The notes under the pieces: model-generated
What the model saw: the letters and a program-made list of their open reading frames with translations, nothing else
Told to the model about the DNA's origin: nothing
The model's database searches: none
Made by a program: the position numbers and the translations under genes
Shown here: one piece after another, positions 1-64,000 of the stretch
How the letters are laid out: each line of letters begins with the position of its first letter
Position numbering within the stretch: the stretch's first letter is position 1
NCBI RefSeq assembly: GCF_038051985.1
Contig: NZ_CP150291.1
Location: 2,852,001-2,916,000, forward strand
Reading direction: 5' to 3'
From: Solibacillus sp. FSL H8-0523
Lineage (GTDB): Bacteria > Bacillota > Bacilli > Bacillales_A > Planococcaceae
DNA: 64,000 nucleotides

Positions 1-10
1 TTCCTCCTAA
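1..10 (-). promoter_or_regulatory. Ribosome binding site of a gene starting off the left edge
   Basis: Read on the minus strand these bases give TTAGGAGGAA, a near-perfect Shine-Dalgarno sequence at the window edge. In B. subtilis the gene after yrzB is mltG (yrrL), a peptidoglycan endolytic transglycosylase, so mltG is the likely next gene. Only the site itself is visible. Confidence 0.5.
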
Positions 11-16
11 ATAACG

Positions 17-54
17 AAAGGCCTGTACCGAAAATAAATTTCGGACAGGCCCTT
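17..54 (-). terminator. Terminator-like hairpin after yrzB
   Basis: GGCCTGT (20-26) pairs with ACAGGCC (45-51), with a CCGAAA/TTTCGG inner stem and one bulge. On the minus strand the hairpin is followed by a short, interrupted T tract, so termination may be partial. It lies between the yrzB stop and the ribosome binding site of the next gene. Confidence 0.55.
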
Positions 55-65
55 TGTCGAATGAA

Positions 66-359
66 TTATTCTTCTTCGCCTAATTCGTCTTCGATTTGAT
101 TTAATACTTCTTCGATTAAATCCCATTCTGCTTCAGTTTCGATTGGAGATAACTCACCATCTTCACCGTTTTCAGCTGGTACGAAAGCCGATGCAAAGAT
201 TTCTACAGCACCATCTTCATCTTCTTCAGCACCTACTAAAGAATAAAGAACGTATGATTTACCGAATTCTTCTGATTCAAATGTGTGTAAAATTTCGCAA
301 AGTTGTTCGTTACCGTTTTCATCTACTACTGTAATGTTGTTTTGTTGTTGTTCTGACAT
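66..359 (-). CDS. yrzB: DUF1292 family protein YrzB
   Basis: A small, very acidic protein (about 97 residues) of the DUF1292 family, which is conserved in Firmicutes between yrrK and mltG; its biochemical role is not known to me. I place the start at MSEQQQ (359), not ten codons upstream, because AGAGGTG stands 6-7 bases before this ATG. Residues of the type [26 protein letters not shown] are the recognisable family core, and the C-terminus is rich in Asp and Glu. It is the last visible gene of the alaS-yrzL-yrrK-yrzB series, but it has its own promoter and leader upstream. Confidence 0.9.
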
Positions 360-439
360 AATCGTCACCTCTTCATAATATTTAGGCATTGCCTAGTATT
401 GCTTCATTCACCCATCTAAGCGGCAGTAAGATTTAAATA

Positions 440-542
440 AATTTAAAGCTTCTGTTTACAAATAGTACCCGTGGGCCCGCTTGGTGAAAGCTAACAATCA
501 GTGGCACAAAAGCACCACTGATTGAAGGTTCACCTTATTATA
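440..542 (-). promoter_or_regulatory. Promoter and structured leader upstream of yrzB
   Basis: A minus-strand TATAAT (537-542) would start transcription near base 530. The RNA would open straight into a hairpin: GGTGAA (483-488) pairs with TTCACC (529-534), enclosing a perfect 10-bp stem (CAATCAGTGG 495-504 with CCACTGATTG 515-524). A G/C-rich element (GGGCCCACGGG on the minus strand) follows at about 468-480. There is no T tract after the stem, so it does not look like a plain terminator. About 170 bases of leader remain before yrzB. I recognise no known riboswitch in it. Confidence 0.4.
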
Positions 543-634
543 CATAAAGCTTTTGTATTTCAGTACAAAAAAGCCTTATTTTAAGCAATATTTATTTTCA
601 ACTTAATAGTATTGCCTCTTAAAGCATGAAATCA

Positions 635-1051
635 TTAGTTTCGGCTATCTAAATAACCTTGTAAAATCATAACAGCAGCCATTTTATCAATGACTTGTTT
701 ACGTTTTTTGCGGCTTACATCTGCTTCGATTAGCACGCGCTCTGCAGCCATCGTTGTTAAACGCTCATCCCACAACTTGACAGGGAAACCAAACGTCTCT
801 TCTAGTAGCGTTTTATAGTTCTGCGAAGCTTCCCCACGAGGACCCACTGTATTATTCATGTTTTTTGGAAAGCCCACAACGAATTCAGTGACATTATGCT
901 CTTTTACAAGCGCTTTAATTCGTTCAATGCCGAATTCGCCGATCGCTTCATTAATTTTTACCGTTTCGATCCCTTGCGCTGTCCAACCGAATGCATCACT
1001 AATTGCGATTCCGATTGTTTTTGAGCCAACGTCTAAACCCATAATTTTCAT
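635..1051 (-). CDS. yrrK: RuvX/YqgF-family Holliday junction resolvase homologue
   Basis: A 138-residue protein of the RNase H-like YqgF/RuvX family, linked to 16S rRNA 5'-end processing and Holliday junction resolution in other bacteria. [16 protein letters not shown] near residues 4-19 is the family's first catalytic Asp segment, [17 protein letters not shown] (about 58-74) is the second motif, and LWDERLTT (about 93-100) the third. The ATG overlaps the stop of the upstream yrzL by four bases, suggesting translational coupling. Confidence 0.95.
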
Positions 1052-1320
1052 TTTTCCGCCTCAGTATTCTTTCTAATATAAAATTTCACGAGCTCTTCTA
1101 ATATTTCATCACGCTCGAGCTTGCGGATTAAATTACGCGCGTCCTGGTGGCGAGGGATGTATGCCGGGTCACCAGATAAGAGATACCCTACAATTTGATT
1201 TGTTGGATTGTAACCTTTTTCTTCTAGAGACGTATACACCTTCAACATCACTTGCTTTACTTCTTGTTCCATAGACTCTTCAGAGAAACTGAATTTCATT
1301 GTTTGATCGAAAGAACTCAA
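1048..1320 (-). CDS. yrzL: IreB family regulatory phosphoprotein (DUF965)
   Basis: A small protein (about 90 residues) of the IreB/DUF965 family; in Enterococcus IreB is a substrate of the Ser/Thr kinase IreK. The core [20 protein letters not shown] and [20 protein letters not shown] is diagnostic. The best start is a TTG at 1320, giving [10 protein letters not shown] as in the family. A GTG three codons upstream is part of the Shine-Dalgarno (GCGAGGTG, seven bases before the TTG) rather than a start. It sits between alaS and yrrK, its usual place. Confidence 0.93.
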
Positions 1321-1434
1321 GACCAGCACCTCGCTTTCAGCAATAAAGAGATGGAGTCAGACCCCATCTCCGTTTTTACTATTATAACTTATTCGCGCAA
1401 GCACATCAAATATGCTTCAACTAATTTTTCAATA

Positions 1435-4104
1435 TTATAAAGATTTCACATGCTCATATACGTTTGCTAACGCTTCATCTAACTTCGAAGCATCTTTCGC
1501 ACCAGCCATCGCCATATCTGGACGACCGCCACCTTTACCACCTGTTGCTTCTGCAACCATTTTCACAATGTTACCAGCGTGGTAATTACCGCCTACGATA
1601 TCTTTTGTTACGCCTGCAACAAGCATGACTTTTTCGCCATCAACTGCACCTAAAACGATAACAGCTTTCGACATTTTTTCTTTCAAATCATCCATCATTT
1701 GACGTAATTGGTTATTGTCTTTTGCGTCAACGCGTGTTGCAAGTACTGTTACATCACCGATTTGTTGTGCTGCATCTAGTACCGCGCCTGCTTGAGCATT
1801 AGCAATTTTTTGTGATAATGAATCATTTTCACGTTGTAATTCTTTGTAATCTGCTTGTAAAGTTGCAACGCGAGTTGCAACGTCTTTCGCGTTTGCTTTT
1901 AATAATGCAGCAGCTTCGTTAAGAACTGCTTCTTCTTCTTTGATTGCTTCGTATGCCGCTTTACCCGTTACCGCTTCAATACGACGCGTTCCGGCACCGA
2001 TACCACCTTCAGAAACGATTTTGAAAATACCGATTTCTGATGAACGAGATACGTGTAAGCCACCGCAAAGCTCGATTGAGTAATCTGAAACCGCAACTAC
2101 GCGTACAACATCTCCGTATTTTTCGCCGAATAATGCCATAGCACCCATTGCTTTTGCTGAATCGATATCCATTTCTTGAATAACTACTTCAATATCTTCC
2201 CAGATTTTTTCATTTACTGCGCGTTCTACTTGAGCAAGCTCTTCTTTTGTTGCGCCACCGAAGTGAGAGAAGTCAAAACGTAGACGGTCAGGACCTACAT
2301 AAGAACCTGCTTGTGCTACGTGATCGCCTAATACATCTTTTAATGCACGGTGCATAAGGTGCGTCGCTGTATGGTTTTTAAGGATTAATTTACGTTTTGC
2401 TTCGTCAACTTTTGCAGTTGCCACGTCGCCTACGTTCATTTCACCTGATTCCACAACAACTGTGTGTAATGGTTGACCATTTGGCGCTTTTTGTACATCT
2501 TTAACGATTGCTTTGAATGTATCTGATTCAATCACACCTGTATCTGCGATTTGACCACCCATTTCTGCGTAGAATGGTGTTTCAGATAGGATAACTAATG
2601 CTTCCTCACCTTCAGAAGCTGTGTTTGTTTCTTGACCATTTACAACGATTGCTGCAACAGTTGCTTGTGCTGCAACCGCATTATAGATGAATGTCGATTG
2701 TTGTTTTAAGTTGGCTAACACGCCGTCTTGTACTTGCATTGAGTCAACGTCTGCACGTGCGTTACGTGCACGGTTACGTTGCGCTTCCATTGATGTTTCA
2801 AAGCCAGCGTGGTCAACTGTCATGCCCGCTTCCTCAGCGTACTCTTCTGTTAATTCCACTGGGAAACCGTATGTGTCATATAATTTGAAAGCAATTGCAC
2901 CTGGGATAACTAATTCATTTTTCGCTTTTTGTGCGTCCATTACTTCAGATAGAATCGCTAAACCACCGTCTAATGTTTCGTGGAAACGATCTTCTTCATT
3001 TTTAATTACACGCTCGATAAATTCTTGTTTTTCTGTTACTTCTGGATAGAAATCTTGCATGATTGCGCCAACAGTTGGTACTAATTTATACATGAATGGC
3101 TTGTCGATGCCGATTTGTTTTGCGTAACGTACCGCACGACGTAACAGACGGCGTAATACATAGCCACGACCTTCGTTTGATGGTAAGGCACCGTCACCGA
3201 TCGCGAATGCGACTGTACGGATGTGGTCCGCGATAACTTTAAATGGTGTGTTAATATCTTCAGCTGAACCGAAAATTTCTTTTAAATCCACTTCGCCTGG
3301 ACGTTTGTATTTACGATTAGCGAATTCTTCTGTTTTTTCGATAATTGGCATGAATAGATCCGTATCAAAGTTTGTTGGTACATTTTGTACAACTGAAACG
3401 ATACGCTCTAAGCCCATACCTGTATCAATGTTTTGCTTTGGTAGTGGTGTGTATGTGTTATCTGGGTTGTGGTTGAACTGAGAAAATACAAGGTTCCAAA
3501 TTTCTAAGTAACGCTCGTTTTCCCCACCTGTGTATAACTCTTCTTCTGGTGCACCGAATGCGTAATCTTCGCCGCGGTCATAGAAAATTTCAGAGTTTGG
3601 ACCAGATGGACCCTCACCGATATCCCAGAAGTTACCTTCCAAGCGGATTAAACGCTCTTTTGGAATACCAATTTCTTCGTGCCATACGTTATACGCTTCT
3701 TCATCTTCAGGGTGAACCGTAATTGATAATTTTTCTGGTTCAAAGCCCATCCACTTTGGATCCGTTAAAAATTCCCAAGCATAGTGGATGGATTCTTTTT
3801 TGAAGTAATCACCGATTGAGAAGTTCCCTAACATTTCAAAGAATGTATGGTGACGTGCTGTTTTTCCTACGTTTTCGATATCGTTTGTACGAATTGATTT
3901 TTGGGCATTCGTAATACGTGGGTTATCCGGAATAATACGGCCATCGAAGTAAGGCTTTAATGTCGCTACCCCTGAGTTAATCCATAATAATGATGGGTCA
4001 TTAATAGGTACTAGTGGTGCTGAAGGCTCAACGTGGTGGCCCTTTTCTTTAAAGAAGTCAAGGTAAAGACGACGAATTTCTGATGCTGTCAATGTTTTAG
4101 TCAT
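1435..4104 (-). CDS. alaS: Alanyl-tRNA synthetase
   Basis: Charges tRNA-Ala in the cytoplasm. At 889 residues it is about full length for the family. The class II motif region [18 protein letters not shown] is at about 84-101. The editing domain has the zinc/catalytic set H578 and H582 (NHTATH) plus C680 and H684 (CGGLH). The C-Ala domain ends with the glycine-rich [14 protein letters not shown] segment. Expression is controlled by the T-box leader directly upstream. The start ATG at 4104 follows AGGAGG with a spacing of about 8 (TAGGAGGAAAAACAC then ATG). Confidence 0.98.
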
Positions 4105-4147
4105 GTGTTTTTCCTCCTAGTAATGTTGAAGATGATGGAAATACCAA

Positions 4148-4386
4148 TAAAAAAAGCCTCCATCCCATACAAAGGGACGAAGACTGTTAGCTCGTGGTAC
4201 CACCCTAATTTATAACGATAAGTCGTTATATCTCAGATGCTTGTAACGTAAGCACACGGCAGGAATTAGCTGCACTCTGGAGTAGCTTTCGGTAATGTGT
4301 CATGGAGATTTTTTCAGCCAAGAAATCTCTTTCTATACATGGTTACGATTACGTACTTGTTCCATCATCGTTTTCATTTATATTCT
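4148..4386 (-). promoter_or_regulatory. T-box riboswitch of alaS
   Basis: A minus-strand leader with the invariant T-box sequence AGGGTGGTACCACG (about 4192-4205) and a long terminator stem formed by AGTCTTCGTCCC with GGGATGGAGGCT, followed by seven or more T. In Stem I the segment GAAAGCTACTCC places GCT (4286-4284), an alanine codon, at the specifier position, which matches the downstream gene. Uncharged tRNA-Ala should stabilise the antiterminator and let alaS be transcribed. Confidence 0.93.
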
Positions 4387-4392
4387 TTGTTT

Positions 4393-4421
4393 ATTATAGA
4401 AAAATGAAAACCTACTGTCAA
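4393..4421 (-). promoter_or_regulatory. Sigma-A promoter of the alaS T-box leader
   Basis: On the minus strand TTGACA (4421-4416), a 17-base spacer and TATAAT (4398-4393) form a perfect consensus promoter. The start site would fall near 4386, at the 5' end of the T-box. It lies just after the stop of the upstream MFS gene. Confidence 0.85.
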
Positions 4422-4431
4422 TCGCCACTTG

Positions 4432-5580
4432 TTAATAATCGAAACGTTTTTTCGTAAAAATAATTAGGAAGATGGCCGGTACTGTAAAGATGATCATTCC
4501 TAAGAAGGCTAAGCCCGGTTCAATTTCGTATAACGCTCCACCTAATAACGTCAAAAGCGCCGCACTTAAGCTCATCGCTAAAGCGGAATACATGCCCTGT
4601 GCGTTAGGAATTTGTTCTTTCGGTAATGCTTTTGTAATGTACTGAATAAATGCATAGTGCGCCATTGCAAACGACAGTGCATGTAGTGCTTGCGATACAA
4701 CGAATACTGGCATATTCGGGAACGCGTAAACTAAAATCCAGCGTAATGTCGAACCAACTGCTGCTAATAGAAGTAATGAAGATGGCTTCCACTTTGTTAA
4801 AAATGTGTCTGCTTTTAAGAAATATAAAATTTCAAAGATGACCGCGACATTTAAAATCATGCCAATATAAAAGGCACTGACATTTAATTCTTGTAAATAA
4901 ATATAACCATAGTTGTAATACGATGCGTGTGCCCCTTGCAGTAAGATCACTACAATTAAAACAACGACAAAACTTTTCATTTTAAACAAGTCTTTCATCG
5001 AAATGGAGTTTGATTTTTCCTGCTTCGGTAAAACACTTAACATTGGTGGTGCTGGCATTAATTGAATGATGAGTAATGCTGTTAACCCTAAAATCATCAG
5101 CCATAAAATCGTTTGCTCACCGTAAACGCCAGTTAACATACTAATAATTAACACCGCAACCACATAGCCAAATGAACCCAGTGAACGTGCTTTACCATAA
5201 TGTACTTTACCATGCTGCATTAATGTAGAGGCACTGCTTTCTACAGCTGGTAAAAGCGCTGGATAAAACACACTAAATAACATCGTAATAATAAATAGAC
5301 CTGCAAATGAATTCACCGGAATATATAAAATCGTGACAATTAATGATGTAAGCGTAAAAAATATTAACACATGTTTATTACTCATAATTTTTGAGACATA
5401 CGGGAAAATAAACATCGTCGAAATCGCTCGTGCAACGAGTCCGAAACCCATAATAATACTTGCGTCTGAAACTGAAAGCTCTTTATCATTGATCAGCCAA
5501 CCTGTCCAGTAAGCAATAAAAATACCCCAAGTCGCAAAAAACATAAAAAAGTTCTTCGCTAACCAGCGTTGTTCGTTCAT
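4432..5580 (-). CDS. MFS transporter, PPP/HcaT- or nucleoside-permease-like
   Basis: An integral membrane protein of about 382 residues with roughly 12 hydrophobic segments, of the small MFS_1-like class that includes HcaT and NupG-type permeases. The start is MNEQRWLAKN at 5580, preceded by AAGGAAGG; 18 further codons upstream lack a ribosome binding site. It is divergent from a YeiL-like Crp/Fnr gene, with a palindrome between them, and a nucleoside transporter lies beyond that gene. A nucleoside or similar substrate is therefore possible, but the substrate is not shown by the sequence. Confidence 0.8.
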   Translation of the reverse strand: MNEQRWLAKNFFMFFATWGIFIAYWTGWLINDKELSVSDASIIMGFGLVARAISTMFIFPYVSKIMSNKHVLIFFTLTSLIVTILYIPVNSFAGLFIITMLFSVFYPALLPAVESSASTLMQHGKVHYGKARSLGSFGYVVAVLIISMLTGVYGEQTILWLMILGLTALLIIQLMPAPPMLSVLPKQEKSNSISMKDLFKMKSFVVVLIVVILLQGAHASYYNYGYIYLQELNVSAFYIGMILNVAVIFEILYFLKADTFLTKWKPSSLLLLAAVGSTLRWILVYAFPNMPVFVVSQALHALSFAMAHYAFIQYITKALPKEQIPNAQGMYSALAMSLSAALLTLLGGALYEIEPGLAFLGMIIFTVPAIFLIIFTKKRFDY

Positions 5581-5643
5581 ACAAAACCTTCCTTTTTTAC
5601 AAATTCTAATACATTGAATTTTAGCACGATACATTTTACAATA

Positions 5644-5661
5644 ATGTGAGATATCTCATAT
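5644..5661. promoter_or_regulatory. Palindromic operator candidate in a divergent promoter region
   Basis: TGAGATATCTCA (5647-5658) is a perfect 12-bp palindrome, extended by AT on each side after one mismatch. It lies in the 107-base gap between the MFS gene and the Crp/Fnr gene and has the size and half-site look of a Crp/Fnr site. Autoregulation and control of the MFS gene are inferred. Confidence 0.45.
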
Positions 5662-5687
5662 TTTTTAATTAGGAGTTGCATTATACT

Positions 5688-6356
5688 TTGAGAAAGTTAG
5701 CACATGATGAAGCGATTCATTATATACAGAACTACCCGATTTCTCACTTTTTTTCATTTGATATTTCACCATTTATTCAGGTATATGAATTTGAGAAAGG
5801 CGAATATATATTTTACGAGCAGTCCTATCCTGAAGCGCTTTATTACATGGTAGAAGGCAAAGCGAAACTTTACATTACGCATAAAAATGGCAAAATCTCG
5901 TTAATCGAATTTTTAACGTCCCCTACCATTATGGGTGAAATTGAATTATTAAACGAAGCACGCTATTCAAAAGGGATTCAAACCGTCACAAAAACGATTT
6001 GCCTTGTGATCCCGTTCCGTGATGTGAAAGATAAACTATTAACTGATCCCGTGTTTTTAAAAATGCTCTGTCTGTTTCTAAGTTCAAAAACGACAAATAT
6101 GACCGCCAAATATACACAAAACCAAGCGTATCCACTTGAAAACCGGCTCGCTTCATTTATATTACTGTCATCTGACCATGATTTTTACAAAGAAAAGCAT
6201 ACCGAGGTATGTGAATACTTAGGCGTATCTTACCGCCACTTACTTTTTGTTCTAGCGCAGTTTACCGAAGCTGGCTATTTAACAAAACAAAATCGTGGTT
6301 ACCTTTTATCAAATCGCACAACACTGGAACAATTAGCCTCGGAAATTCAGTATTAA
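5688..6356 (+). CDS. Crp/Fnr family transcriptional regulator, YeiL-like
   Basis: About 222 residues: an N-terminal cyclic-nucleotide-binding-type beta-barrel (FEKGEYIFYEQSYPEALYYM near 35-55) and a C-terminal winged helix (EVCEYLGVSYRHLLFVLAQF near 177-196). The organisation and wording resemble YeiL, whose gene lies near a nucleoside permease in E. coli; here too a NupC-type gene is adjacent. No cysteine cluster for an iron-sulfur centre is evident. The likely start is TTG at 5688, 12 bases after AGGAG; a TTG at 5676 abuts the AGGAG and is too close. Confidence 0.85.
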   Translation: MRKLAHDEAIHYIQNYPISHFFSFDISPFIQVYEFEKGEYIFYEQSYPEALYYMVEGKAKLYITHKNGKISLIEFLTSPTIMGEIELLNEARYSKGIQTVTKTICLVIPFRDVKDKLLTDPVFLKMLCLFLSSKTTNMTAKYTQNQAYPLENRLASFILLSSDHDFYKEKHTEVCEYLGVSYRHLLFVLAQFTEAGYLTKQNRGYLLSNRTTLEQLASEIQY

Positions 6357-6395
6357 AAAAAAGGCTATTTGAAGTTGCACCTTCAAATAGCCTTT
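6357..6395. terminator. Bidirectional terminator
   Basis: AAAGGCTATTTGAAG (6360-6374) and CTTCAAATAGCCTTT (6381-6395) form a perfect 15-bp stem with a 6-base loop. An A run lies on the left and a short T run on the right. It serves the converging Crp/Fnr and nupC genes. Confidence 0.9.
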
Positions 6396-6400
6396 ACTAA

Positions 6401-7612
6401 TTATAAGAACATACCTGCGATTGCAGCAGATAATAATGATGCTAACGTACCCGCTACTACTGCTTTTACAGCAAGTTTAGCGATCAAGCTACGTTTGTCT
6501 GGTGCCATTCCACCAAGTCCACCGATTAAAATACCCATAGAGCTTAAGTTTGCGAAACCGCAAAGTGCGAATGAAATGATGATACCTGTTTTATCAGATA
6601 ATTCACCAATCACTGGACCGAAGTTAGAATATGCAACAAATTCATTTAAGATTAATTTTTGACCGATAAATGAACCCGCGCGAACTGCCTCTTCCCAAGG
6701 AACACCGATTGCAAACGCAAGTGGAGCAAAGACATAACCTAAAATACCTTCTAATGTTACGTTATCTAAACCGAAGATACCAAATACGCCGCCTAAAATA
6801 CCATTTAATAAGGCGATTAATGCGATGAAGCATAATAACATTGCTCCAACGTTAACTGCTAATTTCATACCATCTGATGCACCTTGAGCCGCTGCATCAA
6901 TTACGTTTGTCGCTTCTGAGTTACGCTCTAATTTGAAGTCGTCCTCATTCACTTCTTCTGTTTCTGGAATCATTAATTTCGCCATGATTAAACCGGCTGG
7001 TGCAGCCATGAAGCTTGCTGCTAATAAATATTCTAAAGGAACACCTAATAATGAATAACCAATTAATACAGAACCCGATACAGATGCAAGACCACCTGTC
7101 ATTACTGCGAACATTTGCGATTTCGTCATTTTATTTAAGAATGGACGAATTACAAGTGGCGCTTCCGTTTGACCAACGAAAATGTTAGCCGCAGCGTTTA
7201 CTGATTCTGCTTTTGTAGTTCCTAATACTTTTGATAAGAAACCACCAATAATTTTAATAATAAATTGCATAATTCCTAAGTAATAAAGAACTGCGATTAA
7301 AGATGAGAAGAAAATAATAATTGTTAATACGCTCATCGCAAATACGAATCCTACGTTATCTGGATTTGCTAAGCCGCCGAATACGAAAGTTACCCCTTCG
7401 TTCGCATAGCTAATTAATTTTTGTACACCTTCTGAAAGCTTCATCAATGCTTCACGGCCTGCTGACCATTTCAGTACGATAAAAGCAAAAATAAGTTGTA
7501 CGACTAAACCTGATAAAATGATTCTCCACTGAATCGCTTTACGATTGCTTGACAACGTGATCGCAATACCGATCACGACAAGAATACCAATGATACCCCA
7601 AATGTAATCCAC
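6401..7612 (-). CDS. nupC: Concentrative nucleoside transporter (NupC/CNT family)
   Basis: A 403-residue membrane protein that imports nucleosides with H+ or Na+. Family signatures are GQTEAPLVIRPFL (about 147-159), MTGGLASVSGSVL (about 171-183) and, near the end, LCGFANLSSMGILIGGLGGM. Translation most likely begins at GTG 7612, since AAAGAGGTG stands eight bases upstream and there is no better ATG. The neighbour is a YeiL-like regulator, which may control it. Confidence 0.93.
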   Translation of the reverse strand: MDYIWGIIGILVVIGIAITLSSNRKAIQWRIILSGLVVQLIFAFIVLKWSAGREALMKLSEGVQKLISYANEGVTFVFGGLANPDNVGFVFAMSVLTIIIFFSSLIAVLYYLGIMQFIIKIIGGFLSKVLGTTKAESVNAAANIFVGQTEAPLVIRPFLNKMTKSQMFAVMTGGLASVSGSVLIGYSLLGVPLEYLLAASFMAAPAGLIMAKLMIPETEEVNEDDFKLERNSEATNVIDAAAQGASDGMKLAVNVGAMLLCFIALIALLNGILGGVFGIFGLDNVTLEGILGYVFAPLAFAIGVPWEEAVRAGSFIGQKLILNEFVAYSNFGPVIGELSDKTGIIISFALCGFANLSSMGILIGGLGGMAPDKRSLIAKLAVKAVVAGTLASLLSAAIAGMFL

Positions 7613-7936
7613 TGTATGTGCACCTCTTTTTTAGTTTTGAAAACCTTTTCATTTACATTTACTGACATCCGATTTCGGACGTCATATTAGTTTTTTTCAT
7701 ACTAACATACCCATTTCTATAACATTAATTAATAGTTTTTTATAAAATTTCTGATTTTTACGACATAATTCGACGGTTTCATCTTAAATTTCTACCCCAA
7801 ATAAACTAAGATTCAAACTTTTTTGTCGAACGAAGTCGAATTTATCTAACTCATTTCACTTTTTACTTGTTTACAAAGATTACTTTTATGCGTTTTATTT
7901 ACTACAACGATGTGTTACAACTTTAAAAAGTATAAA
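7613..7936 (-). promoter_or_regulatory. Long nupC upstream region
   Basis: About 320 bases without a credible gene, AT-rich and presumably the nupC promoter and leader. Close to the gene, GACATCC..GGACGTC (7664-7683) forms on the minus strand an 8-bp hairpin with one G-U pair and an AAAT loop. Further up are several TCGAA/TTCGA half-sites (about 7771, 7828-7842). I cannot assign a regulator or a firm promoter. Confidence 0.3.
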
Positions 7937-7982
7937 AAATCCAGTAAATTCTTCGAGTGCACGCGAAGAATTTACTGGATTT
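7937..7982 (-). terminator. Terminator of recD2
   Basis: A perfect 19-bp stem (7937-7955 with 7964-7982) with an 8-base loop, followed on the minus strand by an interrupted T-rich tract. It stands just after the recD2 stop codon. Confidence 0.9.
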
Positions 7983-7994
7983 AATTTCAAGTAT

Positions 7995-10553
7995 TTACTC
8001 ATTAAAATCATATGGCGAAATACCATCTATGCCAATTAGTGGATGAATGTATGGTGCTGTTTCCGTCGTTAGTTGCGTCGGCAGTGCTTCACCAATTTTA
8101 TGAGAATCTACAGTATTCAATAAGCCGAGCTGTTCTGAAGCTGGCTCTTTTGGGGCTGGCTGTGGCTTTGTTTCTGAAGGTTCTTTTTGTTGTGTTACAG
8201 GCGGAGCTGCTGCGACAGAATTTACAGTGACTTCTGTTACTAATGCCGGATTTAATCGTGCCTTTAATGTCGTTAGACGCATTAAATCATCGGTCGTTGC
8301 GAGTCCTTTTGCCAAGACGTCTGGTTCCCCACATAAAATTAAAAAGTTTTTAGCACGCGTAATACCTGTATAAAGTAAGTTACGTCGTAGCATTTTCGAA
8401 TAACCGCGCACAACTGGCATAATCACCGTTTGGAACTCTGAGCCTTGTGATTTATGAATCGAACAGCAATAGGCAAGTGTAATTTGATTTAGGTCTGGTC
8501 GTTGATACGTCACTTCAATACCATCATATGACACAACAAGGAGGTCTTGCTTTTCTACAGTTTCTTTTGCACGGATAATAGCGATGACTTCCCCCATATC
8601 CCCATTAAATACATTGTTTTCTGGCTGATTGACAAGCTGTAATACTTTATCACCAATCCGGTAAATCGTATCTCCGAACACAAGCTCTTTTCGCGTCCCA
8701 TCATTTGGATTCACGAGCTGTTGAATTTCTTTATTTAAATTATCAATCCCAGCCGGACCTCGGTACATCGGTGCAAGCACTTGAATATCACGAATGGCCT
8801 GACCCTTTGCTAATGCCCCTTTGACAACTTGCGTGACTACACTCGTCACCTGGGCACCCGCCGCTTGAATAAACGAACGATCTGACGTTTTTGCCGTTAA
8901 TGTATCTGGGACAATCCCTTTTTTAATTTGGTGCGCCATTTCGATTATCGTTGAGCCTTCCGCTTGACGATAGACGTCCGTTAATTCGACGATAGGAATT
9001 TGTTGTGAACCGAGTAAGTCCTTTAATACTTGCCCTGGACCTACAGGCGGTAGCTGATCCTGGTCGCCAACAAACACAACTTGTACATCTTCATGTAATG
9101 CTTTTAGTAACTGATGGGCAAGCCATGTATCGACCATTGACATCTCATCGATAATAATAAGACGTCCCACTACCTCACGCTCAGTCTCCTCATCCTTTTC
9201 ATGACCGTTAAATCCAAGTAAACGGTGAATTGTCATTGCGGGTAAGCCCGTTGATTCTGCTAACCGTTTCGCGGCGCGTCCTGTAGGTGCCGCTAACACA
9301 ATGGGAAACGGCTCTTCTTTTTCCGCATACGTTTTCGGATCTAGCGATAAGCCGTGTAGCTCTGCATACACTTCAACTAATCCGCGCACAACCGTAGTTT
9401 TCCCCGTACCTGGGCCACCTGTTAAAATCATAACCGCTGAGTTGAGCGCGGTTTCAATCGCTTGGGCTTGCGTTGGTGCATAGGTTACTTCATATTGTTC
9501 TTCAATATCGCCAATCGCTTTACGAATTTCGTCACTCGAGAAATTTTGCGCTAATTTATTTTTTTCTTTCAGTTCATTAATTTTACTCGCAATGCCAACC
9601 TCACTAAAATACAGGGAAGGCAAATACATACGCGTTTCTTCGCCGCAAATTTTCGATTGCTCACGCATGTCGATTGCAGCTTGTGAAATCGCTTCATATG
9701 GTATTTCAATACGTTGACTTTGCTCAAGCATCGATTTCACTTGCGGTAACACCATTTCGGCATCTAAGTAAACATGACCTTCTGACAGCGCCGCCTGTGT
9801 TAGCACATGAAAAATCGCCGCCTTAATACGATCTGGGTGATTACCGGTAATACCTAGCTTGGAGCCTAGTTCATCTGCACGAATAAAGCCGACCCCTTCA
9901 ACCTCTTCAATTAAACGGTACGGATTTTCAGTTAATAGCGTGATCGTTTCCTCGCGATACGCCTGATAAATCTTCATTCCCAGTTGTGGACCAAAGCCCC
10001 ATTCATTCAGGCGAACCATCACACGCTCAAGCCCTAAGTTTTCTTCAATCGTTTGGCGAATGTGTAACTTCTTTTCAGCTGACAAACGCGGAACGGCATC
10101 AAGCGCAGACGCGTCCTCTAAAATAATTGTGAGTGCATTGAGTCCGAGCTTTTCGACAATTATTTCGGCTGTTTTTCGACCGACCCCTGTGAATAAGTCA
10201 CTGGATAAATAATGGACAATGCCCTGCTCGGTTGTCGGTACTTCCTTTTCAAATGTTTCAATTTGAAACTGCAGTCCGTATTTTGGATGGGTTTTTACTT
10301 GCCCGGTAAAGCGGTATAGCTCGTCTTCCGTTAATTTTGGAAAATAGCCAACAACGATAATTTCCTTTTCCTCATGCTGGATATTCGTTTCTTGAATTTT
10401 GACACGAACAATGGAGTACATATTCGTTGCATTATGAAATATTGTTACGATGGGGCGACCTAAAATAAAGTTTTTATTTAGCTCGAATAAATTGAGATTT
10501 TCCGCCATTTTCATGCCACACTTTCTTTTTTCTTCGTAACGCCATTTTACCAT
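7995..10553 (-). CDS. recD2: RecD-like DNA helicase RecD2 (YrrC)
   Basis: A superfamily 1B 5'-3' helicase that works without RecBC. The N-terminal extension has a helix-hairpin-helix (TGVGRKTAEIIVEKLGL, about 122-138). Walker A TGGPGTGKTT is at about 378-387, and LIIIDEMSMVD, VGDQDQLPPVGPGQ, AYCCSIHKSQGSEF and LLYTGITRAK are the downstream helicase motifs. The 852-residue form starts at 10553 with TAGGTG five bases upstream; an ATG at 10514 (MKMAENL) is an alternative with a poorer site. A Pro/Glu-rich tail of about 60 residues follows the helicase core. Confidence 0.95.
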   Translation of the reverse strand: MVKWRYEEKRKCGMKMAENLNLFELNKNFILGRPIVTIFHNATNMYSIVRVKIQETNIQHEEKEIIVVGYFPKLTEDELYRFTGQVKTHPKYGLQFQIETFEKEVPTTEQGIVHYLSSDLFTGVGRKTAEIIVEKLGLNALTIILEDASALDAVPRLSAEKKLHIRQTIEENLGLERVMVRLNEWGFGPQLGMKIYQAYREETITLLTENPYRLIEEVEGVGFIRADELGSKLGITGNHPDRIKAAIFHVLTQAALSEGHVYLDAEMVLPQVKSMLEQSQRIEIPYEAISQAAIDMREQSKICGEETRMYLPSLYFSEVGIASKINELKEKNKLAQNFSSDEIRKAIGDIEEQYEVTYAPTQAQAIETALNSAVMILTGGPGTGKTTVVRGLVEVYAELHGLSLDPKTYAEKEEPFPIVLAAPTGRAAKRLAESTGLPAMTIHRLLGFNGHEKDEETEREVVGRLIIIDEMSMVDTWLAHQLLKALHEDVQVVFVGDQDQLPPVGPGQVLKDLLGSQQIPIVELTDVYRQAEGSTIIEMAHQIKKGIVPDTLTAKTSDRSFIQAAGAQVTSVVTQVVKGALAKGQAIRDIQVLAPMYRGPAGIDNLNKEIQQLVNPNDGTRKELVFGDTIYRIGDKVLQLVNQPENNVFNGDMGEVIAIIRAKETVEKQDLLVVSYDGIEVTYQRPDLNQITLAYCCSIHKSQGSEFQTVIMPVVRGYSKMLRRNLLYTGITRAKNFLILCGEPDVLAKGLATTDDLMRLTTLKARLNPALVTEVTVNSVAAAPPVTQQKEPSETKPQPAPKEPASEQLGLLNTVDSHKIGEALPTQLTTETAPYIHPLIGIDGISPYDFNE

Positions 10554-10658
10554 ATGGCACCTATACTGTCTTTCGGATCTGCACGTCTGATTTTTCTATT
10601 AATTCAGTGCGTTAAAATGTTATGATAGGACTATTATTTATGTAAAGGTAGTGACGTT

Positions 10659-11411
10659 ATGCAATTTAGACCGTGTATTGATTTACATGATGGAAAAGTA
10701 AAACAAATTGTCGGTAGTACTCTTGGCTACAAGGACAAAGAAGTGGTAGAAAATTTCACGTCAGAGCATGATGCATCGTATTACGCATCGTTGTTCCAGC
10801 AAAACAAGTTAACAGGTGGCCACGTTATTATGCTTGGACCTGGTAATGAACAAGCAGCCATCCGCGCATTACAGGCGTATCCAAATGGCTTACAAGTTGG
10901 CGGTGGCATTACGGCCGACAACGCAAATAAATACATAGAAGCCGGTGCGTCCCATGTTATTGTCACTTCTTATATTTTCCATGATGGCATGCTAGACCAA
11001 GCTCGCCTTGAAAAATTAGTGGCGGTAGTAGGCAAAGAAAAATTAGTCATCGATTTGAGCTGTCGTAAGCGCGACGACAAATGGTTTGTCGTAACCGATA
11101 AGTGGACGAAATTTAGTGATTTTGAAGTAAACGCCGAATCGATTAAACAAATCGAAAACTACTGCGATGAATTATTGATTCACGCAGTTGACGTAGAAGG
11201 TAAACGTAGTGGTATGCAAGAAGAATTGGTGCGTGATTTAGCCGCGTGGACGTCAATTCCGACAACGTATGCAGGCGGTGTGCGTTCACTTGACGATTTG
11301 AAAAAATTCGAGCTGATTGCTGATGGAAAATTACATGTCACAATCGGCAGTGCGTTATCCATTTTTGGTGGGGATTTAGATTATCATACAGTTGTAGCGT
11401 ATTGCAAATAA
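10659..11411 (+). CDS. hisA: HisA of the eukaryotic (His6) type
   Basis: A 250-residue phosphoribosylformimino-AICAR-ribotide isomerase-like TIM barrel. It follows the fungal/plant HIS6 pattern rather than ordinary bacterial HisA: CIDLHDGKVKQIVGSTL at the N-terminus, HVIMLGPGNEQAA, LQVGGGI, VIDLSCRK with a following W..V..KW, LIHAVDVEG, TYAGGVRS and IGSALSIFGG near the end. It stands alone, with no other his genes nearby, and would act in histidine biosynthesis. A start ATG follows AAAGGTAGTGACGTT. Its 3' end abuts a terminator arm now split by an insertion sequence. Confidence 0.9.
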   Translation: MQFRPCIDLHDGKVKQIVGSTLGYKDKEVVENFTSEHDASYYASLFQQNKLTGGHVIMLGPGNEQAAIRALQAYPNGLQVGGGITADNANKYIEAGASHVIVTSYIFHDGMLDQARLEKLVAVVGKEKLVIDLSCRKRDDKWFVVTDKWTKFSDFEVNAESIKQIENYCDELLIHAVDVEGKRSGMQEELVRDLAAWTSIPTTYAGGVRSLDDLKKFELIADGKLHVTIGSALSIFGGDLDYHTVVAYCK

Positions 11412-11427
11412 TAAAAAGACGACGAGC
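11411..11427 (+). terminator. Left arm of a terminator split by the IS element
   Basis: ATAAAAAGACGACGAGC is the exact reverse complement of 12879-12895. Removing the IS and one target copy rebuilds a 17-bp stem with loop TCGGT, a bidirectional terminator for hisA and the catalase gene. In the present sequence the arms are about 1.45 kb apart. Confidence 0.85.
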
Positions 11428-11428
11428 T
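11426..11428. repeat. Left target-site duplication (GCT)
   Basis: GCT directly precedes the left IS end and is repeated directly after the right end (12872-12874). A 3-bp duplication is usual for IS3/IS150-type elements. Confidence 0.8.
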
Positions 11429-11454
11429 TGAAGTGACCCCTAAAAGTTAGACAC
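11429..11454 (+). repeat. Left terminal inverted repeat of the IS
   Basis: The 26 bases begin TGAAGTGACC and end GTTAGACAC. Aligned to the reverse complement of the right end, they match at the outer TGAA, the central CCC and the inner nine bases. Confidence 0.8.
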
Positions 11455-11465
11455 GGTTATTTCAT

Positions 11466-12272
11466 CTAGGCAGCTTGAGTAAACTGAGTTCGGTATTCTA
11501 CCGGACTCAGTTTTAATTTTGCCTTGATTCGTTTTGTATTGTAACTCATGTATTTTTCTAGCTCTTCTTTAAACTGTTCGACATTTTCAAATTCCTTCAA
11601 GTAAAGAAATTCTGATTTCATAATGCCAAAGAAGTTTTCCATTACGGAATTATCGTGACAATTCCCTTTACGAGACATACTCTGCACAATTCCTCGTGCT
11701 TGAAGCGTATGACGATACTGTTTCATTTGATAATGCCAACCTTGGTCAGAATGCATCAGGAGCTGGTGTTCCTCTGGCAAGTGTTCTAACGCCCTCTCCA
11801 ACATCTCCGAAACCAAAGTATACGTTGGTCTTGAGCCAATTGTATACGTGATGATTTCGCCATTAAATAAGTCTAATACAGGCGATAAATAAAGCTTTTC
11901 GCCAAACAATTTAAACTCTGTAATGTCTGTTACCCACTTTTCATTTGGCGCTTCAGCTATAAAGTTACGTTCTAAAATGTTTGGCGCAATTTTACCTACT
12001 GTCCCTTTATACGACTTATATTTTTTCATACGCACGATGCATTTTAAACCGAGCGCTTTCATGAGTCGCTGTACTTTCTTATGATTCACTTTTTGCCCAC
12101 GATTCGCTAGCTCATCACGAATACGACGATAGCCATACCGACCTTCGTGTTCGTTATAAATCGCTTGAATTTCTACTTTTAGCTCGGCGTCTGGATCCGG
12201 TCGATTTATCTTCTTCACTAAATCGTAGTACGTGCTACGTGGAATTTCTGCGAATGCCACAAGCGCCTTCAC
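11466..12272 (-). CDS. IS3-family transposase OrfB (DDE integrase core)
   Basis: A 268-residue catalytic half of the transposase. The HTH_21 region YGYRRIRDELANRG precedes the rve core, with the DDE triad in WVTDITEF, MHSDQGWHY and NSVMENFFG. The frame stays open upstream of the GTG at 12272 (reading VKVIYELRHKYSVKALV). OrfB is therefore probably made mainly as an OrfAB fusion by -1 frameshifting near the end of orfA, where a Lys AAG codon in CCAAAGAAG could slip back to AAA (about 12318-12323). Confidence 0.95.
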   Translation of the reverse strand: MKALVAFAEIPRSTYYDLVKKINRPDPDAELKVEIQAIYNEHEGRYGYRRIRDELANRGQKVNHKKVQRLMKALGLKCIVRMKKYKSYKGTVGKIAPNILERNFIAEAPNEKWVTDITEFKLFGEKLYLSPVLDLFNGEIITYTIGSRPTYTLVSEMLERALEHLPEEHQLLMHSDQGWHYQMKQYRHTLQARGIVQSMSRKGNCHDNSVMENFFGIMKSEFLYLKEFENVEQFKEELEKYMSYNTKRIKAKLKLSPVEYRTQFTQAA

Positions 12273-12304
12273 CGAGTATTTATGCCTTAATTCATAGATG
12301 ACCT

Positions 12305-12817
12305 TTACTTTGTCTTCTTTGGTGATGTTTCCTTGGCTTGAACTAAGGCGTTCAACTTTTTTAAATACTCGTTTTCCATACGTAGACGGTCGATTTCAGC
12401 TTGAAGCGCTTCTGGTGAGCCTTCTACTGGTGCTTGTTTTGGTTGTTTCTTTGTTTCTTTTTTCATGGATGGACGCCCCTTTTTCTTTGATTGAAGGGCA
12501 TCGAATCCTTTTGTTTCAAACTGTTTTCGCCATTGACGTATGGTTGATGGTGCAGCTATGCCGAAGATAGCCGCTGTTTCAAGTGAGGACGTACCGTTTT
12601 CAATCATGAAGTTTAGTACGTCTAGTTTAAACTGTGCTGAATAATTTGTATATTGTTTTATAAATGCATTTATGCCTTGAAGCTCGTACTGTTTCACCCA
12701 TTTTGGAAGCGCGTTATGATCTACTCCTATTGATCGAGTGATTTCACAATAACTTTCTTTCCCTTCCAAATAGCGTAAAGCTGCCTGTAATTTTTCTTCT
12801 GCGGTAAATTTCGCCAT
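12305..12817 (-). CDS. IS3-family transposase OrfA (helix-turn-helix)
   Basis: About 170 residues with two helix-turn-helix repeats (KLQAALRYLEGKESYCEITR and SSLETAAIFGIAAPSTIRQW) and a C-terminal leucine-zipper-like segment (LQAEIDRLRMENEYLKKLNAL). It binds the IS ends and dimerises with OrfB. The start ATG at 12817 follows GGAGGTG by about nine bases. Confidence 0.93.
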   Translation of the reverse strand: MAKFTAEEKLQAALRYLEGKESYCEITRSIGVDHNALPKWVKQYELQGINAFIKQYTNYSAQFKLDVLNFMIENGTSSLETAAIFGIAAPSTIRQWRKQFETKGFDALQSKKKGRPSMKKETKKQPKQAPVEGSPEALQAEIDRLRMENEYLKKLNALVQAKETSPKKTK

Positions 12818-12845
12818 ATAAAAACTGCACCTCCAATTGTTAGAT

Positions 12846-12871
12846 GTGTCTAACAATTGGGGTGCAGTTCA
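12846..12871 (-). repeat. Right terminal inverted repeat of the IS
   Basis: Its reverse complement begins TGAACTGCAC and ends GTTAGACAC, matching the left end. The orfA ribosome binding site lies just inside it. Confidence 0.8.
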
Positions 12872-12874
12872 GCT
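12872..12874. repeat. Right target-site duplication (GCT)
   Basis: Second copy of the 3-bp target site, directly after the right IS end. Confidence 0.8.
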
Positions 12875-12878
12875 CGGT

Positions 12879-12895
12879 GCTCGTCGTCTTTTTAT
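12879..12895 (-). terminator. Right arm of the split terminator
   Basis: GCTCGTCGTCTTTTTAT is the exact complement of the arm at 11411-11427 and overlaps the catalase stop codon. Alone it cannot fold, so the catalase transcript now probably runs into the IS, unless the 1.4-kb separated arms still pair. Confidence 0.8.
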
Positions 12896-13785
12896 AAGTT
12901 TGCCATTAATCGTTTCGCTATCATTTGATATTCCTCAGGACCAATTCCCGGCGCAAATTCTTCTGGTAACTCGTTTAAATCTGGAATTTTCGCGCCCTTT
13001 GGTGTGCCCTCTTTTACAATAAGAGGCGCGTTCGTCATTGGATGTGGACCTTTCCAAATTTTATCGATATCTTGATAGTCCCCAACATAATTCCATGTAA
13101 ACAGCACATTGCCGTAGCCGCGCTCCTCATATTTTCTTGCTTGATCGAATACATGATTATCAAGACTTGGAATCGGTAGCATCCTTGTGACATCGAGTCC
13201 CGTTGCCATTTCAAGCGCTTTGGCATAGGCAATGATATGCACCCCACCACGTACGAGCAAATAACCAATCATTTCACGTGCGGTTGGATGATCCGTCATT
13301 TCAAACACCCTCATTTTATGCGTACGCGCTCCACATTCCAAGAAGAAATTATGCAGCAGGTCGAGCACTAAATTGCCACTTGAAAACACATATTCGCCGT
13401 TCCACGGTTTGCCCATTGAATCGACAGGAAGTGCCGTTTGCGCTGCAGCAATAAAACTTTGGGTATTCCGCATATTTTTCGCATTTTGCATAGGTGCAAT
13501 ATTCGGCACACCCGGAAACGAACTGTTCTTACTAAGTAAATTAATCGTATTGGCAACTAACTCAACATGCCCAAATTCCTCTGCCGTAATGCTTGCCACA
13601 AGATCATAAAATGGTTTGAGCTTCTTTTTCCCACGGAAGTTAAAAGATTGGTACATATAATTATTAAGCGTCGACATTTCACCAAATTTACCACCAAGTA
13701 GTTCCTGAACTGCGCTCGCCGCATTCGCGTCCCCGTATTCTACTTGTGGCAAATCAATTAACAAGCGATTAACTCGTTGAAACAA
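12892..13785 (-). CDS. Manganese catalase, YdbD-like
   Basis: A di-manganese, ferritin-like catalase that breaks down H2O2; relatives are YdbD and the spore coat protein CotJC of Bacillus. Metal-binding carboxylates and histidines are visible in YQSFNFRGKKKLKPFYDLVA, TAEEFGHVELVANTINLL, FLECGARTHKMRVFEMTD and VRGGVHIIAYAKALE. I place the start at TTG 13785 (MFQRVNRLLIDLPQV), nine bases after a strong AGGAGG that lies inside the longer reading frame opening at GTG 13806. Confidence 0.92.
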   Translation of the reverse strand: MFQRVNRLLIDLPQVEYGDANAASAVQELLGGKFGEMSTLNNYMYQSFNFRGKKKLKPFYDLVASITAEEFGHVELVANTINLLSKNSSFPGVPNIAPMQNAKNMRNTQSFIAAAQTALPVDSMGKPWNGEYVFSSGNLVLDLLHNFFLECGARTHKMRVFEMTDHPTAREMIGYLLVRGGVHIIAYAKALEMATGLDVTRMLPIPSLDNHVFDQARKYEERGYGNVLFTWNYVGDYQDIDKIWKGPHPMTNAPLIVKEGTPKGAKIPDLNELPEEFAPGIGPEEYQMIAKRLMANL

Positions 13786-13839
13786 ACTTGCACCCCTCCT
13801 ACTCACAAAAGCATATGCCAGTAGAAGCTGTGCTATACC

Positions 13840-14061
13840 TTAGTCTTTACGATTTGCAAACGGTGTAACCCACACAATTTGATCGGTACGAATGTAGAAG
13901 GGAGTGCGGCATACATCGAGCAAAATATAATCCGGACAGACAGCTGCTAAAATACCATGCTGTACATGATTCCCTGTTTGTTGGACAGCGACCATTTGCC
14001 CTAAATAATGCTGAATGGCATCGAGCCAATAGGCATTTGAAAAATTATTCATTTGTACCAA
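13840..14061 (-). CDS. DUF2642 family protein, spore-associated type
   Basis: A 73-residue protein of the DUF2642/YuzF class (YLGQMVAVQQTGNHVQHGILAAVCPDYILLD and WVTPF at the end). Family members occur in spore formers; the function is unknown to me. The start is TTG 14061, seven bases after AGGAG; the ATG at 14052 is too far from that site. The Shine-Dalgarno lies in the 3' arm of the terminator that follows dtd. Confidence 0.8.
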   Translation of the reverse strand: MVQMNNFSNAYWLDAIQHYLGQMVAVQQTGNHVQHGILAAVCPDYILLDVCRTPFYIRTDQIVWVTPFANRKD

Positions 14062-14112
14062 AAAATCACTCCTTTACTTGCATACCCTACAATATGCACA
14101 AAAGGAGTGATT
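14059..14112 (-). terminator. Terminator of dtd that also carries the next gene's ribosome binding site
   Basis: AATCACTCCTTT (14064-14075) pairs with AAAGGAGTGATT (14101-14112), a perfect 12-bp stem with an inner TGCATA/TATGCA pairing. On the minus strand it is followed by six T. The same minus-strand AAAGGAGTGA near the T run is the Shine-Dalgarno of the DUF2642 gene. Confidence 0.8.
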
Positions 14113-14115
14113 CGT
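14088..14115 (-). promoter_or_regulatory. Possible sigma-K-type promoter for the DUF2642 gene
   Basis: On the minus strand CATATTGTA (14096-14088) fits the sigma-K -10 form CATAnnnTA, with an AC pair 17 bases upstream (14115-14114). It lies in the loop side of the dtd terminator. A transcript from here would avoid the full hairpin and leave the ribosome binding site free. This rests on consensus matching only. Confidence 0.35.
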
Positions 14116-14122
14116 TCGTCTA

Positions 14123-14569
14123 TTATTTTGGTTTTGACTCAACAATGATCGTTACAGGACCATCATTAACTAAAGCAACATCCATCATAGCCCCAAAAAT
14201 ACCGGTTTCCACATGTAAACCATGTGTTGTCAGCTCTTTGTTAAAGGCGTGCCACAGGGGCTCTGCTTGCTCAGGTCGCGCGGCTTCGATAAAGCTCGGA
14301 CGCTTCCCTTTTTTTGTATCCGCATATAACGTAAATTGTGAAACCGATAAAATTGACCCACCAACTTCATGGATGGCACGGTTCATCTTACCTTCTTCGT
14401 CTTCCCAAATACGTAAATCGGCAATTTTTTTTGCGACATATTGAATGTCTTCGATTGTATCGCTATGTGTAATACCTACTAATAAGACATAGCCTTTATC
14501 AATAGCACCGGTAATTTGGTCATCAACCGTTACCGATGCATTTTTTGAACGTTGTAATACGACTCGCAT
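14123..14569 (-). CDS. dtd: D-aminoacyl-tRNA deacylase
   Basis: A 148-residue editing enzyme that removes D-amino acids (and glycine from tRNA-Ala) in the cytoplasm. [16 protein letters not shown], the SQFTLYAD motif (about 77-84) and the C-terminal NDGPVTI cross-subunit motif are all intact. It lies just downstream of rel, as in Bacillus. Confidence 0.97.
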
Positions 14570-14588
14570 AGGGGTCCCCTTCTATCTC

Positions 14589-16784
14589 TTAATTAATTAC
14601 GCGCTGTACCGAATAGATATCCGGTAGTTGCTTTATTTTTTCTACGACTTTATGCAGTCCAGAAATATTTGAAATCGCAATCGTTAAATGAATCGTTGCA
14701 ATCTTATCGCGGTCTGCACGGCCTGTTACAGCTAAAATATTCGTTTTTGCTTCACTTACCGCATGCATGACATCATTTAATACACCTGGGCGGTCATACG
14801 CTGAAATTTCAATATCAACTGGGTACTCTTTACGAATTTGCGTTCCAGCATTTTCCCACTCAACTTCAATTAAGCGCTCTACATTTTCGTCTTCTTGAAT
14901 GTTTGGACAATCTGCGCGGTGGACTGATACGCCTCGCCCTTTTGTAATGAAGCCAACAATTTCATCTCCTGGTACGGGTGTACAACAGCGTGATAAACGA
15001 ATTAATAAGTTATCAATACCCTTTACGACAACTCCTGATTCCGTACGTTTTTTCGGCGAATTATTGTTCATATTTTTGACGATTTTTTCAAATGCCTCTT
15101 CTTGCTCGCGCTCTTTACGCATTTTTTCAGCAAGGCGGTTGACGATTTGTTGTGCGGTAATGCCACCGACACCTACTGCTGCATAAAGATCGTCTTCATG
15201 TGTATAGTTGAATTTCTCAATAACACGTTTAATATTTTCAGTCGTTAAGACTTCTTTTAGATCAAACTCTTGTGCCTTAATTTCTTTTTCAACAAGCTCT
15301 TTACCTTTCACGACACTGTCTTCGCGTACATGCTTTTTAAAGAACTGTTTAATTTTATTTTTGGCCTGGCTACTTTGGGCAATTTTAATCCAATCACGGC
15401 TTGGCCCAAACGACTGTTTCGATGTAAGCACTTCAATGATATCACCCGTTTTTAACGGCGTATCCAGTGGCACCATCTTCCCATTTACTTTGGCACCAAT
15501 TGTTTTGTTGCCGACTTCTGAGTGGACACGGTACGCAAAGTCAATTGGTACTGAGCCTGCTGGTAATTCGATGACGTCCCCTTTTGGAGAGAACACATAC
15601 ACCATGTCTGAGAATAAATCGAATTTCAGTGACTCCATAAATTCCGCAGCGTTTGATGATTCATTTTGGAACTCTAAAATTTCACGGAACCAAGTTAATT
15701 TTTGATCGATGTTTTCGGTATTGTGCTCAACGGTTTTTCCTTCTTTATAAGCCCAGTGCGCGGCGATACCAAATTCAGCAATTTTATGCATTTCTTTTGT
15801 GCGAATTTGTACTTCAAGTGGATCTCCGTATGGCCCAATGACAGTTGTATGCAGTGATTGATATAAGTTTTGCTTCGGCATGGCGATATAATCTTTAAAG
15901 CGACCTGGCATCGGTTTCCACAATGTATGGATAATCCCGATTACCGCGTAGCAATCCTTAATACTGTCGACTAAAATACGTACGGCAAGCAGGTCATAAA
16001 TTTCGTTGAACTGTTTCTTTTGCAGTACCATCTTACGGTAAATACTATATAAATGCTTCGGACGACCGTAAACATCGGCGTCGATTTCAACTTCTTCTAA
16101 TTGTGAATGAATTTCGTCCATCACATTATCTAGGTACGCTTCACGTTCGTCACGCTTTTTCTTCATTAAACTCACGATGCGGTAATATTGCTGTGGGTTT
16201 AAATAGCGTAGCGCGGTATCTTCTAGCTCCCACTTCACCTTTGAAATTCCTAGACGATGAGCAAGTGGCGCAAAAATTTCTAATGTTTCTTGAGAAATAC
16301 GTCGTTGCTTTTCTGCCGGCAGGTGCTTTAAGGTACGCATATTGTGTAGACGGTCCGCTAATTTAATCAAAATGACACGAATGTCCTGTGCCATTGCGAC
16401 GAACATTTTACGGTGATTTTCCGCTTGTTGTTCTTCTTTAGACATGTATTTAATTTTTCCGAGCTTCGTTACACCATCAACTAATTTCGCGACTTCTTCA
16501 CTGAATTCATTGACTAAGTCTTCTCGTGTCACTTCTGTGTCTTCCACGACATCGTGTAAAAAGCCTGCTGCAACTGTTGCTGGATCCATTTGCAGTTCAG
16601 CTAAGATGCCTGCAACCTGTACCGGATGAATAATGTACGGTTCTCCAGAGCTACGGAACTGCTCTTTATGTGATTCCTTTGCAAGCTCGTACGCTTTTTC
16701 GACAAAGGCAACATGTTCTTCATTCATATACGATTTAACGAGCTCGAAAACATCTTCGGGCGCCATTATTTGTTCTTTCGCCAT
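14589..16784 (-). CDS. rel: Bifunctional (p)ppGpp synthetase/hydrolase Rel
   Basis: The stringent-response enzyme, 731 residues. The HD hydrolase domain has H53 and H77-D78 ([11 protein letters not shown]), and GFLHDV and MRTLKHLP are present. A synthetase domain ([22 protein letters not shown]), a TGS domain ([22 protein letters not shown]), a Cys-containing helical region ([17 protein letters not shown]) and a C-terminal ACT domain follow. The ATG at 16784 has AGGTGG upstream. Confidence 0.97.
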
Positions 16785-16931
16785 AGTTTGTCCACCTTGT
16801 TTCTTATTTTCACGTTAAGTATAAATTCAATTGTATAAAAAATGTCTAGTAAATGTAAAGACACGTGGGCATATAGTTTTGCAGAATTGCGAAATTTGTA
16901 GAAATAATGAACGGAAATTTGGAGGCAAATT

Positions 16932-16964
16932 AAAAAACTACCCTGCACAAATATACAGAGTAGT
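16932..16964 (-). terminator. Terminator of apt
   Basis: ACTACCCTG (16938-16946) pairs with CAGAGTAGT (16956-16964) through nine base pairs including one G-U. On the minus strand the stem runs into six T. Confidence 0.7.
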
Positions 16965-17012
16965 CTCTTAAAATCAATAATTTAATTCAGCTGGGATTGA
17001 ACCTCAATTAAA

Positions 17013-17525
17013 TTAATATTGAATTAATGTTTTAATTGGAATGTTTTTGATTTTCTCGCGGCCATTTAACTCCATTAACTCAATGATGAATGCAGCACCG
17101 ACAACTTCGCCGCCTAATTCTTCGATTAAACGTACAGTTGCTTCTACTGTACCGCCAGTTGCAAGTAAATCGTCACAGATTAATACTTTTTGACCTGGTT
17201 TAATTGCATCTTTGTGCATTGTTAATGTATCTGTACCATATTCTAAGCCGTAATCAGCTGAGATTACTTCACGTGGTAATTTACCTGGCTTACGCACTGG
17301 GGCGAAACCGATTTCAAGTGCGTATGCTACTGGGCACCCGATAATGAATCCGCGTGCTTCTGGTCCTACGATAATTTCAGCACCAACTTCTTTCGCATAC
17401 TCGACAATTTGGTCTGTTGCATATTTGTATGCAGGTCCGTTATCCATAATTGTTGTAATATCCTTAAAGCTGATCCCTTCTTTAGGCCAGTTTTCTACTG
17501 TTGTTACGTATTGTTTTAAATCCAT
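17013..17525 (-). CDS. apt: Adenine phosphoribosyltransferase
   Basis: A 170-residue purine salvage enzyme that makes AMP from adenine and PRPP. It has the family opening [29 protein letters not shown], and the PRPP loop [13 protein letters not shown] (about 120-132). It is expressed with recJ upstream (17 bases between the genes). Confidence 0.97.
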
Positions 17526-17541
17526 CGTTCCTTTTTCCTCC

Positions 17542-19863
17542 TCAAGAACTCAATCGTTCATCAAACCATTGTTTTAACTCGCTATATGTGGCATATAAAA
17601 GTTTTTGCTCCAGCTCAATTTGTTGCGAACGCATTTTATATGACGGTGCTTCCGATAATGCGGTTTTTGGTGCATTTTCGTTTACAGTCGTCAAACCATT
17701 CTCTATTGTAACAAATCCTAGCTCAAAAAACACTTTTGTCATAAACTTAATTACTTCACTATTTAGTCCAATATGTTGCGATAATTGTTGAATATGTTGA
17801 TTCAGGTTAAAGGTCGGACGTTTTTTCAAGAATCCGTAGTACCATTTGAAATGATCACGCGATGGCATGCCGTTCATATAGACTGAATTCTTTGTGTAAA
17901 AATGTGCGTAAATGCGTTCGATTTTCACTACTTGTAACAAGTTTTCTAAAAGTACGACGTTTTCTGGTAAATCTAACAGCACAATATTTCGCTCAAGTTT
18001 CGTTAAATCCGTTTGCGCTGTCACATGGACAATTTCCTTGGGCATTGCTTGCGCATACTCATGTTTTGTTTGCCCAGAAAAGGCTATAAAGTCCGTCTGT
18101 TCAACTGGAATTTTTGCTAACCAATTCGCCGTTTGACTCTTTCCACGGTAATCGTAAAGCTGCCAATCCTTAACACCAATATCTTGAATCATAAACTGCG
18201 GCTTTTTATTGCCTTGCCATTCATTAATTTGTAGGTCTCCTACAAGGGATAGCTCAATGCCGTACGAAATTTCATCGAATAAATACCCTTTACCAAAGCC
18301 GATCGCGTCCAGCGAACCGTACGCATCTTCAAGCTCCATTTTCAAATGGTTTTCTGCAGAGCCAATTTTTCGCATCGATTTGACTTTGACGTATTGAATT
18401 GCAAAATTTGGTTTCGGGAATTCTGTACCAAACGGGGCTAACCCACGGATTTCTTCGATCGCTTCCACGCTAATTTCGTTTAATTCAATCGGCACATCAA
18501 TATGTAGCTTTTGAATTAACTGGTCTTCTGTTAAGCAGGCACTTGCTTGCTGATGTAAACGGATACGTAATTCATCGACATGCTCGATTGCTAACGTCAT
18601 GCCCGCTGCCATCGGATGTCCACCAAAGTGCGGGAGGATATCACGATTTTTCGCTAATTCGTTAAATAAATGGAAGCCTTCAATACTACGCGCAGAGCCT
18701 TTTGCCATTCCCTTTTCTCGGTCTATTGACAGCACAATCGTTGGGCGATAGTATTTTTCAACTAAACGCGAGGCTACAATCCCCACAACCCCCGGATTCC
18801 AACCTTCACCAGCTACGACTAAAACAAGGGATTCTTTTAAAGCCGGTGTACTTTCAATCAGGGCAATTGCTTCATCCGCAATGTCTTCTACAATTTTTTT
18901 ACGTTCCGTATTTTTATCATTTAGTTGCTTGGCTAATCTGTTGGCATCCGGCTGGCTTTCGCTCATTAAAAATTCCACACCTGGTTGCGCATCTCCAAGA
19001 CGCCCAATCGCATTTAAACGAGGTCCAAAATAAAAGCCAACCGTTTCTTCAGTAATGTCCTGTTGATTGGCACCCGATGCTTCACATAGTGCCGGTACCC
19101 ACGGGTTATACGATTCTTGCAATGCCTTTAATCCGCGCTGTACAAGATAGCGATTTTCTCCGACTAATGGGACTAAATCGGCAATCGTGCCAATCGCCAC
19201 ATATTCAAATAAATGGTCAGGTAATTCACCGTAAAGTGCGTGTGCTAATTTAAACGCTACCCCAACACCTGCAAGCTCACCAAACGGATAATGCCCTGCT
19301 GGTATACGCGGGTGCACGATAATATTCGCATCCGGTAAGATTTCTCCCGCTTCATGGTGATCGGTAATAATGACGTCCATACCAAGTTCACGGGCAAGCT
19401 TTACCGGTTCAATTCCACTAATGCCGTTATCTACGGTAATAATGAGTCCAAAACCATTTGCATGTGCCTCGCGAAACAGCTCCGCATTCGGGCCGTAGCC
19501 ATGCTTAAAACGATTTGGAATGACGAAGTCTACATCTGCCCCTAAATCGAGTAAGACGTTTAGCATGACCGTTGTGCTAGTTATTCCATCGGCATCATAA
19601 TCTCCGTATACTAATATCTTCTCGCCGGTCTCTAGGGCCTGTTCAATTCGTGCAACTGCCTCATCCATTCCTGCCATTAAAAATGGGTCATGATACTGGC
19701 TTGCATCAATTTTTAATAACGGAGCGGCTTGTTCTGCCGTTTTGCAGCCACGTGCAATTAAAATTTTCGCTGCAATCGTGGATACACCTAATTGTGAAGT
19801 TAGTTGTTCGATTAGTTGTTGTTCTGGCTCATCAATTGTCCAAAGTTTTTGTGATTGTATCAT
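17542..19863 (-). CDS. recJ: Single-stranded-DNA exonuclease RecJ
   Basis: A 773-residue 5'-3' exonuclease for recombination and repair. The DHH phosphoesterase motifs are DYDADG (88-93), VDNGISG (about 144-150) and TDHHEAGE (about 167-174); the DHHA1 part holds [14 protein letters not shown] long C-terminal extension of about 200 residues is typical of the Firmicute form. Confidence 0.97.
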
Positions 19864-19941
19864 GTAAAATTCACTTCCTCATGCAGTACATTATACAAAA
19901 AATAAAGGTTCTTTCACAAAGATTCTTTTCCAATCGCGAAA

Positions 19942-19978
19942 TAAAAAGATGCTTTGCTAAATTTTCAGCAAAACATCT
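19942..19978 (-). terminator. Terminator of the lapA-like gene
   Basis: AGATGCTTTGCT (19947-19958) pairs with AGCAAAACATCT (19967-19978), 12 bp with one G-U. On the minus strand a run of five T follows. Confidence 0.85.
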
Positions 19979-19986
19979 GTTACGCA

Positions 19987-20358
19987 TTATTTGTGCAGGT
20001 CTACATTGGATTCTGTATCTGGAAGCTCTTCTACAACAAACGCAGAAGCTCCTCGTTCACGTAATTCTCCTTTTAAACGAAGAATTTCATTATCCTTTTC
20101 ATTAACTAATGTACGCGCACTTTCTAGCTCTTTACGGACAGCTTTCGTTTGATTTTGACTGCTCAGCATACGGAACGCCGAGAAGCAAAAGCTAATGATA
20201 AAGCCAACTAACATCGACCCTAAAATTACAAGAATTAATGGCCAATACGCTTCTCCAAATACATAATCTACCGGAACCTTGTCAACGTTTACGGTTGCGA
20301 AAATCGCGATAATTATCGCAAAAATAAGTCCAATTACTAATGTCCATTGTATTTTCAT
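19987..20358 (-). CDS. LapA-domain (DUF1049) membrane protein
   Basis: A protein of about 123 residues with two N-terminal transmembrane helices (WTLVIGLIFAIIIAIFATVN and WPLILVILGSMLVGFIISF), then a predicted coiled coil (KAVRKELESARTLVNEKDNEILRLKGEL) and a loose tail. It carries the lipopolysaccharide assembly protein A domain, whose role in Gram-positives is unclear. The start is ATG 20358, nine bases after AGGTG; four codons further up the GTG belongs to that site. The secDF terminator lies upstream. Confidence 0.85.
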   Translation of the reverse strand: MKIQWTLVIGLIFAIIIAIFATVNVDKVPVDYVFGEAYWPLILVILGSMLVGFIISFCFSAFRMLSSQNQTKAVRKELESARTLVNEKDNEILRLKGELRERGASAFVVEELPDTESNVDLHK

Positions 20359-20431
20359 TATCTTTTTCACCTACTCTTTTTTAAATTAGCTAACTCTAAA
20401 TTCTATTCCCGTCTTTTTGAAATTATAAAAC

Positions 20432-20466
20432 AAAAAACATTCGATAAGCGAAAACTTATCGAATGC
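20432..20466 (-). terminator. Terminator of secDF
   Basis: CATTCGATAAG (20438-20448) and CTTATCGAATG (20455-20465) form a perfect 11-bp stem with a 6-base loop, followed on the minus strand by six T. Confidence 0.92.
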
Positions 20467-20479
20467 TTTTTGATTTGAC

Positions 20480-22753
20480 TTATACTTGTGGCTCGTCTGA
20501 ACCCCATTGTTTTTTCTCTTTTTTCACAACTGTAGTACCTTTTTTGTTCATTTCACGAACCTTTAATGAGTACCAAACTTGTGCTGCGATACAAATTGAT
20601 GAATACATACCTGTTACTAAACCAATTAATAAGGCAATTGAGAAGTTTTGAATCGAAGGAGCGCCTAAGAAAATTAAAGCAACTACAACAACGATTACTG
20701 TTAATACAGTGTTTACTGAGCGTCCCATCGTTTGACGAAGCGACTTATTGACGATTAAGGCAAGGTCTTGTTTTGACGTAATGACACCTGCGCGGTCAAT
20801 ATTTTCACGGATACGGTCAAACGTTACAATCGTATCGTTAATTGAGTAACCAACGATTGTTAACACCGCTGCGATGAAAGTAATATCGACTTCTAAACGT
20901 AACATACTGAAAATAACAACAATGAAGAATACGTCATGAAGTAACGAAATAATCGCACCTAAACCCATTCGCCATTCGAAGCGAATAGCTACATAAATAA
21001 TAATACCAAGTGCCGCAAACGCTAACGCTTTAATCGCATTGGCAGCTAGCTCTTTACCAACTGTCGCTGATACCGTACTTAAGCTTGGTTCCTGACCATA
21101 CTTTTCAGAAATAGCAGCTTTAAAGTCTAATACTTCTTGTTGAGAGAAGTCATCTTTGTAGCGTGTTACGGCTGTTTTTTGGTCATCGCCTGAAATGACA
21201 ACATCTTCATTTGCAAAGCCGATTTCATCTAAATAATCCACTACTTCTTGCTTCGTTAACGCTTGTTCTGCCCCGATTTCTACACGTGTACCTTGTGAAA
21301 AATCGATTCCAAGATTTAGCTTAAACACGCCAAGTACAATGATCCCTGCAACAAGGATAATTGTTGATAGTGCATAGAACTTTTTGCGGTTTTCAACAAA
21401 GTTCATTTTATCAAATTTTGTTGTTAAATCTAATGAAGTAATACCCTCTTCAAGATTATGTTGTTTCGATTTACTAATACCAAACCACGCTGGGTTGTTG
21501 AAGTAACCACTATTTACAAGTAAACCTTGTAGCATACGTGAACCCCAAACCGCTGTTACGAATGATAATAGAATCGAAATGATTAATGTCGTTGCGAAAC
21601 CTTTAACCGAACTTGTCCCAAAGTAGAATAATACTACCGCTGCAAGTAACGTTGTTAACTGCGCATCGATAATCGCTGTTAACGATGATTTTGAACCTAA
21701 TTTAAAGGCATCTTTTACTGTATGGCCGACACGTAATTCCTCACGAATACGCTCTGCCGTTAAGATGTTGGCGTCTACTGCCATCCCGATACCTAATACG
21801 ATCGCCGCAATACCTGGTAATGTTAATACCGCATTAATCCCGTTAAACACGATTAACACTAAGTACGTGAAGACGCTTAATGTAATAATCGAAATAAAAC
21901 CTGGTAAGCGGTAGTACAGTAACATGAATATGAAGATTAATAGTACGCCGACAATGCCAGCAAATACTGTATCTTTCAATGCATCTGCACCAAACTGTGC
22001 TCCTACTGATGTCGAGAAAATTTCTGTTAATTTAACTGGTAATGAACCTGCGTTTAACACAGAAGCAAACTGCTTTGTTTCATCAACTGTGAAGTTACCA
22101 GAAATCATAACATCTGTAGTATTTAACACTTGTGTTACAGAAGCTGCCGATTGGAATTTCTGATCTGCTGGTGGCTTTTGACTTTCTGCAGCGTATGAAT
22201 CGACGCCTTCTTCAAAGTCTAACCAAACGACTAATAAGTTATTTGGCGCACCCATGCTCATAACTTTTTGTGTAACCTCAGCAAATTTCGCTGCATCTTT
22301 TAATGTTAACGTAACGATTGGAAGGTTTTGTTGGTCAAATGATGCATTCGCACCACCTTCTTTTAAATCCGTACCATCAAGTAAAATGTTATCGTTCACG
22401 TCGCGGAACGTAAGATTGGCCGTACTTGATAATAATTCACGTGCTGATGACTGATCATCTAAACCAGCTAACTGGACACGAATACGGTCTTCCCCTTCAA
22501 CTTGAATGCTTGGCTCACTAACACCAAACTCATTAATACGGCCATTCAGTGCTGTGGTTGTATCTGTAAGCACTTGTGGTGTTATTTTCTGTCCATCAAC
22601 TAATGATTCAACTTCATAAAGAACTTCGAATCCACCTTGAAGGTCTAAGCCGAGCTTCACATCGTTTAAAACCTTCTCTACCGTTGTGCCCATCCCTGTA
22701 AATAGCAGCGCTACGACAAGAACAAACGTAATTATACGGTTGACTAATTTCAT
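20480..22753 (-). CDS. secDF: Fused protein-export membrane protein SecDF
   Basis: A single 757-residue chain joining SecD and SecF, as in Bacillus. It uses the proton gradient to help complete Sec-dependent secretion. The SecD half starts VKLGLDLQGGFEVLYEV and has the extracellular P1 domain and six helices (AADANILTAERIREEL near 340). The SecF half starts about residue 450 (LGIDFSQGTRVEIG; GYSINDTIVTFDRIREN). The ATG at 22753 is preceded by TTGAGGAGGATTTTTAA. Confidence 0.97.
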   Translation of the reverse strand: MKLVNRIITFVLVVALLFTGMGTTVEKVLNDVKLGLDLQGGFEVLYEVESLVDGQKITPQVLTDTTTALNGRINEFGVSEPSIQVEGEDRIRVQLAGLDDQSSARELLSSTANLTFRDVNDNILLDGTDLKEGGANASFDQQNLPIVTLTLKDAAKFAEVTQKVMSMGAPNNLLVVWLDFEEGVDSYAAESQKPPADQKFQSAASVTQVLNTTDVMISGNFTVDETKQFASVLNAGSLPVKLTEIFSTSVGAQFGADALKDTVFAGIVGVLLIFIFMLLYYRLPGFISIITLSVFTYLVLIVFNGINAVLTLPGIAAIVLGIGMAVDANILTAERIREELRVGHTVKDAFKLGSKSSLTAIIDAQLTTLLAAVVLFYFGTSSVKGFATTLIISILLSFVTAVWGSRMLQGLLVNSGYFNNPAWFGISKSKQHNLEEGITSLDLTTKFDKMNFVENRKKFYALSTIILVAGIIVLGVFKLNLGIDFSQGTRVEIGAEQALTKQEVVDYLDEIGFANEDVVISGDDQKTAVTRYKDDFSQQEVLDFKAAISEKYGQEPSLSTVSATVGKELAANAIKALAFAALGIIIYVAIRFEWRMGLGAIISLLHDVFFIVVIFSMLRLEVDITFIAAVLTIVGYSINDTIVTFDRIRENIDRAGVITSKQDLALIVNKSLRQTMGRSVNTVLTVIVVVVALIFLGAPSIQNFSIALLIGLVTGMYSSICIAAQVWYSLKVREMNKKGTTVVKKEKKQWGSDEPQV

Positions 22754-22895
22754 TTAAAAATCCTCCTCAATGTCGCACAAAACGCATGCGATAAAAAACA
22801 GCATACTGCCTTTTACAAATTATGTACCTATGAGTTACATACTTTTTTGCTTTTCAAATATAATAAATCTCCGCATTGAAAAGCACAACACTCTC

Positions 22896-22924
22896 ATTAT
22901 GAAACAGCTTGCGGAAACTGTCAA
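22896..22924 (-). promoter_or_regulatory. Sigma-A promoter of secDF
   Basis: On the minus strand TTGACA (22924-22919), a 17-base spacer and CATAAT (22901-22896). It lies 140 bases upstream of secDF in an otherwise empty gap. Confidence 0.75.
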
Positions 22925-22973
22925 ATTATTACTAGATATTTTGAATCATTTTCGCTATTTTCCGAAAAAACAT

Positions 22974-23276
22974 TTATTTCCGTTGAAATAATTCGTTAAT
23001 TTCTTCCTTAGATAACATCACTTGAACGCCTGGTTTCTTCAAATCACTTATCTGCAAATAATTGAGCACCTGAGAGGCACTCACTCGGAAGATCCCTGAA
23101 GTAAGCTCGTGCAACCTTAAATTTTGAACATCTTGTTTGCGCCATAATTTATCAATGCAGTAACGCCACAAATCTTGTGTGGTAATCGAATGATACCCGT
23201 AATAATGAAATTCTTCGACTTTGTTCTTCAAAATCTCTTGTACTTTCTCATATAGTGCTGAATATGGAATTTGCAC
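22974..23276 (-). CDS. comN: Post-transcriptional regulator ComN
   Basis: A small protein (about 100 residues) of the ComN/YrzD family (core YGYHSITTQDLWRYCIDKLW then LHELTSGIFRVSASQVLNYL). In B. subtilis ComN controls comE mRNA and interacts with DivIVA. I choose GTG 23276 as start, eight bases after AGGAG; the frame's first GTG at 23285 is part of that site. It is divergent from spoVB. Confidence 0.9.
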   Translation of the reverse strand: MQIPYSALYEKVQEILKNKVEEFHYYGYHSITTQDLWRYCIDKLWRKQDVQNLRLHELTSGIFRVSASQVLNYLQISDLKKPGVQVMLSKEEINELFQRK

Positions 23277-23364
23277 ATCAATCACTCCTTCTACCGGTTT
23301 TAACTTAAATTATTGGAGCATACGTTAATTGTATACGAACAAGAAGGGGGAGAGCAGAAGGTAA

Positions 23365-24867
23365 TTGGGCTCATTTTTAAAGGGAACGTTATTTTTAATG
23401 CTGGTAATTTTCATTTCAAAATGCTTTGGCTTTGTTTACCGCATGCAATTTATGCGTATTGCAGGTGAAGAAGTTGTCGGGCTCTATATGACGGCCTACC
23501 CAACATTCATCTTTTTTATCTCGCTCATTCAGCTCGGCATCCCAATCGCTGTATCTAAGCTCATTGCACAATATGATGCCACGCGAAAAAACGAACAAAT
23601 CGCTGCTGTTATGAAAAGCGCTTCTAAACTTTCTCTCATTTCAATTATTATATTTACTCCATTAGTATTGTTAAGTACCCCATTGATTGCAAAAACACTA
23701 TTACATAATGAAAATTTAATTTATACGCTTTATATTAGTGTCTTTACTATTCCGGTTGTTGTGTTCGCGAGCCTATTCAAAGCCTACTTACAAGGATTAA
23801 CAAAAATAGCGCCTACTGCTTGGGCACAACTTCTTGAACAAGTTGTCCGCATGGGACTCATTATTGTTGCATTGCCATTCTTTATTTCTGATTCTCCTGC
23901 TAAGACCGCCGCTGCAGCGATGGGTATTACAGCCATTGGAGAAATATTTTCACTTGTCTTTTTAAGTTATTTTTACATCCGCTCGAAACGTAAGGCTATT
24001 ACAACGAGTAAAACAACCTCTCATGTAAAGCCAATCATGCAAATTGCGCTACCTTCTGCAGGAAGTAAGCTCTTTGGTACATTTACATGGTTTTTGGAGC
24101 CCATCGTTTTTTTAAAGGCGTTAACAGTGGCTGGATTGACGGCCGGGGCCGCAACCACTATGTACGGCGTCATTTCTGGCGTACATATTCCACTATTATT
24201 ATTTCCAGCATTTATTCCAAGTGCACTCTCAATTATTCTCGTGCCTGCTGTTAGTAATGCGATTGCGCGCAACGATTTGCCTTTATTAAATAAACGTATA
24301 ACGCATTCGTTACGGCTTAGTTCATTAGTTGGTTGTATTGCAGCGACCGTATTCTTCATACATGGAGACGAACTTGTGATGATTTTGTTTCACTTAGAAG
24401 AAAATCGAGGCTATATGAAAATTTTAGCACCAATCTTTTATTTTTATTATATTCAAAGTCCACTTCATGCGATTTTGCAGGCGATGGACGAGGCACAAGC
24501 AGCCATGATGAACTCCATTTATGGTGGTGTTGGAAAGCTGTTTTTATTATTTTTCCTAGCATCTCAACCTGCCATTCAAGAATACGGGGCAATCTTAGCG
24601 ATTGGTTTTGGCGTACTCATTACGTCCTTTTTACACATCGCATCGATTAAGCAACAGCGGAATGTTCGTGTTGGCTTTCGATTTTTTGTCATGCCTTATA
24701 GTATATTTGTTGCGACAGTTGCGATTTTGCCTATCTATACAGCACAGTTTCCAATTGCGCTTCAATTAGCCATCACACTCATTGTCACAGTCGCTTTACT
24801 CATTCTCACTAAACAGATTCGCCTACAAGACTTCATCTATCTACGTTCGATTTTTACGCGCTCGTAG
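23365..24867 (+). CDS. spoVB: SpoVB-family flippase (MATE/MOP superfamily)
   Basis: A 500-residue membrane protein with about 14 hydrophobic segments, in the polysaccharide transporter branch of MOP; SpoVB is involved in spore cortex formation and is a candidate lipid II flippase. The N-terminus FLKGTLFLMLVIFISKCFGF and FMRIAGEEVVGLYMTAYP fit SpoVB, which supports a TTG start at 23365 after AGAAGG, although that spacing is short. Its 3' end overlaps the converging yrbG gene by 27 bases. Confidence 0.9.
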   Translation: MGSFLKGTLFLMLVIFISKCFGFVYRMQFMRIAGEEVVGLYMTAYPTFIFFISLIQLGIPIAVSKLIAQYDATRKNEQIAAVMKSASKLSLISIIIFTPLVLLSTPLIAKTLLHNENLIYTLYISVFTIPVVVFASLFKAYLQGLTKIAPTAWAQLLEQVVRMGLIIVALPFFISDSPAKTAAAAMGITAIGEIFSLVFLSYFYIRSKRKAITTSKTTSHVKPIMQIALPSAGSKLFGTFTWFLEPIVFLKALTVAGLTAGAATTMYGVISGVHIPLLLFPAFIPSALSIILVPAVSNAIARNDLPLLNKRITHSLRLSSLVGCIAATVFFIHGDELVMILFHLEENRGYMKILAPIFYFYYIQSPLHAILQAMDEAQAAMMNSIYGGVGKLFLLFFLASQPAIQEYGAILAIGFGVLITSFLHIASIKQQRNVRVGFRFFVMPYSIFVATVAILPIYTAQFPIALQLAITLIVTVALLILTKQIRLQDFIYLRSIFTRS

Positions 24868-25497
24868 TTGAACAAACCATTTCCCATTTTCATAGCTACA
24901 ATAAAAAATATCTCGTAGATTCGTATAGCCCTGCAACATGAGTTCGTGTTCAAGCCAAGCACGATCTTTATCAATAATTTTCAAATGGCGCTTATCCACA
25001 TAGCCATCTAGAACAAGTGGCAAAATGAGTGCCGGAGCACCTTCCTGCTCCTTTAAATAAATCGATAGCTTCCCCGATTGCTCTAAAAATGCGTAGGCAA
25101 CGTCTTGTACGGAACCTACTCCTTGCTCACGGAGTTGCTGGAGTAAATCATCTAAGTTATAGCGTTGCTTATTCATTTCCTTTTCACAAAGCCAACCGTC
25201 CCGTATAATCAGCGACGGGTCTCCTTCGATAAAGTCACGTAAGCGCTTATTTTTTAGGATAAACCATGAATTCACATATTGAATAAAAAACAAAATGCCA
25301 ATTGGTAAAATTGCCTTTCCTAAATCATTATGTACATCGTCTAGCGCAAGTGCAGCCACTTCTGCCATTAACACAAAAATCGCTAAATCCACAATGCTCA
25401 GCTCACCGACTTCACGCTTGCCCATTAGACGAAATACAACAAGTAAAATAATATATAAAAGGATAGTACGCATAAGAATGAGTAAGTAATCATTCAT
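24841..25497 (-). CDS. yrbG: DUF421 membrane protein YrbG (YetF-like)
   Basis: About 218 residues: three N-terminal transmembrane helices then two small soluble DUF421 domains (GDPSLIIRDGWLCEKEMNKQR and LKIIDKDRAWLEHELMLQGY). Relatives YetF and YdfS are spore or membrane proteins of unclear role. The start is ATG 25497, six bases after GAGGTG; the frame's earlier GTG is inside that site. The stop lies inside the 3' end of spoVB on the other strand. Confidence 0.9.
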   Translation of the reverse strand: MNDYLLILMRTILLYIILLVVFRLMGKREVGELSIVDLAIFVLMAEVAALALDDVHNDLGKAILPIGILFFIQYVNSWFILKNKRLRDFIEGDPSLIIRDGWLCEKEMNKQRYNLDDLLQQLREQGVGSVQDVAYAFLEQSGKLSIYLKEQEGAPALILPLVLDGYVDKRHLKIIDKDRAWLEHELMLQGYTNLRDIFYCSYENGKWFVQLRARKNRT

Positions 25498-25544
25498 CGA
25501 TTTCACCTCATACTTAGCTTAAACAAATTCTTATGAAAGCATAC

Positions 25545-25584
25545 AAAAAAGCTTGTGGAAAATTAATTCCACAAGCTTCTTTTT
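25545..25584. terminator. Terminator of yajC
   Basis: AAGCTTGTGGAA (25549-25560) and TTCCACAAGCTT (25567-25578) form a perfect 12-bp stem with a 6-base loop. A-rich and T-rich flanks on both sides allow function in either direction. Confidence 0.9.
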
Positions 25585-25586
25585 TG

Positions 25587-25847
25587 TTACACTGATTCTA
25601 CGCGTCCAATTGCTTGGCGTTCGAATTTTAAACGTGTGTTGCCGTCAACTAGTAAGTATACAGTTGCATCTTCAATTGCGTCGACTTCACCATGTAATCC
25701 ACCAACAGTAACGACCTTATCGCCGCGTTTTAAGTCATTTTGCATTTGTGATGTCGCCTTTTGACGTTTTTGTGCTGGACGAATTAAAATGAACCACATC
25801 GCAACAAACATTACGATAATCGGTAAAAATTGATATAAAGAATCCAT
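25587..25847 (-). CDS. yajC: Preprotein translocase subunit YajC
   Basis: A single-span membrane protein (about 86 residues) of the SecDF-YajC complex. The helix FLPIIVMFVAMWFILIRPAQ is followed by KRQKATSQMQNDLKRGDKVVTVGGLHGEV, the family signature. The ATG at 25847 has AAAGGGGG ten bases upstream. It follows tgt as usual. Confidence 0.96.
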   Translation of the reverse strand: MDSLYQFLPIIVMFVAMWFILIRPAQKRQKATSQMQNDLKRGDKVVTVGGLHGEVDAIEDATVYLLVDGNTRLKFERQAIGRVESV

Positions 25848-25979
25848 TCTCAAATTGCCCCCTTTCTATATTTCACTTTCATAGTATAGTATACAATTGC
25901 ATCTTTTTGCGTAAAAAAACTCTAAACTTTCTTAAAAAGTTAAGAAACCGCTAATTTCTGCTAAAATACCTTCAAATTA

Positions 25980-27427
<1,448 letters not shown>

Positions 27428-28129
27428 ATGTCTACACTATTCGCACTATTATTTGCATTTACTTTTTTCGCTTTATTCGTATTGATCCCCATTGCTATTA
27501 TTAACAAAAAGAAGAATCCTGAAAAAAGTAAAAAGTTTTTCAAATACACTAAGATTTCAGCTCTAACTGCAGTTGCATCATTCTTTTTGTTTGCTATTGT
27601 TGATGACACAGAACCTACTAATGAGCCAGAAAAGGCCGTAGCAACAGAAACCAAAGAAGTTGAAGCCGAAAAAGAAGAAACACCAGAAGAAAAAGCGGCA
27701 CGTGAACAAAAAGAAGCGGAGGAAAAAGTTAAAGCTGAACAAAAAGCTATTGCAGCAGCCGAGGCTAAGGCTAAAGAGGAAGCGGAAGCGAAGGCGGCAG
27801 CTGAAAAGAAAGCTAAAGAAGAAAGTATTCCGAGAGAATATAAGTCTGCATTAAGAAAAGCAGAATCATATGCAGAAACTATGAATATGTCAAAAGCAGC
27901 TATCTACGATCAATTAACTTCGGAGTATGGAGAAAGTTTCCCGGTGGAAGCAGCAAAATATGCCATCGATAATATTAAGTTTGATTGGAAAGAAAATGCT
28001 TTAAAGAAAGCTCAATCATATGCTGATACGATGGATATGTCAGACTCAGCTATTTATGACCAATTGATTTCGGAATACGGTGAACAATTCACTAAAGAAG
28101 AAGCTCAATACGCTGTCGATAATTTATAA
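27428..28129 (+). CDS. Membrane protein with two Ltp repeats, likely superinfection exclusion
   Basis: A 233-residue protein with two N-terminal hydrophobic segments (about 4-26 and 43-60), a long charged Glu/Lys/Ala linker, and two C-terminal repeats of the Ltp type (ALRKAESYAETMNMSKAAIYDQL and ALKKAQSYADTMDMSDSAIYDQL, each followed by SEYGE). Ltp of phage TP-J34 blocks DNA entry of related phages. There is no lipobox cysteine; anchoring would be by the helices. It has AGGAG before the ATG and its own terminator, and faces opposite to the phage lytic genes, as expected for a gene expressed in the lysogen. Confidence 0.8.
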   Translation: MSTLFALLFAFTFFALFVLIPIAIINKKKNPEKSKKFFKYTKISALTAVASFFLFAIVDDTEPTNEPEKAVATETKEVEAEKEETPEEKAAREQKEAEEKVKAEQKAIAAAEAKAKEEAEAKAAAEKKAKEESIPREYKSALRKAESYAETMNMSKAAIYDQLTSEYGESFPVEAAKYAIDNIKFDWKENALKKAQSYADTMDMSDSAIYDQLISEYGEQFTKEEAQYAVDNL

Positions 28130-28134
28130 TAACA

Positions 28135-28170
28135 AAAACCTTCCGCACATCGCTGGAAGGTTTTATTTTT
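28135..28170 (+). terminator. Terminator of the Ltp gene
   Basis: AAAACCTTCC (28135-28144) pairs with GGAAGGTTTT (28155-28164), followed by a T-rich tract. Confidence 0.88.
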
Positions 28171-28376
28171 TAATGCACTGCATATCCTCTAAGTTTGAAT
28201 GAAATCCCATCGATGACTAATTCCTTTACGTTTAATAAATTAACGGCCATTCTCGCGTCCTCGAATATCACGAATGGCACACCACCAAAATCAACTGCGT
28301 GCATTTTTGTTATGTGCTTCGAGCTTTCAAATTCTAATTTCTGATTATTTCTTACGGTTATTTTATATTCGTGCAT
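28170..28376 (-). CDS. Small phage protein of unknown function
   Basis: 68 residues, not recognised. The short beta-rich sequence (YKITVRNNQKLEFESSKHIT; VPFVIFEDARMAVNLLNVKE) has no membrane segment. GGGTGGTG stands five bases before the ATG. It is the last minus-strand gene of the prophage and converges on the Ltp terminator. Confidence 0.6.
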   Translation of the reverse strand: MHEYKITVRNNQKLEFESSKHITKMHAVDFGGVPFVIFEDARMAVNLLNVKELVIDGISFKLRGYAVH

Positions 28377-28458
28377 CTATTCACCACCCTTTTAGCAAAT
28401 TTACAATATTTGCTAGGTAAAGTAAATGAAATACGCGAAACTGTCGATTTCGAGGTTT

Positions 28459-28824
28459 TTACTGTTCAGGCTTGCGGTACTCCATGCCTAGTAATCGCTT
28501 AGTTTCTTCCATTACCCCATTTCGAATAGCGATATTTGAGTAACGGCGAACTTCTGAGTGCCCACGAAACAAAATTGTGTATTCGGTTACTAGATCATCG
28601 GCTCCTGTTTTTTCGACTTTACACCCGGCTTTGTAGAGCAGGTCGCGGTTGGCTTTCATCTCTTCAAAAACCTTCTTATTTTGCAGGTCATACCATTGGT
28701 CAAATACTGAGGCCATTTTGAGTTGACCGATGTATTGGCGGTCACGCTCAAGTGTTTTTAATGTCATGTCCAAAATGATGTAATTGTGTATTGGTGTTGC
28801 TAGTTTCATTAAATCCGCAAGCAT
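28459..28824 (-). CDS. Phage protein of unknown function
   Basis: 121 residues, mostly helical, with many charged residues and no membrane segment; I do not recognise a family. AAAGGATGG precedes the ATG by about six bases. It lies after the amidase terminator and may be expressed separately from the lysis cassette. Confidence 0.65.
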   Translation of the reverse strand: MLADLMKLATPIHNYIILDMTLKTLERDRQYIGQLKMASVFDQWYDLQNKKVFEEMKANRDLLYKAGCKVEKTGADDLVTEYTILFRGHSEVRRYSNIAIRNGVMEETKRLLGMEYRKPEQ

Positions 28825-28878
28825 TCAAAACCATCCTTTTTAGATTTAATTATAGAACAAATGTTCCTGTTTTGCTAC

Positions 28879-28913
28879 AAAAAAAGCCCAGCACCATTAT
28901 GGTACCAGGCTTT
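28879..28913 (-). terminator. Terminator of the lysis cassette
   Basis: A 15-bp stem (28883-28897 with 28899-28913) containing G-U pairs, followed on the minus strand by seven T. It lies directly after the amidase stop. Confidence 0.85.
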
Positions 28914-28916
28914 GAA

Positions 28917-29702
28917 TTATTTTGTAGTAGCTAAACGCTGATTAACAATCACTTTAAGGCCATCGTAATCACCGTTTGTCATATCACCCTTATCGAATTT
29001 ATCTAACCATGATTTATCAATAAGACCTTTACCTACGAATTGTACCAGCTCGTCGCGAACTGCTGACTTAGTTGTTGATGAAGTAAATTGCATAATGTTT
29101 GCATCTCCTTTTTTCCCAGTATTTTTATTGGCTGAGACTGCGATTTGATGGGCTGCATCTACTCGAGCGCGATACTTTGCAAATGTACCATCTCGGCGCA
29201 AAATCAGCTCTGGACAATACTTACCGCTCCAATCTTGGTGCGGTCGTACGTCTTTAGCTGACAAATTGTAATAGCGCATCAAATGGACCGTAAGAGCGAT
29301 TGCGTTTTCTTCCGCTTGATCATAACTTTTCTGGTCACTGTGCATACAAATTTCAAGGCCGATCGATTTGCTGTTGCCGTTTCCTTTCGCCCCGTCACCA
29401 CAATGCCAAGCCGTTTCGTTAAACGGAATGTGAATGTAAATATAATCTTCATCAATCGCAACATGCCAAGAAACGTGTGAGGTCTCGCGTATAGGCTTAC
29501 CGGCTAAGTTGTGTATTAAATGGTTGTGAGCTTTTGCATTAGCGCCTTTACCACGGTTGCCCGTGTTGTGAATCGTCACATACTGCGGTTTCATGGATGT
29601 GCATGGTCGAATTTCTGGATTGCCTTTCTTGATGATGTCGATAACAACTGTTGCTTTCCCGATTTTATCACCTGTTTTTAGTTCAGCTACTGCATAGGTC
29701 AT
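28917..29702 (-). CDS. N-acetylmuramoyl-L-alanine amidase endolysin
   Basis: A 261-residue phage endolysin with an Amidase_2 (zinc) domain. The first zinc histidine is in VTIHNTGNRG (about 43-52), WHVAIDEDYIYIHIPFNETAWHCGDG forms the active-site wall, and RPHQDWSGKYCPELIL (about 154-169) holds the second histidine and cysteine. The last 70 residues are an unidentified putative wall-binding region. It overlaps the holin stop by four bases; release to the wall needs the two holin genes upstream. Confidence 0.95.
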   Translation of the reverse strand: MTYAVAELKTGDKIGKATVVIDIIKKGNPEIRPCTSMKPQYVTIHNTGNRGKGANAKAHNHLIHNLAGKPIRETSHVSWHVAIDEDYIYIHIPFNETAWHCGDGAKGNGNSKSIGLEICMHSDQKSYDQAEENAIALTVHLMRYYNLSAKDVRPHQDWSGKYCPELILRRDGTFAKYRARVDAAHQIAVSANKNTGKKGDANIMQFTSSTTKSAVRDELVQFVGKGLIDKSWLDKFDKGDMTNGDYDGLKVIVNQRLATTK

Positions 29703-29971
29703 TTTGACTCACCTTCCTTTTTCCCGACAGCTTTAAGTGCATCAAATGTGCCGCTAGCTGCAAGTCCAGCAATTAAGCCAACGATAAGCATGTAATAAAG
29801 CTCATACTCACTTAACGGCCAGACAATTAAAGCAATAAAAATACCGACTACAATCGATGTAATCGGTAAGAATTGCGCTTTAATTGTAAATGTTTTTTTG
29901 ACTACCTCAACTACTGCCGTAACAATTGCTACTAAAGTTAACGCTACTAAAATTAATCCTGTTAAATCCAT
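29699..29971 (-). CDS. Phage holin
   Basis: 90 residues with three hydrophobic segments (LTGLILVALTLVAIVTAVV, FLPITSIVVGIFIALIVWPL, LYYMLIVGLIAGLAASG) and a charged C-terminal tail (KAVGKKEGESK), the standard holin layout. It sits between the BhlA-like gene and the amidase, overlapping the latter by four bases. Confidence 0.9.
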   Translation of the reverse strand: MDLTGLILVALTLVAIVTAVVEVVKKTFTIKAQFLPITSIVVGIFIALIVWPLSEYELYYMLIVGLIAGLAASGTFDALKAVGKKEGESK

Positions 29972-29973
29972 GC

Positions 29974-30234
29974 TTATGCACTCTCCTTATAAATGTGTTT
30001 TTCCATGCGATCCATACGACCTTCAACTGTTTCTAAACTCTCGCTGATTTTTTCCATAGTTTTGGCTTGCTCTGTTTGAGCTGCTGTTAATTTATCTAAG
30101 TTATTAAGCAGGCGCTCCTCGCGCTTACTAGAATGCTTCAACACGTACACCGCAAGACCGATACACAAAATTGACCACACAACTTGTGAGTTTGCGATTT
30201 GACTTGCTGCTGAAACGATTGCTACTACATCCAT
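29974..30234 (-). CDS. BhlA/UviB-family holin-like protein
   Basis: 86 residues: one N-terminal transmembrane helix (QVVWSILCIGLAVYVL), the KHSSKREERLL turn and an amphipathic coiled coil (EQAKTMEKISESLETVEGRMDRME), as in BhlA (Holin_BhlA). The gene starts at an AGGAGAGTGGGGCAATG context shared in part with other starts in this prophage. The two holins may act together or as holin and antiholin. Confidence 0.88.
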   Translation of the reverse strand: MDVVAIVSAASQIANSQVVWSILCIGLAVYVLKHSSKREERLLNNLDKLTAAQTEQAKTMEKISESLETVEGRMDRMEKHIYKESA

Positions 30235-30335
30235 TGCCCCACTCTCCTTTTTTACATGAAAATCACTCTCACTCAGACGAATCGAAATACTACTTTATGG
30301 GTAGTTGCCCATCTCGAATCGTTTGAAAAGCAATA

Positions 30336-30363
30336 TAAAAAGCACCCTCGGTTGAGAGTGCTT
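30336..30363 (-). terminator. Terminator before the holin genes
   Basis: AAGCACCCTC (30340-30349) pairs with GAGAGTGCTT (30354-30363), ten pairs with one G-U; T-rich on the minus strand. It separates the coiled-coil gene from the lysis cassette. Confidence 0.85.
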
Positions 30364-30368
30364 AAAAA

Positions 30369-30653
30369 TTAACTTTCGAATGCTTCCACTATACTTTCAA
30401 ACGCTTTAACATTTCCTCTAGCATGAGTTAAATTTTTTTGAGCTTCTACCAGCACGTTTCTTGCTGAATCGATATCGTTATCTAATATAAACTTTCCGGG
30501 TCCAGAAGTTAGCGAGCTGGCAATTTCAGTTAAAATTGTAACCCTTAATCTAGCAGATTCAACATTCTTTGTTTCTGTTTCTACTTCTTTTTTATAAAAA
30601 TCTAAACGTGAATTATAGTGCTCTTTTTCCTCTACAAAAACTTTTTCTCTCAT
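30369..30653 (-). CDS. Coiled-coil phage protein of unknown function
   Basis: 94 residues, predicted helical hairpin (EKEHYNSRLDFYKKEVETET and SARNVLVEAQKNLTHARGNV), soluble. A very strong ribosome binding site (AAAAGGAGGGG) precedes the ATG by six bases. It has its own terminator and is located between the O-antigen-ligase-like gene and the holins, so it could belong to the accessory pair. Function unknown. Confidence 0.7.
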   Translation of the reverse strand: MREKVFVEEKEHYNSRLDFYKKEVETETKNVESARLRVTILTEIASSLTSGPGKFILDNDIDSARNVLVEAQKNLTHARGNVKAFESIVEAFES

Positions 30654-30763
30654 TCAAATCCCCTCCTTTTATCTACTCAATTCGACAAAATGGAAGAATC
30701 AACCTTTAATAAGTTTTTGCTCTGTTTACTAATAAAAGTTACTGCGCAATTTGGAACTACTTA

Positions 30764-32005
30764 TTAACGCCAAACTAAACGTTTTCTTTTTCTTTTAATT
30801 ACTGGATTAAAGACATGTTTTTCAATTATTTGTTCTTGTTTATGCTTTTGAAATATCGTTCCTGCACTAAAGAAAGCGATAAGCATGATTAACTTGAACA
30901 TCATACCTTCGCCCATCGAAAGTAAAACAAAACCTGTTAAAGATATTAATGGTAAATATCTATACATATCATTAATATCTGATATTGCATATTTAATACC
31001 TTTAAACGTAAAAATAATTAAGACTAAAACAAATAAAAGTGTAGGTACCCATCCGAACTCACCTAACAGACCAACAAAAGTGTTATGTGCTCCTACCTCG
31101 GTGGCAGTTAAGAAATAGTTACTACCGTTACCAAATAAAGTAGATTGATTTAAAGTTTGTTCCCAAACCGAACCTCGTGTATCTAAGACGTCTCCGTTTG
31201 TAAGTTTTCTTTCAAATTTATAAATGATATTAAAATATAAATAATCATAAAATGGTGTAAGTTTTATAATTAAAAATGTTATAACTCCTAATAATGCCGT
31301 AGAAATAACTGTTTTTAATAAAGAGCCGAATCGGTGATACTTTATTAATCGTAACGAAACAATCATTAAACCAAAAATCAAACAGAATATTACAGCTAAT
31401 AAGCTGGTTCTACTCCCTGATAAAACCACTAAAAACAGTAAAACCAATAATAATGAAAAATCGAAAGCTATATTTTTGAATGATTGTTTCTTATCTGTTT
31501 TTAAAAAATATTGTTCTAATTTAAATAAAAACACTGCTGATAATGCTATCGACATTGTAGCTGCAATAGAGCCGAATGCATTAGGATTATAAAAAATTCC
31601 ACGATACGGGTTAGTATTAATGCCATATAAAAGTAAAGGGATTACCGTTAAAGGTACATGACTCCAAAATAAAGCGTTATATACAACTTTATTAGTAAAA
31701 TTTATTGATGGTAGTATTACAACTGCTGCTAAAAACAAAGAAAAAATGACTATACCATTAAGCATTAAATTAATATCTCCGTTTTTTAAAGCTGAAATAC
31801 CCGCCACAAATAAAAACAAATACATTAATAATGTTGTAAATATAGGAAATTTAAAATTATTATTTTTTCTTAATAGCAACATAGGAAATATCAACAAAAT
31901 CATACCTGAAATCGCAATGCTTCCTATGCTGTTAAATGTACCAGTTAAATACAACGAGCTCATTAAAAATACTAAAATCAAATAAACGTAAAACAGAACT
32001 ACCAC
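30764..32005 (-). CDS. O-antigen ligase/polymerase-like membrane protein (cargo)
   Basis: About 413 residues with some ten to eleven hydrophobic segments. NPNAFGSIAATMS, the VLSGSRTSLLAVI segment and the large loop ending VGAHNTFVGLLGEFGW are hallmarks of the Wzy/WaaL (O-antigen ligase) superfamily, which polymerises or transfers lipid-linked glycans. The coding sequence is visibly more AT-rich than the tail genes beside it, suggesting separate acquisition. It lies between the receptor-binding tail protein and the lysis genes, where conversion genes are often found. The start is uncertain: GTG 32005 has only a weak GAG-rich site, and an internal ATG or TTG is possible. Confidence 0.8.
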   Translation of the reverse strand: MVVLFYVYLILVFLMSSLYLTGTFNSIGSIAISGMILLIFPMLLLRKNNNFKFPIFTTLLMYLFLFVAGISALKNGDINLMLNGIVIFSLFLAAVVILPSINFTNKVVYNALFWSHVPLTVIPLLLYGINTNPYRGIFYNPNAFGSIAATMSIALSAVFLFKLEQYFLKTDKKQSFKNIAFDFSLLLVLLFLVVLSGSRTSLLAVIFCLIFGLMIVSLRLIKYHRFGSLLKTVISTALLGVITFLIIKLTPFYDYLYFNIIYKFERKLTNGDVLDTRGSVWEQTLNQSTLFGNGSNYFLTATEVGAHNTFVGLLGEFGWVPTLLFVLVLIIFTFKGIKYAISDINDMYRYLPLISLTGFVLLSMGEGMMFKLIMLIAFFSAGTIFQKHKQEQIIEKHVFNPVIKRKRKRLVWR

Positions 32006-32077
32006 TCCACTCTCAGAATTAATTTCTATACTATATTACCAAAATATCCGAGAGTTGGGTGAATTTTAACAAAAAAA

Positions 32078-33790
32078 TCAAACTCTTTCGATTTGTAATG
32101 TTGTGATTGTGTTGTAACGTGTTATAGATGTATCTTTCGATGATTTAACAATAATTTTAGCTTGCGTATTTTTAGCCATTACAAAAATGCGTGTAAGTGA
32201 CGCTGTATATGTTGCACCATTAACATACTCTCGCGATAGATAATGTTTAGCTGTGCCTACTTGTACCATAACCTCGATATAATCCCCTGGCGATAAATTA
32301 ATAAATTGTAAAGATGCATTAATGCGATATTTGCCGTCGTAAGGCGATGTAAATGTATCGTTGATGTAATATTTGTCTGTGTTTTCAACGTTTGTATCAA
32401 AAGGTATAACGGTTTCCATGTTAGCTGTTATTGTTTGGTCAGTGGATTTATTTAATAAAATCGGAGACATGCCGTTGTATGCAGCTGGCACAAATCGCGC
32501 ACCATTCCAAATTTGAAGCTCGTTTGTAGATTCAACGTAACGAGTTAAACCTGCCCGATTAATACGGTTGTTAGGTATTGCAGTTGGATTACCAAACTGT
32601 ATCATCGTAGGATTTAAGACGTATTCATCATTAACGTAGCCTTGTAACGCAAAAATATTTTCACCACTAGTTAATGCCATCGCTCGAACGCCATTGCTGT
32701 TGAGCGCGCTGTAATAAATTTGATAAACACCCTCGACTTTTAAAATACTGCTGCGGTATATCCCACGATTATCAAATGCTCGTGGGCTTTTTGATTTTTG
32801 TAAAATCACCTTAGGTTTCGTCCAATTTAATAAATCATTGGATTGCATGTAATACAAATCCGCATCGTTGTTAGATTGTCCAGTACGATATGCTTGTACG
32901 ACCATTTCATACCCCAGATCAGTCTTAATAAAGTCAATATGCCATAACCACCATGTATTATCTAAACCTTCAACGAAAACTTGTACTGGTTCCGTCCATG
33001 TTTGCATATTATCGCTGCTTTCACTATAAAAAACACGCCATCTACTACTAGATAACGCGACACTTAACATCTTATGTTTCGCATCTTCGTAAATCACAGA
33101 TGGAGATAAAAAATCACCCGTATTAAGTGTTCCCTCGCGAACTATTCGTGGTGCGTTTAATATAGTCCCATCGTATGTTGCAACTTTAAGTTGCGATTTA
33201 CTTTGAGATAATAGTGCTGTACGCCACATGATTTCTAACTGCCCTGTAATTGTATTGTAGATTAAATGAGTATCGTTATTGTAGTCACCTGTAACACCAC
33301 TCCACTCTTCTATTGCGTAACCAAAATAGTCAAAGAAATCAATTCCGTTATCCGACCACGCTAAACATGGATTTTCTTGGGTAGTATTGCCTCCCGGATA
33401 TGGTGTGTATGCCATCCAGTATTTATGTCCAAAAAGACTATCTTTGAAAAATAACACTTTCGGATGTATATTTTGATAGTTACCATACGGATTTTGTAAA
33501 CGGATAATGTCTTTTGAATTAGATATTGTTGGTATTTTTAATTCAGTTTGTGCCAATTGCTGAGTAAACCGTTCATCCACTTCGGTCAAATTTTCACTAA
33601 TTTCTTGCACTTCCGCAGTTTCTGCTGCTTTTTCTTGCAGCTCTTTCAACGCCTCGTAAGTTTTGTGGTGCAAATTATTAAAATAAGGTGCTGGTGGTTT
33701 AATACCTGCACCCCATCCGCTATTTTTAATTGCACTTGGAACTTCTACGCCAGGTTCATTCCATACTGGTAATGGTTTATTGAATGCCAT
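32078..33790 (-). CDS. Receptor-binding tail protein with beta-propeller domain
   Basis: 570 residues in four parts: a short virion-attachment segment with GWGAGIKPPAPYFNNLHH (about 1-45), a coiled coil (ALKELQEKAAETAEVQEISEN), a propeller of repeated blades (CLAWSDNGIDFFDYF, YSESSDNMQTWTEP, YMQSNDLLNWTKP, as in GH32/43/62-like folds), and a C-terminal C1q/TNF-like trimerisation domain (FTSPYDGKYRINASLQFINL). It probably recognises or cleaves a surface glycan. No catalytic triad can be asserted. AAAGGGGG lies about nine bases upstream of its ATG. Confidence 0.85.
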   Translation of the reverse strand: MAFNKPLPVWNEPGVEVPSAIKNSGWGAGIKPPAPYFNNLHHKTYEALKELQEKAAETAEVQEISENLTEVDERFTQQLAQTELKIPTISNSKDIIRLQNPYGNYQNIHPKVLFFKDSLFGHKYWMAYTPYPGGNTTQENPCLAWSDNGIDFFDYFGYAIEEWSGVTGDYNNDTHLIYNTITGQLEIMWRTALLSQSKSQLKVATYDGTILNAPRIVREGTLNTGDFLSPSVIYEDAKHKMLSVALSSSRWRVFYSESSDNMQTWTEPVQVFVEGLDNTWWLWHIDFIKTDLGYEMVVQAYRTGQSNNDADLYYMQSNDLLNWTKPKVILQKSKSPRAFDNRGIYRSSILKVEGVYQIYYSALNSNGVRAMALTSGENIFALQGYVNDEYVLNPTMIQFGNPTAIPNNRINRAGLTRYVESTNELQIWNGARFVPAAYNGMSPILLNKSTDQTITANMETVIPFDTNVENTDKYYINDTFTSPYDGKYRINASLQFINLSPGDYIEVMVQVGTAKHYLSREYVNGATYTASLTRIFVMAKNTQAKIIVKSSKDTSITRYNTITTLQIERV

Positions 33791-33805
33791 CCTACATTGC
33801 CCCCT

Positions 33806-34438
33806 TTAAATAGGTAAATCTTTAATATTTTCATCAGTAATCACAAAGCCGAGATGCCCACCCGTTGTTTGTGGTATATCACCAAAGCCTTTACTCGCAT
33901 CAACTTCTAAGCTTTCATCGCCGAATTCAAATGTACCTTCTAAATTGACCGAATCTACTTTTACACCAGCTGCCGCTGTTTGTTTAATCAAACGAATTAA
34001 GTTATGACCATCGATACCAGTACTAGCAATTGCACTATATGGCAATTGGTCGATTTTTATAGCTGCAGGTTCATCGCTCAAAACCCACAATTCACTAATT
34101 CCTACATCAATCCGGTCAACATTAAGTGCACCAGCAATAACGTTAATCATATGATTAATAGATCCGTCAGAAAGATTTCTCGCTATTTTTGATTTAAGTA
34201 ACACGCGATAAATTTCATCGCTTGCATACCCACGTTTTTGATTGACGTTTTCCCCAATTAAATCTAAAGTCGCACCTTCTGCACGATCAATTTCACGCCA
34301 TAACCGCATTCTATTTAGCGTTTCTTTTACCTCTTCGAATTGCACTGAAAATATAGAGATAAACTTATAAATATTGCTATCAGGATTTTTAACAAAATGG
34401 TCTGAAAATCGACTAATAATATTTTTTACGCTATACAA
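33806..34438 (-). CDS. Baseplate/tail protein, P2 gpI / XkdU-like position
   Basis: 210 residues. The segment EIDRAEGATLDLIGENVNQKRG and YRVLLKSKIARNLSDGSINHMINVIAG resemble DUF2612/gpI-type baseplate wedge proteins, which follow the J gene in contractile phages. The stop of gene J overlaps its start by eight bases. It would connect the baseplate to the receptor-binding protein. Confidence 0.82.
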   Translation of the reverse strand: MYSVKNIISRFSDHFVKNPDSNIYKFISIFSVQFEEVKETLNRMRLWREIDRAEGATLDLIGENVNQKRGYASDEIYRVLLKSKIARNLSDGSINHMINVIAGALNVDRIDVGISELWVLSDEPAAIKIDQLPYSAIASTGIDGHNLIRLIKQTAAAGVKVDSVNLEGTFEFGDESLEVDASKGFGDIPQTTGGHLGFVITDENIKDLPI

Positions 34439-35606
34439 CCTCTACCACCTCGATGTTTGAAGCATTTAATTGAGCCACTTCGTTAACGGCCACGTCAATG
34501 TTTAAATCATCATAAGTTACACCGTCCGTAGATACAGTGACGGTTACATCTTCAACGCTATCAATAAAAAGGCGTGACACCATGCGAGAAACTACAACGC
34601 TGTCTCCCATGTTTAAACCGGCATGAATTATGCCGGTTGTATCAACACCACCAACATATTTAACAAGCAAGTCTTTAATTTGTGCTATGTCTTGCTCTTT
34701 AAATAGTGTGTTGGTGCGTACTTGTACGTTAACGTGCACTGACACCTCGGTAGCTCGTGTAAAGCCAACTTGATGCACACGTGAACTATCATCGATTACG
34801 TCGACTACTGTTGTTCCATATGCGCGAATACCACCTGATTTTTTATTAAAAATAGAGTAAGCGATATCCTCGTCATCACCGCCTAATACAAACGTTTGTA
34901 ATGCCCTTGACGGCGTGCCGAACTCATCTACTGTATCTGTATCGTTATCTATTACACGTGCAGCGCGAACGTCGGAAATGCTTAATAAATGGGCACGAAT
35001 TGCGTTACCTGTTGCACTTCCCAATCCATCAACTGTAACTTCTGAACGAGCTCTAGCTTCTGCATCGCTCTCTTTTTCACGGCCACCCGTTGTTGGTTCG
35101 GTATTATTTACACTTGTTACATTTGCATCTGGATTGACAATAATGGTAATCGTATTAGCATTAACGTTTCCTGTTGATCCGATTGTTGTACAAACAATCT
35201 CCGATACTGCTGTACCGTTTGCATCAAGTGTTACATCGTACAACGTTTCAAAGTTAATATCCGTTGCTGTACCAACTAAAAAGCCACTCTCTACGGTATG
35301 TCCTGCTGTACCGTTTAAAGTGACTTGACCATATGCATATTCAGCTAAGTTTCGTGTAATTCCAGCGTACGGTAGTAACTTATCAAGCTGCACACCTTCA
35401 GCGGATTTACGATAAGCACTGTAATACACATCTTCTAAGTCTTGCCATAACAGCGATAAAAACCAAGCCATAACGCGAATAAAAATACCTAGTGCAGCTC
35501 GGCTACTTACATTGGCATCCGAGCCGAAATGTTCTTTTGCTTTCGCTGACATTTCGTTTACAAGTTCGTCGTATGTCTTGCGTTTAAAACCGTTTTTATC
35601 AAGCAT
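34431..35606 (-). CDS. Baseplate J-like protein (XkdT-like)
   Basis: 391 residues of the Baseplate_J family, part of the wedge in contractile tails. KSAEGVQLDKLLPYAGITRNLAEYAYG near 68-94 and TTGGREKESDAEARARSEVTVDGLGSATGNAIRAHLL near 170-207 are typical, as is the C-terminal VRTNTLFKEQDIAQIKDLLV. It overlaps both neighbours by eight bases. Confidence 0.95.
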   Translation of the reverse strand: MLDKNGFKRKTYDELVNEMSAKAKEHFGSDANVSSRAALGIFIRVMAWFLSLLWQDLEDVYYSAYRKSAEGVQLDKLLPYAGITRNLAEYAYGQVTLNGTAGHTVESGFLVGTATDINFETLYDVTLDANGTAVSEIVCTTIGSTGNVNANTITIIVNPDANVTSVNNTEPTTGGREKESDAEARARSEVTVDGLGSATGNAIRAHLLSISDVRAARVIDNDTDTVDEFGTPSRALQTFVLGGDDEDIAYSIFNKKSGGIRAYGTTVVDVIDDSSRVHQVGFTRATEVSVHVNVQVRTNTLFKEQDIAQIKDLLVKYVGGVDTTGIIHAGLNMGDSVVVSRMVSRLFIDSVEDVTVTVSTDGVTYDDLNIDVAVNEVAQLNASNIEVVEVV

Positions 35607-35952
35607 TTAAAATCACATCTCTTTCCAAGACGACACCGCTAGCCAAAGTAACTACATAGTTTATTGTGCGTTTTCGCGCTTTTTTATCACTGATAACCGT
35701 CACACTTTCAATCATATCGATACGTTCCTCTTGTGCTAAAACACGCAAAACTTCAGAACGAGCTTCGTCATCCGTAGTTTTTTCTAACAACAGCATGTGT
35801 TCTGTACCTGCTGATTCATCTAAAAACCATCCACCAAGATTAGTGCCGATTGATATTTCAACGCATTGTGCAACTTCTTCTGGTCCATCAATTAACACAA
35901 AATCGCCATTTTCAAAATGCAAATCACCGTTGATTAAATCTATTGTTTTCAT
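35599..35952 (-). CDS. gp25/XkdS-like baseplate protein
   Basis: 117 residues, DUF2634/W-gp25-like lysozyme-fold wedge protein (FENGDFVLIDGPEEVAQCVEISIGTNLGGWFLDES; REDVILNA-type end). It lies between the spike and J genes, as XkdS does in PBSX. Overlap with both neighbours suggests coupling. Confidence 0.88.
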   Translation of the reverse strand: MKTIDLINGDLHFENGDFVLIDGPEEVAQCVEISIGTNLGGWFLDESAGTEHMLLLEKTTDDEARSEVLRVLAQEERIDMIESVTVISDKKARKRTINYVVTLASGVVLERDVILNA

Positions 35953-36332
35953 TGCATAAACACCCCCACGATAACAGCGTCATGTACGCTAAACATTCGT
36001 GCGCCAGGGTAAACAATCGAACCATTTTGAGCATCATCAATAGCGCGTTGGTTAAATACCACTTGTACAACGTCCCCTGCTTGTAAGTGCGGATAAAACT
36101 CAATGATTTCGCTCGTATTATGCATTTTAAAACGTTGATACAATACTGGCACATCTTCGATTGGGGCAAGCGCTAAAGGTTCTTTATTGAACTCTTTCGT
36201 TTTAAAAAGCGGCTGAATTTTAGCGGTACATGTAGCTTCATCAAATGATAAAACCTTACATGGCATCGCTGTATTAATGCTTGTTAATATTTCACTTCGA
36301 TACCCTTCAAAAAAAGCTGATGTATTACTCAA
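35949..36332 (-). CDS. Baseplate spike protein, Gp138-N-like / XkdR position
   Basis: 127 residues. The N-terminal OB-like part (MPCKVLSFDEATCTAKIQPLFK) and LQAGDVVQVVFNQRAIDD match the Gp138/gpV-type membrane-piercing spike family. The gene order hub-spike-gp25-J fits a contractile baseplate. Confidence 0.85.
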   Translation of the reverse strand: MSNTSAFFEGYRSEILTSINTAMPCKVLSFDEATCTAKIQPLFKTKEFNKEPLALAPIEDVPVLYQRFKMHNTSEIIEFYPHLQAGDVVQVVFNQRAIDDAQNGSIVYPGARMFSVHDAVIVGVFMQ

Positions 36333-37132
36333 AGAATCGCCTCCACTTCCGTGTAAAATGTATCACCCTTGAAAGTGTGTTTTCCTTTTTGTACCCGAAC
36401 ACTTGCTTTAACTTCTACTGCATCAATTTTGATGATTGACGCTGTGTTCATGCGGTATTGTAATAAAGATTTAACTTTATAACCTTTCGCTTGTGCCTTA
36501 TTGATTTCTTTTTCAAAATACTCAGGAGATCCAATTAATCCTGTATTCGAGTTCAAAATAAAATTGTGGTTGTCGCCATCTCTAAGTGGTCTAATGTACG
36601 TTTGACCTTTATTGATATAACACGACACACCGCAATCTTTAGCAATCTTTTGTATTTCTTTGATGATTTCACCGTTAATCGAGTAACCCTTTTTATAAAC
36701 CTTGTTTAACGGTAGTTTAAGTACAGCGATTTTCAACCCAAGTGCTTTCGCTAAATCTTTAATCAATGCATCTGCCTTAATAGCTTTTTTATAAGCTTTT
36801 TGTAACGTCTTGTTCGCTTTAAATGGCACAGAATCCAACACTTTAATTGTTGTCAGTTTATCTGTACCGACACGTTTAGTTGAGTGGGATGCGATTTCAC
36901 CCTCTAAAATCAAACCTTTGTCGGCTAGATAACCTGCAACTAAAGAAAACTTTTGCCCTTTATTAAGCTGACTGATGGTGTTTTTAGATAAGTTGTAAAC
37001 GCTAATTGTACTTAAGTTCGGTGCTAAATCATCATCGAACGGGACCTCAAATTCAATATCCAAACTTGTATTATTCATTTTAACGGCTCCAGTAGTAATT
37101 TCTACTACTCGACCAAATAATGGTGTGCTCAA
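36329..37132 (-). CDS. Baseplate hub protein (XkdQ/gpD-like)
   Basis: 267 residues. FGRVVEITTG, FEVPFDDDLAPNLSTISVYNLSKNTI and DALIKDLAKALGLKIA correspond to phage hub proteins (gp27/gpD-like). It sits at the tail tip, joining tube, spike and wedges. It overlaps the spike and plug genes by four bases each. Confidence 0.85.
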   Translation of the reverse strand: MSTPLFGRVVEITTGAVKMNNTSLDIEFEVPFDDDLAPNLSTISVYNLSKNTISQLNKGQKFSLVAGYLADKGLILEGEIASHSTKRVGTDKLTTIKVLDSVPFKANKTLQKAYKKAIKADALIKDLAKALGLKIAVLKLPLNKVYKKGYSINGEIIKEIQKIAKDCGVSCYINKGQTYIRPLRDGDNHNFILNSNTGLIGSPEYFEKEINKAQAKGYKVKSLLQYRMNTASIIKIDAVEVKASVRVQKGKHTFKGDTFYTEVEAIL

Positions 37133-37455
37133 TCGTTCATCACCACCAAGAATACGGTTTTATTAAAGTTATCCCATCCTACACGCGATTCATTGCCCGA
37201 TTCATCGATTGGTACAATTGTTGGCGCTGGATAACGTTCATCGTAAATTTCGCTAAATAATGGCTCGCCATATGTGATTTTCTCATTAGCCACCAATGTT
37301 TCACCATCTTTTGATAAACTCGCGGTAAAAAAATCACTAACCTCGTTATATTCAAACGATATTTCAAACAACTCAACCCCTAGCTCAATCTCAAAAGAGT
37401 AAGGAATGAGCTCTCTCTCGACGTTAATATATTCCTTTTCAATCAATCCGCTCAC
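37129..37455 (-). CDS. Baseplate plug-like protein (Pam3 gp18-type)
   Basis: 108 residues, beta-rich, with YSFEIELGVELFEISFEYNEVSDFFTASL and the central YGEPLF..IYDERYPAPTIVPID segment found in small phage baseplate plug proteins. It lies between the LysM-domain protein and the hub gene. Confidence 0.75.
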   Translation of the reverse strand: MSGLIEKEYINVERELIPYSFEIELGVELFEISFEYNEVSDFFTASLSKDGETLVANEKITYGEPLFSEIYDERYPAPTIVPIDESGNESRVGWDNFNKTVFLVVMND

Positions 37456-38054
37456 CTCACTCTCAATTTGACACCAATAGGGATTTTACGTGGATCGTAT
37501 TTATTCAATTTTTGTAATGAAGAAATCGTTACACCGTATTTTTTGGCAATAGTCGAATATGTATCACCTTTTTTTACGATGTGTGTAGCTGCTGCATTTT
37601 TAACAGCTTTATTGTTTTCTGTTTGTTTTCGTCCAGCTTGTGCAACTGGTGCTGTTGTAGCCTTTGTTTTTGGTGCTACATACGATGATTGTCCAACCCT
37701 TACCTCCGTTAATGTAAGGCTAAACTTATAGCCATTCATTACCTTACTCGATGCTTTTATAGACAACCCACTAGCCATCATATTCTTATAAATACGGCGA
37801 CCTTCATACGTGAGCAATTTACCCGTTTTCTCCATACTTTCAATGGCTTTTACCAATGTTTCTAAACGGTCATATGTTGGTCGTATTAATAAGCCTGACA
37901 ATTTAACAACAATCGGTTTACGCTCTACATGGTCAGATAGATCAATGCCTTTCTCCACCTTGTGAGTGGGAATATCCACGTCAATATCAGCATCTTCATT
38001 TTCAACGTGGATTAAATATCCTCCAAGTTTTGATGTACCTACTAGTTCTGCCAT
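37452..38054 (-). CDS. LysM-domain tail protein (XkdP-like)
   Basis: 200 residues. The N-terminal part (HVERKPIVVKLSGLLIRPTYDRLETLVKAIESM) is a tail scaffold domain. The C-terminal LysM (HIVKKGDTYSTIAKKYGVTISSLQKLN, about 153-180) binds peptidoglycan. It follows the tape measure gene as XkdP does in PBSX. Confidence 0.9.
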   Translation of the reverse strand: MAELVGTSKLGGYLIHVENEDADIDVDIPTHKVEKGIDLSDHVERKPIVVKLSGLLIRPTYDRLETLVKAIESMEKTGKLLTYEGRRIYKNMMASGLSIKASSKVMNGYKFSLTLTEVRVGQSSYVAPKTKATTAPVAQAGRKQTENNKAVKNAAATHIVKKGDTYSTIAKKYGVTISSLQKLNKYDPRKIPIGVKLRVR

Positions 38055-38056
38055 GT

Positions 38057-40219
38057 TTATCCCTCCCTCACTTGTGGCATGATTGTTCCTAGGTCTGCAA
38101 AGAAATCTTCTAATGCTTCACGGATGCTCTGCCCTGTTTCGGCGTTTGTATTGCCGCCTTGTACAATAATGTTAACTGGCGCTTGTACAGACGTTGATGC
38201 ATTATTTGTCATTTTTGTTGTCTGATAGGTGCCCTCTGCGTCGCTTAAATTATCCATATTGATGTTTGGATAACGTCCGTCACCATCAATTACACCTGTG
38301 TCACGCAACATTTGTGCGTCCTCTGCTGGTATGATTGCTTCGTCTTTATGGATTTCAGCGACCATGTCATTAGGTACACGACCAATCCCCGAACTAAAGC
38401 CAGGTACCTTACTTGCAACCCAGTCAACTGCACCACTGATACTGAAATTCGATACAGTACTTTTAAAGTTATTCCACTTACTCATCAAGCTATCAAATAA
38501 ACTTAATACCGGGCTTAGTGCCCCTGTAATATCTGATTTAATTTCAGTAAACTTTTCACCAAGCCCATCTTTTAATTGCCCAGCCTTTAAAATTACAGTG
38601 TCCCAGTTCTTATAAAGAAGGACACCAATCGCAATCGCGGCGCCAATCGCGGCTGCAATTAAAAAGATTGGTGATGTAGCAAAAGCAACAGCTGCACCAA
38701 ACGCTCCAGTAACTGTCGTCATACCTGCCGTAACCGCTGTATAAATCGGTCCTGTACCTGCGGCAAATAATAGCATGGCATTATACGCACTGACTGCTCC
38801 GGTAATTAGATAATAGGTGGCCGCTCCGCCAGCCACACCAGCAATCATAAAGCCGTACGTGTCGACGAACTCATGAATTGCACTTGTTCCGTTTAAAATG
38901 CTATTGCCGAATTCAAAAATGCTGGCAGTTCCTGCAAGTATGTGCGGTATTAATTCTTCCGCCTTTGTAGCTATTTCATCAAAAAATTCTTGAGCTGCTG
39001 GATTGTCGACAACACCAGTAATACCGATTTGTAGCTCACGCCATGCGCCGAGCATACGGTTTTTAAATGTTCCTTCAACTGCATCTGCCGCTGCCGCTGT
39101 AGCTCCTTCAAATCCTTTCATTGCCTCTGTAGTCTCAAACATTGAGTACATTACATCTTTGGTGTTATCTTCCCAAGTTGTACCCCAGAGCGCAATCCCA
39201 ACCTCGTTAGCGAGCGTCTGGTCATCCATAGCTTTTAATTCGTTAATGACGGTTGTGCTTAAATCTTTTGAAGTAACTTTACCGGCTAGCATGTCTTTCC
39301 AAAGGTTTTGTGTATCTTTCGATAAATCTTTCATCGCGGCGGCTGTTCCTTTTGAGCCGTCGGTTGACCTTAGACCAAATTCAAGTATTGCGTTATTTAC
39401 GCGGTCCATATTGTAGACACCATTTTGAGCGCCCCTCGACATCACACCGAAAAGCTCTTCAGCACTATAACCAGCTTGAGCCGCTACAGCCGAGAATTCA
39501 CCCATTTGGTCAAACATGTCGTCGGACATATTAATGCCGTTTTGACCGCCTTTAGTAAACAGGTCAAACGCTTTATCCGAACTAATACCAAAGGCGTCCA
39601 TAAGTCCTTGCGCCCCACGCGTAACCTCGTTAATTTCACTATCAAACACATTAGCTAACAACATCGCGTTTGCTGTAGCGTCGGAAAGATCTTCATCTTC
39701 TAAGTCATGCATATTTTGTTTTACGCGCGATATGGCGTCTGTAACTTCTTGCATGCTCTCTCCGTAACCACGTGCGAATGTTTCGTTGGCACTACTTTTC
39801 AATACCTCTAGTTGCTCAACGCTAGCGCCTGTCTGTGCCTCCAAACGTCCAAATGCGCCGTCAGCATCCATAGCAAATGCCCCGAAAGATATTGCTAGAC
39901 CACCTATTGCAGCACCTACTGCTAATACGCCCACTTTCAATGCACTCATCGCTTTTGTTGCTATACCAGTTTCCGTTGATACTGCGCTTATGCTACCGTC
40001 ATCGATGCCCGATAACGAACGATCAAACTCGCTTACAGCACCGTCCATCAATTCGAAATCACCTGTTAGCGCACGTGCCTCTCGTTCCATATCATCAAAG
40101 ACACCAATATCGAGTGAACGCATCATGTCGGCTATCTCATCAATCTCACGGTTCAAATCAGCAAAGGGGCTCTCGTCAATGTCGACGCCGATTTCAACAC
40201 CTAAATCACGTATTGCCAT
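38057..40219 (-). CDS. Tail tape measure protein
   Basis: 720 residues; TP901/lambda-type tape measure core (ETFARGYGESMQEVTDAISRVKQ, MGEFSAVAAQAGYSAEELFGVMS), two hydrophobic stretches (GVLAVGAAIGGLAISFGAFA; FAAGTGPIYTAVTAGMTTVTGAFGAAVAFATSPIFLIAAAI region) and a C-terminal NDMVAEIHKDEAIIPA. It sets tail length. Its first bases overlap the end of the frameshifted tail-chaperone extension (40206-40219). Confidence 0.95.
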   Translation of the reverse strand: MAIRDLGVEIGVDIDESPFADLNREIDEIADMMRSLDIGVFDDMEREARALTGDFELMDGAVSEFDRSLSGIDDGSISAVSTETGIATKAMSALKVGVLAVGAAIGGLAISFGAFAMDADGAFGRLEAQTGASVEQLEVLKSSANETFARGYGESMQEVTDAISRVKQNMHDLEDEDLSDATANAMLLANVFDSEINEVTRGAQGLMDAFGISSDKAFDLFTKGGQNGINMSDDMFDQMGEFSAVAAQAGYSAEELFGVMSRGAQNGVYNMDRVNNAILEFGLRSTDGSKGTAAAMKDLSKDTQNLWKDMLAGKVTSKDLSTTVINELKAMDDQTLANEVGIALWGTTWEDNTKDVMYSMFETTEAMKGFEGATAAAADAVEGTFKNRMLGAWRELQIGITGVVDNPAAQEFFDEIATKAEELIPHILAGTASIFEFGNSILNGTSAIHEFVDTYGFMIAGVAGGAATYYLITGAVSAYNAMLLFAAGTGPIYTAVTAGMTTVTGAFGAAVAFATSPIFLIAAAIGAAIAIGVLLYKNWDTVILKAGQLKDGLGEKFTEIKSDITGALSPVLSLFDSLMSKWNNFKSTVSNFSISGAVDWVASKVPGFSSGIGRVPNDMVAEIHKDEAIIPAEDAQMLRDTGVIDGDGRYPNINMDNLSDAEGTYQTTKMTNNASTSVQAPVNIIVQGGNTNAETGQSIREALEDFFADLGTIMPQVREG

Positions 40220-40406
40220 TCTTAGCAGCCTCCCTTGCCTCTTTAAGTTTTCTGGCTTGGATTTTCAGTACGGCATTTGCTTCGAAAATCTCGGGCATTG
40301 TCATTTTTTTCACTTCGGTGTAACTGACAATACCCTCGACTACCAGACGCCACATAAGCCATCGCTCAGTGGCACGCGCCTCGTAAAAATCCTCGTCATA
40401 TTTAAC
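40206..40406 (-). CDS. Frameshifted C-terminal extension of the tail assembly chaperone
   Basis: An open frame of 66 codons without a start at its head. It opens at the end of the chaperone gene in the frame reached by a +1 (or -2) shift. The peptide begins VKYDEDFYEARATERWLMWR and ends with a Lys/Arg/Ala-rich helix. At the junction the chaperone reads TTC CTT TTT CGT TAA. A Phe tRNA on TTT can re-pair one base forward on TTC, or two bases back on TTT. The frame ends at TGA 40208-40206, overlapping the tape measure start by 14 bases, as G-T extensions do. Confidence 0.7.
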   Translation of the reverse strand, partial: VKYDEDFYEARATERWLMWRLVVEGIVSYTEVKKMTMPEIFEANAVLKIQARKLKEAREAAKNGNT

Positions 40407-40686
40407 GAAAAAGGAATTTTGATGCGGCTTTGATTACTTCTTTATACTCTTTCATGCTTCCGAAACGATCTTCGAAAAATGCAAAGTTTACTTTTTGCAT
40501 AGTGCCGTCAATTTCTGCGAAAATTACATGCTCGAAAAGCTCTTTCGCAATTTCCTTATCCGATACTTGCCCAGCCTCATTGCGTGCGCGATCTTTTAAA
40601 TCAAGCACTTCCTCAATGCCTGGATGTTGGAATGTGAATTTTACTCCACCGATTGTTTCTGATTCTTGTTTGCCTTTTAAACTCAT
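40402..40686 (-). CDS. Tail assembly chaperone (XkdN/G-like)
   Basis: About 94 residues between the tube and tape measure genes. GGVKFTFQHPGIEEVLDLKDRARNEAG and FGSMKEYKEVIKAASKFLFR are chaperone-like. I place the start at MSLKGKQESE (40686), after GGGAGCGATATAAA, not 19 codons upstream. The stop lies on a shift-prone sequence, so a minority of ribosomes would make a longer GT-type product. Confidence 0.85.
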   Translation of the reverse strand: MSLKGKQESETIGGVKFTFQHPGIEEVLDLKDRARNEAGQVSDKEIAKELFEHVIFAEIDGTMQKVNFAFFEDRFGSMKEYKEVIKAASKFLFR

Positions 40687-40751
40687 TTTATATCGCTCCC
40701 ATTCGCGTTTTTTTAGATAATTTGTAATGTGATTCCGTTTCATAAAGCACC

Positions 40752-40777
40752 AAAAAGGACGAGCTCAAGCCCGTCCT
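40752..40777 (-). terminator. Hairpin terminator after the tail tube gene
   Basis: AGGACGAGC (40756-40764) pairs with GCCCGTCCT (40769-40777), nine pairs with one G-U, then five T on the minus strand. It would lower expression of downstream tail genes relative to the abundant sheath and tube. Confidence 0.8.
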
Positions 40778-40785
40778 CCCCTTCG

Positions 40786-41190
40786 CTATTTAACTGCATA
40801 ATCGAACACTTTCATTGTGAATACACGGTTTGATGCAGACTTACCAAACTCTTTGTCAGACGGCTTTGTAACCATCGCTTTCGTTCCGCCTACGACTTCC
40901 TTCACTTCGTTGTTCGAGTTAACCCAAACTGGTACCATAGCGCGTGAATTCGCAAAGCCATCTAGCACTGCGATTGATGGTGATGTTTGGTTGAGTGTAA
41001 TTTCAATCGTACCCATGCCATCGCCGTTAATTGATACCACTGCATCACCCTGAGCGCTTGAAGAGGCTTCAAAGTTGTCGTTATCTTTAGACGCTTTCAC
41101 CATTGTGCCGTCTGCAAACCCGGTAATAAAAATGCCCCCCACCGTTGTAACTACTTTACGCGCATCATATACGCCAATATGTCCTGTCAT
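40786..41190 (-). CDS. Tail tube protein (XkdM/DUF3277-like)
   Basis: 134 residues. HIGVYDARKVVTTVGGIFITGFADGTMV and GTIEITLNQTSPSIAVLDGFANS are typical of DUF3277 tube proteins that form the inner tube of contractile tails. It follows the sheath gene and is followed by a terminator. Confidence 0.92.
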   Translation of the reverse strand: MTGHIGVYDARKVVTTVGGIFITGFADGTMVKASKDNDNFEASSSAQGDAVVSINGDGMGTIEITLNQTSPSIAVLDGFANSRAMVPVWVNSNNEVKEVVGGTKAMVTKPSDKEFGKSASNRVFTMKVFDYAVK

Positions 41191-41202
41191 CTATACCCCT
41201 CC

Positions 41203-42204
41203 TTAAACGACCATTTCGCCATTAACAGTAGCTTCATGGATTGCTCCAGCTAGTTCAAGGCTAAATGATAATCCTTTGTAGTGTCGGTCCACACGATCCG
41301 TTGCGTTTGTTTGTGCGCGATTTTTTGCAGTAATCGTATATAAAGGCTGTCCAGCTTCATTTAACGCAATGATGCCTTGCTGTCCGGCGATTTCAAGAAT
41401 CGTTCGCGCCTCTCCTTCGATTCGAGGAATACCCACATCGTCGAATGAAATTTTGTCGTTATTAACAAATAACTGAGCGATTGCATTTTCCATGTTCACT
41501 TTCACCCAATCCTTACCGTGAATAACGTCAATATATTCACCTGATAGCATCGTTCCCTCGGATGTTTGATATTGATTTCCTTTCGATACATAAGCAAAGC
41601 CTTTTAACTCGTGAATAGCTAATAAAGTTGTCGCATCATATGGCGCTGGATCTACACCGATTAATTTTTTGAATTTGTACGTAATCGAACCAACTGTTTT
41701 CGAGCCATGACCACCAACTAATGCAATGTGTGGGTATTGCTCTAATTTGTCGTGCATCATGGCAAAAGTGCGGTCATAACGCTTAGCATTCAGTACACCT
41801 AAATCTTCTAAATTGTCGACAACGTGCAAAGCGGCTTTAAATCCTTCACCCTCGACGACATCAGATACCGCAATCATATCGTCGACTGTACCAGTAGCTA
41901 ACGATACAAAATACCAATCTTTATCGAAATGCTGTTCCAGCACTTGTTTCACGGTTACGTCTGTTCCGTCATAAGTAGCGATAGCCACTTTGCTAGTGCT
42001 CGTATCGCCTTGTTTTAAGGCAACATACGCTGCTTTATACGCATCCGTATCTTCAGGGAAATCTGCTTTTACACCGTCTGTATCGCCATAAACTTTAAAA
42101 GTAGATGGTCCTGTTTTTTGCGCTAAAATTAACGGTGTACCTAACCCCTCAAGTGAAGCTGGTTTTTTAATATTTATAATGACGTTCACATCTTTTAACG
42201 GCAT
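41203..42204 (-). CDS. Contractile tail sheath protein (DUF3383)
   Basis: 333 residues. MPLKDVNVIINIKKPASLEG at the start, HIALVGGHGSKTVGSITYKFKKLIGVDP in the middle and an insertion-and-handle C-terminus (YTITAKNRAQTNATDRVDRHYKG) identify the DUF3383 sheath family. Its presence makes this a myovirus-type prophage. Confidence 0.93.
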   Translation of the reverse strand: MPLKDVNVIINIKKPASLEGLGTPLILAQKTGPSTFKVYGDTDGVKADFPEDTDAYKAAYVALKQGDTSTSKVAIATYDGTDVTVKQVLEQHFDKDWYFVSLATGTVDDMIAVSDVVEGEGFKAALHVVDNLEDLGVLNAKRYDRTFAMMHDKLEQYPHIALVGGHGSKTVGSITYKFKKLIGVDPAPYDATTLLAIHELKGFAYVSKGNQYQTSEGTMLSGEYIDVIHGKDWVKVNMENAIAQLFVNNDKISFDDVGIPRIEGEARTILEIAGQQGIIALNEAGQPLYTITAKNRAQTNATDRVDRHYKGLSFSLELAGAIHEATVNGEMVV

Positions 42205-42686
42205 TATTCTCCCTCCATTTCATTTGGTGTGACTTTTTCAATCACATCAATTTCGTATGATTCTTGAACGCGTAACCTCAAACGTACATCAAAGCCAACA
42301 CGACGTTCGTAATCAATATTCAAAAAAACATCGCGGTTAGTAGACGGCAATACGTCGACAATCGCAATGTTATGATCAGATAATTCAATTGCACCTTTAC
42401 CCAGGAAATATAAGTGTGCTTTCTGGGCCGTATCGGTCGCACTCTCAATCGCTGCTCCGTGTGCCGTAAAAGAAAGGACCATTTCATAATCCTGTTCAAT
42501 GGATTGAGTCGTACCAACATTCTTAATAGCTGGCTGTCCCACGCCAATCGCTGGGCTTGTCTGTTTGACTGCAATAAACGGATAAGGCGGTTGTTTACCT
42601 GTTGTCTCAGCTTGTATTGTGATAGCGCCTGTGTAACTGCTCAAATACTGCTGCAACGGCATAAACCAATCGTCATACTTAATCAA
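42204..42686 (-). CDS. Tail terminator / neck protein (LIC_12616-like)
   Basis: 160 residues. PPYPFIAVKQTSPAIGVGQP and FLNIDYERRVGFDVRLRLRV match the phage neck terminator group. It would cap the tail tube before head joining. The stop overlaps the sheath ATG by one base and the start overlaps the preceding gene by eight. Confidence 0.82.
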   Translation of the reverse strand: MIKYDDWFMPLQQYLSSYTGAITIQAETTGKQPPYPFIAVKQTSPAIGVGQPAIKNVGTTQSIEQDYEMVLSFTAHGAAIESATDTAQKAHLYFLGKGAIELSDHNIAIVDVLPSTNRDVFLNIDYERRVGFDVRLRLRVQESYEIDVIEKVTPNEMEGE

Positions 42687-43023
42687 ACGAGCTCACCCCT
42701 TTCGCAATGTAGCGATGAAAGTCACCAAATGCCGTGAAATTCGCGCTTGTATCGACAGTGTACTTACTGCCATTTTGTTCGATTTTATCGCCGTGCTTAA
42801 GCGCTGTGAGGCTATAAATCTGAACATCGGCATTTGTCACAAGACCACCGAGCTGTGCGATTGTTTTAACGTCAAACGGGATAAGTGCAAGGTCAATCGT
42901 TTCTTGTGACGGCTGCCCCTCCACCCATTTACCATTAATCCAATCACCCTCAGTAGCCTCGCCGTGTAAGATGGTTGGCCGACTGTACTTTTTAACCAAG
43001 CGACTAAAATTGTACATGTTCAC
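42679..43023 (-). CDS. Head-tail joining protein, probable head completion/stopper
   Basis: 114 residues, not firmly assigned to a family. KYSRPTILHGEATEGDWINGKWVEG and YSLTALKHGDKIEQNGSKYTVD are like small phage closure proteins. The position, between the HK97-gp10-like gene and the terminator gene, supports a neck role. Confidence 0.7.
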   Translation of the reverse strand: MNMYNFSRLVKKYSRPTILHGEATEGDWINGKWVEGQPSQETIDLALIPFDVKTIAQLGGLVTNADVQIYSLTALKHGDKIEQNGSKYTVDTSANFTAFGDFHRYIAKGVSSFD

Positions 43024-43529
43024 TCGACTTCGACCTCCATTGCACCGATAAGACCACCACTATCAACGAGTGGATTATTTGAGCCTTTTCGTTCGACTGT
43101 AAACGGATGATTACGCGGATCGTTTAAATCAATTGCAAACTCTTGTATTTTCCCTCGCATTTCAAGACCAAGCATTTCAAAAAATAAATCAGGCGATACG
43201 TTGCCTGCTATTACATCACCAATGAGCTCATCGGCTTTACGTTGCACATCGGCAACTGCTTTTTCTGAGCCCGTGCGCAAAAAAGAACGCTCCGGAATAA
43301 CGATGTGTGATGTTTCAGCTTTCAAGTGCATGCCTTGAGATGCTAAATAACCACGCATTTTATCGGTCACACGAATGCGAGCGCCGTACTCATGCACTGC
43401 CGCAATCATTTCTTGCTCTGAACCTGCTGCATAACCAACCTTTGCCTTTTTGCTATTAAGCTTGCGTAAATCAGCAATAATCTCAGGTATGCGGTTGTTA
43501 TCGCGTATCGTCACGCGTATACGAGCCAT
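43020..43529 (-). CDS. HK97 gp10-like neck protein
   Basis: About 169 residues. VHEYGARIRVTDKMRGYLASQG and IPERSFLRTGSEKA are typical of gp10-like tail-completion proteins, and NPLVDSGGLIGAMEVEV is a common end. The start is ATG 43529 (MARIRVTIRD), with GGAGGTCGATGAT upstream; the 17 codons before it belong to the preceding gene's end. The stop overlaps the next start by four bases. Confidence 0.88.
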   Translation of the reverse strand: MARIRVTIRDNNRIPEIIADLRKLNSKKAKVGYAAGSEQEMIAAVHEYGARIRVTDKMRGYLASQGMHLKAETSHIVIPERSFLRTGSEKAVADVQRKADELIGDVIAGNVSPDLFFEMLGLEMRGKIQEFAIDLNDPRNHPFTVERKGSNNPLVDSGGLIGAMEVEVE

Positions 43530-43530
43530 A

Positions 43531-43875
43531 TCATCGACCTCCAAACGGTACAAAACGTACTTTTCGCAATCCAGCGGCACTCAACTTGCTAATGAGCGAC
43601 TGATTACGTTCTGTCGCGCTGTCAAACGTCTGTGACATGCCACCGATTGACTCTGATTTAATACCGGCATTACCTTGCATCTCAAACGCCACATATTGCG
43701 CTACAACGCTTTTTGCTGTGTTGGGTAGTGTTAGTGCATAATCTACAATAAACGATTGATTACAGACACGTTGCACCCACTCGATGGCATCATTAAGTTG
43801 TAACTGCAAGTACGCATCATTCGCCGTTTCCGTCTGTTCCATCTGTAGACGTGTTTTCAATTCCTGTAATTCCAT
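43531..43875 (-). CDS. Head-tail connector (gp6-like)
   Basis: 114 residues, helical. LQLQLNDAIEWVQRVCNQSF and SESIGGMSQTFDS match gp6/YqbG-like connectors that attach below the portal. The ATG at 43875 lies within the 3' part of the HeH gene and has GGAG nine bases upstream, so the 59-base overlap looks real. Confidence 0.85.
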   Translation of the reverse strand: MELQELKTRLQMEQTETANDAYLQLQLNDAIEWVQRVCNQSFIVDYALTLPNTAKSVVAQYVAFEMQGNAGIKSESIGGMSQTFDSATERNQSLISKLSAAGLRKVRFVPFGGR

Positions 43876-44146
43876 CTACACCGTCTCCAATCACCAACGC
43901 AATGAGCTCATCTTTCGTAGCACGTGCGCGATAGTCGATTTCTTCCTGATCCAAGAATGCTTTTAATAACTTCACCGGAATTTCTTCTAATTCTGCGGCT
44001 GTTTTACCGTAAAGCTCGATTTCAATCGGTTCGGTATCCTTCGTCAACTTATAGCCGCGGTCTTTAAATACCACATTGAAAGCCTTTTGTGTGACTTCAA
44101 TTGTTCGCTTACCGTTTGTAATTGATACGATTTCCATAAGTTTCAC
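43817..44146 (-). CDS. Phage protein with HeH/LEM-like domain
   Basis: 109 residues. The C-terminal IPVKLLKAFLDQEEIDYRARATKDELIALV resembles the HeH/LEM helix-extended-helix found in phage head-tail region proteins. The gene follows the capsid terminator and overlaps the connector gene by 59 bases. Confidence 0.75.
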   Translation of the reverse strand: MKLMEIVSITNGKRTIEVTQKAFNVVFKDRGYKLTKDTEPIEIELYGKTAAELEEIPVKLLKAFLDQEEIDYRARATKDELIALVIGDGVDGITGIENTSTDGTDGNGE

Positions 44147-44161
44147 CCTTTCACTTTAAAT

Positions 44162-44187
44162 AAAAAGAGTAGGCACAAGGCCCACTC
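44162..44187 (-). terminator. Terminator after the major capsid gene
   Basis: GAGTAGGC (44167-44174) pairs with GCCCACTC (44180-44187), eight pairs with one G-U, and is followed on the minus strand by five T. It would uncouple abundant capsid expression from the connector genes. Confidence 0.8.
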
Positions 44188-44198
44188 TCAATAAATCA

Positions 44199-45161
44199 TC
44201 ATCCACCTGTAACAACTGCTGGTGTAATCGCTGCAAACGCATCTTCAGACAACGTCGTGAACGCTACCTCTTGCGTCACACGTAATGCAAACATATCACG
44301 CTCGAAAAGGTTAATTGGATTGCCGTCCGCATCTTTGATTGTCGTTAATGTCGCATCTGTCGAAATCGAGTACTCCATTCCAGCAGGCATACCGTAGCGC
44401 GTCATATCCCAATTACCAGCAATTAAAAGAGCTTTAGCGTAATCCCATGATTTCGAATCAGCATAGCCGATTGGCAAGCCTAATGCTGTAGACGTTGCAC
44501 CAGCTGTCGCATCCGTGAAAATAGGCTGTTTATTTTCATCCTTCGCACCACGTAATTTCTGTTTGAATTTACGCGTAGTTGTAAAGCCATCTGGATCTTT
44601 GTCTGCATCTTCGATAAATGCCATTACACCATTTAACTCGTCGTATAAGTTACCTAACGAATTTAACGCAACCGTATTACCTGCTGCTTGAATACGTTCG
44701 AATACAGAAGTACCAGCTTCAAATGGCGAACCAACACCGAATAAGCCGGCTTGGTCAAATTTAATAGCAAAAGCTTCTGCAATTGCTGGTTTCATTTGAT
44801 TAAAGAAGTCTTTTACTGTGTATTTTAAGAACTCTTTTGAAACTGGAATAATTACACCAAGCTTGTAGGCTTTAAGTGTAGCTGTTAACCATTCAGCTTT
44901 ATCCGTTTGAATGCGCTCACCTTCACCTACCCAGTAAGCCCCTGGTCCTGACGCTAAGTACGTGAATTTTTTCTCTTGCTTGTTCATTTGCTCGTACTTC
45001 GCTAAACGAGTAAGCACCGACTGCTGCAAGAACTGCTTCACAACAAGCGTCCCTTCTTCTTTTGGTACTGCACCTGTCACTGCGTCTTGTAATAACACGT
45101 TAGCTGGGTCAAAATCAAATTGACCAATGTTTACCGATAAATATTTTTTTGCTGTTTTCAT
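44199..45161 (-). CDS. Major capsid protein (HK97-like)
   Basis: 320 residues with the HK97-like order: an N-terminal arm, VVKQFLQQSVLTRLAKYEQM, YWVGEGERIQTDKAEWLTATLKAYKLGVIIPVSKEFL, and the C-terminal ERDMFALRVTQEVAFTTLS (E-loop and A-domain parts). Its first residues, MKTAKKYLSVNIGQFD, match the start of the scaffold gene, which suggests a shared processing or docking peptide. A terminator follows. Confidence 0.93.
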   Translation of the reverse strand: MKTAKKYLSVNIGQFDFDPANVLLQDAVTGAVPKEEGTLVVKQFLQQSVLTRLAKYEQMNKQEKKFTYLASGPGAYWVGEGERIQTDKAEWLTATLKAYKLGVIIPVSKEFLKYTVKDFFNQMKPAIAEAFAIKFDQAGLFGVGSPFEAGTSVFERIQAAGNTVALNSLGNLYDELNGVMAFIEDADKDPDGFTTTRKFKQKLRGAKDENKQPIFTDATAGATSTALGLPIGYADSKSWDYAKALLIAGNWDMTRYGMPAGMEYSISTDATLTTIKDADGNPINLFERDMFALRVTQEVAFTTLSEDAFAAITPAVVTGG

Positions 45162-45188
45162 AAGTTTGTAGCCTCCAATTAGTTAATG

Positions 45189-45815
45189 TTATTTTCGTAA
45201 AGATACTTCACCAGCAATAGCACTAATGTCGATGCCGCCTGTGTCGCCGCCTTGTTGGTGGTCAATATCACGCCCGGCACCTTTAAATTTCGCGTCAACC
45301 GCTGCTTGAATCGCTTTTGTGTGAGCTTCCTCATACTTAGTTAAATTCGCTGTTGTCGCTTCTTCATCAGCCCCAATAAGGAAGTCGATTACCTCTGTCG
45401 GCAACCCCTTTTCCTGTGCTAATTTAAGCGCCTTTGTCGATAATTCCGAACGCGCACGCTCTGTACGTTCTTTTTCGATTTCTTGACGTAGCTTTTCGAC
45501 TTCGATTTCAGCCGGTGATTTGTCGGGATTGCGCTTTTTCAGCTCGTCCTCAACCAATGCGTCAAGGTTGTTCGTTTTCCATGTATCAAGGCCCTTTGTA
45601 AAGTTGCTATCCAGTAATGGTTGTAGCACCTTTTTGCCATCTGATGTAGCGAGATACGTTTTAACCGCCTCGCCTGTCACTACGTCCGTTTTGTAATACG
45701 CTTGCACCTCAGCATTGTCCTTATTCGCCTCTAAAAAGGCTTTCACTTGGTCAAATGTAAGTGCATCATCAAACTGACCGACATTGATTGTTAAACGTTT
45801 TTTGAATGTTTTCAT
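45189..45815 (-). CDS. Capsid scaffolding protein (DUF4355-like)
   Basis: 208 residues. A variable N-terminus is followed by a Glu/Lys-rich coiled coil (EIEVEKLRQEIEKERTERARSEL) and the tail AQEKGLPTEVIDFLIGADEE, typical of phage scaffolds. It begins MKTFKKRLTINVGQFDD, close to the start of the capsid protein (MKTAKKYLSVNIGQFDF). It would be removed or cut as heads mature; a Prp-like protease gene lies 29 bases upstream. Confidence 0.9.
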   Translation of the reverse strand: MKTFKKRLTINVGQFDDALTFDQVKAFLEANKDNAEVQAYYKTDVVTGEAVKTYLATSDGKKVLQPLLDSNFTKGLDTWKTNNLDALVEDELKKRNPDKSPAEIEVEKLRQEIEKERTERARSELSTKALKLAQEKGLPTEVIDFLIGADEEATTANLTKYEEAHTKAIQAAVDAKFKGAGRDIDHQQGGDTGGIDISAIAGEVSLRK

Positions 45816-45843
45816 ATTGTCCTCCTAGCCGAATAGTTCAGGC

Positions 45844-46026
45844 CTACTCGTCTTTAATGTGTACGGATAAATCATTTGGGAACTGCTCTTCAAGCTCCTG
45901 TAAATATCTCACCGACGACTGCAAAAGCGTGGAGATGACGGCGCAAATTTTGCTGTCCGTATGTCCCTCTGCCTCAATTTTTAAATAGCCGTCTGGATTG
46001 GTTGTGACTGTAATTTTTGTTGCCAT
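45844..46026 (-). CDS. Prp-like cysteine protease (ribosomal-processing protease family)
   Basis: 60 residues from ATG 46026, which follows AAAGG by eight bases. ITVTTNPDGYLKIEAEGHTDSKICAVISTLLQS resembles Prp/YsxB, with the catalytic pair His22 (GH) and Cys28 (CA). The loop between them is about six residues shorter than in S. aureus Prp (His22, Cys34), and the C-terminal part is short. Prp trims ribosomal protein L27 and, in phage 80alpha, the scaffold and capsid. The gene stands immediately before scaffold and capsid genes. The family call is from motif reading only. Confidence 0.7.
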   Translation of the reverse strand: MATKITVTTNPDGYLKIEAEGHTDSKICAVISTLLQSSVRYLQELEEQFPNDLSVHIKDE

Positions 46027-46132
46027 GCTATCAACCTTTCGCGCCCTCACTGTACGAGCCAACAAGTGCAAGGAAATGAGCTCCATTAGCTTTTATAGTC
46101 TGTTTGAGCTTTCGACTAGATAAGTGGATCAC

Positions 46133-46267
46133 CTAAACCTTTCCTGATTCGCCACGCGGAATTTGTGAAACTTCTGCTTTGCCTTGCAAATAGCCGATAC
46201 GGTTCCCTAAAATGTACGAAACAACAATCACTGTGCAAATGAACAAGAAAAACATAAATGGACTCAC
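46133..46267 (-). CDS. Small single-span membrane protein, unknown function
   Basis: 44 residues starting at GTG 46267, eight bases after GGGG. The N-terminal half (FMFFLFICTVIVVSYILG) is one hydrophobic helix, and the rest (NRIGYLQGKAEVSQIPRGES) is polar. It is the first reading frame after the repeated element at 46282-46307. Not recognised. Confidence 0.5.
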   Translation of the reverse strand: MSPFMFFLFICTVIVVSYILGNRIGYLQGKAEVSQIPRGESGKV

Positions 46268-46281
46268 AAAATCATCCCCTT

Positions 46282-46307
46282 TTATATATAGGCAACCGTA
46301 TGGCAAA
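46282..46307 (-). promoter_or_regulatory. Repeated promoter-like element, copy 1 (head gene cluster)
   Basis: On the minus strand TTTGCCATACGGTTGCC runs into TATATATAA. The same element recurs at 51135-51161 before the terminase cluster, with one inserted base. It lies directly ahead of the small membrane protein, Prp, scaffold and capsid genes and directly after a terminator, the position expected of a late promoter. No standard -35 fits, which suggests an activator. Confidence 0.55.
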
Positions 46308-46333
46308 AATAAAAAGCCGTATCGCTACGACTT
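46306..46333 (-). terminator. Terminator of the MuF/58-residue ORF unit
   Basis: AAGCCGTA (46314-46321) pairs with TACGACTT (46326-46333), eight pairs with one G-U and a GCGA tetraloop on the minus strand, then a T-rich tract. It overlaps the stop codon of the 58-residue ORF. Confidence 0.85.
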
Positions 46334-46501
46334 AATTGCATCATCTATTTTTACAATGTATTTAACTTCTTCTTTCGGTGCTGAAAACAACAAATTATTT
46401 TTTGCATCAGTTATGCCATAAATCCCATCCACAATAGTTACACCTGTTGCATTTTCAACATAAACACTTCTGCTGCATTTTAATTCCACTTCGTATTTCA
46501 T
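46325..46501 (-). CDS. Small phage protein of unknown function
   Basis: 58 residues (MKYEVELKCSRSVYVENATG then VTIVDGIYGITDAKNNLLFS), beta-rich, not recognised. A strong GGAGG stands eight bases before the ATG, and the gene begins just after the MuF stop. The stop codon lies in the following terminator stem. Confidence 0.75.
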   Translation of the reverse strand: MKYEVELKCSRSVYVENATGVTIVDGIYGITDAKNNLLFSAPKEEVKYIVKIDDAIKS

Positions 46502-46504
46502 TAC

Positions 46505-47422
46505 CTATCCCTCCAATGTTCTTTGAAAATCTTCAAACGTCTGACGCGCTAAATCATCATTCGTCTGTCCCTCTATGCGCTCAATCTCATACACCAGCAA
46601 GCACCTACAATTAATATCATGATGTGCGTGTCCTATATTACCTGGTGCAATACCTCGTTCACCTCTACCAAGGTCAAACAAGTCATCGACCGGCACTGTC
46701 ACGCCATCCATCTTCTGATGATTGGCTTTACTAGTCTTACGGACACGGCTGTCCTTCATGTTGCGCCATTTCTTCACCATGACGACACCACGCTTATTAG
46801 CATGTTGAGCACTGTCTAACATCGCCTGTTCACGTACACGATGCGTTTCAGTACGTGCTACACGAATTGACTTGCTATAATCACCCTCAAAAGTTTCAGT
46901 AAGGGAAACGGCCATATCCTTGTAAGTCGTACCCTTGACTAAATTTTGCGTTACCGTTTGATTGATCCGATAGATAATGTCACGGCGGTTTTTTTCAAGT
47001 GTCTGCTTAAGCGTTAAGCCTGTGATTGGATTCTCGACTGCCAGTCTGATTTGGTCCATCTTAAGAGCGGTGTATTGTAGCCTTTTACGAGATGACGACT
47101 GTATCGCCCACCCCATCCACGCATATGAATACACATAGCTATTGCTCAAAAGCTCCGAAATGCTTTTCTGAGTCGTTTTAGACATCGAGTTAACGTGTAG
47201 CTCTAATGACTGCATAAAACTCTTGTAGCGGTCATACTTCATCATCTCGGCGTACGTTAACTGTCCGTCCTTCTCGTACTTTTCGTAGAGCGTAGCAACC
47301 TCACCTAGTACTGTTCGCACCAACTTACGATAAAAGAGGCGGATAGAGTTTTCAACGATGTTCAGCTGCTTGTCTTGCCATTTGGCTAGTTGCTTACTGT
47401 ACTTCTCCAGATCCATCATCAT
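46505..47422 (-). CDS. Minor head protein, phage Mu F / SPP1 gp7-like
   Basis: About 305 residues. The C-terminal SPP1_gp7/MuF domain is visible as RVARTETHRVREQAMLDSAQ, KKWRNMKDSRVRKTSKANHQKMDG and GNIGHAHHDINCRCLLVYE. It is packaged in the head near the portal. The frame opens at 47440, but MMMDLEKY (47422), preceded by GAGGACGG, is the more likely start. It overlaps the portal gene end. Confidence 0.93.
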   Translation of the reverse strand: MMMDLEKYSKQLAKWQDKQLNIVENSIRLFYRKLVRTVLGEVATLYEKYEKDGQLTYAEMMKYDRYKSFMQSLELHVNSMSKTTQKSISELLSNSYVYSYAWMGWAIQSSSRKRLQYTALKMDQIRLAVENPITGLTLKQTLEKNRRDIIYRINQTVTQNLVKGTTYKDMAVSLTETFEGDYSKSIRVARTETHRVREQAMLDSAQHANKRGVVMVKKWRNMKDSRVRKTSKANHQKMDGVTVPVDDLFDLGRGERGIAPGNIGHAHHDINCRCLLVYEIERIEGQTNDDLARQTFEDFQRTLEG

Positions 47423-48803
47423 CACCGTCCTCGTCATCATCGGCCATCATCGGCTTAATCGCATCAAGCTCTAGCTGACGTTGTTCCATTTCGTACTCAG
47501 CATCATCGATGTTCGGTAATGTGCTCAGTGCGGTCTTGTGTGACGCAATCGCCATCATCGCAACTGCTGTTTCTACACGTTCCTTCATATTCACTGGGAT
47601 ATTGCGCTTGAACTCGAACCAAATTTTTAAGTAGTCCTCGTCTGCGCAAAGACCTTTCTTCGCCCAGGCGCTGCATAGAACCTTAAATTGATAACGTAAC
47701 GCGGCTGTCATCTTACGTTCCATCGTAATGCACTTGTTTTCGAGTGACATCAGCTTAAATTCAAGCGCAACACCCGTCACATTACCACCAAAAGCCTCAT
47801 CACTGAAATTAACGGACTTAGCTAGGCGCATGATGTTTTGCTCTAAGCGATCTAAATGATGCTCAATCAAACTGTCGTTAATGTCCTTAGTGAGATAGCG
47901 CACATCGTCATTTTCACCAAGCAATTCAAAGATTCCTGACTTTTTAATGCGGTCAATATCCTCGTCGTCTGCACCGAGTCCTTTAAGAATTAAATAAGCT
48001 AGACGGTACTGCTCAATTTCATTGCTGGCATCGGATAACGTGCGGTTATACGCGTCAATCAATGTAAATACGCGCTCAGCATCAGCCATAAGCTCCTCAT
48101 TATTGGGCAATCCAAACAACGGGCAATGCTCGAACGTGTGCAACTGCGGCTTATCAATCAACTGCAATCCATTTGCACCCGACTCAAAGACATAATAAAA
48201 AGCGTCATCGTAAAATTCGACCCGCTGCTTGTTTTCATCAATATTAAAATAGCGGATAGCGAACTCTGGCTCCGTGTAATCGGTACTGGAAATGATGATG
48301 GTTTCCCATGGATCAATGTTAATGATTCGTTCCTTACCTTCCTTGTCGATGTATGCCAAGCGTGCGCCGTAGCCACAAATAGCGGCTTTCTTGCCCCATT
48401 CGCTGTCCTTGTCCTCGACGTTATTACGTAGCTTGAATATATCAATCTCGGCTTTTAGCCCAGTTAATTTATCTAATACGTTTTTATCAACTTCATAACT
48501 AATTGGATGGCCAAACATATAACCAACCTTTGTATCGACAATTTCCACGTCAAAGCTGTTATTCAAGCGATTGTTAACCTTATCGTCAATTCGCTTAACG
48601 GCACCCGTTTCAAAGTCTTCATACTTAGCAGCTTCACGTGTCAAAATCGGCACCGCATCGGTTTCAGCGCGGTAACGTTTATACATGAGTAAACGACGCG
48701 CTTTGTCCTTCTGGTGCTCGTCAATGACCTGTGCAATTAATGTAGCGTCTGCTCCTTTATCGCGGAACTGACGGACGTATTTTTGTGTGTTCAATTGGTT
48801 CAC
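47394..48803 (-). CDS. Portal protein (SPP1 gp6-like)
   Basis: 469 residues. KARRLLMYKRYRAETDAVPIL, NNRLNNSFDVEIVDTKVGYMFGHPISYEV, NVTGVALEFKLMSLENKC and an acidic tail (DDDEDGDDDG) identify the phage portal family of SPP1 gp6. The dodecamer at the head vertex is the packaging channel. ATG overlaps the TerL stop by four bases. Confidence 0.95.
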   Translation of the reverse strand: MNQLNTQKYVRQFRDKGADATLIAQVIDEHQKDKARRLLMYKRYRAETDAVPILTREAAKYEDFETGAVKRIDDKVNNRLNNSFDVEIVDTKVGYMFGHPISYEVDKNVLDKLTGLKAEIDIFKLRNNVEDKDSEWGKKAAICGYGARLAYIDKEGKERIINIDPWETIIISSTDYTEPEFAIRYFNIDENKQRVEFYDDAFYYVFESGANGLQLIDKPQLHTFEHCPLFGLPNNEELMADAERVFTLIDAYNRTLSDASNEIEQYRLAYLILKGLGADDEDIDRIKKSGIFELLGENDDVRYLTKDINDSLIEHHLDRLEQNIMRLAKSVNFSDEAFGGNVTGVALEFKLMSLENKCITMERKMTAALRYQFKVLCSAWAKKGLCADEDYLKIWFEFKRNIPVNMKERVETAVAMMAIASHKTALSTLPNIDDAEYEMEQRQLELDAIKPMMADDDEDGDDDGSGEVQ

Positions 48804-50002
48804 CTCTTACCTGTCATAATTTCTTTGTAATAATGCGTGTAAATGGCATAACGTAATGCGTCGAGCACATCGTCCCATAGCTTTACCGGCTCACCATTAT
48901 CACCCCATACATACATATAAATCTCGTCGTCGAAACGTTTCACCTTATCGCGCACAATGTACAAGCGCTCTGTTTTAAAGTGACGCGCTACCGACTCAAT
49001 ACCTGGCACGACATTCTTTTTACCGTTAATCGCTCGCAACTTCTCGCGACGAAAACGTTCGGTGTGTTCTGGGCGCGCCGTATCACAATAAAAATTAATG
49101 TTGCCGTAGCGTGCTTTAACGTCCTTAGCAATTTTTACCCAATCATCAATTTCTTTATGTCGATGAGCGTGCTCCTCACATACAAAGACGTCACCTTTAT
49201 CGTCCTCAGCTAATACTACAATCGAACCGTAGTGGTCATAGCCCCAGTCAACACCGGCAAAATGTTTTACAATGTTTTTCTTTGCGAACTCTTCGGACGA
49301 AATGTAATGAACATCTTTATTGAAGTCACGATAAATAACACCCTCGGCTGCAACCCACAAGCCGTGTATATCACGGTCTGTAAACATGCCTGACGGTGTA
49401 CTGGCTACAATCGATTCAACATATTCTGGATCTAACTTATCATTATCGAAAAGTGTGAAATTAAATGCACGGATATTTAAACGGCCGCTTTTTAGCATTT
49501 GCCCATCTTTATCGATGTAATCCTTTTTTACGCTATGAGCTGGATTTTCGGGATTGGTATCAATTAGCACCCTCGCACCTTGATATGAACAACGAGAAAT
49601 AACCTCTTTGACGAATGTGTCGTGTAAGGCTGTCCCCTCGTTCATCAACGCGCCTGCTGCTGTAAATCCACGTGCTTTCTTCCAACTGTCCGATTGCGCT
49701 CCGTCAAAGCAGTACACTTTGTTGCCGAAAATCGTAACAGCATTGGATTTATTAAGCTTAAGCTCCTTACCTAATATCGCTTCCATATCATCTAAGATGT
49801 TACGACGTATACTCGCTTGTGTAGCGCCGCCGATAATGAATGAAAGCCCTTGCCCCTCGTACTTAGCGATGTGCATTAAAAAAAGCAGAATAAACACGAA
49901 TGTTTTCCCTGCACGCTTGGCGCCACTAGCTACTACGATTTTCGGTTTTTCTTTGATAAACGAATCCATGACCTCTAATTGCTTTTTCGTTAGTTCGGTC
50001 AT
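48800..50002 (-). CDS. terL: Terminase large subunit
   Basis: 400 residues. The N-terminal ATPase has Walker A GAKRAGKT (27-34) and a later NEGTALHD/DTNPENPAH region. The C-terminal nuclease has GVDWGYDHYGSIVVL and NINFYCDTARPEH with its acidic residues. It packages DNA into the procapsid with the small subunit. It belongs with XtmB/Terminase_3-type enzymes of pac phages by its look. Confidence 0.95.
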   Translation of the reverse strand: MTELTKKQLEVMDSFIKEKPKIVVASGAKRAGKTFVFILLFLMHIAKYEGQGLSFIIGGATQASIRRNILDDMEAILGKELKLNKSNAVTIFGNKVYCFDGAQSDSWKKARGFTAAGALMNEGTALHDTFVKEVISRCSYQGARVLIDTNPENPAHSVKKDYIDKDGQMLKSGRLNIRAFNFTLFDNDKLDPEYVESIVASTPSGMFTDRDIHGLWVAAEGVIYRDFNKDVHYISSEEFAKKNIVKHFAGVDWGYDHYGSIVVLAEDDKGDVFVCEEHAHRHKEIDDWVKIAKDVKARYGNINFYCDTARPEHTERFRREKLRAINGKKNVVPGIESVARHFKTERLYIVRDKVKRFDDEIYMYVWGDNGEPVKLWDDVLDALRYAIYTHYYKEIMTGKR

Positions 50003-50826
50003 TCTTCATCACCAGCCATTCGACGTAGCATTTTAGCGATTTCAGACTCCTGCGTATTCGTTTCGGGATTTTCGATTTTGGCAAGCTCTGCTTTCGCTTT
50101 GTCGATATTCACACGTGCCTGTTCGATAGCCAACTGTTCACGCTCGTTCGGTTGCAAGATATTGGAATACTTAGCAAGTAGCTCAATAGCTTTCATTTTA
50201 TTTTCCATCTTAATTTTGATGCCATTTTCTGTGTTAGATAACTCACTTAGTACAGACGTATCTATTTCATCCACTGGACGTAAACTAACGTCGTAACCGC
50301 CACCTTCTACAAAGTCGCCAATATCAGCAAAAGCTATCTTCACCAGCAATTGAATGAAGTCGTTAGCCTCTACAAAAGTTGCTTCAATCATCGGCGTTTT
50401 TAGGCGTTTGATTTCATTCACAACCTTAATGTTTCTCAATAACTGACTCCCCATTGAATAAGCGCTAGGTTTTGCATACCCTGCCATGATAGCTGCTTGT
50501 GTAGCGTTGTGGGTACGAACGTAATTAATACAGAACTGACGCTGTTTATCGGTCAATCCATCAGCTTTATTTTGCTCAGGTTCTTCCTCAATAACGACTT
50601 TCTTTATTTGCTTATTAGGCGGTTTTTTATTAGTAACGTTACCATTCGCTCCATTAGTAACGTTACCATTCAATTCATCGTCCCAGCCATCTTGGTTCTT
50701 CCATTTCCGAATCTGACTATCGGACTTACCTAATTCAGCAGCTATATCCTTCAATAGCATTTTGCCCTCTGAATGTAAGTACATTTCTTTCGCTTTATCT
50801 CGTGCTGGATCTCTTGCCCTAGCCAT
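49999..50826 (-). CDS. terS: Terminase small subunit (XtmA-like)
   Basis: 275 residues. The N-terminal helix-turn-helix (MLLKDIAAELGKSDSQIRKWKNQDGW, about 23-48) is followed by a spacer with two NGNVTN repeats and the Terminase_2 domain (LTDKQRQFCINYVRTHNATQAAIMAGYAKPSAYSMGSQLL). The C-terminus is a charged coil. It recognises the packaging site, and the repeated DNA inside its own gene is a candidate for that site. Confidence 0.93.
   Translation of the reverse strand: MARARDPARDKAKEMYLHSEGKMLLKDIAAELGKSDSQIRKWKNQDGWDDELNGNVTNGANGNVTNKKPPNKQIKKVVIEEEPEQNKADGLTDKQRQFCINYVRTHNATQAAIMAGYAKPSAYSMGSQLLRNIKVVNEIKRLKTPMIEATFVEANDFIQLLVKIAFADIGDFVEGGGYDVSLRPVDEIDTSVLSELSNTENGIKIKMENKMKAIELLAKYSNILQPNEREQLAIEQARVNIDKAKAELAKIENPETNTQESEIAKMLRRMAGDEE
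50629..50671 (-). repeat. Tandem 19-bp repeat with palindromes in terS, candidate pac site
   Basis: ATTAGTAACGTTACCATTC occurs at 50629-50647 and 50653-50671, 24 bases apart. Each contains the perfect palindrome GTAACGTTAC. They encode the repeated VTN residues of TerS. Pac sites commonly lie inside the small-terminase gene and are repetitive. Confidence 0.45.
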
Positions 50827-50879
50827 TATGTTTCACCGCCCATCACCTCGTTATGCTAATTGCTTTCGGATTTTACTCA

Positions 50880-51029
50880 CTAATCTAATTTAGGTACAAT
50901 CCTGCCCCCACAATCACATTCCTTTTTCATGATAATTCTCACATATGGTTGCCCTTCCTTCCAATCGACCAAACGCTTTTCCTGCTCTGCTGGTCTATCG
51001 CAATCCTCACATTTCAAAACAGTCATCAT
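50880..51029 (-). CDS. Small zinc-ribbon-like phage protein
   Basis: 49 residues beginning MMTVLKCEDCDRPAEQEKRL and ending KKECDCGGRIVPKLD. One CxxC and one CxC pair suggest a metal site. AAAGGAG stands eight bases before the first ATG, in the AGGGCAATG context seen at several starts here. It is the first gene of the packaging cluster. Confidence 0.7.
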   Translation of the reverse strand: MMTVLKCEDCDRPAEQEKRLVDWKEGQPYVRIIMKKECDCGGRIVPKLD

Positions 51030-51054
51030 TGCCCTCGCTCCTTTCATTGCACAC

Positions 51055-51082
51055 AAAAAGGAGCGCTGTCGAATGCGCTCCC
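51055..51082 (-). terminator. Terminator-like hairpin ahead of the packaging cluster
   Basis: GGAGCGC (51060-51066) pairs with GCGCTCC (51075-51081), then five T on the minus strand. It lies between the promoter-like repeat (51135-51161) and the first packaging gene, so it may act as an attenuator. Confidence 0.65.
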
Positions 51083-51134
51083 TTCTCGAAATATACTGCC
51101 TCTCATTTTTATTTTGTGGTAAAAATAAGTGCTC

Positions 51135-51161
51135 TTATATATAGGGTAATCGTACGGCAAA
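51135..51161 (-). promoter_or_regulatory. Repeated promoter-like element, copy 2 (packaging cluster)
   Basis: On the minus strand TTTGCCGTACGATTACCC runs into TATATATAA, matching copy 1 at 46282-46307 apart from a few transitions and one extra base. It lies upstream of the small zinc protein, terS, terL and portal genes. Confidence 0.55.
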
Positions 51162-51326
51162 CAATATAGTTTAGCATTTAAGTCATTCCCTTTTTAATAA
51201 CAGAGGCAGGTGCTGAAATACTTTCAATTCCTTGTTAATATCCATATTTAACACGCTATTCCTCCATATATGGCCTCGATCAACAAAAAAATATTGAATT
51301 ATTTGGTAGATAAAATGAAAATAACT
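51162..51326. other. Intergenic region between the packaging cluster and the plus-strand cargo gene
   Basis: Roughly 165 AT-rich bases with no credible gene. With the flanking hairpin, repeated element and operator-like repeat it makes a gap of about 360 bases, which must hold the divergent promoters of the late genes and of the plus-strand gene. Confidence 0.4.
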
Positions 51327-51358
51327 CCATTATAAGATATACTTATTTCATATAATGG
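51327..51358 (+). promoter_or_regulatory. Operator-like inverted repeat before the plus-strand cargo gene
   Basis: CCATTATA (51327-51334) and TATAATGG (51351-51358) are perfect 8-bp inverted half-sites separated by 16 bases. A TATACT that could be a -10 box lies between them, so a bound dimer would block transcription. The regulator is unknown. Confidence 0.4.
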
Positions 51359-51393
51359 ATATTACAAATAAAAAAACGGATGGTGACAAGCAT

Positions 51394-51969
51394 ATGGTTA
51401 CGTTAGATAAATTGAACGAAGATGGATTACTATCGTATGAGGATAAACATCTCTTAGAAAATTTAGCGTTAGGGGAAGAAAACATTCTGGTAATCGGAAA
51501 TGATAAGGAGATGAATGGTCTTCTCCTTATGGCTATACTAAAAAAAAGACTAGGTCCGGCAGATGGAGAAACTTGGTATTTTAAGAGTCGAGATGACTTA
51601 GATATAGGGCTTCCATCTGTAATTAATTCAAAGTTTGTAAAATCATACATAGACGCGCGCGAACTCGTTCGCCCTATGCCTTTTGTTCCTATAGTCATTG
51701 ATGAAATCAATACACAAGCTATAGCTGATTTTTTCCTTAATTGTTGTGTTGGTTTACGAAATCGTGTAACAGCTACCTATACCCACTGGGGAGATGATAA
51801 AACCGTTTTAGAATCATTTGCTCAACTTACAAGGCCAACAGAAGGCGTAGACTATCGATCATTGGACACAGTAGTTAATTATGTCAAAGATATGGTTAAA
51901 GTTTTTGTCATTTATACAGAAGTAGATGGACAGAAAAAAATCTATACCGTTGATAACAGAAGGCAATAA
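51394..51969 (+). CDS. Degenerate VirB11/CpaF-type ATPase-like protein (plus-strand cargo)
   Basis: About 191 residues from ATG 51394 (MVTLDKLNEDG), seven bases after GGTGA; the frame opens 13 codons earlier without a ribosome site. The pattern LALGEENILVIGNDKEMNGLLLMAIL mirrors the P-loop segment of VirB11/CpaF secretion ATPases, but the Lys-Ser/Thr of Walker A is missing. PIVIDEINTQAIADFFL mirrors the VirB11 DE box, with a TYTHWGDDK segment in place of the usual Thr-His part. An inactive fold or a regulatory role is therefore likely. It faces against the phage genes and has its own terminator. Confidence 0.7.
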   Translation: MVTLDKLNEDGLLSYEDKHLLENLALGEENILVIGNDKEMNGLLLMAILKKRLGPADGETWYFKSRDDLDIGLPSVINSKFVKSYIDARELVRPMPFVPIVIDEINTQAIADFFLNCCVGLRNRVTATYTHWGDDKTVLESFAQLTRPTEGVDYRSLDTVVNYVKDMVKVFVIYTEVDGQKKIYTVDNRRQ

Positions 51970-51983
51970 AAATGCACTGACTG

Positions 51984-52020
51984 AAATATACCGAGAACAT
52001 ATATTCTCGGTATATTTTTA
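51984..52020 (+). terminator. Terminator of the plus-strand cargo gene
   Basis: A perfect 14-bp stem (51984-51997 with 52004-52017) with a six-base loop, ending in a T run. Confidence 0.9.
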
Positions 52021-52074
52021 CGTTCAGCAATAAAGCTTTTGCTATTTCGCAATATAACTCTTGTAATTCACAAA

Positions 52075-52608
52075 CTATGAAATCATCTCAAACATATCCA
52101 ATTGACTACCTTTATTTAGGTTCTCCGAAATCTTTTTCCGTGCTCGTTCATAATAGCTCTGCACTGTACTTTTACTGACACCTAGCATTCTAGCAACCTT
52201 GCTAAACGGTAAGCGCTCGGCTTCAATAGCTACAAACACGGCTTTTTCATCTGCCGTTAATCCCTTCATGGCACTATTCACTTTCTTTTTGTTGTCCTCA
52301 GCTTTGCGCCAGTCTGCTTTAAATCGTTGCTCGTCTTTATGTGATTCAATGTAATTTTGAAGGTTCAGCATGCACTCTAGCATGTCATGATCATCATTAG
52401 CGTAAGCCATATACGTTTGCATATGGTACGGATCCACTGGATAAGCATCAACGCGAGTACTTGCCCGGAACTCCGCTGGGTCATATCCTGTTTCCATCCA
52501 TTCAACCGCCTGCTTAACCTCACGATAAAGCTCGCCACTTGTAACGCCCTCTGACTTCATCTGCTTTAACAACTGCTTATACTGCTCTATTAAATCTGGA
52601 AAATACAT
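52075..52608 (-). CDS. Sigma-region-4-like late transcription regulator (Xpf/ArpU-like)
   Basis: 177 residues. The C-terminal LTADEKAVFVAIEAERLPFSKVARMLGVSKSTVQSYYERARKKI (about 115-160) is a sigma-70 region-4 helix-turn-helix. The N-terminal part is helical and not recognised. In PBSX, Xpf of similar size turns on late genes. The gene lies at the end of the early region, just before the late clusters with the repeated promoter-like elements. GGGGGCAATCTT precedes the ATG. Confidence 0.85.
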   Translation of the reverse strand: MYFPDLIEQYKQLLKQMKSEGVTSGELYREVKQAVEWMETGYDPAEFRASTRVDAYPVDPYHMQTYMAYANDDHDMLECMLNLQNYIESHKDEQRFKADWRKAEDNKKKVNSAMKGLTADEKAVFVAIEAERLPFSKVARMLGVSKSTVQSYYERARKKISENLNKGSQLDMFEMIS

Positions 52609-52625
52609 AAGATTGCCCCCTCATG

Positions 52626-52696
52626 TGCTATAATTGTTTTGACATAAACTTAAGCAATAAGGGGAACCGTGGTGCTGCCAAACACCGCGGTTTTTG
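52626..52696 (+). ncRNA. Short plus-strand promoter-terminator unit A
   Basis: TGCTATAAT (52626-52634), an extended -10, is followed 30 bases later by a terminator: AACCGTGGTG (52665-52674) with CACCGCGGTT (52683-52692), 10 pairs with one G-U, and five T. The product would be about 55 bases, divergent from the late regulator gene. An open frame from GTG 52669 also crosses this region but runs through the next terminator. Confidence 0.45.
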
Positions 52697-52700
52697 TTTG

Positions 52701-52775
52701 TTTACACCAGCTCACGGATGCTATAATGAGCTTGTATAATTTTGCTGACTTGAGCTTTGGCTTGAGTCTTTTTTT
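52701..52775 (+). ncRNA. Short plus-strand promoter-terminator unit B
   Basis: TTTACA (52701-52706), 15 bases, then TGC-TATAAT with the -10 at 52722-52727. Downstream, GACTTGAGC (52747-52755) pairs with GCTTGAGTC (52760-52768; two G-U) and is followed by seven T. The transcript would be about 40 bases. It lies just after unit A and ends before the converging methylase gene. Confidence 0.45.
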
Positions 52776-52807
52776 ATGCCTGTTACTGCGTAAAATGTTC
52801 AGCATGC

Positions 52808-53803
52808 TTAGCAAATTAATTGCAACTGCTCATCAAATTCCATTGCATAATCACCCGATAGAATAACTTCAAATATTGCTTCAAGTACACATACCGCAAT
52901 ACTATTTCCACCCAATGCGTATAACGTAGCGCTTCGTTGATGTGGCTTAATCGGAAATACATTAAGCATTAAATCAAAGTCCTCATCGTCAAAATCCATC
53001 AACCTCCACCATTCACGTTCAGTTGGGTAACGATAACGACCATCCGTCATTTTAAATACACCTGCAGCTGGACAACGATCAGGCCGTTCAGTAATTGTAT
53101 TGCACGTATCGGTAATAGTTTTGATATATCGAAACTTTGATTTATTAGCTTCTATTTCTTCTAAGCTCGCTAAATCCTCTAAACGATTCAGCATAGACGG
53201 AATATTGACCACATATTTTTCAATGTCTTCAATCTCATGCTCTGGCTGTTGAAACTCGCTCATCGGACGCAACGGACGCTTTCTTAATTTGTTGAAATCA
53301 AATTTTTCATTACCTAGCACCGAGACACAAAAGACGCGTTCTCTCGTCTGAGGTAGTCCATAATCCATTGCATTTTCAATGTTGAAATTATTGGTATATC
53401 CTAAGGCTGCCATTTCCCGTAAGTATTCATCAAAAATTGGACGTTTGGCTTTAAACAATGCGCCTCGAACATTCTCCCAAATGACAAACTTCGGACGCCA
53501 CTCACCCATTTCTTTAATGATTCGAATAGTTTCCAGTAATAATTCCGAGCGGCCTTGGTCATCATTATGATTGGCTGCTGAATTATCTTGACATGGACTT
53601 CCATGCACTAAAATATCCGGCTTCAAGTCCCACGCTCTAACATCTTGTGTTTCATAACGGAATGGATTCATAGCGTTATAGGCTTTTACTCGATTCTCTT
53701 TCCACTCTACATAATCAATAGTTTTCACCTTCACACCTAAACGTTTCGCTGCTTTAATATCTGCACCTATACCACCGAACAATGATAAGAGTTTTAATTG
53801 CAT
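52808..53803 (-). CDS. DNA (cytosine-5) methyltransferase
   Basis: About 331 residues. All core motifs are present: I LLSLFGGIGA, IV GSPCQD with the catalytic Cys near 71, VI WENVRG, VIII QTRERVFCV and X GGNSIAVCVLEAIF. The recognition region is short. No restriction gene is nearby, so it is an orphan phage methylase that may protect the phage from host restriction. The start is ATG 53803 (MQLKLLSLFGG), six bases after GAGGTG, not the GTG inside that site. Confidence 0.95.
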   Translation of the reverse strand: MQLKLLSLFGGIGADIKAAKRLGVKVKTIDYVEWKENRVKAYNAMNPFRYETQDVRAWDLKPDILVHGSPCQDNSAANHNDDQGRSELLLETIRIIKEMGEWRPKFVIWENVRGALFKAKRPIFDEYLREMAALGYTNNFNIENAMDYGLPQTRERVFCVSVLGNEKFDFNKLRKRPLRPMSEFQQPEHEIEDIEKYVVNIPSMLNRLEDLASLEEIEANKSKFRYIKTITDTCNTITERPDRCPAAGVFKMTDGRYRYPTEREWWRLMDFDDEDFDLMLNVFPIKPHQRSATLYALGGNSIAVCVLEAIFEVILSGDYAMEFDEQLQLIC

Positions 53804-53837
53804 ATATTTCACCTCGTTCCTTCACAAAATTGTTCAA

Positions 53838-53903
53838 TTACGTAATAACTCGATCAACCAAATAAGCAACCCAATCTATCAATCCACGAATCTTCTTTTT
53901 CAT
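53838..53903 (-). CDS. Possible 21-residue peptide coupled to rusA
   Basis: ATG 53903 overlaps the RusA stop (TGATG), and GGGTG stands seven bases upstream. The peptide MKKKIRGLIDWVAYLVDRVI (plus one T) is amphipathic and basic at its start, so it could associate with membranes or partner proteins. Its size makes it uncertain. Confidence 0.4.
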   Translation of the reverse strand: MKKKIRGLIDWVAYLVDRVIT

Positions 53904-54316
53904 CAAATGACACCCACTTTTACTTCAGCACGTGGCTGCATGCTGTAATATTTACGAACCACCATCTCCACGATTTGCGCATCATCATGCCAAATGATTT
54001 GAGTGCAACCATCCTTAATGCCCTTAACCAAGTTATCAAGATCAGGCTTCTTTGTTGGTCGTAACTCACCACTTGCGATAAGCGCTTGTTTTGGCTTTGT
54101 ATGCAAGTTCTTTGGTGGCATGAGATAAATATTCACTTCAAGTCGTATTGGTTCTAAAATCGGCTCCTGTGGCTTATTCTGCCATGCTACGAGCTTCACC
54201 ACTTCCTTATATGAGCGTGACTTTGGTGCATCATGTGTTTTGACACCCTTTCCTGCTCGACTAAACCTCGGTCTTTCCTGTGCTTGTACTGCTCCTGGAA
54301 TTGTAAATTGAATCAT
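53903..54316 (-). CDS. rusA: RusA-family Holliday junction resolvase
   Basis: 137 residues. FTIPGAVQAQERPRFSR at the start and KPDLDNLVKGIKDGCTQIIWHDDAQIVE (about 94-121) with its acidic catalytic residues are diagnostic. It resolves recombination branches before packaging. The start has GGAGG in an AGGGCAATG context. Confidence 0.95.
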   Translation of the reverse strand: MIQFTIPGAVQAQERPRFSRAGKGVKTHDAPKSRSYKEVVKLVAWQNKPQEPILEPIRLEVNIYLMPPKNLHTKPKQALIASGELRPTKKPDLDNLVKGIKDGCTQIIWHDDAQIVEMVVRKYYSMQPRAEVKVGVI

Positions 54317-54329
54317 TGCCCTAAACCTC

Positions 54330-54479
54330 CTAAACTATTGGAATCCCATGCTTGTTTACTTGCTGGCGACTGCGTTTACTGAAACCCTCTGCCAACAAAG
54401 CATGTGCTTCCTCTTCCGTGAAATGCCCAACTGCTTTAAGCTCTTGCCCGTCCATAACCTTGTAAAGTGTAATGATCAT
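54330..54479 (-). CDS. Small phage protein of unknown function
   Basis: 49 residues (MIITLYKVMDGQELKAVGHF, then TEEEAHALLAEGFSKRSRQQ), not recognised. GAGGTG stands four bases upstream of the ATG. It overlaps the end of the upstream HTH gene by 44 bases and is followed by rusA; the stop lies just before the rusA ribosome site. Confidence 0.55.
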   Translation of the reverse strand: MIITLYKVMDGQELKAVGHFTEEEAHALLAEGFSKRSRQQVNKHGIPIV

Positions 54480-54729
54480 GTTGCACCTCACCTGTATAGA
54501 TTTTATTGACTAATGCCATAAATGTTTGTTCGTCTCCGAAAAACAATAAATCTAGTGATATTTTGTAAACCTTCGAGAGCTTAGCGACAACCACGCTACT
54601 GGCTACACTGTCACCTCGCTCGACATTCCATAACTGATTGGCGCTAAGTCCGATTTCGTCTGCCACAAGTGCTCCCGAGAGGTCATAAGCTAAACGTAAC
54701 TGCTTAAGCCGACTTCCTACGTTCTTCAT
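54436..54729 (-). CDS. XRE-family helix-turn-helix protein
   Basis: 97 residues. LKQLRLAYDLSGALVADEIGLSANQLWNVERGDSVASSVVVAKLSKVYKISLDLLF is a complete Cro/cI-type HTH (about 8-63). It is placed among early replication genes and may be a local regulator. Confidence 0.85.
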   Translation of the reverse strand: MKNVGSRLKQLRLAYDLSGALVADEIGLSANQLWNVERGDSVASSVVVAKLSKVYKISLDLLFFGDEQTFMALVNKIYTGEVQHDHYTLQGYGRARA

Positions 54730-54880
54730 GCTGTATCACCTCGTCAATCGTCATCTGGTTGCGTAAAAATTCAGCGTCTGCCTGTTCTTTCAGGTGTTTG
54801 CGGTAGCATGTTGGGCCATAACCCAGTTCCATGCTTTTCTCGCTTTTCAACTGGCGGTTGCAGCGTGCGCATTGTTGCAT
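54704..54880 (-). CDS. Small zinc-ribbon protein (DUF6011-like)
   Basis: 58 residues: MQQCARCNRQLKSEKSMELG then YGPTCYRKHLK, the CxxC...GxGPxCxRK pattern of DUF6011. GGGGGTG lies five bases before the ATG. It overlaps the start of the HTH gene downstream by 26 bases. Confidence 0.75.
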   Translation of the reverse strand: MQQCARCNRQLKSEKSMELGYGPTCYRKHLKEQADAEFLRNQMTIDEVIQHEERRKSA

Positions 54881-54882
54881 TC

Positions 54883-55275
54883 TTACACCCCCACTAAATC
54901 TTCATAAGCGCGCTCAAACTCCCGACAAAACAGCTCATTAGTATCAATTGGTCTGAACATCGGTACTACCTTGCAACGCTTAGCCAGCTCCTTGTGTATC
55001 GCTCGCTGTACGTCCTCATGCGCTACTACACTAAACATTGACTCGTGCATTACTTGTCCTGATGCATTTAATGATTGATCCGTATACACCGCGAAATTAA
55101 TGTTGCGAATGATATTTTTAAACATGCCATCATGGGCCATTTCGATTGCTACTGGCTCCATTGACTGAATCGCTTGCCCTCGCATTTCAAACTGGATGCC
55201 ACCTGCTGGAATTTCGATAAACTTGGTGTCGGCTGTTTCGACAATGCGGTCGATTTTTAAAAATACTAATTTCAT
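54883..55275 (-). CDS. Phage protein of unknown function
   Basis: 130 residues with no membrane segment, not recognised (KFIEIPAGGIQFEMRGQ, MHESMFSVVAHEDVQRAIHKELAK). AAAGGGGGAAGGGCA precedes its ATG, another instance of the AGGGCAATG start context. Confidence 0.7.
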   Translation of the reverse strand: MKLVFLKIDRIVETADTKFIEIPAGGIQFEMRGQAIQSMEPVAIEMAHDGMFKNIIRNINFAVYTDQSLNASGQVMHESMFSVVAHEDVQRAIHKELAKRCKVVPMFRPIDTNELFCREFERAYEDLVGV

Positions 55276-55288
55276 TGCCCTTCCCCCT

Positions 55289-55510
55289 TTATGCTGCTTG
55301 TTCTGCTGTATTACCGCTGTCCACTAAATGCACGCTCGGACGTAATGTGCTGTAAAGACCAACTGGTGCAGTGTGAAGCTTGTACATTTGCTCTACGTCT
55401 TGCTCGTCGTAGCAAACTGTTTTGTATGATGGCTCGTCCTCTCCTGCCTCGTACCAGAAGATGATGGCTAGTGGCGGTGGACCGTTGTAACCGATTAGTG
55501 TTGGCTTCAT
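55289..55510 (-). CDS. Phage protein of unknown function
   Basis: 73 residues (IGYNGPPPLAIIFWYEAGED, YKTVCYDEQDVEQMYKLHTA), not recognised. GAGGTG precedes the ATG, and the start overlaps the preceding gene's stop by four bases. Confidence 0.65.
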   Translation of the reverse strand: MKPTLIGYNGPPPLAIIFWYEAGEDEPSYKTVCYDEQDVEQMYKLHTAPVGLYSTLRPSVHLVDSGNTAEQAA

Positions 55511-55806
55511 GTAGATTCACCTCGCAATACACGGTCTGCAAAAGCTTCAGCTTCGTATAATTCTTTAATTGCCGAAGTATAAGCAATCTTTTCAAGTGCT
55601 TTACGTAATCGTTCATTTTCTGCCCGTACTTCCTCGATGATTTTTGATTGCGAATCCCGTTGTACGTGCAGAAACTCGACTTCTGCTGCTAAATAGTCAC
55701 CACTAACTTTTAAGCCTTTAATAATACGAGCTCCTTCGCTAATCATCCAGCCTTCTGGAATGTTGGCTAATTGTTCTTTAATTGCTTGTAGTTCTTGTTC
55801 ACTCAT
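55507..55806 (-). CDS. Coiled-coil phage protein of unknown function
   Basis: About 99 residues. A central coiled coil (SKIIEEVRAENERLRKALEKI) resembles the neighbour at 55803-56087, which contains VKARMENERLRKNLTHLREL; the two may be diverged paralogues. Start chosen at MSEQEL (55806), with GGGGTG eight bases upstream. Confidence 0.7.
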   Translation of the reverse strand: MSEQELQAIKEQLANIPEGWMISEGARIIKGLKVSGDYLAAEVEFLHVQRDSQSKIIEEVRAENERLRKALEKIAYTSAIKELYEAEAFADRVLRGEST

Positions 55807-56087
55807 CCAATCCACACCCCTTCCTCGTCATCTAAAATCATTTGAGCGATACGAGGAAGATTGTCATAAACCTCTTCTGGTGTACCGTAGCGCCATAATT
55901 CTCTCAGGTGGGTCAGATTCTTACGTAATCGTTCGTTCTCCATACGCGCTTTTACCTCGGCTAGTTCTGTGCGATCTAACGCATCTACCAATTTGTTGTA
56001 CTCTGCGATTGGTACCGTCATAACGTCTGTGCCGATTGCGTGATATGTTGCAAGTAGTTCTTCGCGGTTTTTATCAAACTCTGTCAT
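55803..56087 (-). CDS. Coiled-coil phage protein of unknown function
   Basis: About 94 residues from MTEFDKNREE (56087), immediately after GGAGGGTTAT. It is helical with an ENERLRKNL segment shared with the next gene. It overlaps that gene's start by four bases. Confidence 0.7.
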   Translation of the reverse strand: MTEFDKNREELLATYHAIGTDVMTVPIAEYNKLVDALDRTELAEVKARMENERLRKNLTHLRELWRYGTPEEVYDNLPRIAQMILDDEEGVWIG

Positions 56088-56138
56088 ATAACCCTCCAAT
56101 CCGACCATTCTGCTGGTTTCAACAAAATGGCCCGTGTA

Positions 56139-57029
56139 TTAAAAATTCAAATTAGCAATGCGCTTATCCGTCGCCTGTGTGAATTTGATGATTTCAATGT
56201 TCGCCATCAATCGGCTAATCACTTTGCGGTCATAGATCCCGTTTAACTGTGTGCTTTTTAAGTTGGTTGTGACGATAGTCGATTTATGCTGACGACCATT
56301 CGCAATCGCTCGTAAAATCTTGCTGGTGTAATCCGACGCACGCTTTTTCGTGTCGATGTCACCTGTCTCTGCTCCTAAGTCATCCAGCACTAGGAAATCC
56401 ACCTCGGTTGCTAAATCAATGAAATACTGCTCAGTGTACTTGCTGTCTTTGTTGTCAAAGCTCCCTCGAATTTTGCGTAGCATTTCGTCAATGTCCAAAT
56501 ATAAGCAGCTACGCTCAAGTGAATTGAGTGCCTTTAAGATGCTCATGGCTAGATGTGACTTGCCAACACCCGTAATTTCCGACTGAATCCATAAATTAAA
56601 TTGCTCACCAGCGATAAAGCGCTTAACGTACTCCCAAGCTTTTGCTTTGTTCGTAGCCTCTTCTGGGCCTAGCGCTTCCTTGTAGTTGTCAAAGCGTGCT
56701 AGCTTAATCGTTTCGTCTTGTAAGATGCTGCATTTAGCAAGCGTGTTAAGTTTTTTCGATGCCTGTTGCTCGTATAGCTCTTTATTGACCTGTCTAGCAA
56801 AGATGGCATCTTGCTTGTCTAGCTCGCATCGTGGGCAAGTCGTTTGACCATCCATCACGATCATCTGTACCTTGAACTTGTCACGAAAGACAATCCATTC
56901 CTCAGGTGACGTATTTTCCTGTGTGTACATAGTGGGAATGTGGTTAAAGCAATAGCTAGAATCCCACGTCATGCCCGAACGTATCTTTGAAAGAAGGTTG
57001 CTGTCCGTTACCTCGTTGATTGCCTCCAT
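56139..57029 (-). CDS. DnaC-like helicase loader
   Basis: About 296 residues. An N-terminal metal-binding region (CPRCELDKQDAIFARQ) is followed by an AAA+ domain with Walker A EITGVGKSHLA (about 150-160), Walker B FLVLDDLGAETG and sensor STIVTTN. It loads the replicative helicase at the phage origin. The start is M at 57029 (MEAINEVTDS), after AAAGGTGG, inside the 3' end of the initiator gene (74-base overlap). Confidence 0.93.
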   Translation of the reverse strand: MEAINEVTDSNLLSKIRSGMTWDSSYCFNHIPTMYTQENTSPEEWIVFRDKFKVQMIVMDGQTTCPRCELDKQDAIFARQVNKELYEQQASKKLNTLAKCSILQDETIKLARFDNYKEALGPEEATNKAKAWEYVKRFIAGEQFNLWIQSEITGVGKSHLAMSILKALNSLERSCLYLDIDEMLRKIRGSFDNKDSKYTEQYFIDLATEVDFLVLDDLGAETGDIDTKKRASDYTSKILRAIANGRQHKSTIVTTNLKSTQLNGIYDRKVISRLMANIEIIKFTQATDKRIANLNF

Positions 57030-57756
57030 TCGATGAACCACCTTTCGACTGTATTTTCTGCTGCCAATCTGCGTAGGTTTTTACTTTAAATTCGAGTCGC
57101 CAATTATCTAAGATGCCGACAATGTATTTGAATGAGCGTGCGTTAGATGCACCAGCTTTGATTGCTTCTAAAATAAGCGCTGGTTCGTAGACGTTCATGG
57201 CGTCATCGATTTCTTGTACATCTTTGAAGGTTGCTGTACGTACATTTGCCTCGAATGCTTCTTTGATTTCTACAAAATTTGTATCAGTAAGTGGACTGAC
57301 CGACGACTGTCTGTCTTTGTCTTTATTTGTATTATTAGTTGTATTATTAATAACTGTATTATTATCCTCGGCGTTTTCGCCTATAGGGGTATAGTTGTTT
57401 TCACCGATACCCCTAGTTGTTTTCACCGCTAGGGTATCGGCGTTTTCGCCTATAGGGTATGGTTGCCTATTCACCCGAATCACCCGTTTTTCAATCTGCT
57501 TTGTGCCCTCTTTGTAAAATACTTGTACGCTAATGTAGCCCTTGTTTTTCAGTGAAGATACCATTTTAGAAATGCGGTCTTTTGATAGCCCGAAAAAGTT
57601 TGCTAGGTATTCATTAGAGGCGAAACAACCTTGCTCACCGTCCAATGAATCAATTTCTACTAATAAAAGTTTTTCAGACCACCCTAAGTCCTTGGCTAAC
57701 CATATTTCCTTGGAGATCCACACACCTTTAAAGGCCCTGTTGTGTTGTTCAGCCAT
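56956..57756 (-). CDS. DnaD-like replication initiator
   Basis: 266 residues. The N-terminal winged helix (FASNEYLANFFGLSKDRISKMVSSLKNKGYISV, about 45-77) would bind DNA. A low-complexity linker holds three xIGEN repeats and an Asn/Thr tract. The C-terminal part is DnaB_2/DnaD-like (NVYEPALILEAIKAGASNARSFKYIVGILDNW). The linker DNA carries four iterons and an AT-rich tract, so the origin is probably inside the gene, as in lambda O. The start is in the AGGAGGGCTAGGGCAATG context. Confidence 0.9.
   Translation of the reverse strand: MAEQHNRAFKGVWISKEIWLAKDLGWSEKLLLVEIDSLDGEQGCFASNEYLANFFGLSKDRISKMVSSLKNKGYISVQVFYKEGTKQIEKRVIRVNRQPYPIGENADTLAVKTTRGIGENNYTPIGENAEDNNTVINNTTNNTNKDKDRQSSVSPLTDTNFVEIKEAFEANVRTATFKDVQEIDDAMNVYEPALILEAIKAGASNARSFKYIVGILDNWRLEFKVKTYADWQQKIQSKGGSSNGGNQRGNGQQPSFKDTFGHDVGF
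57320..57367. other. AT-rich tract next to iterons, possible unwinding element
   Basis: About 48 bases almost free of G and C (for example TATTATTAGTTGTATTATTA), coding for Asn/Thr repeats in the initiator. It adjoins the iterons on their left. Confidence 0.5.
57368..57460. repeat. Four iterons, candidate phage replication origin
   Basis: GTTTTC(G/A)CC occurs at 57373, 57397, 57419 and 57442, spaced 24, 22 and 23 bases apart. Two copies extend to the identical 21-base TCGGCGTTTTCGCCTATAGGG (57368-57388, 57437-57457). The inner two share GTTGTTTTCACCG, and GATACCC..CTAGGGTATC forms an inverted repeat between them. The spacing of about two helical turns fits initiator binding on one face of DNA. 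Confidence 0.65.
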
Positions 57757-57769
57757 TGCCCTAGCCCTC

Positions 57770-58471
57770 CTATGGAATGTAAATTAATTTGCCCGTTGCC
57801 CTTGCGACTGCTTTAAAAATACGTTCTACGTTGCTGTTGTTGTCCGATAAGTGAAGCAAATGGATTTCTTCAACCTTCGATAAATCGTTAGCAGCAAAAA
57901 AATTTAATAGGTTCTCTAAGCTGAAATGTGAGCGCATAACACGCTTTTTCATAGCCGGATGAATCTTGCCACTTGCGACGTTTTCGTCCAGCGTCTGCTG
58001 GTCATAATTGCACTCAATCATTAAGTGCGTTAATCCAGTGAATTTGTACTTGATGTAATAGGTATCTGTCGCAAATAAGAGCTTGTCACCGTTGTCTGAT
58101 TGGAGTAGAAACCCCAACGGCTCATTTACGTCGTGCTGCACATCAAACGGTAATACGGTCCATGTACCAATACGGAACTGCTCTTTACTTTTAATGATGC
58201 GAATTTGTGCGTTCTGTAAGCCCATACCATCTTTTGTGCCTTGCGACATATAAATTGTCATGCCACGTTTTAAACAACCCTCAACGCCTTTACAGTGGTC
58301 TTGGTGTTCATGTGATATAAGCACACCAGCGATTTCAGCAGTTTTAAATTCTAGTCCCTGTTGAATTGCTTTGAAGGAGATGCCAGCTTCTAAAAGTAAG
58401 GCTGTACTGCCATCACTCACGCGATAGCAGTTGCCCTTTGAACCTGTTGCAATTGTCTTGATTTCAATCAT
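57770..58471 (-). CDS. MBL-fold metallo-hydrolase
   Basis: 233 residues. The zinc motif HEHQDH is at 54-59, with IATGSKGNCYRV at the start and LLFATDTYYIKY for the later Asp. Related proteins (YycJ-like) often accompany RecT in phage recombination modules and may be nucleases. Its ATG overlaps the recT stop (TAATG). Confidence 0.9.
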   Translation of the reverse strand: MIEIKTIATGSKGNCYRVSDGSTALLLEAGISFKAIQQGLEFKTAEIAGVLISHEHQDHCKGVEGCLKRGMTIYMSQGTKDGMGLQNAQIRIIKSKEQFRIGTWTVLPFDVQHDVNEPLGFLLQSDNGDKLLFATDTYYIKYKFTGLTHLMIECNYDQQTLDENVASGKIHPAMKKRVMRSHFSLENLLNFFAANDLSKVEEIHLLHLSDNNSNVERIFKAVARATGKLIYIP

Positions 58472-59232
58472 TAAAAGCCCAGCTCTTCTTTATCTGAAAT
58501 AAGCTCTTGTTGTTCATATCCCTCGATTACCTGAGCATCCTGAACGTGCGTAACTGGCTCTATTTTTTTCTTGGTAGGTTTAATATCTAATTCTTCCATG
58601 TTGGCATTTTGGTCAATCTCGTTTTGAACGGCATTTCCTTGCATCTGATTAATATCCGCATCATCTTCTGTATACATAGCACCCAGCGTATCCGGGAACG
58701 CTTCACGTAAACCGTTAACAATTGCAGATTTACGAATCATAGTTAAGGGCATTGAGTTCCATGTTGATTGTCCTTTTGAAAATTCGCTTAAGCTGATTTT
58801 TGAAGTAATCGGCATTTTGCGGTCCTCGCGGTAAACCTTGCACCAACCACCGATTAAGATGTCGTTTTTAAGCTTTACTGCACCTTCGATTTCAACTAAC
58901 TGTCCATCGCGTTCTACGATGACGCCAGCTTCGAAACCAAGATATTTCGGATGATTTTCAGCACGCTTCATAAAAGCTTCTTTTGAAACGATAATTTGTG
59001 CTGGCTTTGTACCGTACTTGATTAGATAGGCCTCTTTTAAAAATGGATTTAACTTTTGGTATTTACATAAATTAAGGAACATAACTACTTCAGGTGGAGT
59101 CACTTTGTCGATATCCCCGTTAAGCAAGTAATTTACGACTGTCATTTCATCTAAATGAAGTTGCTCCCCGTTTACTTCGAATGAAACTTCATATTGTTGT
59201 TTTGGTGGTTGGTTTACTACTGCGTTTGACAT
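58471..59232 (-). CDS. recT: RecT-family single-strand annealing protein
   Basis: 253 residues. GDIDKVTPPEVVMFLNLCKYQKLNPFLKEAYLIKYG and SQIIV/EAFMKRAENHPKYLGFEAG are RecT signatures, as is TMIRKSAIVNGLREAFPDTLGAMYT. It anneals strands during phage recombination and replication. No separate RecE-type nuclease is seen; the SbcC-like ATPase and the MBL protein are its neighbours. Confidence 0.95.
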   Translation of the reverse strand: MSNAVVNQPPKQQYEVSFEVNGEQLHLDEMTVVNYLLNGDIDKVTPPEVVMFLNLCKYQKLNPFLKEAYLIKYGTKPAQIIVSKEAFMKRAENHPKYLGFEAGVIVERDGQLVEIEGAVKLKNDILIGGWCKVYREDRKMPITSKISLSEFSKGQSTWNSMPLTMIRKSAIVNGLREAFPDTLGAMYTEDDADINQMQGNAVQNEIDQNANMEELDIKPTKKKIEPVTHVQDAQVIEGYEQQELISDKEELGF

Positions 59233-59244
59233 ATTAAATTCCTC

Positions 59245-59484
59245 CTAATCGCAGTAACTACGGTTGCAATGTGGGCAACCCGTTACTAATTGATTTTTTG
59301 CTTGTTCAACAGAAATACCGCACATAATAGTAGTGTGATGTCTGTGAGGAAGTTCTTGATAAATGTTTTTGTTACAGTTCCAGCAAACACCACTTCTAGG
59401 AGCGAAATGAGGTGCTCCAGTTTTAGCGCAATATTCCGCTTGAGCTACGCTGCTTTGATATGTGTCGAATGTCTTTTCTGACAT
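59245..59484 (-). CDS. Small cysteine-rich phage protein
   Basis: 79 residues with CWNCNKNIYQELPHRHH and CPHCNRSYCD, so two or more Cys pairs and His residues likely bind zinc. Lies between the ATPase and recT genes. AGGAGG-poor start but the ATG closely follows the ATPase stop. No family assigned. Confidence 0.75.
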   Translation of the reverse strand: MSEKTFDTYQSSVAQAEYCAKTGAPHFAPRSGVCWNCNKNIYQELPHRHHTTIMCGISVEQAKNQLVTGCPHCNRSYCD

Positions 59485-59485
59485 A

Positions 59486-61513
59486 TTAGATAGCCTCCTT
59501 CAATTCAACTGGATCCGTTTCGATGCGTAATTGCTTATCATGCTCTGAAACTACTAAGCTAATAAGCTGTGATTCTACGTCGATGAATTTCGTAACCGCT
59601 TCGGCATTATCAACAAAGATTGGAGCTAAGGTGCCGTAATGAGCCGATAACGTGTTAATGATGTCTAAGCCGACATTGATTTTCGCGGCGTTATTTAGGC
59701 CGCTGCCGTATGGTACGCCCTCGTATAACGTCTCGCATACTTCATTTAAGCCACCGTTAACTTGCTCTTCAAAAAGTTTGAAGCGAGCATATTTAAACTT
59801 GCTGTTAATGCGCTCTGTAAGCATTTCAACCTTTTTACGAGTGAATGACTCGATTAGGAATAAGTTACCTTCTAGCGCTTCATATTCAGCGGCTAGGCGT
59901 TGTTGTTGCGCTTCTAATTCAGCGATACGAATGCGTTGATTTTGTGCATTGGCTAGTTGGTCCAGCTCGGCGTTAATACCTTGCTTATCTTGCTCAAACT
60001 GGCGAATATTTGCGTCGATATCTGCCACAACCTCGCTTGCGTTTGCTTTCATTTCCGCTATAACGGCTTGTGTTAGGTTAATTTCACTTAAAATTTCTTG
60101 GTAATTTTCCGATGTTGTAACATCTGGCACTGTAGTTTGTGCTTGCTTTAAACGTTCGTTAAATTTGCCAAGCTCTTTTTCAGCAGAAGCCAATTTACCT
60201 TGTAGCTCTTCTGACTTCGGAATAATTGCAGAAGTCAATTTGTCGTTAATCGTCTGAATTTCCGCTTGATAACCTTTGTTTTGCTCAGAGTATACCGGGC
60301 CTTCTGCTTTAATTTCACCCTGACGTTTTGAGATACGCTCGTTAAATTGCGCTAATGCTTCAGCACGAACCGACTCGACTTGTTCTGCTGGTAAAGCTTG
60401 TTTACATGTTGGGCATTCGCATTCATCGCTGTACTCAAATTCCTGCGCTTTCAACACTGCGAACTCTTCGCGTAAACGCTGCATAAACTGTTCGTTGTTC
60501 GAGATGCAGTCCGTGAATGATTTAATGTCACGCTCGGCATCGTTTTTTTCTATGTCGTTCATACGAATGTCTGACTTGATGATTTGTACATTGCCTTGAA
60601 GCTCCTGAATGCGCGTTTGGAGCTTGTATATCTCTTGCTTGCTGTCGGCTTCAAATGTGCGCTTGAAGTCGGATAACTGCATTTCAAGCTCTTTTAGTTG
60701 GTGCTGTTTATCTAGTAAAGCACCGCCATTTGTCACTGCGTAGCGCTGGTCTTTTAGCTCGTTGATTTCAGTTTCTAGCTTTTCTACCTGAGCTTTTAAT
60801 GAAGCGGCATCTACTTGTACTTCTGGAATCATTTTGTGAATTTCATCGATGCGCACCGGGATTTTTTCTAGCTCGTCATTGATGTGCTTTTTACGACTGG
60901 CGATGATCTTCTTCATATCCTCAATTGACTTACCACTCAGGACATCATTTAATTTCGCTAGTGAAGCTTCAGATGCGATTACATCCTCGTCTGAAATGTC
61001 ACCGCATACTGCTAGTAAAATGTTACGGCGGTCCTGCCATTTAACATTTTCATTAAAGTAAGTAGGTGAAGTAAGAAGTTTGAATACGTCCTCTTGCACG
61101 ATTCCTTCAATTTTCTTCACATACTCTTTTTTATTTAAAGGTACGCCATCGATAAAATAATCTGTTGTATAACCATCAAATACCTTATTCGCACTACCGC
61201 GAGGCTTTTTATACACCTCGTGATACACTTTCTTAAGCTCCATCTGCGTACCGTCTACAAGCAACTTAGCTTCGACCGTGTGCTCCAAATTGTGTACCTT
61301 GTGACCAGCGCCGGTTAAAGTTTGTAGTGCGAACTTTGAATCGTTGTTGCTGTCCTTGTCGAACAGTAACCAAAGGAACGCGTCAAATACTGTTGTTTTT
61401 CCAGTAGCGTTGTCACCATAAATGCGTGCGTTACCACCATTCAGCTCGACTAATAGTTGCTCGACGCCTTTGAAGTTGCGTAATCTAATTAGAATTGCTT
61501 CGATTTTCTTCAT
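59486..61513 (-). CDS. SbcC/Rad50-like recombination ATPase
   Basis: 675 residues. Walker A GDNATGKTT is at 33-41, long coiled coils flank a zinc hook CPTC (367-370), and the C-terminal ABC part (PYGSGLNNAAKINVGLDIIN; PIFVDNAEAVTKF) holds signature and Walker B. It probably works with RecT and the MBL protein in end processing. GGAGG precedes the ATG, and a plus-strand extended -10 overlaps that site. Confidence 0.92.
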   Translation of the reverse strand: MKKIEAILIRLRNFKGVEQLLVELNGGNARIYGDNATGKTTVFDAFLWLLFDKDSNNDSKFALQTLTGAGHKVHNLEHTVEAKLLVDGTQMELKKVYHEVYKKPRGSANKVFDGYTTDYFIDGVPLNKKEYVKKIEGIVQEDVFKLLTSPTYFNENVKWQDRRNILLAVCGDISDEDVIASEASLAKLNDVLSGKSIEDMKKIIASRKKHINDELEKIPVRIDEIHKMIPEVQVDAASLKAQVEKLETEINELKDQRYAVTNGGALLDKQHQLKELEMQLSDFKRTFEADSKQEIYKLQTRIQELQGNVQIIKSDIRMNDIEKNDAERDIKSFTDCISNNEQFMQRLREEFAVLKAQEFEYSDECECPTCKQALPAEQVESVRAEALAQFNERISKRQGEIKAEGPVYSEQNKGYQAEIQTINDKLTSAIIPKSEELQGKLASAEKELGKFNERLKQAQTTVPDVTTSENYQEILSEINLTQAVIAEMKANASEVVADIDANIRQFEQDKQGINAELDQLANAQNQRIRIAELEAQQQRLAAEYEALEGNLFLIESFTRKKVEMLTERINSKFKYARFKLFEEQVNGGLNEVCETLYEGVPYGSGLNNAAKINVGLDIINTLSAHYGTLAPIFVDNAEAVTKFIDVESQLISLVVSEHDKQLRIETDPVELKEAI

Positions 61514-61529
61514 AAAATGAATCCTCCTG

Positions 61530-61586
61530 TGATATAATTTTGTAAATTAAGTTTTTCTAAGCCACTGTTCTCAGCAGTGGTTTTTC
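61530..61586 (+). ncRNA. Short plus-strand promoter-terminator unit C
   Basis: TGATATAAT (61530-61538; -10 at 61533-61538) lies over the ATPase gene's ribosome site and points away from it. CCACTG (61562-61567) pairs with CAGTGG (61575-61580), extended by three weaker pairs, then five T. Product about 42 bases. Confidence 0.4.
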
Positions 61587-61589
61587 CTT

Positions 61590-61844
61590 TTAAAAAGGCG
61601 CGCTAGCAAGGTATCGCTCGCTAAGCATTACTCCGAAAACTAAAACCCCATCTACTACCGTTGAAATGCGCTTGCAACCATCTTGAAAAACTTCTTCCGA
61701 TAGTTCTAACCCTTTTAAATCAGATAAATTATTCACTTGGATTTTCGGTGGCCCAATTTGATCCGTAGTAACCGAAACTATATTGTTTAAATCTAAGCGC
61801 TTAATAACATTTAGCGCCTGCACTGTCTTTTCTGCTACTGACAT
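61590..61844 (-). CDS. Phage protein of unknown function
   Basis: 84 residues (VQALNVIKRLDLNNIVSVTT, LSEEVFQDGCKRISTVVDGV), not recognised; soluble. GGAGATG precedes the ATG. Lies upstream of the recombination genes. Confidence 0.65.
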   Translation of the reverse strand: MSVAEKTVQALNVIKRLDLNNIVSVTTDQIGPPKIQVNNLSDLKGLELSEEVFQDGCKRISTVVDGVLVFGVMLSERYLASAPF

Positions 61845-61860
61845 AAAATCATCTCCTGTT

Positions 61861-61889
61861 TTGTATTAGCGTTGCTACCGCTGTATAAG
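61861..61889 (+). promoter_or_regulatory. Plus-strand promoter candidate of unit D
   Basis: TTGTAT (61861-61866), 17 bases, then TATAAG (61884-61889). It would start an RNA near 61896 that covers the hairpin, the 29-codon frame and the terminator. The -35 match is weak. Confidence 0.35.
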
Positions 61890-61920
61890 CTATCAGTCCG
61901 AATAGTGATGGATAATCCCA

Positions 61921-61978
61921 TCAAGCAACTTAAAAGTTTAGGAGAAGCGAATGGCATACGCTCTTTTAAGTTGCTTGA
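61921..61978 (+). repeat. 16-bp perfect hairpin presenting a ribosome site in its loop
   Basis: TCAAGCAACTTAAAAG (61921-61936) is the exact complement of CTTTTAAGTTGCTTGA (61963-61978). The 26-base loop holds AGGAG and ATG for a plus-strand frame, plus a small inner AGCG/CGCT stem. A 7-bp hairpin (GCGAGTA/TACTCGC, 61985-62002) follows. Confidence 0.75.
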
Positions 61979-62040
61979 CGAGAGCGAGTAAAGAATACTC
62001 GCACTGTCTGTCGAAATTTGATATAATAGAAATAAGTTAA
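61951..62040 (+). CDS. 29-residue plus-strand peptide (candidate)
   Basis: ATG 61951 lies six bases after AGGAG. The peptide begins MAYALLSCLTRASKEYSHCL and ends SKFDIIEIS. It faces against the surrounding phage genes and is followed by a strong plus-strand terminator. It resembles nothing I know. It may be a leader or regulatory peptide rather than a stable protein. Confidence 0.4.
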   Translation: MAYALLSCLTRASKEYSHCLSKFDIIEIS

Positions 62041-62084
62041 ATTTGATTCAGCCGTTAATCGTCCTACCGATTAGCGGTTTTTTT
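62019..62084 (+). ncRNA. Plus-strand extended -10 and terminator, unit D
   Basis: TGATATAAT (62019-62027) lies inside the end of the 29-codon frame. CCGTTAATCG (62052-62061) pairs with CGATTAGCGG (62068-62077; one G-U), followed by seven T. The terminator can serve both a short RNA of about 50 bases and the longer unit from 61896. Confidence 0.5.
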
Positions 62085-62157
62085 GTGCCATAAAGTACAG
62101 CACTTGCAAGCGTTGTTTGACTGTCATCAGTCTCCATATTCTCGGTTTGATTCTCAT
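62071..62157 (-). CDS. Possible 28-residue basic peptide
   Basis: ATG 62157 has GGAG nine bases upstream. The peptide MRIKPRIWRLMTVKQRLQVL, continuing to a basic end, is strongly cationic. It competes with an overlapping frame (GEGERKDENQTEN..., ending at 62048) whose upstream part is inside the HTH gene. Weakly supported. Confidence 0.3.
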   Translation of the reverse strand: MRIKPRIWRLMTVKQRLQVLYFMAQKNR

Positions 62158-62175
62158 CCTTTCGCTCTCCTTCTC

Positions 62176-62451
62176 CTACATAAAAAACTGTGTAATTGGT
62201 TGTGCAAATGCCGGTAATAACGTGATTGCCTGAGTTGCTTGTGCAAAGATGTCTGTGCCGAAAAGTATGATTGCTGCTTGTACTTCGCTGTTTGTAAGTC
62301 GTACCCAATCCTTAAAAAGCAATATGTCTATTTTCTGCATATCGTTTTCGATTTTGGAGATAGCTGAACGAGCAATGCTTAACTCGTCAGCCATTTCCTC
62401 CTGAGATAGGTTCGCTTGCTTACGCCACTTGCGGAGCTCTTTTCCGAGCAT
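62176..62451 (-). CDS. XRE-family HTH protein with hydrophobic tail
   Basis: About 91 residues from MLGKELRKWRKQANLSQEEM (62451), which follows GGGTGGTGG. A standard HTH (about 7-41) is joined to a C-terminal hydrophobic stretch (AAIILFGTDIF, AITLLPAFAQPIT), unusual for a plain repressor and possibly a membrane or dimer contact. Palindromic sites lie directly upstream. Confidence 0.85.
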   Translation of the reverse strand: MLGKELRKWRKQANLSQEEMADELSIARSAISKIENDMQKIDILLFKDWVRLTNSEVQAAIILFGTDIFAQATQAITLLPAFAQPITQFFM

Positions 62452-62468
62452 GGCGTCCACCACCCTTC

Positions 62469-62520
62469 ATTGTTCGATTTTCGAACATCTTCTATTTTCG
62501 AACATGTTCTTACTTAGAAC
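62469..62520 (-). promoter_or_regulatory. Operator-like repeats upstream of the HTH gene
   Basis: TGTTCGATTTTCGAACA (62469-62485) is a perfect 7-bp palindrome with a 3-base spacer. ATTTTCGAACAT occurs twice (about 62475 and 62492), and GAACATGTTC is a perfect 10-bp palindrome at about 62499-62508; another GAAC ends at 62519. They probably bind the adjacent HTH protein or a lysogeny repressor. Confidence 0.5.
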
Positions 62521-62574
62521 ACACACCCGTCTTATTTTGGGGTATTATCTTATTAAGCAAGGTTAACTTGCTTT

Positions 62575-62651
62575 TGAGCCATTGCCCTGGCTCTTCTGAA
62601 ATGCTGATTGCCCTCGGCTATTAGCAGTCCATTGCCCATGGACTGCTTTCA
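62575..62651 (-). other. Three small hairpins with GGGCAA loops
   Basis: On the minus strand, AGCAGTCCAT-GGGCA-ATGGACTGCT, GCCGA-GGGCAA-TCAGC and GAGCCA-GGGCAA-TGGCTC follow one another in 75 bases between two early genes. The last also starts a nine-codon frame (MAQKQVNLA). No protein gene is evident. The GGGCAA sequence recurs at several translation starts in this prophage. Confidence 0.4.
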
Positions 62652-62960
62652 TTAAAACCATTCATTCATAATAATTTCTTGTAAGGCTTTCGCTGTCGGC
62701 TCCTTAAGCCAGACACGCTTACCACCTTTTTCACGTTGACGCTCGTATCGCTGTATACGCGGATCGTTTAAAATGTGGTCCTCTAAAAACTTCCTACTAA
62801 ACGTAGTAGCTTTCATGATGTCCTTTACATCCCAAAAGAGGATTAAAGGTTGAGCAGCATTTTGGACGATCGCATCTAACTGTTGGTGAATTTTTTCAGG
62901 TGTTATGCCCGACATTTGAAATAGCGTTGTAACCAACACACTCTCTTGCTGTTGCATCAT
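62652..62960 (-). CDS. DNA-binding phage protein, excisionase/HTH_17-like
   Basis: 102 residues. DVKDIMKATTFSRKFLEDHILNDPRIQRYERQREKGGKRVWLKEPTAKAL (about 44-93) looks like a winged-helix domain of the excisionase or phage-regulator type. GGAGG lies eight bases before the first ATG. Function inferred from fold only. Confidence 0.78.
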   Translation of the reverse strand: MMQQQESVLVTTLFQMSGITPEKIHQQLDAIVQNAAQPLILFWDVKDIMKATTFSRKFLEDHILNDPRIQRYERQREKGGKRVWLKEPTAKALQEIIMNEWF

Positions 62961-63003
62961 GGACTATCCCTCCAATCTAAAGGCGCTGGTGTAGCGCTTT
63001 CTC

Positions 63004-63732
63004 CTATTGAACTAACTTCAAATGCGTTTGATTGTTATAAGAATCAATTTCCATCGCGGTAGATGTATCAGGACGCCACATTGCGATGAATTTAACCGCT
63101 TCATCAAATCGTGCTTTCGGTAAGTCTGGCGAACGCGGTAATACGAAATGGTTCTTAAAATCTCGCCACATACGAGAGAATACTTTCTTACTAAGCCCGT
63201 TATATGCCGGTGAATTATAGCCGCCTAACACTTCCATGACCTTCGCTTTTCCTTGGGACTTGATAGCGAACTCTTGTCTACCGTCAATCCTCATTGAATC
63301 TTTTAATAAAGTCACATCTTCTTTAATGCCTTTAATTTCTTGGTAATTTTTTAATGATGTTTGTAGAGCTAGTTCGACTGGATCTTGCGCTTGTTGCTCT
63401 TGCTTTTCAATAAATTCACGCATACGTTTGAACTCTTGAATGAACTTTACTTTCATCTTCATCGCTTCAGGTGTTACGTAAGACATAGCAACCAAGGTGA
63501 AGGCATCTTCAGTCATATTGAATTTTGTGTACCATTGTTTGTTTTGTGGGTGTTGATATTGGGTCTGCTCAAAGTTGAGCACCCCCCATTCTTGCTCGCC
63601 TGCTTCATTTAATTTCTCGATTTGAGTTTCGATGTCGCGAATAACATTGCGATGTTCTTTCCCGAATACATCTGAGATAGTTAAGCTATCCGTTACAACT
63701 TGTTGATTTTCTATGAAAACTAATTGATTCAT
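63004..63732 (-). CDS. Rha-family antirepressor
   Basis: 242 residues. An N-terminal Rha domain (SLTISDVFGKEHRNVIRDIETQIEK; KFNMTEDAFTLVAMSYVTPEAMKMKVKFIQEF, about 15-105) and a C-terminal ORF6C/DNA-binding-like domain (VMEVLGGYNSPAYNGLSKKVFSRMWRDFKNHF). Such proteins relieve repression at induction. It is early in the lytic operon, just after the Cro-like gene. Confidence 0.92.
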   Translation of the reverse strand: MNQLVFIENQQVVTDSLTISDVFGKEHRNVIRDIETQIEKLNEAGEQEWGVLNFEQTQYQHPQNKQWYTKFNMTEDAFTLVAMSYVTPEAMKMKVKFIQEFKRMREFIEKQEQQAQDPVELALQTSLKNYQEIKGIKEDVTLLKDSMRIDGRQEFAIKSQGKAKVMEVLGGYNSPAYNGLSKKVFSRMWRDFKNHFVLPRSPDLPKARFDEAVKFIAMWRPDTSTAMEIDSYNNQTHLKLVQ

Positions 63733-63743
63733 TCCGATTCCTC

Positions 63744-63980
63744 CTATGCTAATTTTTTAAGACACATAACGTGTCCTTTTTCATCAAAAAAAATCAAATC
63801 TACTGTCGTTGCGTAGTAATCCGCAATTTTTTTCGCTAGCGCTAAAGATGGAGTTCGGTCACCTCGTTCGATTGCGCCAAGCATTTGAGGTGTTATACCT
63901 AAATCCGCAGCTACATCTGTACGTCCTTTAATACCGCGTAATTCAATTAAACGTGTACGAAATTTAGTAGTATTATTCAT
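63744..63980 (-). CDS. Cro-like XRE-family regulator
   Basis: About 78 residues from MNNTTKFRTRLIELRGIKGR (63980), seven bases after GGGAGGTGA. A full HTH follows (TDVAADLGITPQMLGAIERGDRTPSLALAKKIADYY). It is the first lytic-orientation gene in view and probably corresponds to Cro; the opposing repressor and integrase would lie beyond the right edge. Confidence 0.88.
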   Translation of the reverse strand: MNNTTKFRTRLIELRGIKGRTDVAADLGITPQMLGAIERGDRTPSLALAKKIADYYATTVDLIFFDEKGHVMCLKKLA

Positions 63981-64000
63981 GATGTCACCTCCCAAAAGAA

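Follow-up and report, generated by a model that had tools for sequence, protein, structure and literature searches.

The window, a 64,000-nucleotide stretch of the genome of Solibacillus sp. FSL H8-0523 (contig NZ_CP150291.1, positions 2,852,001 to 2,916,000), carries a prophage with a head operon on the minus strand. The operon encodes, in order, a terminase large subunit, a portal protein, a Mu F-like minor head protein, two small ORFs, a 60-aa Prp homologue (mini-Prp), a scaffold and the major capsid protein (MCP). Scaffold and MCP matched Pfam DUF4355 (E 9.5e-28) and Phage_capsid (E 3.3e-31), respectively. An alternative in-frame start of the mini-Prp gene at 46086 would lengthen the protein to 80 aa; the part homologous to relatives starts near position 46026. 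Coordinates are listed in Table 1, where arrows, as throughout the text, mark cut sites. An earlier note on this DNA had pointed to near-identical N-termini of scaffold and MCP and to a GH...CA layout in the small upstream protein; frames and sequences were as stated when rechecked. Tail genes of the prophage encode a Dit-like protein with LysM (37452-38054), a minor tail/tape-measure protein (38057-40219) and a DUF3383 protein (41203-42204), the last of which we take to suggest a contractile tail. Insertion-sequence transposase genes (rve integrase core, HTH_Tnp_1) lie at 11466-12856, in the chromosomal part to the left of the prophage.

Table 1. Features of the head operon and of the predicted protease and its signals
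Feature	Coordinates	Strand	Remark
Terminase large subunit	48800..50002	-	head operon context
Portal protein	47394..48803	-	SPP1 gp6-like; head operon context
Minor head protein	46505..47440	-	phage Mu F-like; upstream gene of head operon
Mini-Prp	45844..46026	-	60-aa Prp-family cysteine protease homologue; 5-residue His-Cys loop
His22 codon	45961..45963	-	predicted catalytic His; invariant in 47/47 aligned mini-Prps
Cys28 codon	45943..45945	-	predicted nucleophile; invariant in 47/47 aligned mini-Prps
Scaffold	45189..45815	-	DUF4355; predicted substrate; MKTFKKRLTINVGQFD
Private signal in scaffold	45771..45794	-	L8-TINVGQ-F15; predicted cut F15↓D16
Major capsid protein (MCP)	44199..45161	-	HK97 family; predicted substrate; MKTAKKYLSVNIGQFD
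Private signal in MCP	45117..45140	-	L8-SVNIGQ-F15; predicted cut F15↓D16

The host genome, a single 4.14-Mb contig, has a Prp gene of its own adjoining rpmA; the mini-Prp gene sits in the phage head operon and not beside rpmA. Host Prp has 11 residues between His and Cys. The start of host L27, which had been singled out for inspection, reads MLLLTLDLQFF↓ASKK, an ordinary LDLQFF↓A signal.

Mini-Prp alone matched Pfam Prp (PF04327) with E 1.6e-4 and 22.3 bits, under the gathering score of 27. Its best PDB sequence match was Thermotoga TM1457 (1s12; E 5.7e-5), and a PHROG match was weak (E 0.034). Relatives were gathered from viral contigs and genomes, and a profile was built on 47 chosen sequences, all with a Pfam Prp match of E 1 or lower. 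Searched against the PDB, this profile returned the five solved Prp sequences as its top five matches, with E 2e-8 for SaPrp (4peo/7kld); the next match had E 0.46. Some of these five entries are labelled hypothetical in the PDB, their Prp names being given in PMC9405229. The active site of mini-Prp reads G21-H22-(5 residues)-C28-A29. G21, H22, C28 and S32 (Ser at C+4) were invariant in all 47 aligned mini-Prps; the equivalents in SaPrp (G21, H22, C34 and S38) are required for activity according to PMC9405229. The earlier note had read the protein as a Prp with a shortened loop between His22 and Cys28. Both the family assignment and the short loop held (5 residues vs. 11 in the host's own Prp); however, more than the loop is changed, the protein being about half-sized and predicted to form a beta-beta-helix.

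The profile aligned to SaPrp residues 1-57 and, weakly, again to 82-103. This two-part alignment suggests a Prp from which the middle, from the end of helix 1 to the start of helix 2, has been removed, one long helix joining the ends. AlphaFold modelling with a 13-row alignment gave pLDDT 85.5 and pTM 0.58; with the 47-row alignment it gave pLDDT 93.5 and pTM 0.69, the beta-beta-helix only, and a C-terminal segment unassigned as strand. A comparison with Prp folds, also proposed in the earlier note, succeeded by sequence profile but not by structure: Foldseek found no significant fold match for either model, SaPrp ranking 2nd, 6th and 11th (E 1.2-2.1; TM 0.46-0.58 by query length), and the model is very small for a fold search. 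The Prp family claim therefore rests on the sequence profile and the active-site residues. The 11-residue L2 loop of SaPrp with Gly29 and Asp31 is absent from mini-Prp, which has 5 residues and no Gly/Asp pair, and the essential Asp31 has no conserved counterpart. Purifying selection was evident between relatives (dN/dS 0.039 at dS 0.64; 0.051 at dS 1.2). Pairs involving the window gene gave 0.21 (dS 1.9) and 0.068 (dS 3.0), both at high dS, and the other 8 of 10 were saturated. A search of the 'phages' collection gave no significant match to short-loop mini-Prp (4 records, all E 1 or worse). Judged by profile and active-site residues, the protein is a miniature member of the Prp family, departing from it in size, fold completeness and loop. 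We know of no active Prp-family member of 60-aa size.

Scaffold and MCP of the window share an N-terminal extension LxφNφGQF↓D, in which the cut is predicted from an ungapped alignment with the known cut sites of L27 and 80alpha gp46/gp47 (PMC9405229). Compared with the L27/80alpha signals, LTINVGQF↓DD and LSVNIGQF↓DF keep P8 Leu, a hydrophobic P6, P5 Asn, a hydrophobic P4 and P1 Phe, and have Gly for Gln at P3, Gln for Phe/His at P2 and Asp for Ala at P1'. The two proteins belong to different families (DUF4355 and Phage_capsid), so protein homology does not explain the shared N-terminus. A search of the N-terminal 70 residues of window ORFs (60 aa or longer) with [LIVFMA][NDK][LIVM].[QM][FH] matched scaffold and MCP only. 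A narrower degenerate DNA pattern (1 mismatch), too narrow for the scaffold, had a single match in the whole host genome, the window MCP. Chance similarity of the two N-termini was rejected on the window pattern search and on the recurrence of the signal among relatives. According to PMC9405229, the L2 loop of SaPrp bonds P3 Gln through Gly29 and Asp31, Phe42 is where P1-P2 stack, and P4/P6 lie at the dimer interface. The P3 contact abandoned by the window signal corresponds to a contact with the part of the loop that mini-Prp lacks.

Co-variation of gene and signal was analysed in the MCP family of the window. The family was contained in 215 of 223 sequences, which formed 116 distinct groups; 7 truncated duplicates were dropped, leaving 109. 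The private signal was defined as φNφxQF, a definition set after the first data were seen. It was present on both MCP and scaffold at 16/16 loci with a short-loop Prp (window included), although one of these MCPs, L011, reads RMF (NIRMF) and breaks the P2 pattern; 14 short-loop MCPs remained after clustering at 95%. MCPs without a short-loop gene had the private signal in 0/93 cases, and at least 1.3 kb upstream of the MCP was present at all 93 loci. A host-type signal (P3 Gln) was found in 19 of the 93, L197 (NIQMFA) and L219 (NLQMFA) being counted as host-type, and the other 74 had no recognisable signal. Long-loop phage Prp loci had P3 Gln in 7/7 MCPs; MCPs without a detected phage Prp comprised 12 with host-type signals and the 74 signal-free ones. 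Most of these 74 have M(P/S/A)(T)F(D/N)P as their very start; L173 has ~11 additional residues with no motif, a few are added in L214 and L215, MVML is the start in five, and the parse of L213 was poor. P3 in the 16 short-loop MCPs was Lys in 9, Gly in 2, Arg in 2, and Ser, His and Gln in 1 each, with P1 Phe kept in all; P3 in their scaffolds was Lys in 13, and Gly, Ser and Asn in 1 each. Scaffold counts were restricted to these 16 loci, scaffold ORF picking being imperfect elsewhere (e.g. L208, L209, L212, L200).

In a tree built from the last 285 residues of 72 MCPs, the short-loop gene and the private signal each required 8 changes, and the supported independent pairs agreed in 6/6 cases (sign test p 0.031). 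With the 31 extended MCPs only, 5/5 pairs agreed (p 0.0625); the raw gene-signal table for these 31 rows gave a Fisher value of 3.8e-9 with relatedness ignored. The pair-test p-values are modest because the independent events are few. Sister pairs illustrate the pattern: L043 has NIHQFD with a short-loop gene and L021 has NLQHFA without one; L032 has NIGQFE with the gene and L197 has NIQMFA without it. Going by these sequence comparisons, the gene-signal association in the MCP family is not merely one of common descent.

The distance from the predicted cut to the Phe/Tyr anchor was 0-4 residues, with one -1 (15/16 short-loop MCPs measurable). Among 65 extension-free MCPs, the initiator Met lay 1-4 residues from the anchor in 62; two had a distance of 7 residues and one a distance of 12. 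Short-loop rows of the YTP-anchor subclade gave 4, as did extension-free L045 (MVVQTYTP). The predicted cut thus lies near the start of extension-free MCPs, and the extension is close to what trimming would remove.

The association recurred in a second capsid family. On one contig (L091/L223), the short-loop gene accompanies another capsid and scaffold family, and NIKQF is present on both proteins (MPLNIKQF↓AE and LPINIKQF↓DD, cuts predicted). Eight relatives of L223 with MCPs 79-91% identical had no short-loop gene within the sequence stretches covered; host-type signals (e.g. PLNLQFFA) were present on 8/8 of their scaffolds and 4/8 of their MCPs, and the other 4 MCPs had no extension. A private signal, as the earlier note had proposed, accordingly goes with the short-loop gene in each of two capsid families (16/16 vs. 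0/93, and L223).

We compared loop length with the P3 residue across Prps. P3 Gln occurred in 1/34 distinct signals paired with 5-residue loops (the exception being the L040 MCP, LNLQQF), in 0/75 distinct signals of actinophage-type mini-Prps with 9-10-residue loops, and in 26/26 signals, from 15 loci, of mini-Prps with an 11-residue loop. Host Prp/L27 pairs with 11-residue loops had P3 Gln in 26/26 parsed cases (4/30 unparsed), the pairs being the 30 best-scoring of 100 genomes with a match, a sample that favours typical Prps. Full-size Prps in five named phages had P3 Gln in 10/10 signals; Kromp, with a 9-residue loop, had P3 Thr and Asp. The search pattern for the 11-residue class partly demanded P3 Gln (it alone caught the L287 signal and one of those of L283), a small bias; that for the 9-10-residue class required Arg or Lys at P2 and His or Phe at P1, with P3 left free. 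FRLDRH↓D-like signals were found on both sides of the protease at 31/45 loci of the 9-10-residue class, and none were found at 2. These comparisons point to an association of the P3 residue with loop length, not with mini size alone. Each loop class probably represents one or few lineages, with few independent origins, and the signal counts overstate the association. Pairing of P2 with the Cys+8 residue (Phe42 in SaPrp) was considered as a second specificity rule and rejected; Gln at Cys+8 is common in host Prps whose L27 has P2 Leu.

Mini-Prps with 9-residue loops were seen in actinophage-type contigs L289-L348 (type judged by likeness to Kromp) and in Streptomyces phage Kromp (L232, 3501-3689), and an FxLxRH↓D signal is common to scaffold and capsid in those contigs. 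A Prp search of a Corynebacterium glutamicum genome gave no match; actinophage hosts of this kind may therefore have no Prp to borrow. Prophages L208-L212 and L269-L288, whose hosts are probably Paenibacillus-like, have mini-Prps with an ordinary 11-residue loop and FDLQRF↓N signals (P1' Asn). In L025, a phage with a full-size Prp, the MCP signal around 5998 (MCP start) is FNLQRH↓A with a predicted P1 His.

We consider it likely, with a probability of about 0.8, that the prophage encodes a private lock-and-key consisting of mini-Prp, with a His22/Cys28 dyad, and a matching signal on scaffold and MCP. The mini-Prp gene lies just upstream of its two presumed substrates, both of which carry an N-terminal extension ending L-x-φ-N-φ-G-Q-F. 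Mini-Prp would bind this extension as host Prp binds LNLQFF↓A, through hydrophobic P8, P6 and P4, Asn at P5 and Phe at P1. A cut after Phe15 would leave a mature MCP starting DFDPANV, nearly where extension-free relatives start, (M)PTFDPNNV. The L2 loop, with which ordinary Prps grip P3 Gln, has 5 residues in mini-Prp in place of 11. Correspondingly, the signal lacks P3 Gln, having Gly in the window signals and mostly Lys in relatives, and carries Gln at P2. The resulting pair would be separate from host L27/Prp, a module that related phages gain, lose or exchange; the benefit may be independence from host Prp, or avoiding competition with L27 processing, which is essential. The sequence comparisons show the genes, their family, the signals, the co-variation of gene and signal, the loop-P3 association and purifying selection; we infer from them that mini-Prp is catalytic, where it cuts, that it is orthogonal to host Prp, and what the phage gains. 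We also lean, with somewhat less confidence, toward a broader reading: phages would repeatedly run private capsid trimming with a 60-residue Prp in at least three matched pairs, and L2-loop length would set P3 specificity, orthogonal to host L27 processing. The three pairs in question would be a 5-residue loop with φNφxQF↓D, an 11-residue loop with FDLQRF↓N and, in actinophages, a 9-residue loop with FRLDRH↓D.

Mini-Prp might instead no longer cut, and act as a peptide-binding chaperone, coordinating scaffold and capsid assembly through recognition of their common N-terminal tag. Its half size and the loss of the equivalent of essential SaPrp Asp31 would fit this role, as would the 80alpha scaffold N-terminus, which is essential while its cleavage is dispensable (PMC5744158). 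Against a chaperone speak the invariance of His22, Cys28, Gly21 and Ser32 in 47/47 aligned mini-Prps, a predicted cut where extension-free homologues start, and a P1 Phe kept in the 16 short-loop MCPs, and we regard it as unlikely.

Exchange of the head cassette as one block, with no enzyme-signal specificity, would also make gene and signal co-occur. The protease gene ends 0.68-0.99 kb before the MCP start at the 16 short-loop loci, and such linkage would by itself give some association. This explanation appears quite improbable, however, given that supported independent pairs agreed in 6/6 cases, that a whole scaffold gene separates the MCP signal from the protease, that the same pairing occurs with different scaffold and capsid families and analogous pairs elsewhere, and that loop length goes with P3. 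Least probable in our judgement is processing of the NIGQF signal by host Prp, the phage protein having another role such as inhibiting or modifying host Prp. The host does have a normal Prp, and 80alpha uses the host enzyme (PMC5744158); but the signal lacks the P3 Gln that all 26 parsed host L27s have, and it was seen in 0/93 MCPs without a short-loop gene.

The role of Prp cleavage in 80alpha is obscure, since cleavage is dispensable (PMC5744158). Because closely related capsids come with no extension, a host-type extension or a predicted self-cut extension, what the extension is for can be tested. With the loop-P3 association, a single contact known from crystals becomes a candidate rule of specificity for the Prp family, which is considered an antibiotic target. 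To our knowledge, a 60-residue Prp would be among the smallest free-standing proteases, and with its short signal it would be a useful minimal enzyme.

Among the closest known systems is host Prp (YsxB, MEROPS C108) acting on L27 and on 80alpha; laboratory E. coli is without a Prp (PMC9405229). Host Prp cleaves both SP and CP of 80alpha, which needs the SP N-terminus but can dispense with the cleavage of either protein (PMC5744158). The two systems share the GH..C dyad, Ser at C+4, a signal with hydrophobic-Asn-hydrophobic and P1 Phe, the same two phage substrate types, and the same signal on scaffold and capsid. Host Prp has ~110 aa and an 11-residue loop, whereas mini-Prp is phage-encoded with 60 aa and a 5-residue loop; 80alpha relies on a protease supplied by the host, and the window prophage carries its own gene. 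The signals differ as well, LNLQ[FH]F↓A in host and 80alpha vs. INVGQF↓D and VNIGQF↓D in the window, with P3 Gln replaced, Gln at P2, and P1' Asp instead of Ala. Thermotoga TM1457 (1s12), described as a short-loop Prp in PMC9405229, resembles mini-Prp in its loop; it is, however, a 94-aa host protein from a bacterium without a long L27.

In the portion of the literature that was searched, which lacked key subscription papers, neither a half-sized Prp nor a matched private signal nor a loop-P3 association was described. Six of 35 named phage records were examined (phiFL3A, Lj965, PLgT-1, Krappator149, Fontainebleau and Kromp), and in several the Prp-family gene is annotated 'peptidase' or 'protease'. 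As in the window prophage, the head operons of the first five contain a Prp-family gene, and scaffold and capsid have a signal in common, but their Prps are full-size, with 11-residue (one 14-residue) loops, P3 Gln in every signal, and P1' Ala kept in 4/5. Mini-Prps of the Paenibacillus-like prophages and of the actinophages (Kromp) share the half-sized architecture near scaffold and capsid and a shared signal; they differ in loop and signal, 11 residues with FDLQRF↓N in the former class and 9 residues with FRLDRH↓D in the latter. Streptococcus phage Cp-1 likewise has a phage-encoded Prp-family protease, a precedent absent from the earlier note. The Cp-1 protease is reported to cut 48 residues off the start of the major head protein (PMC12445089); PMC9405229 puts the number at about 40. 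Cp-1 orf13, which is 104 aa and has the Prp-like motif GHGDDTDQSC, would be this capsid protease (clan CR / C108). Cp-1 differs from the window prophage in the length of this protein and in its podovirus capsid, and inspection by eye of its head and scaffold proteins revealed no shared LxNxxF-type signal. Phage-encoded Prp-family capsid proteases are thus already known from Cp-1, and mini-Prp with its private signal is a variant of them.
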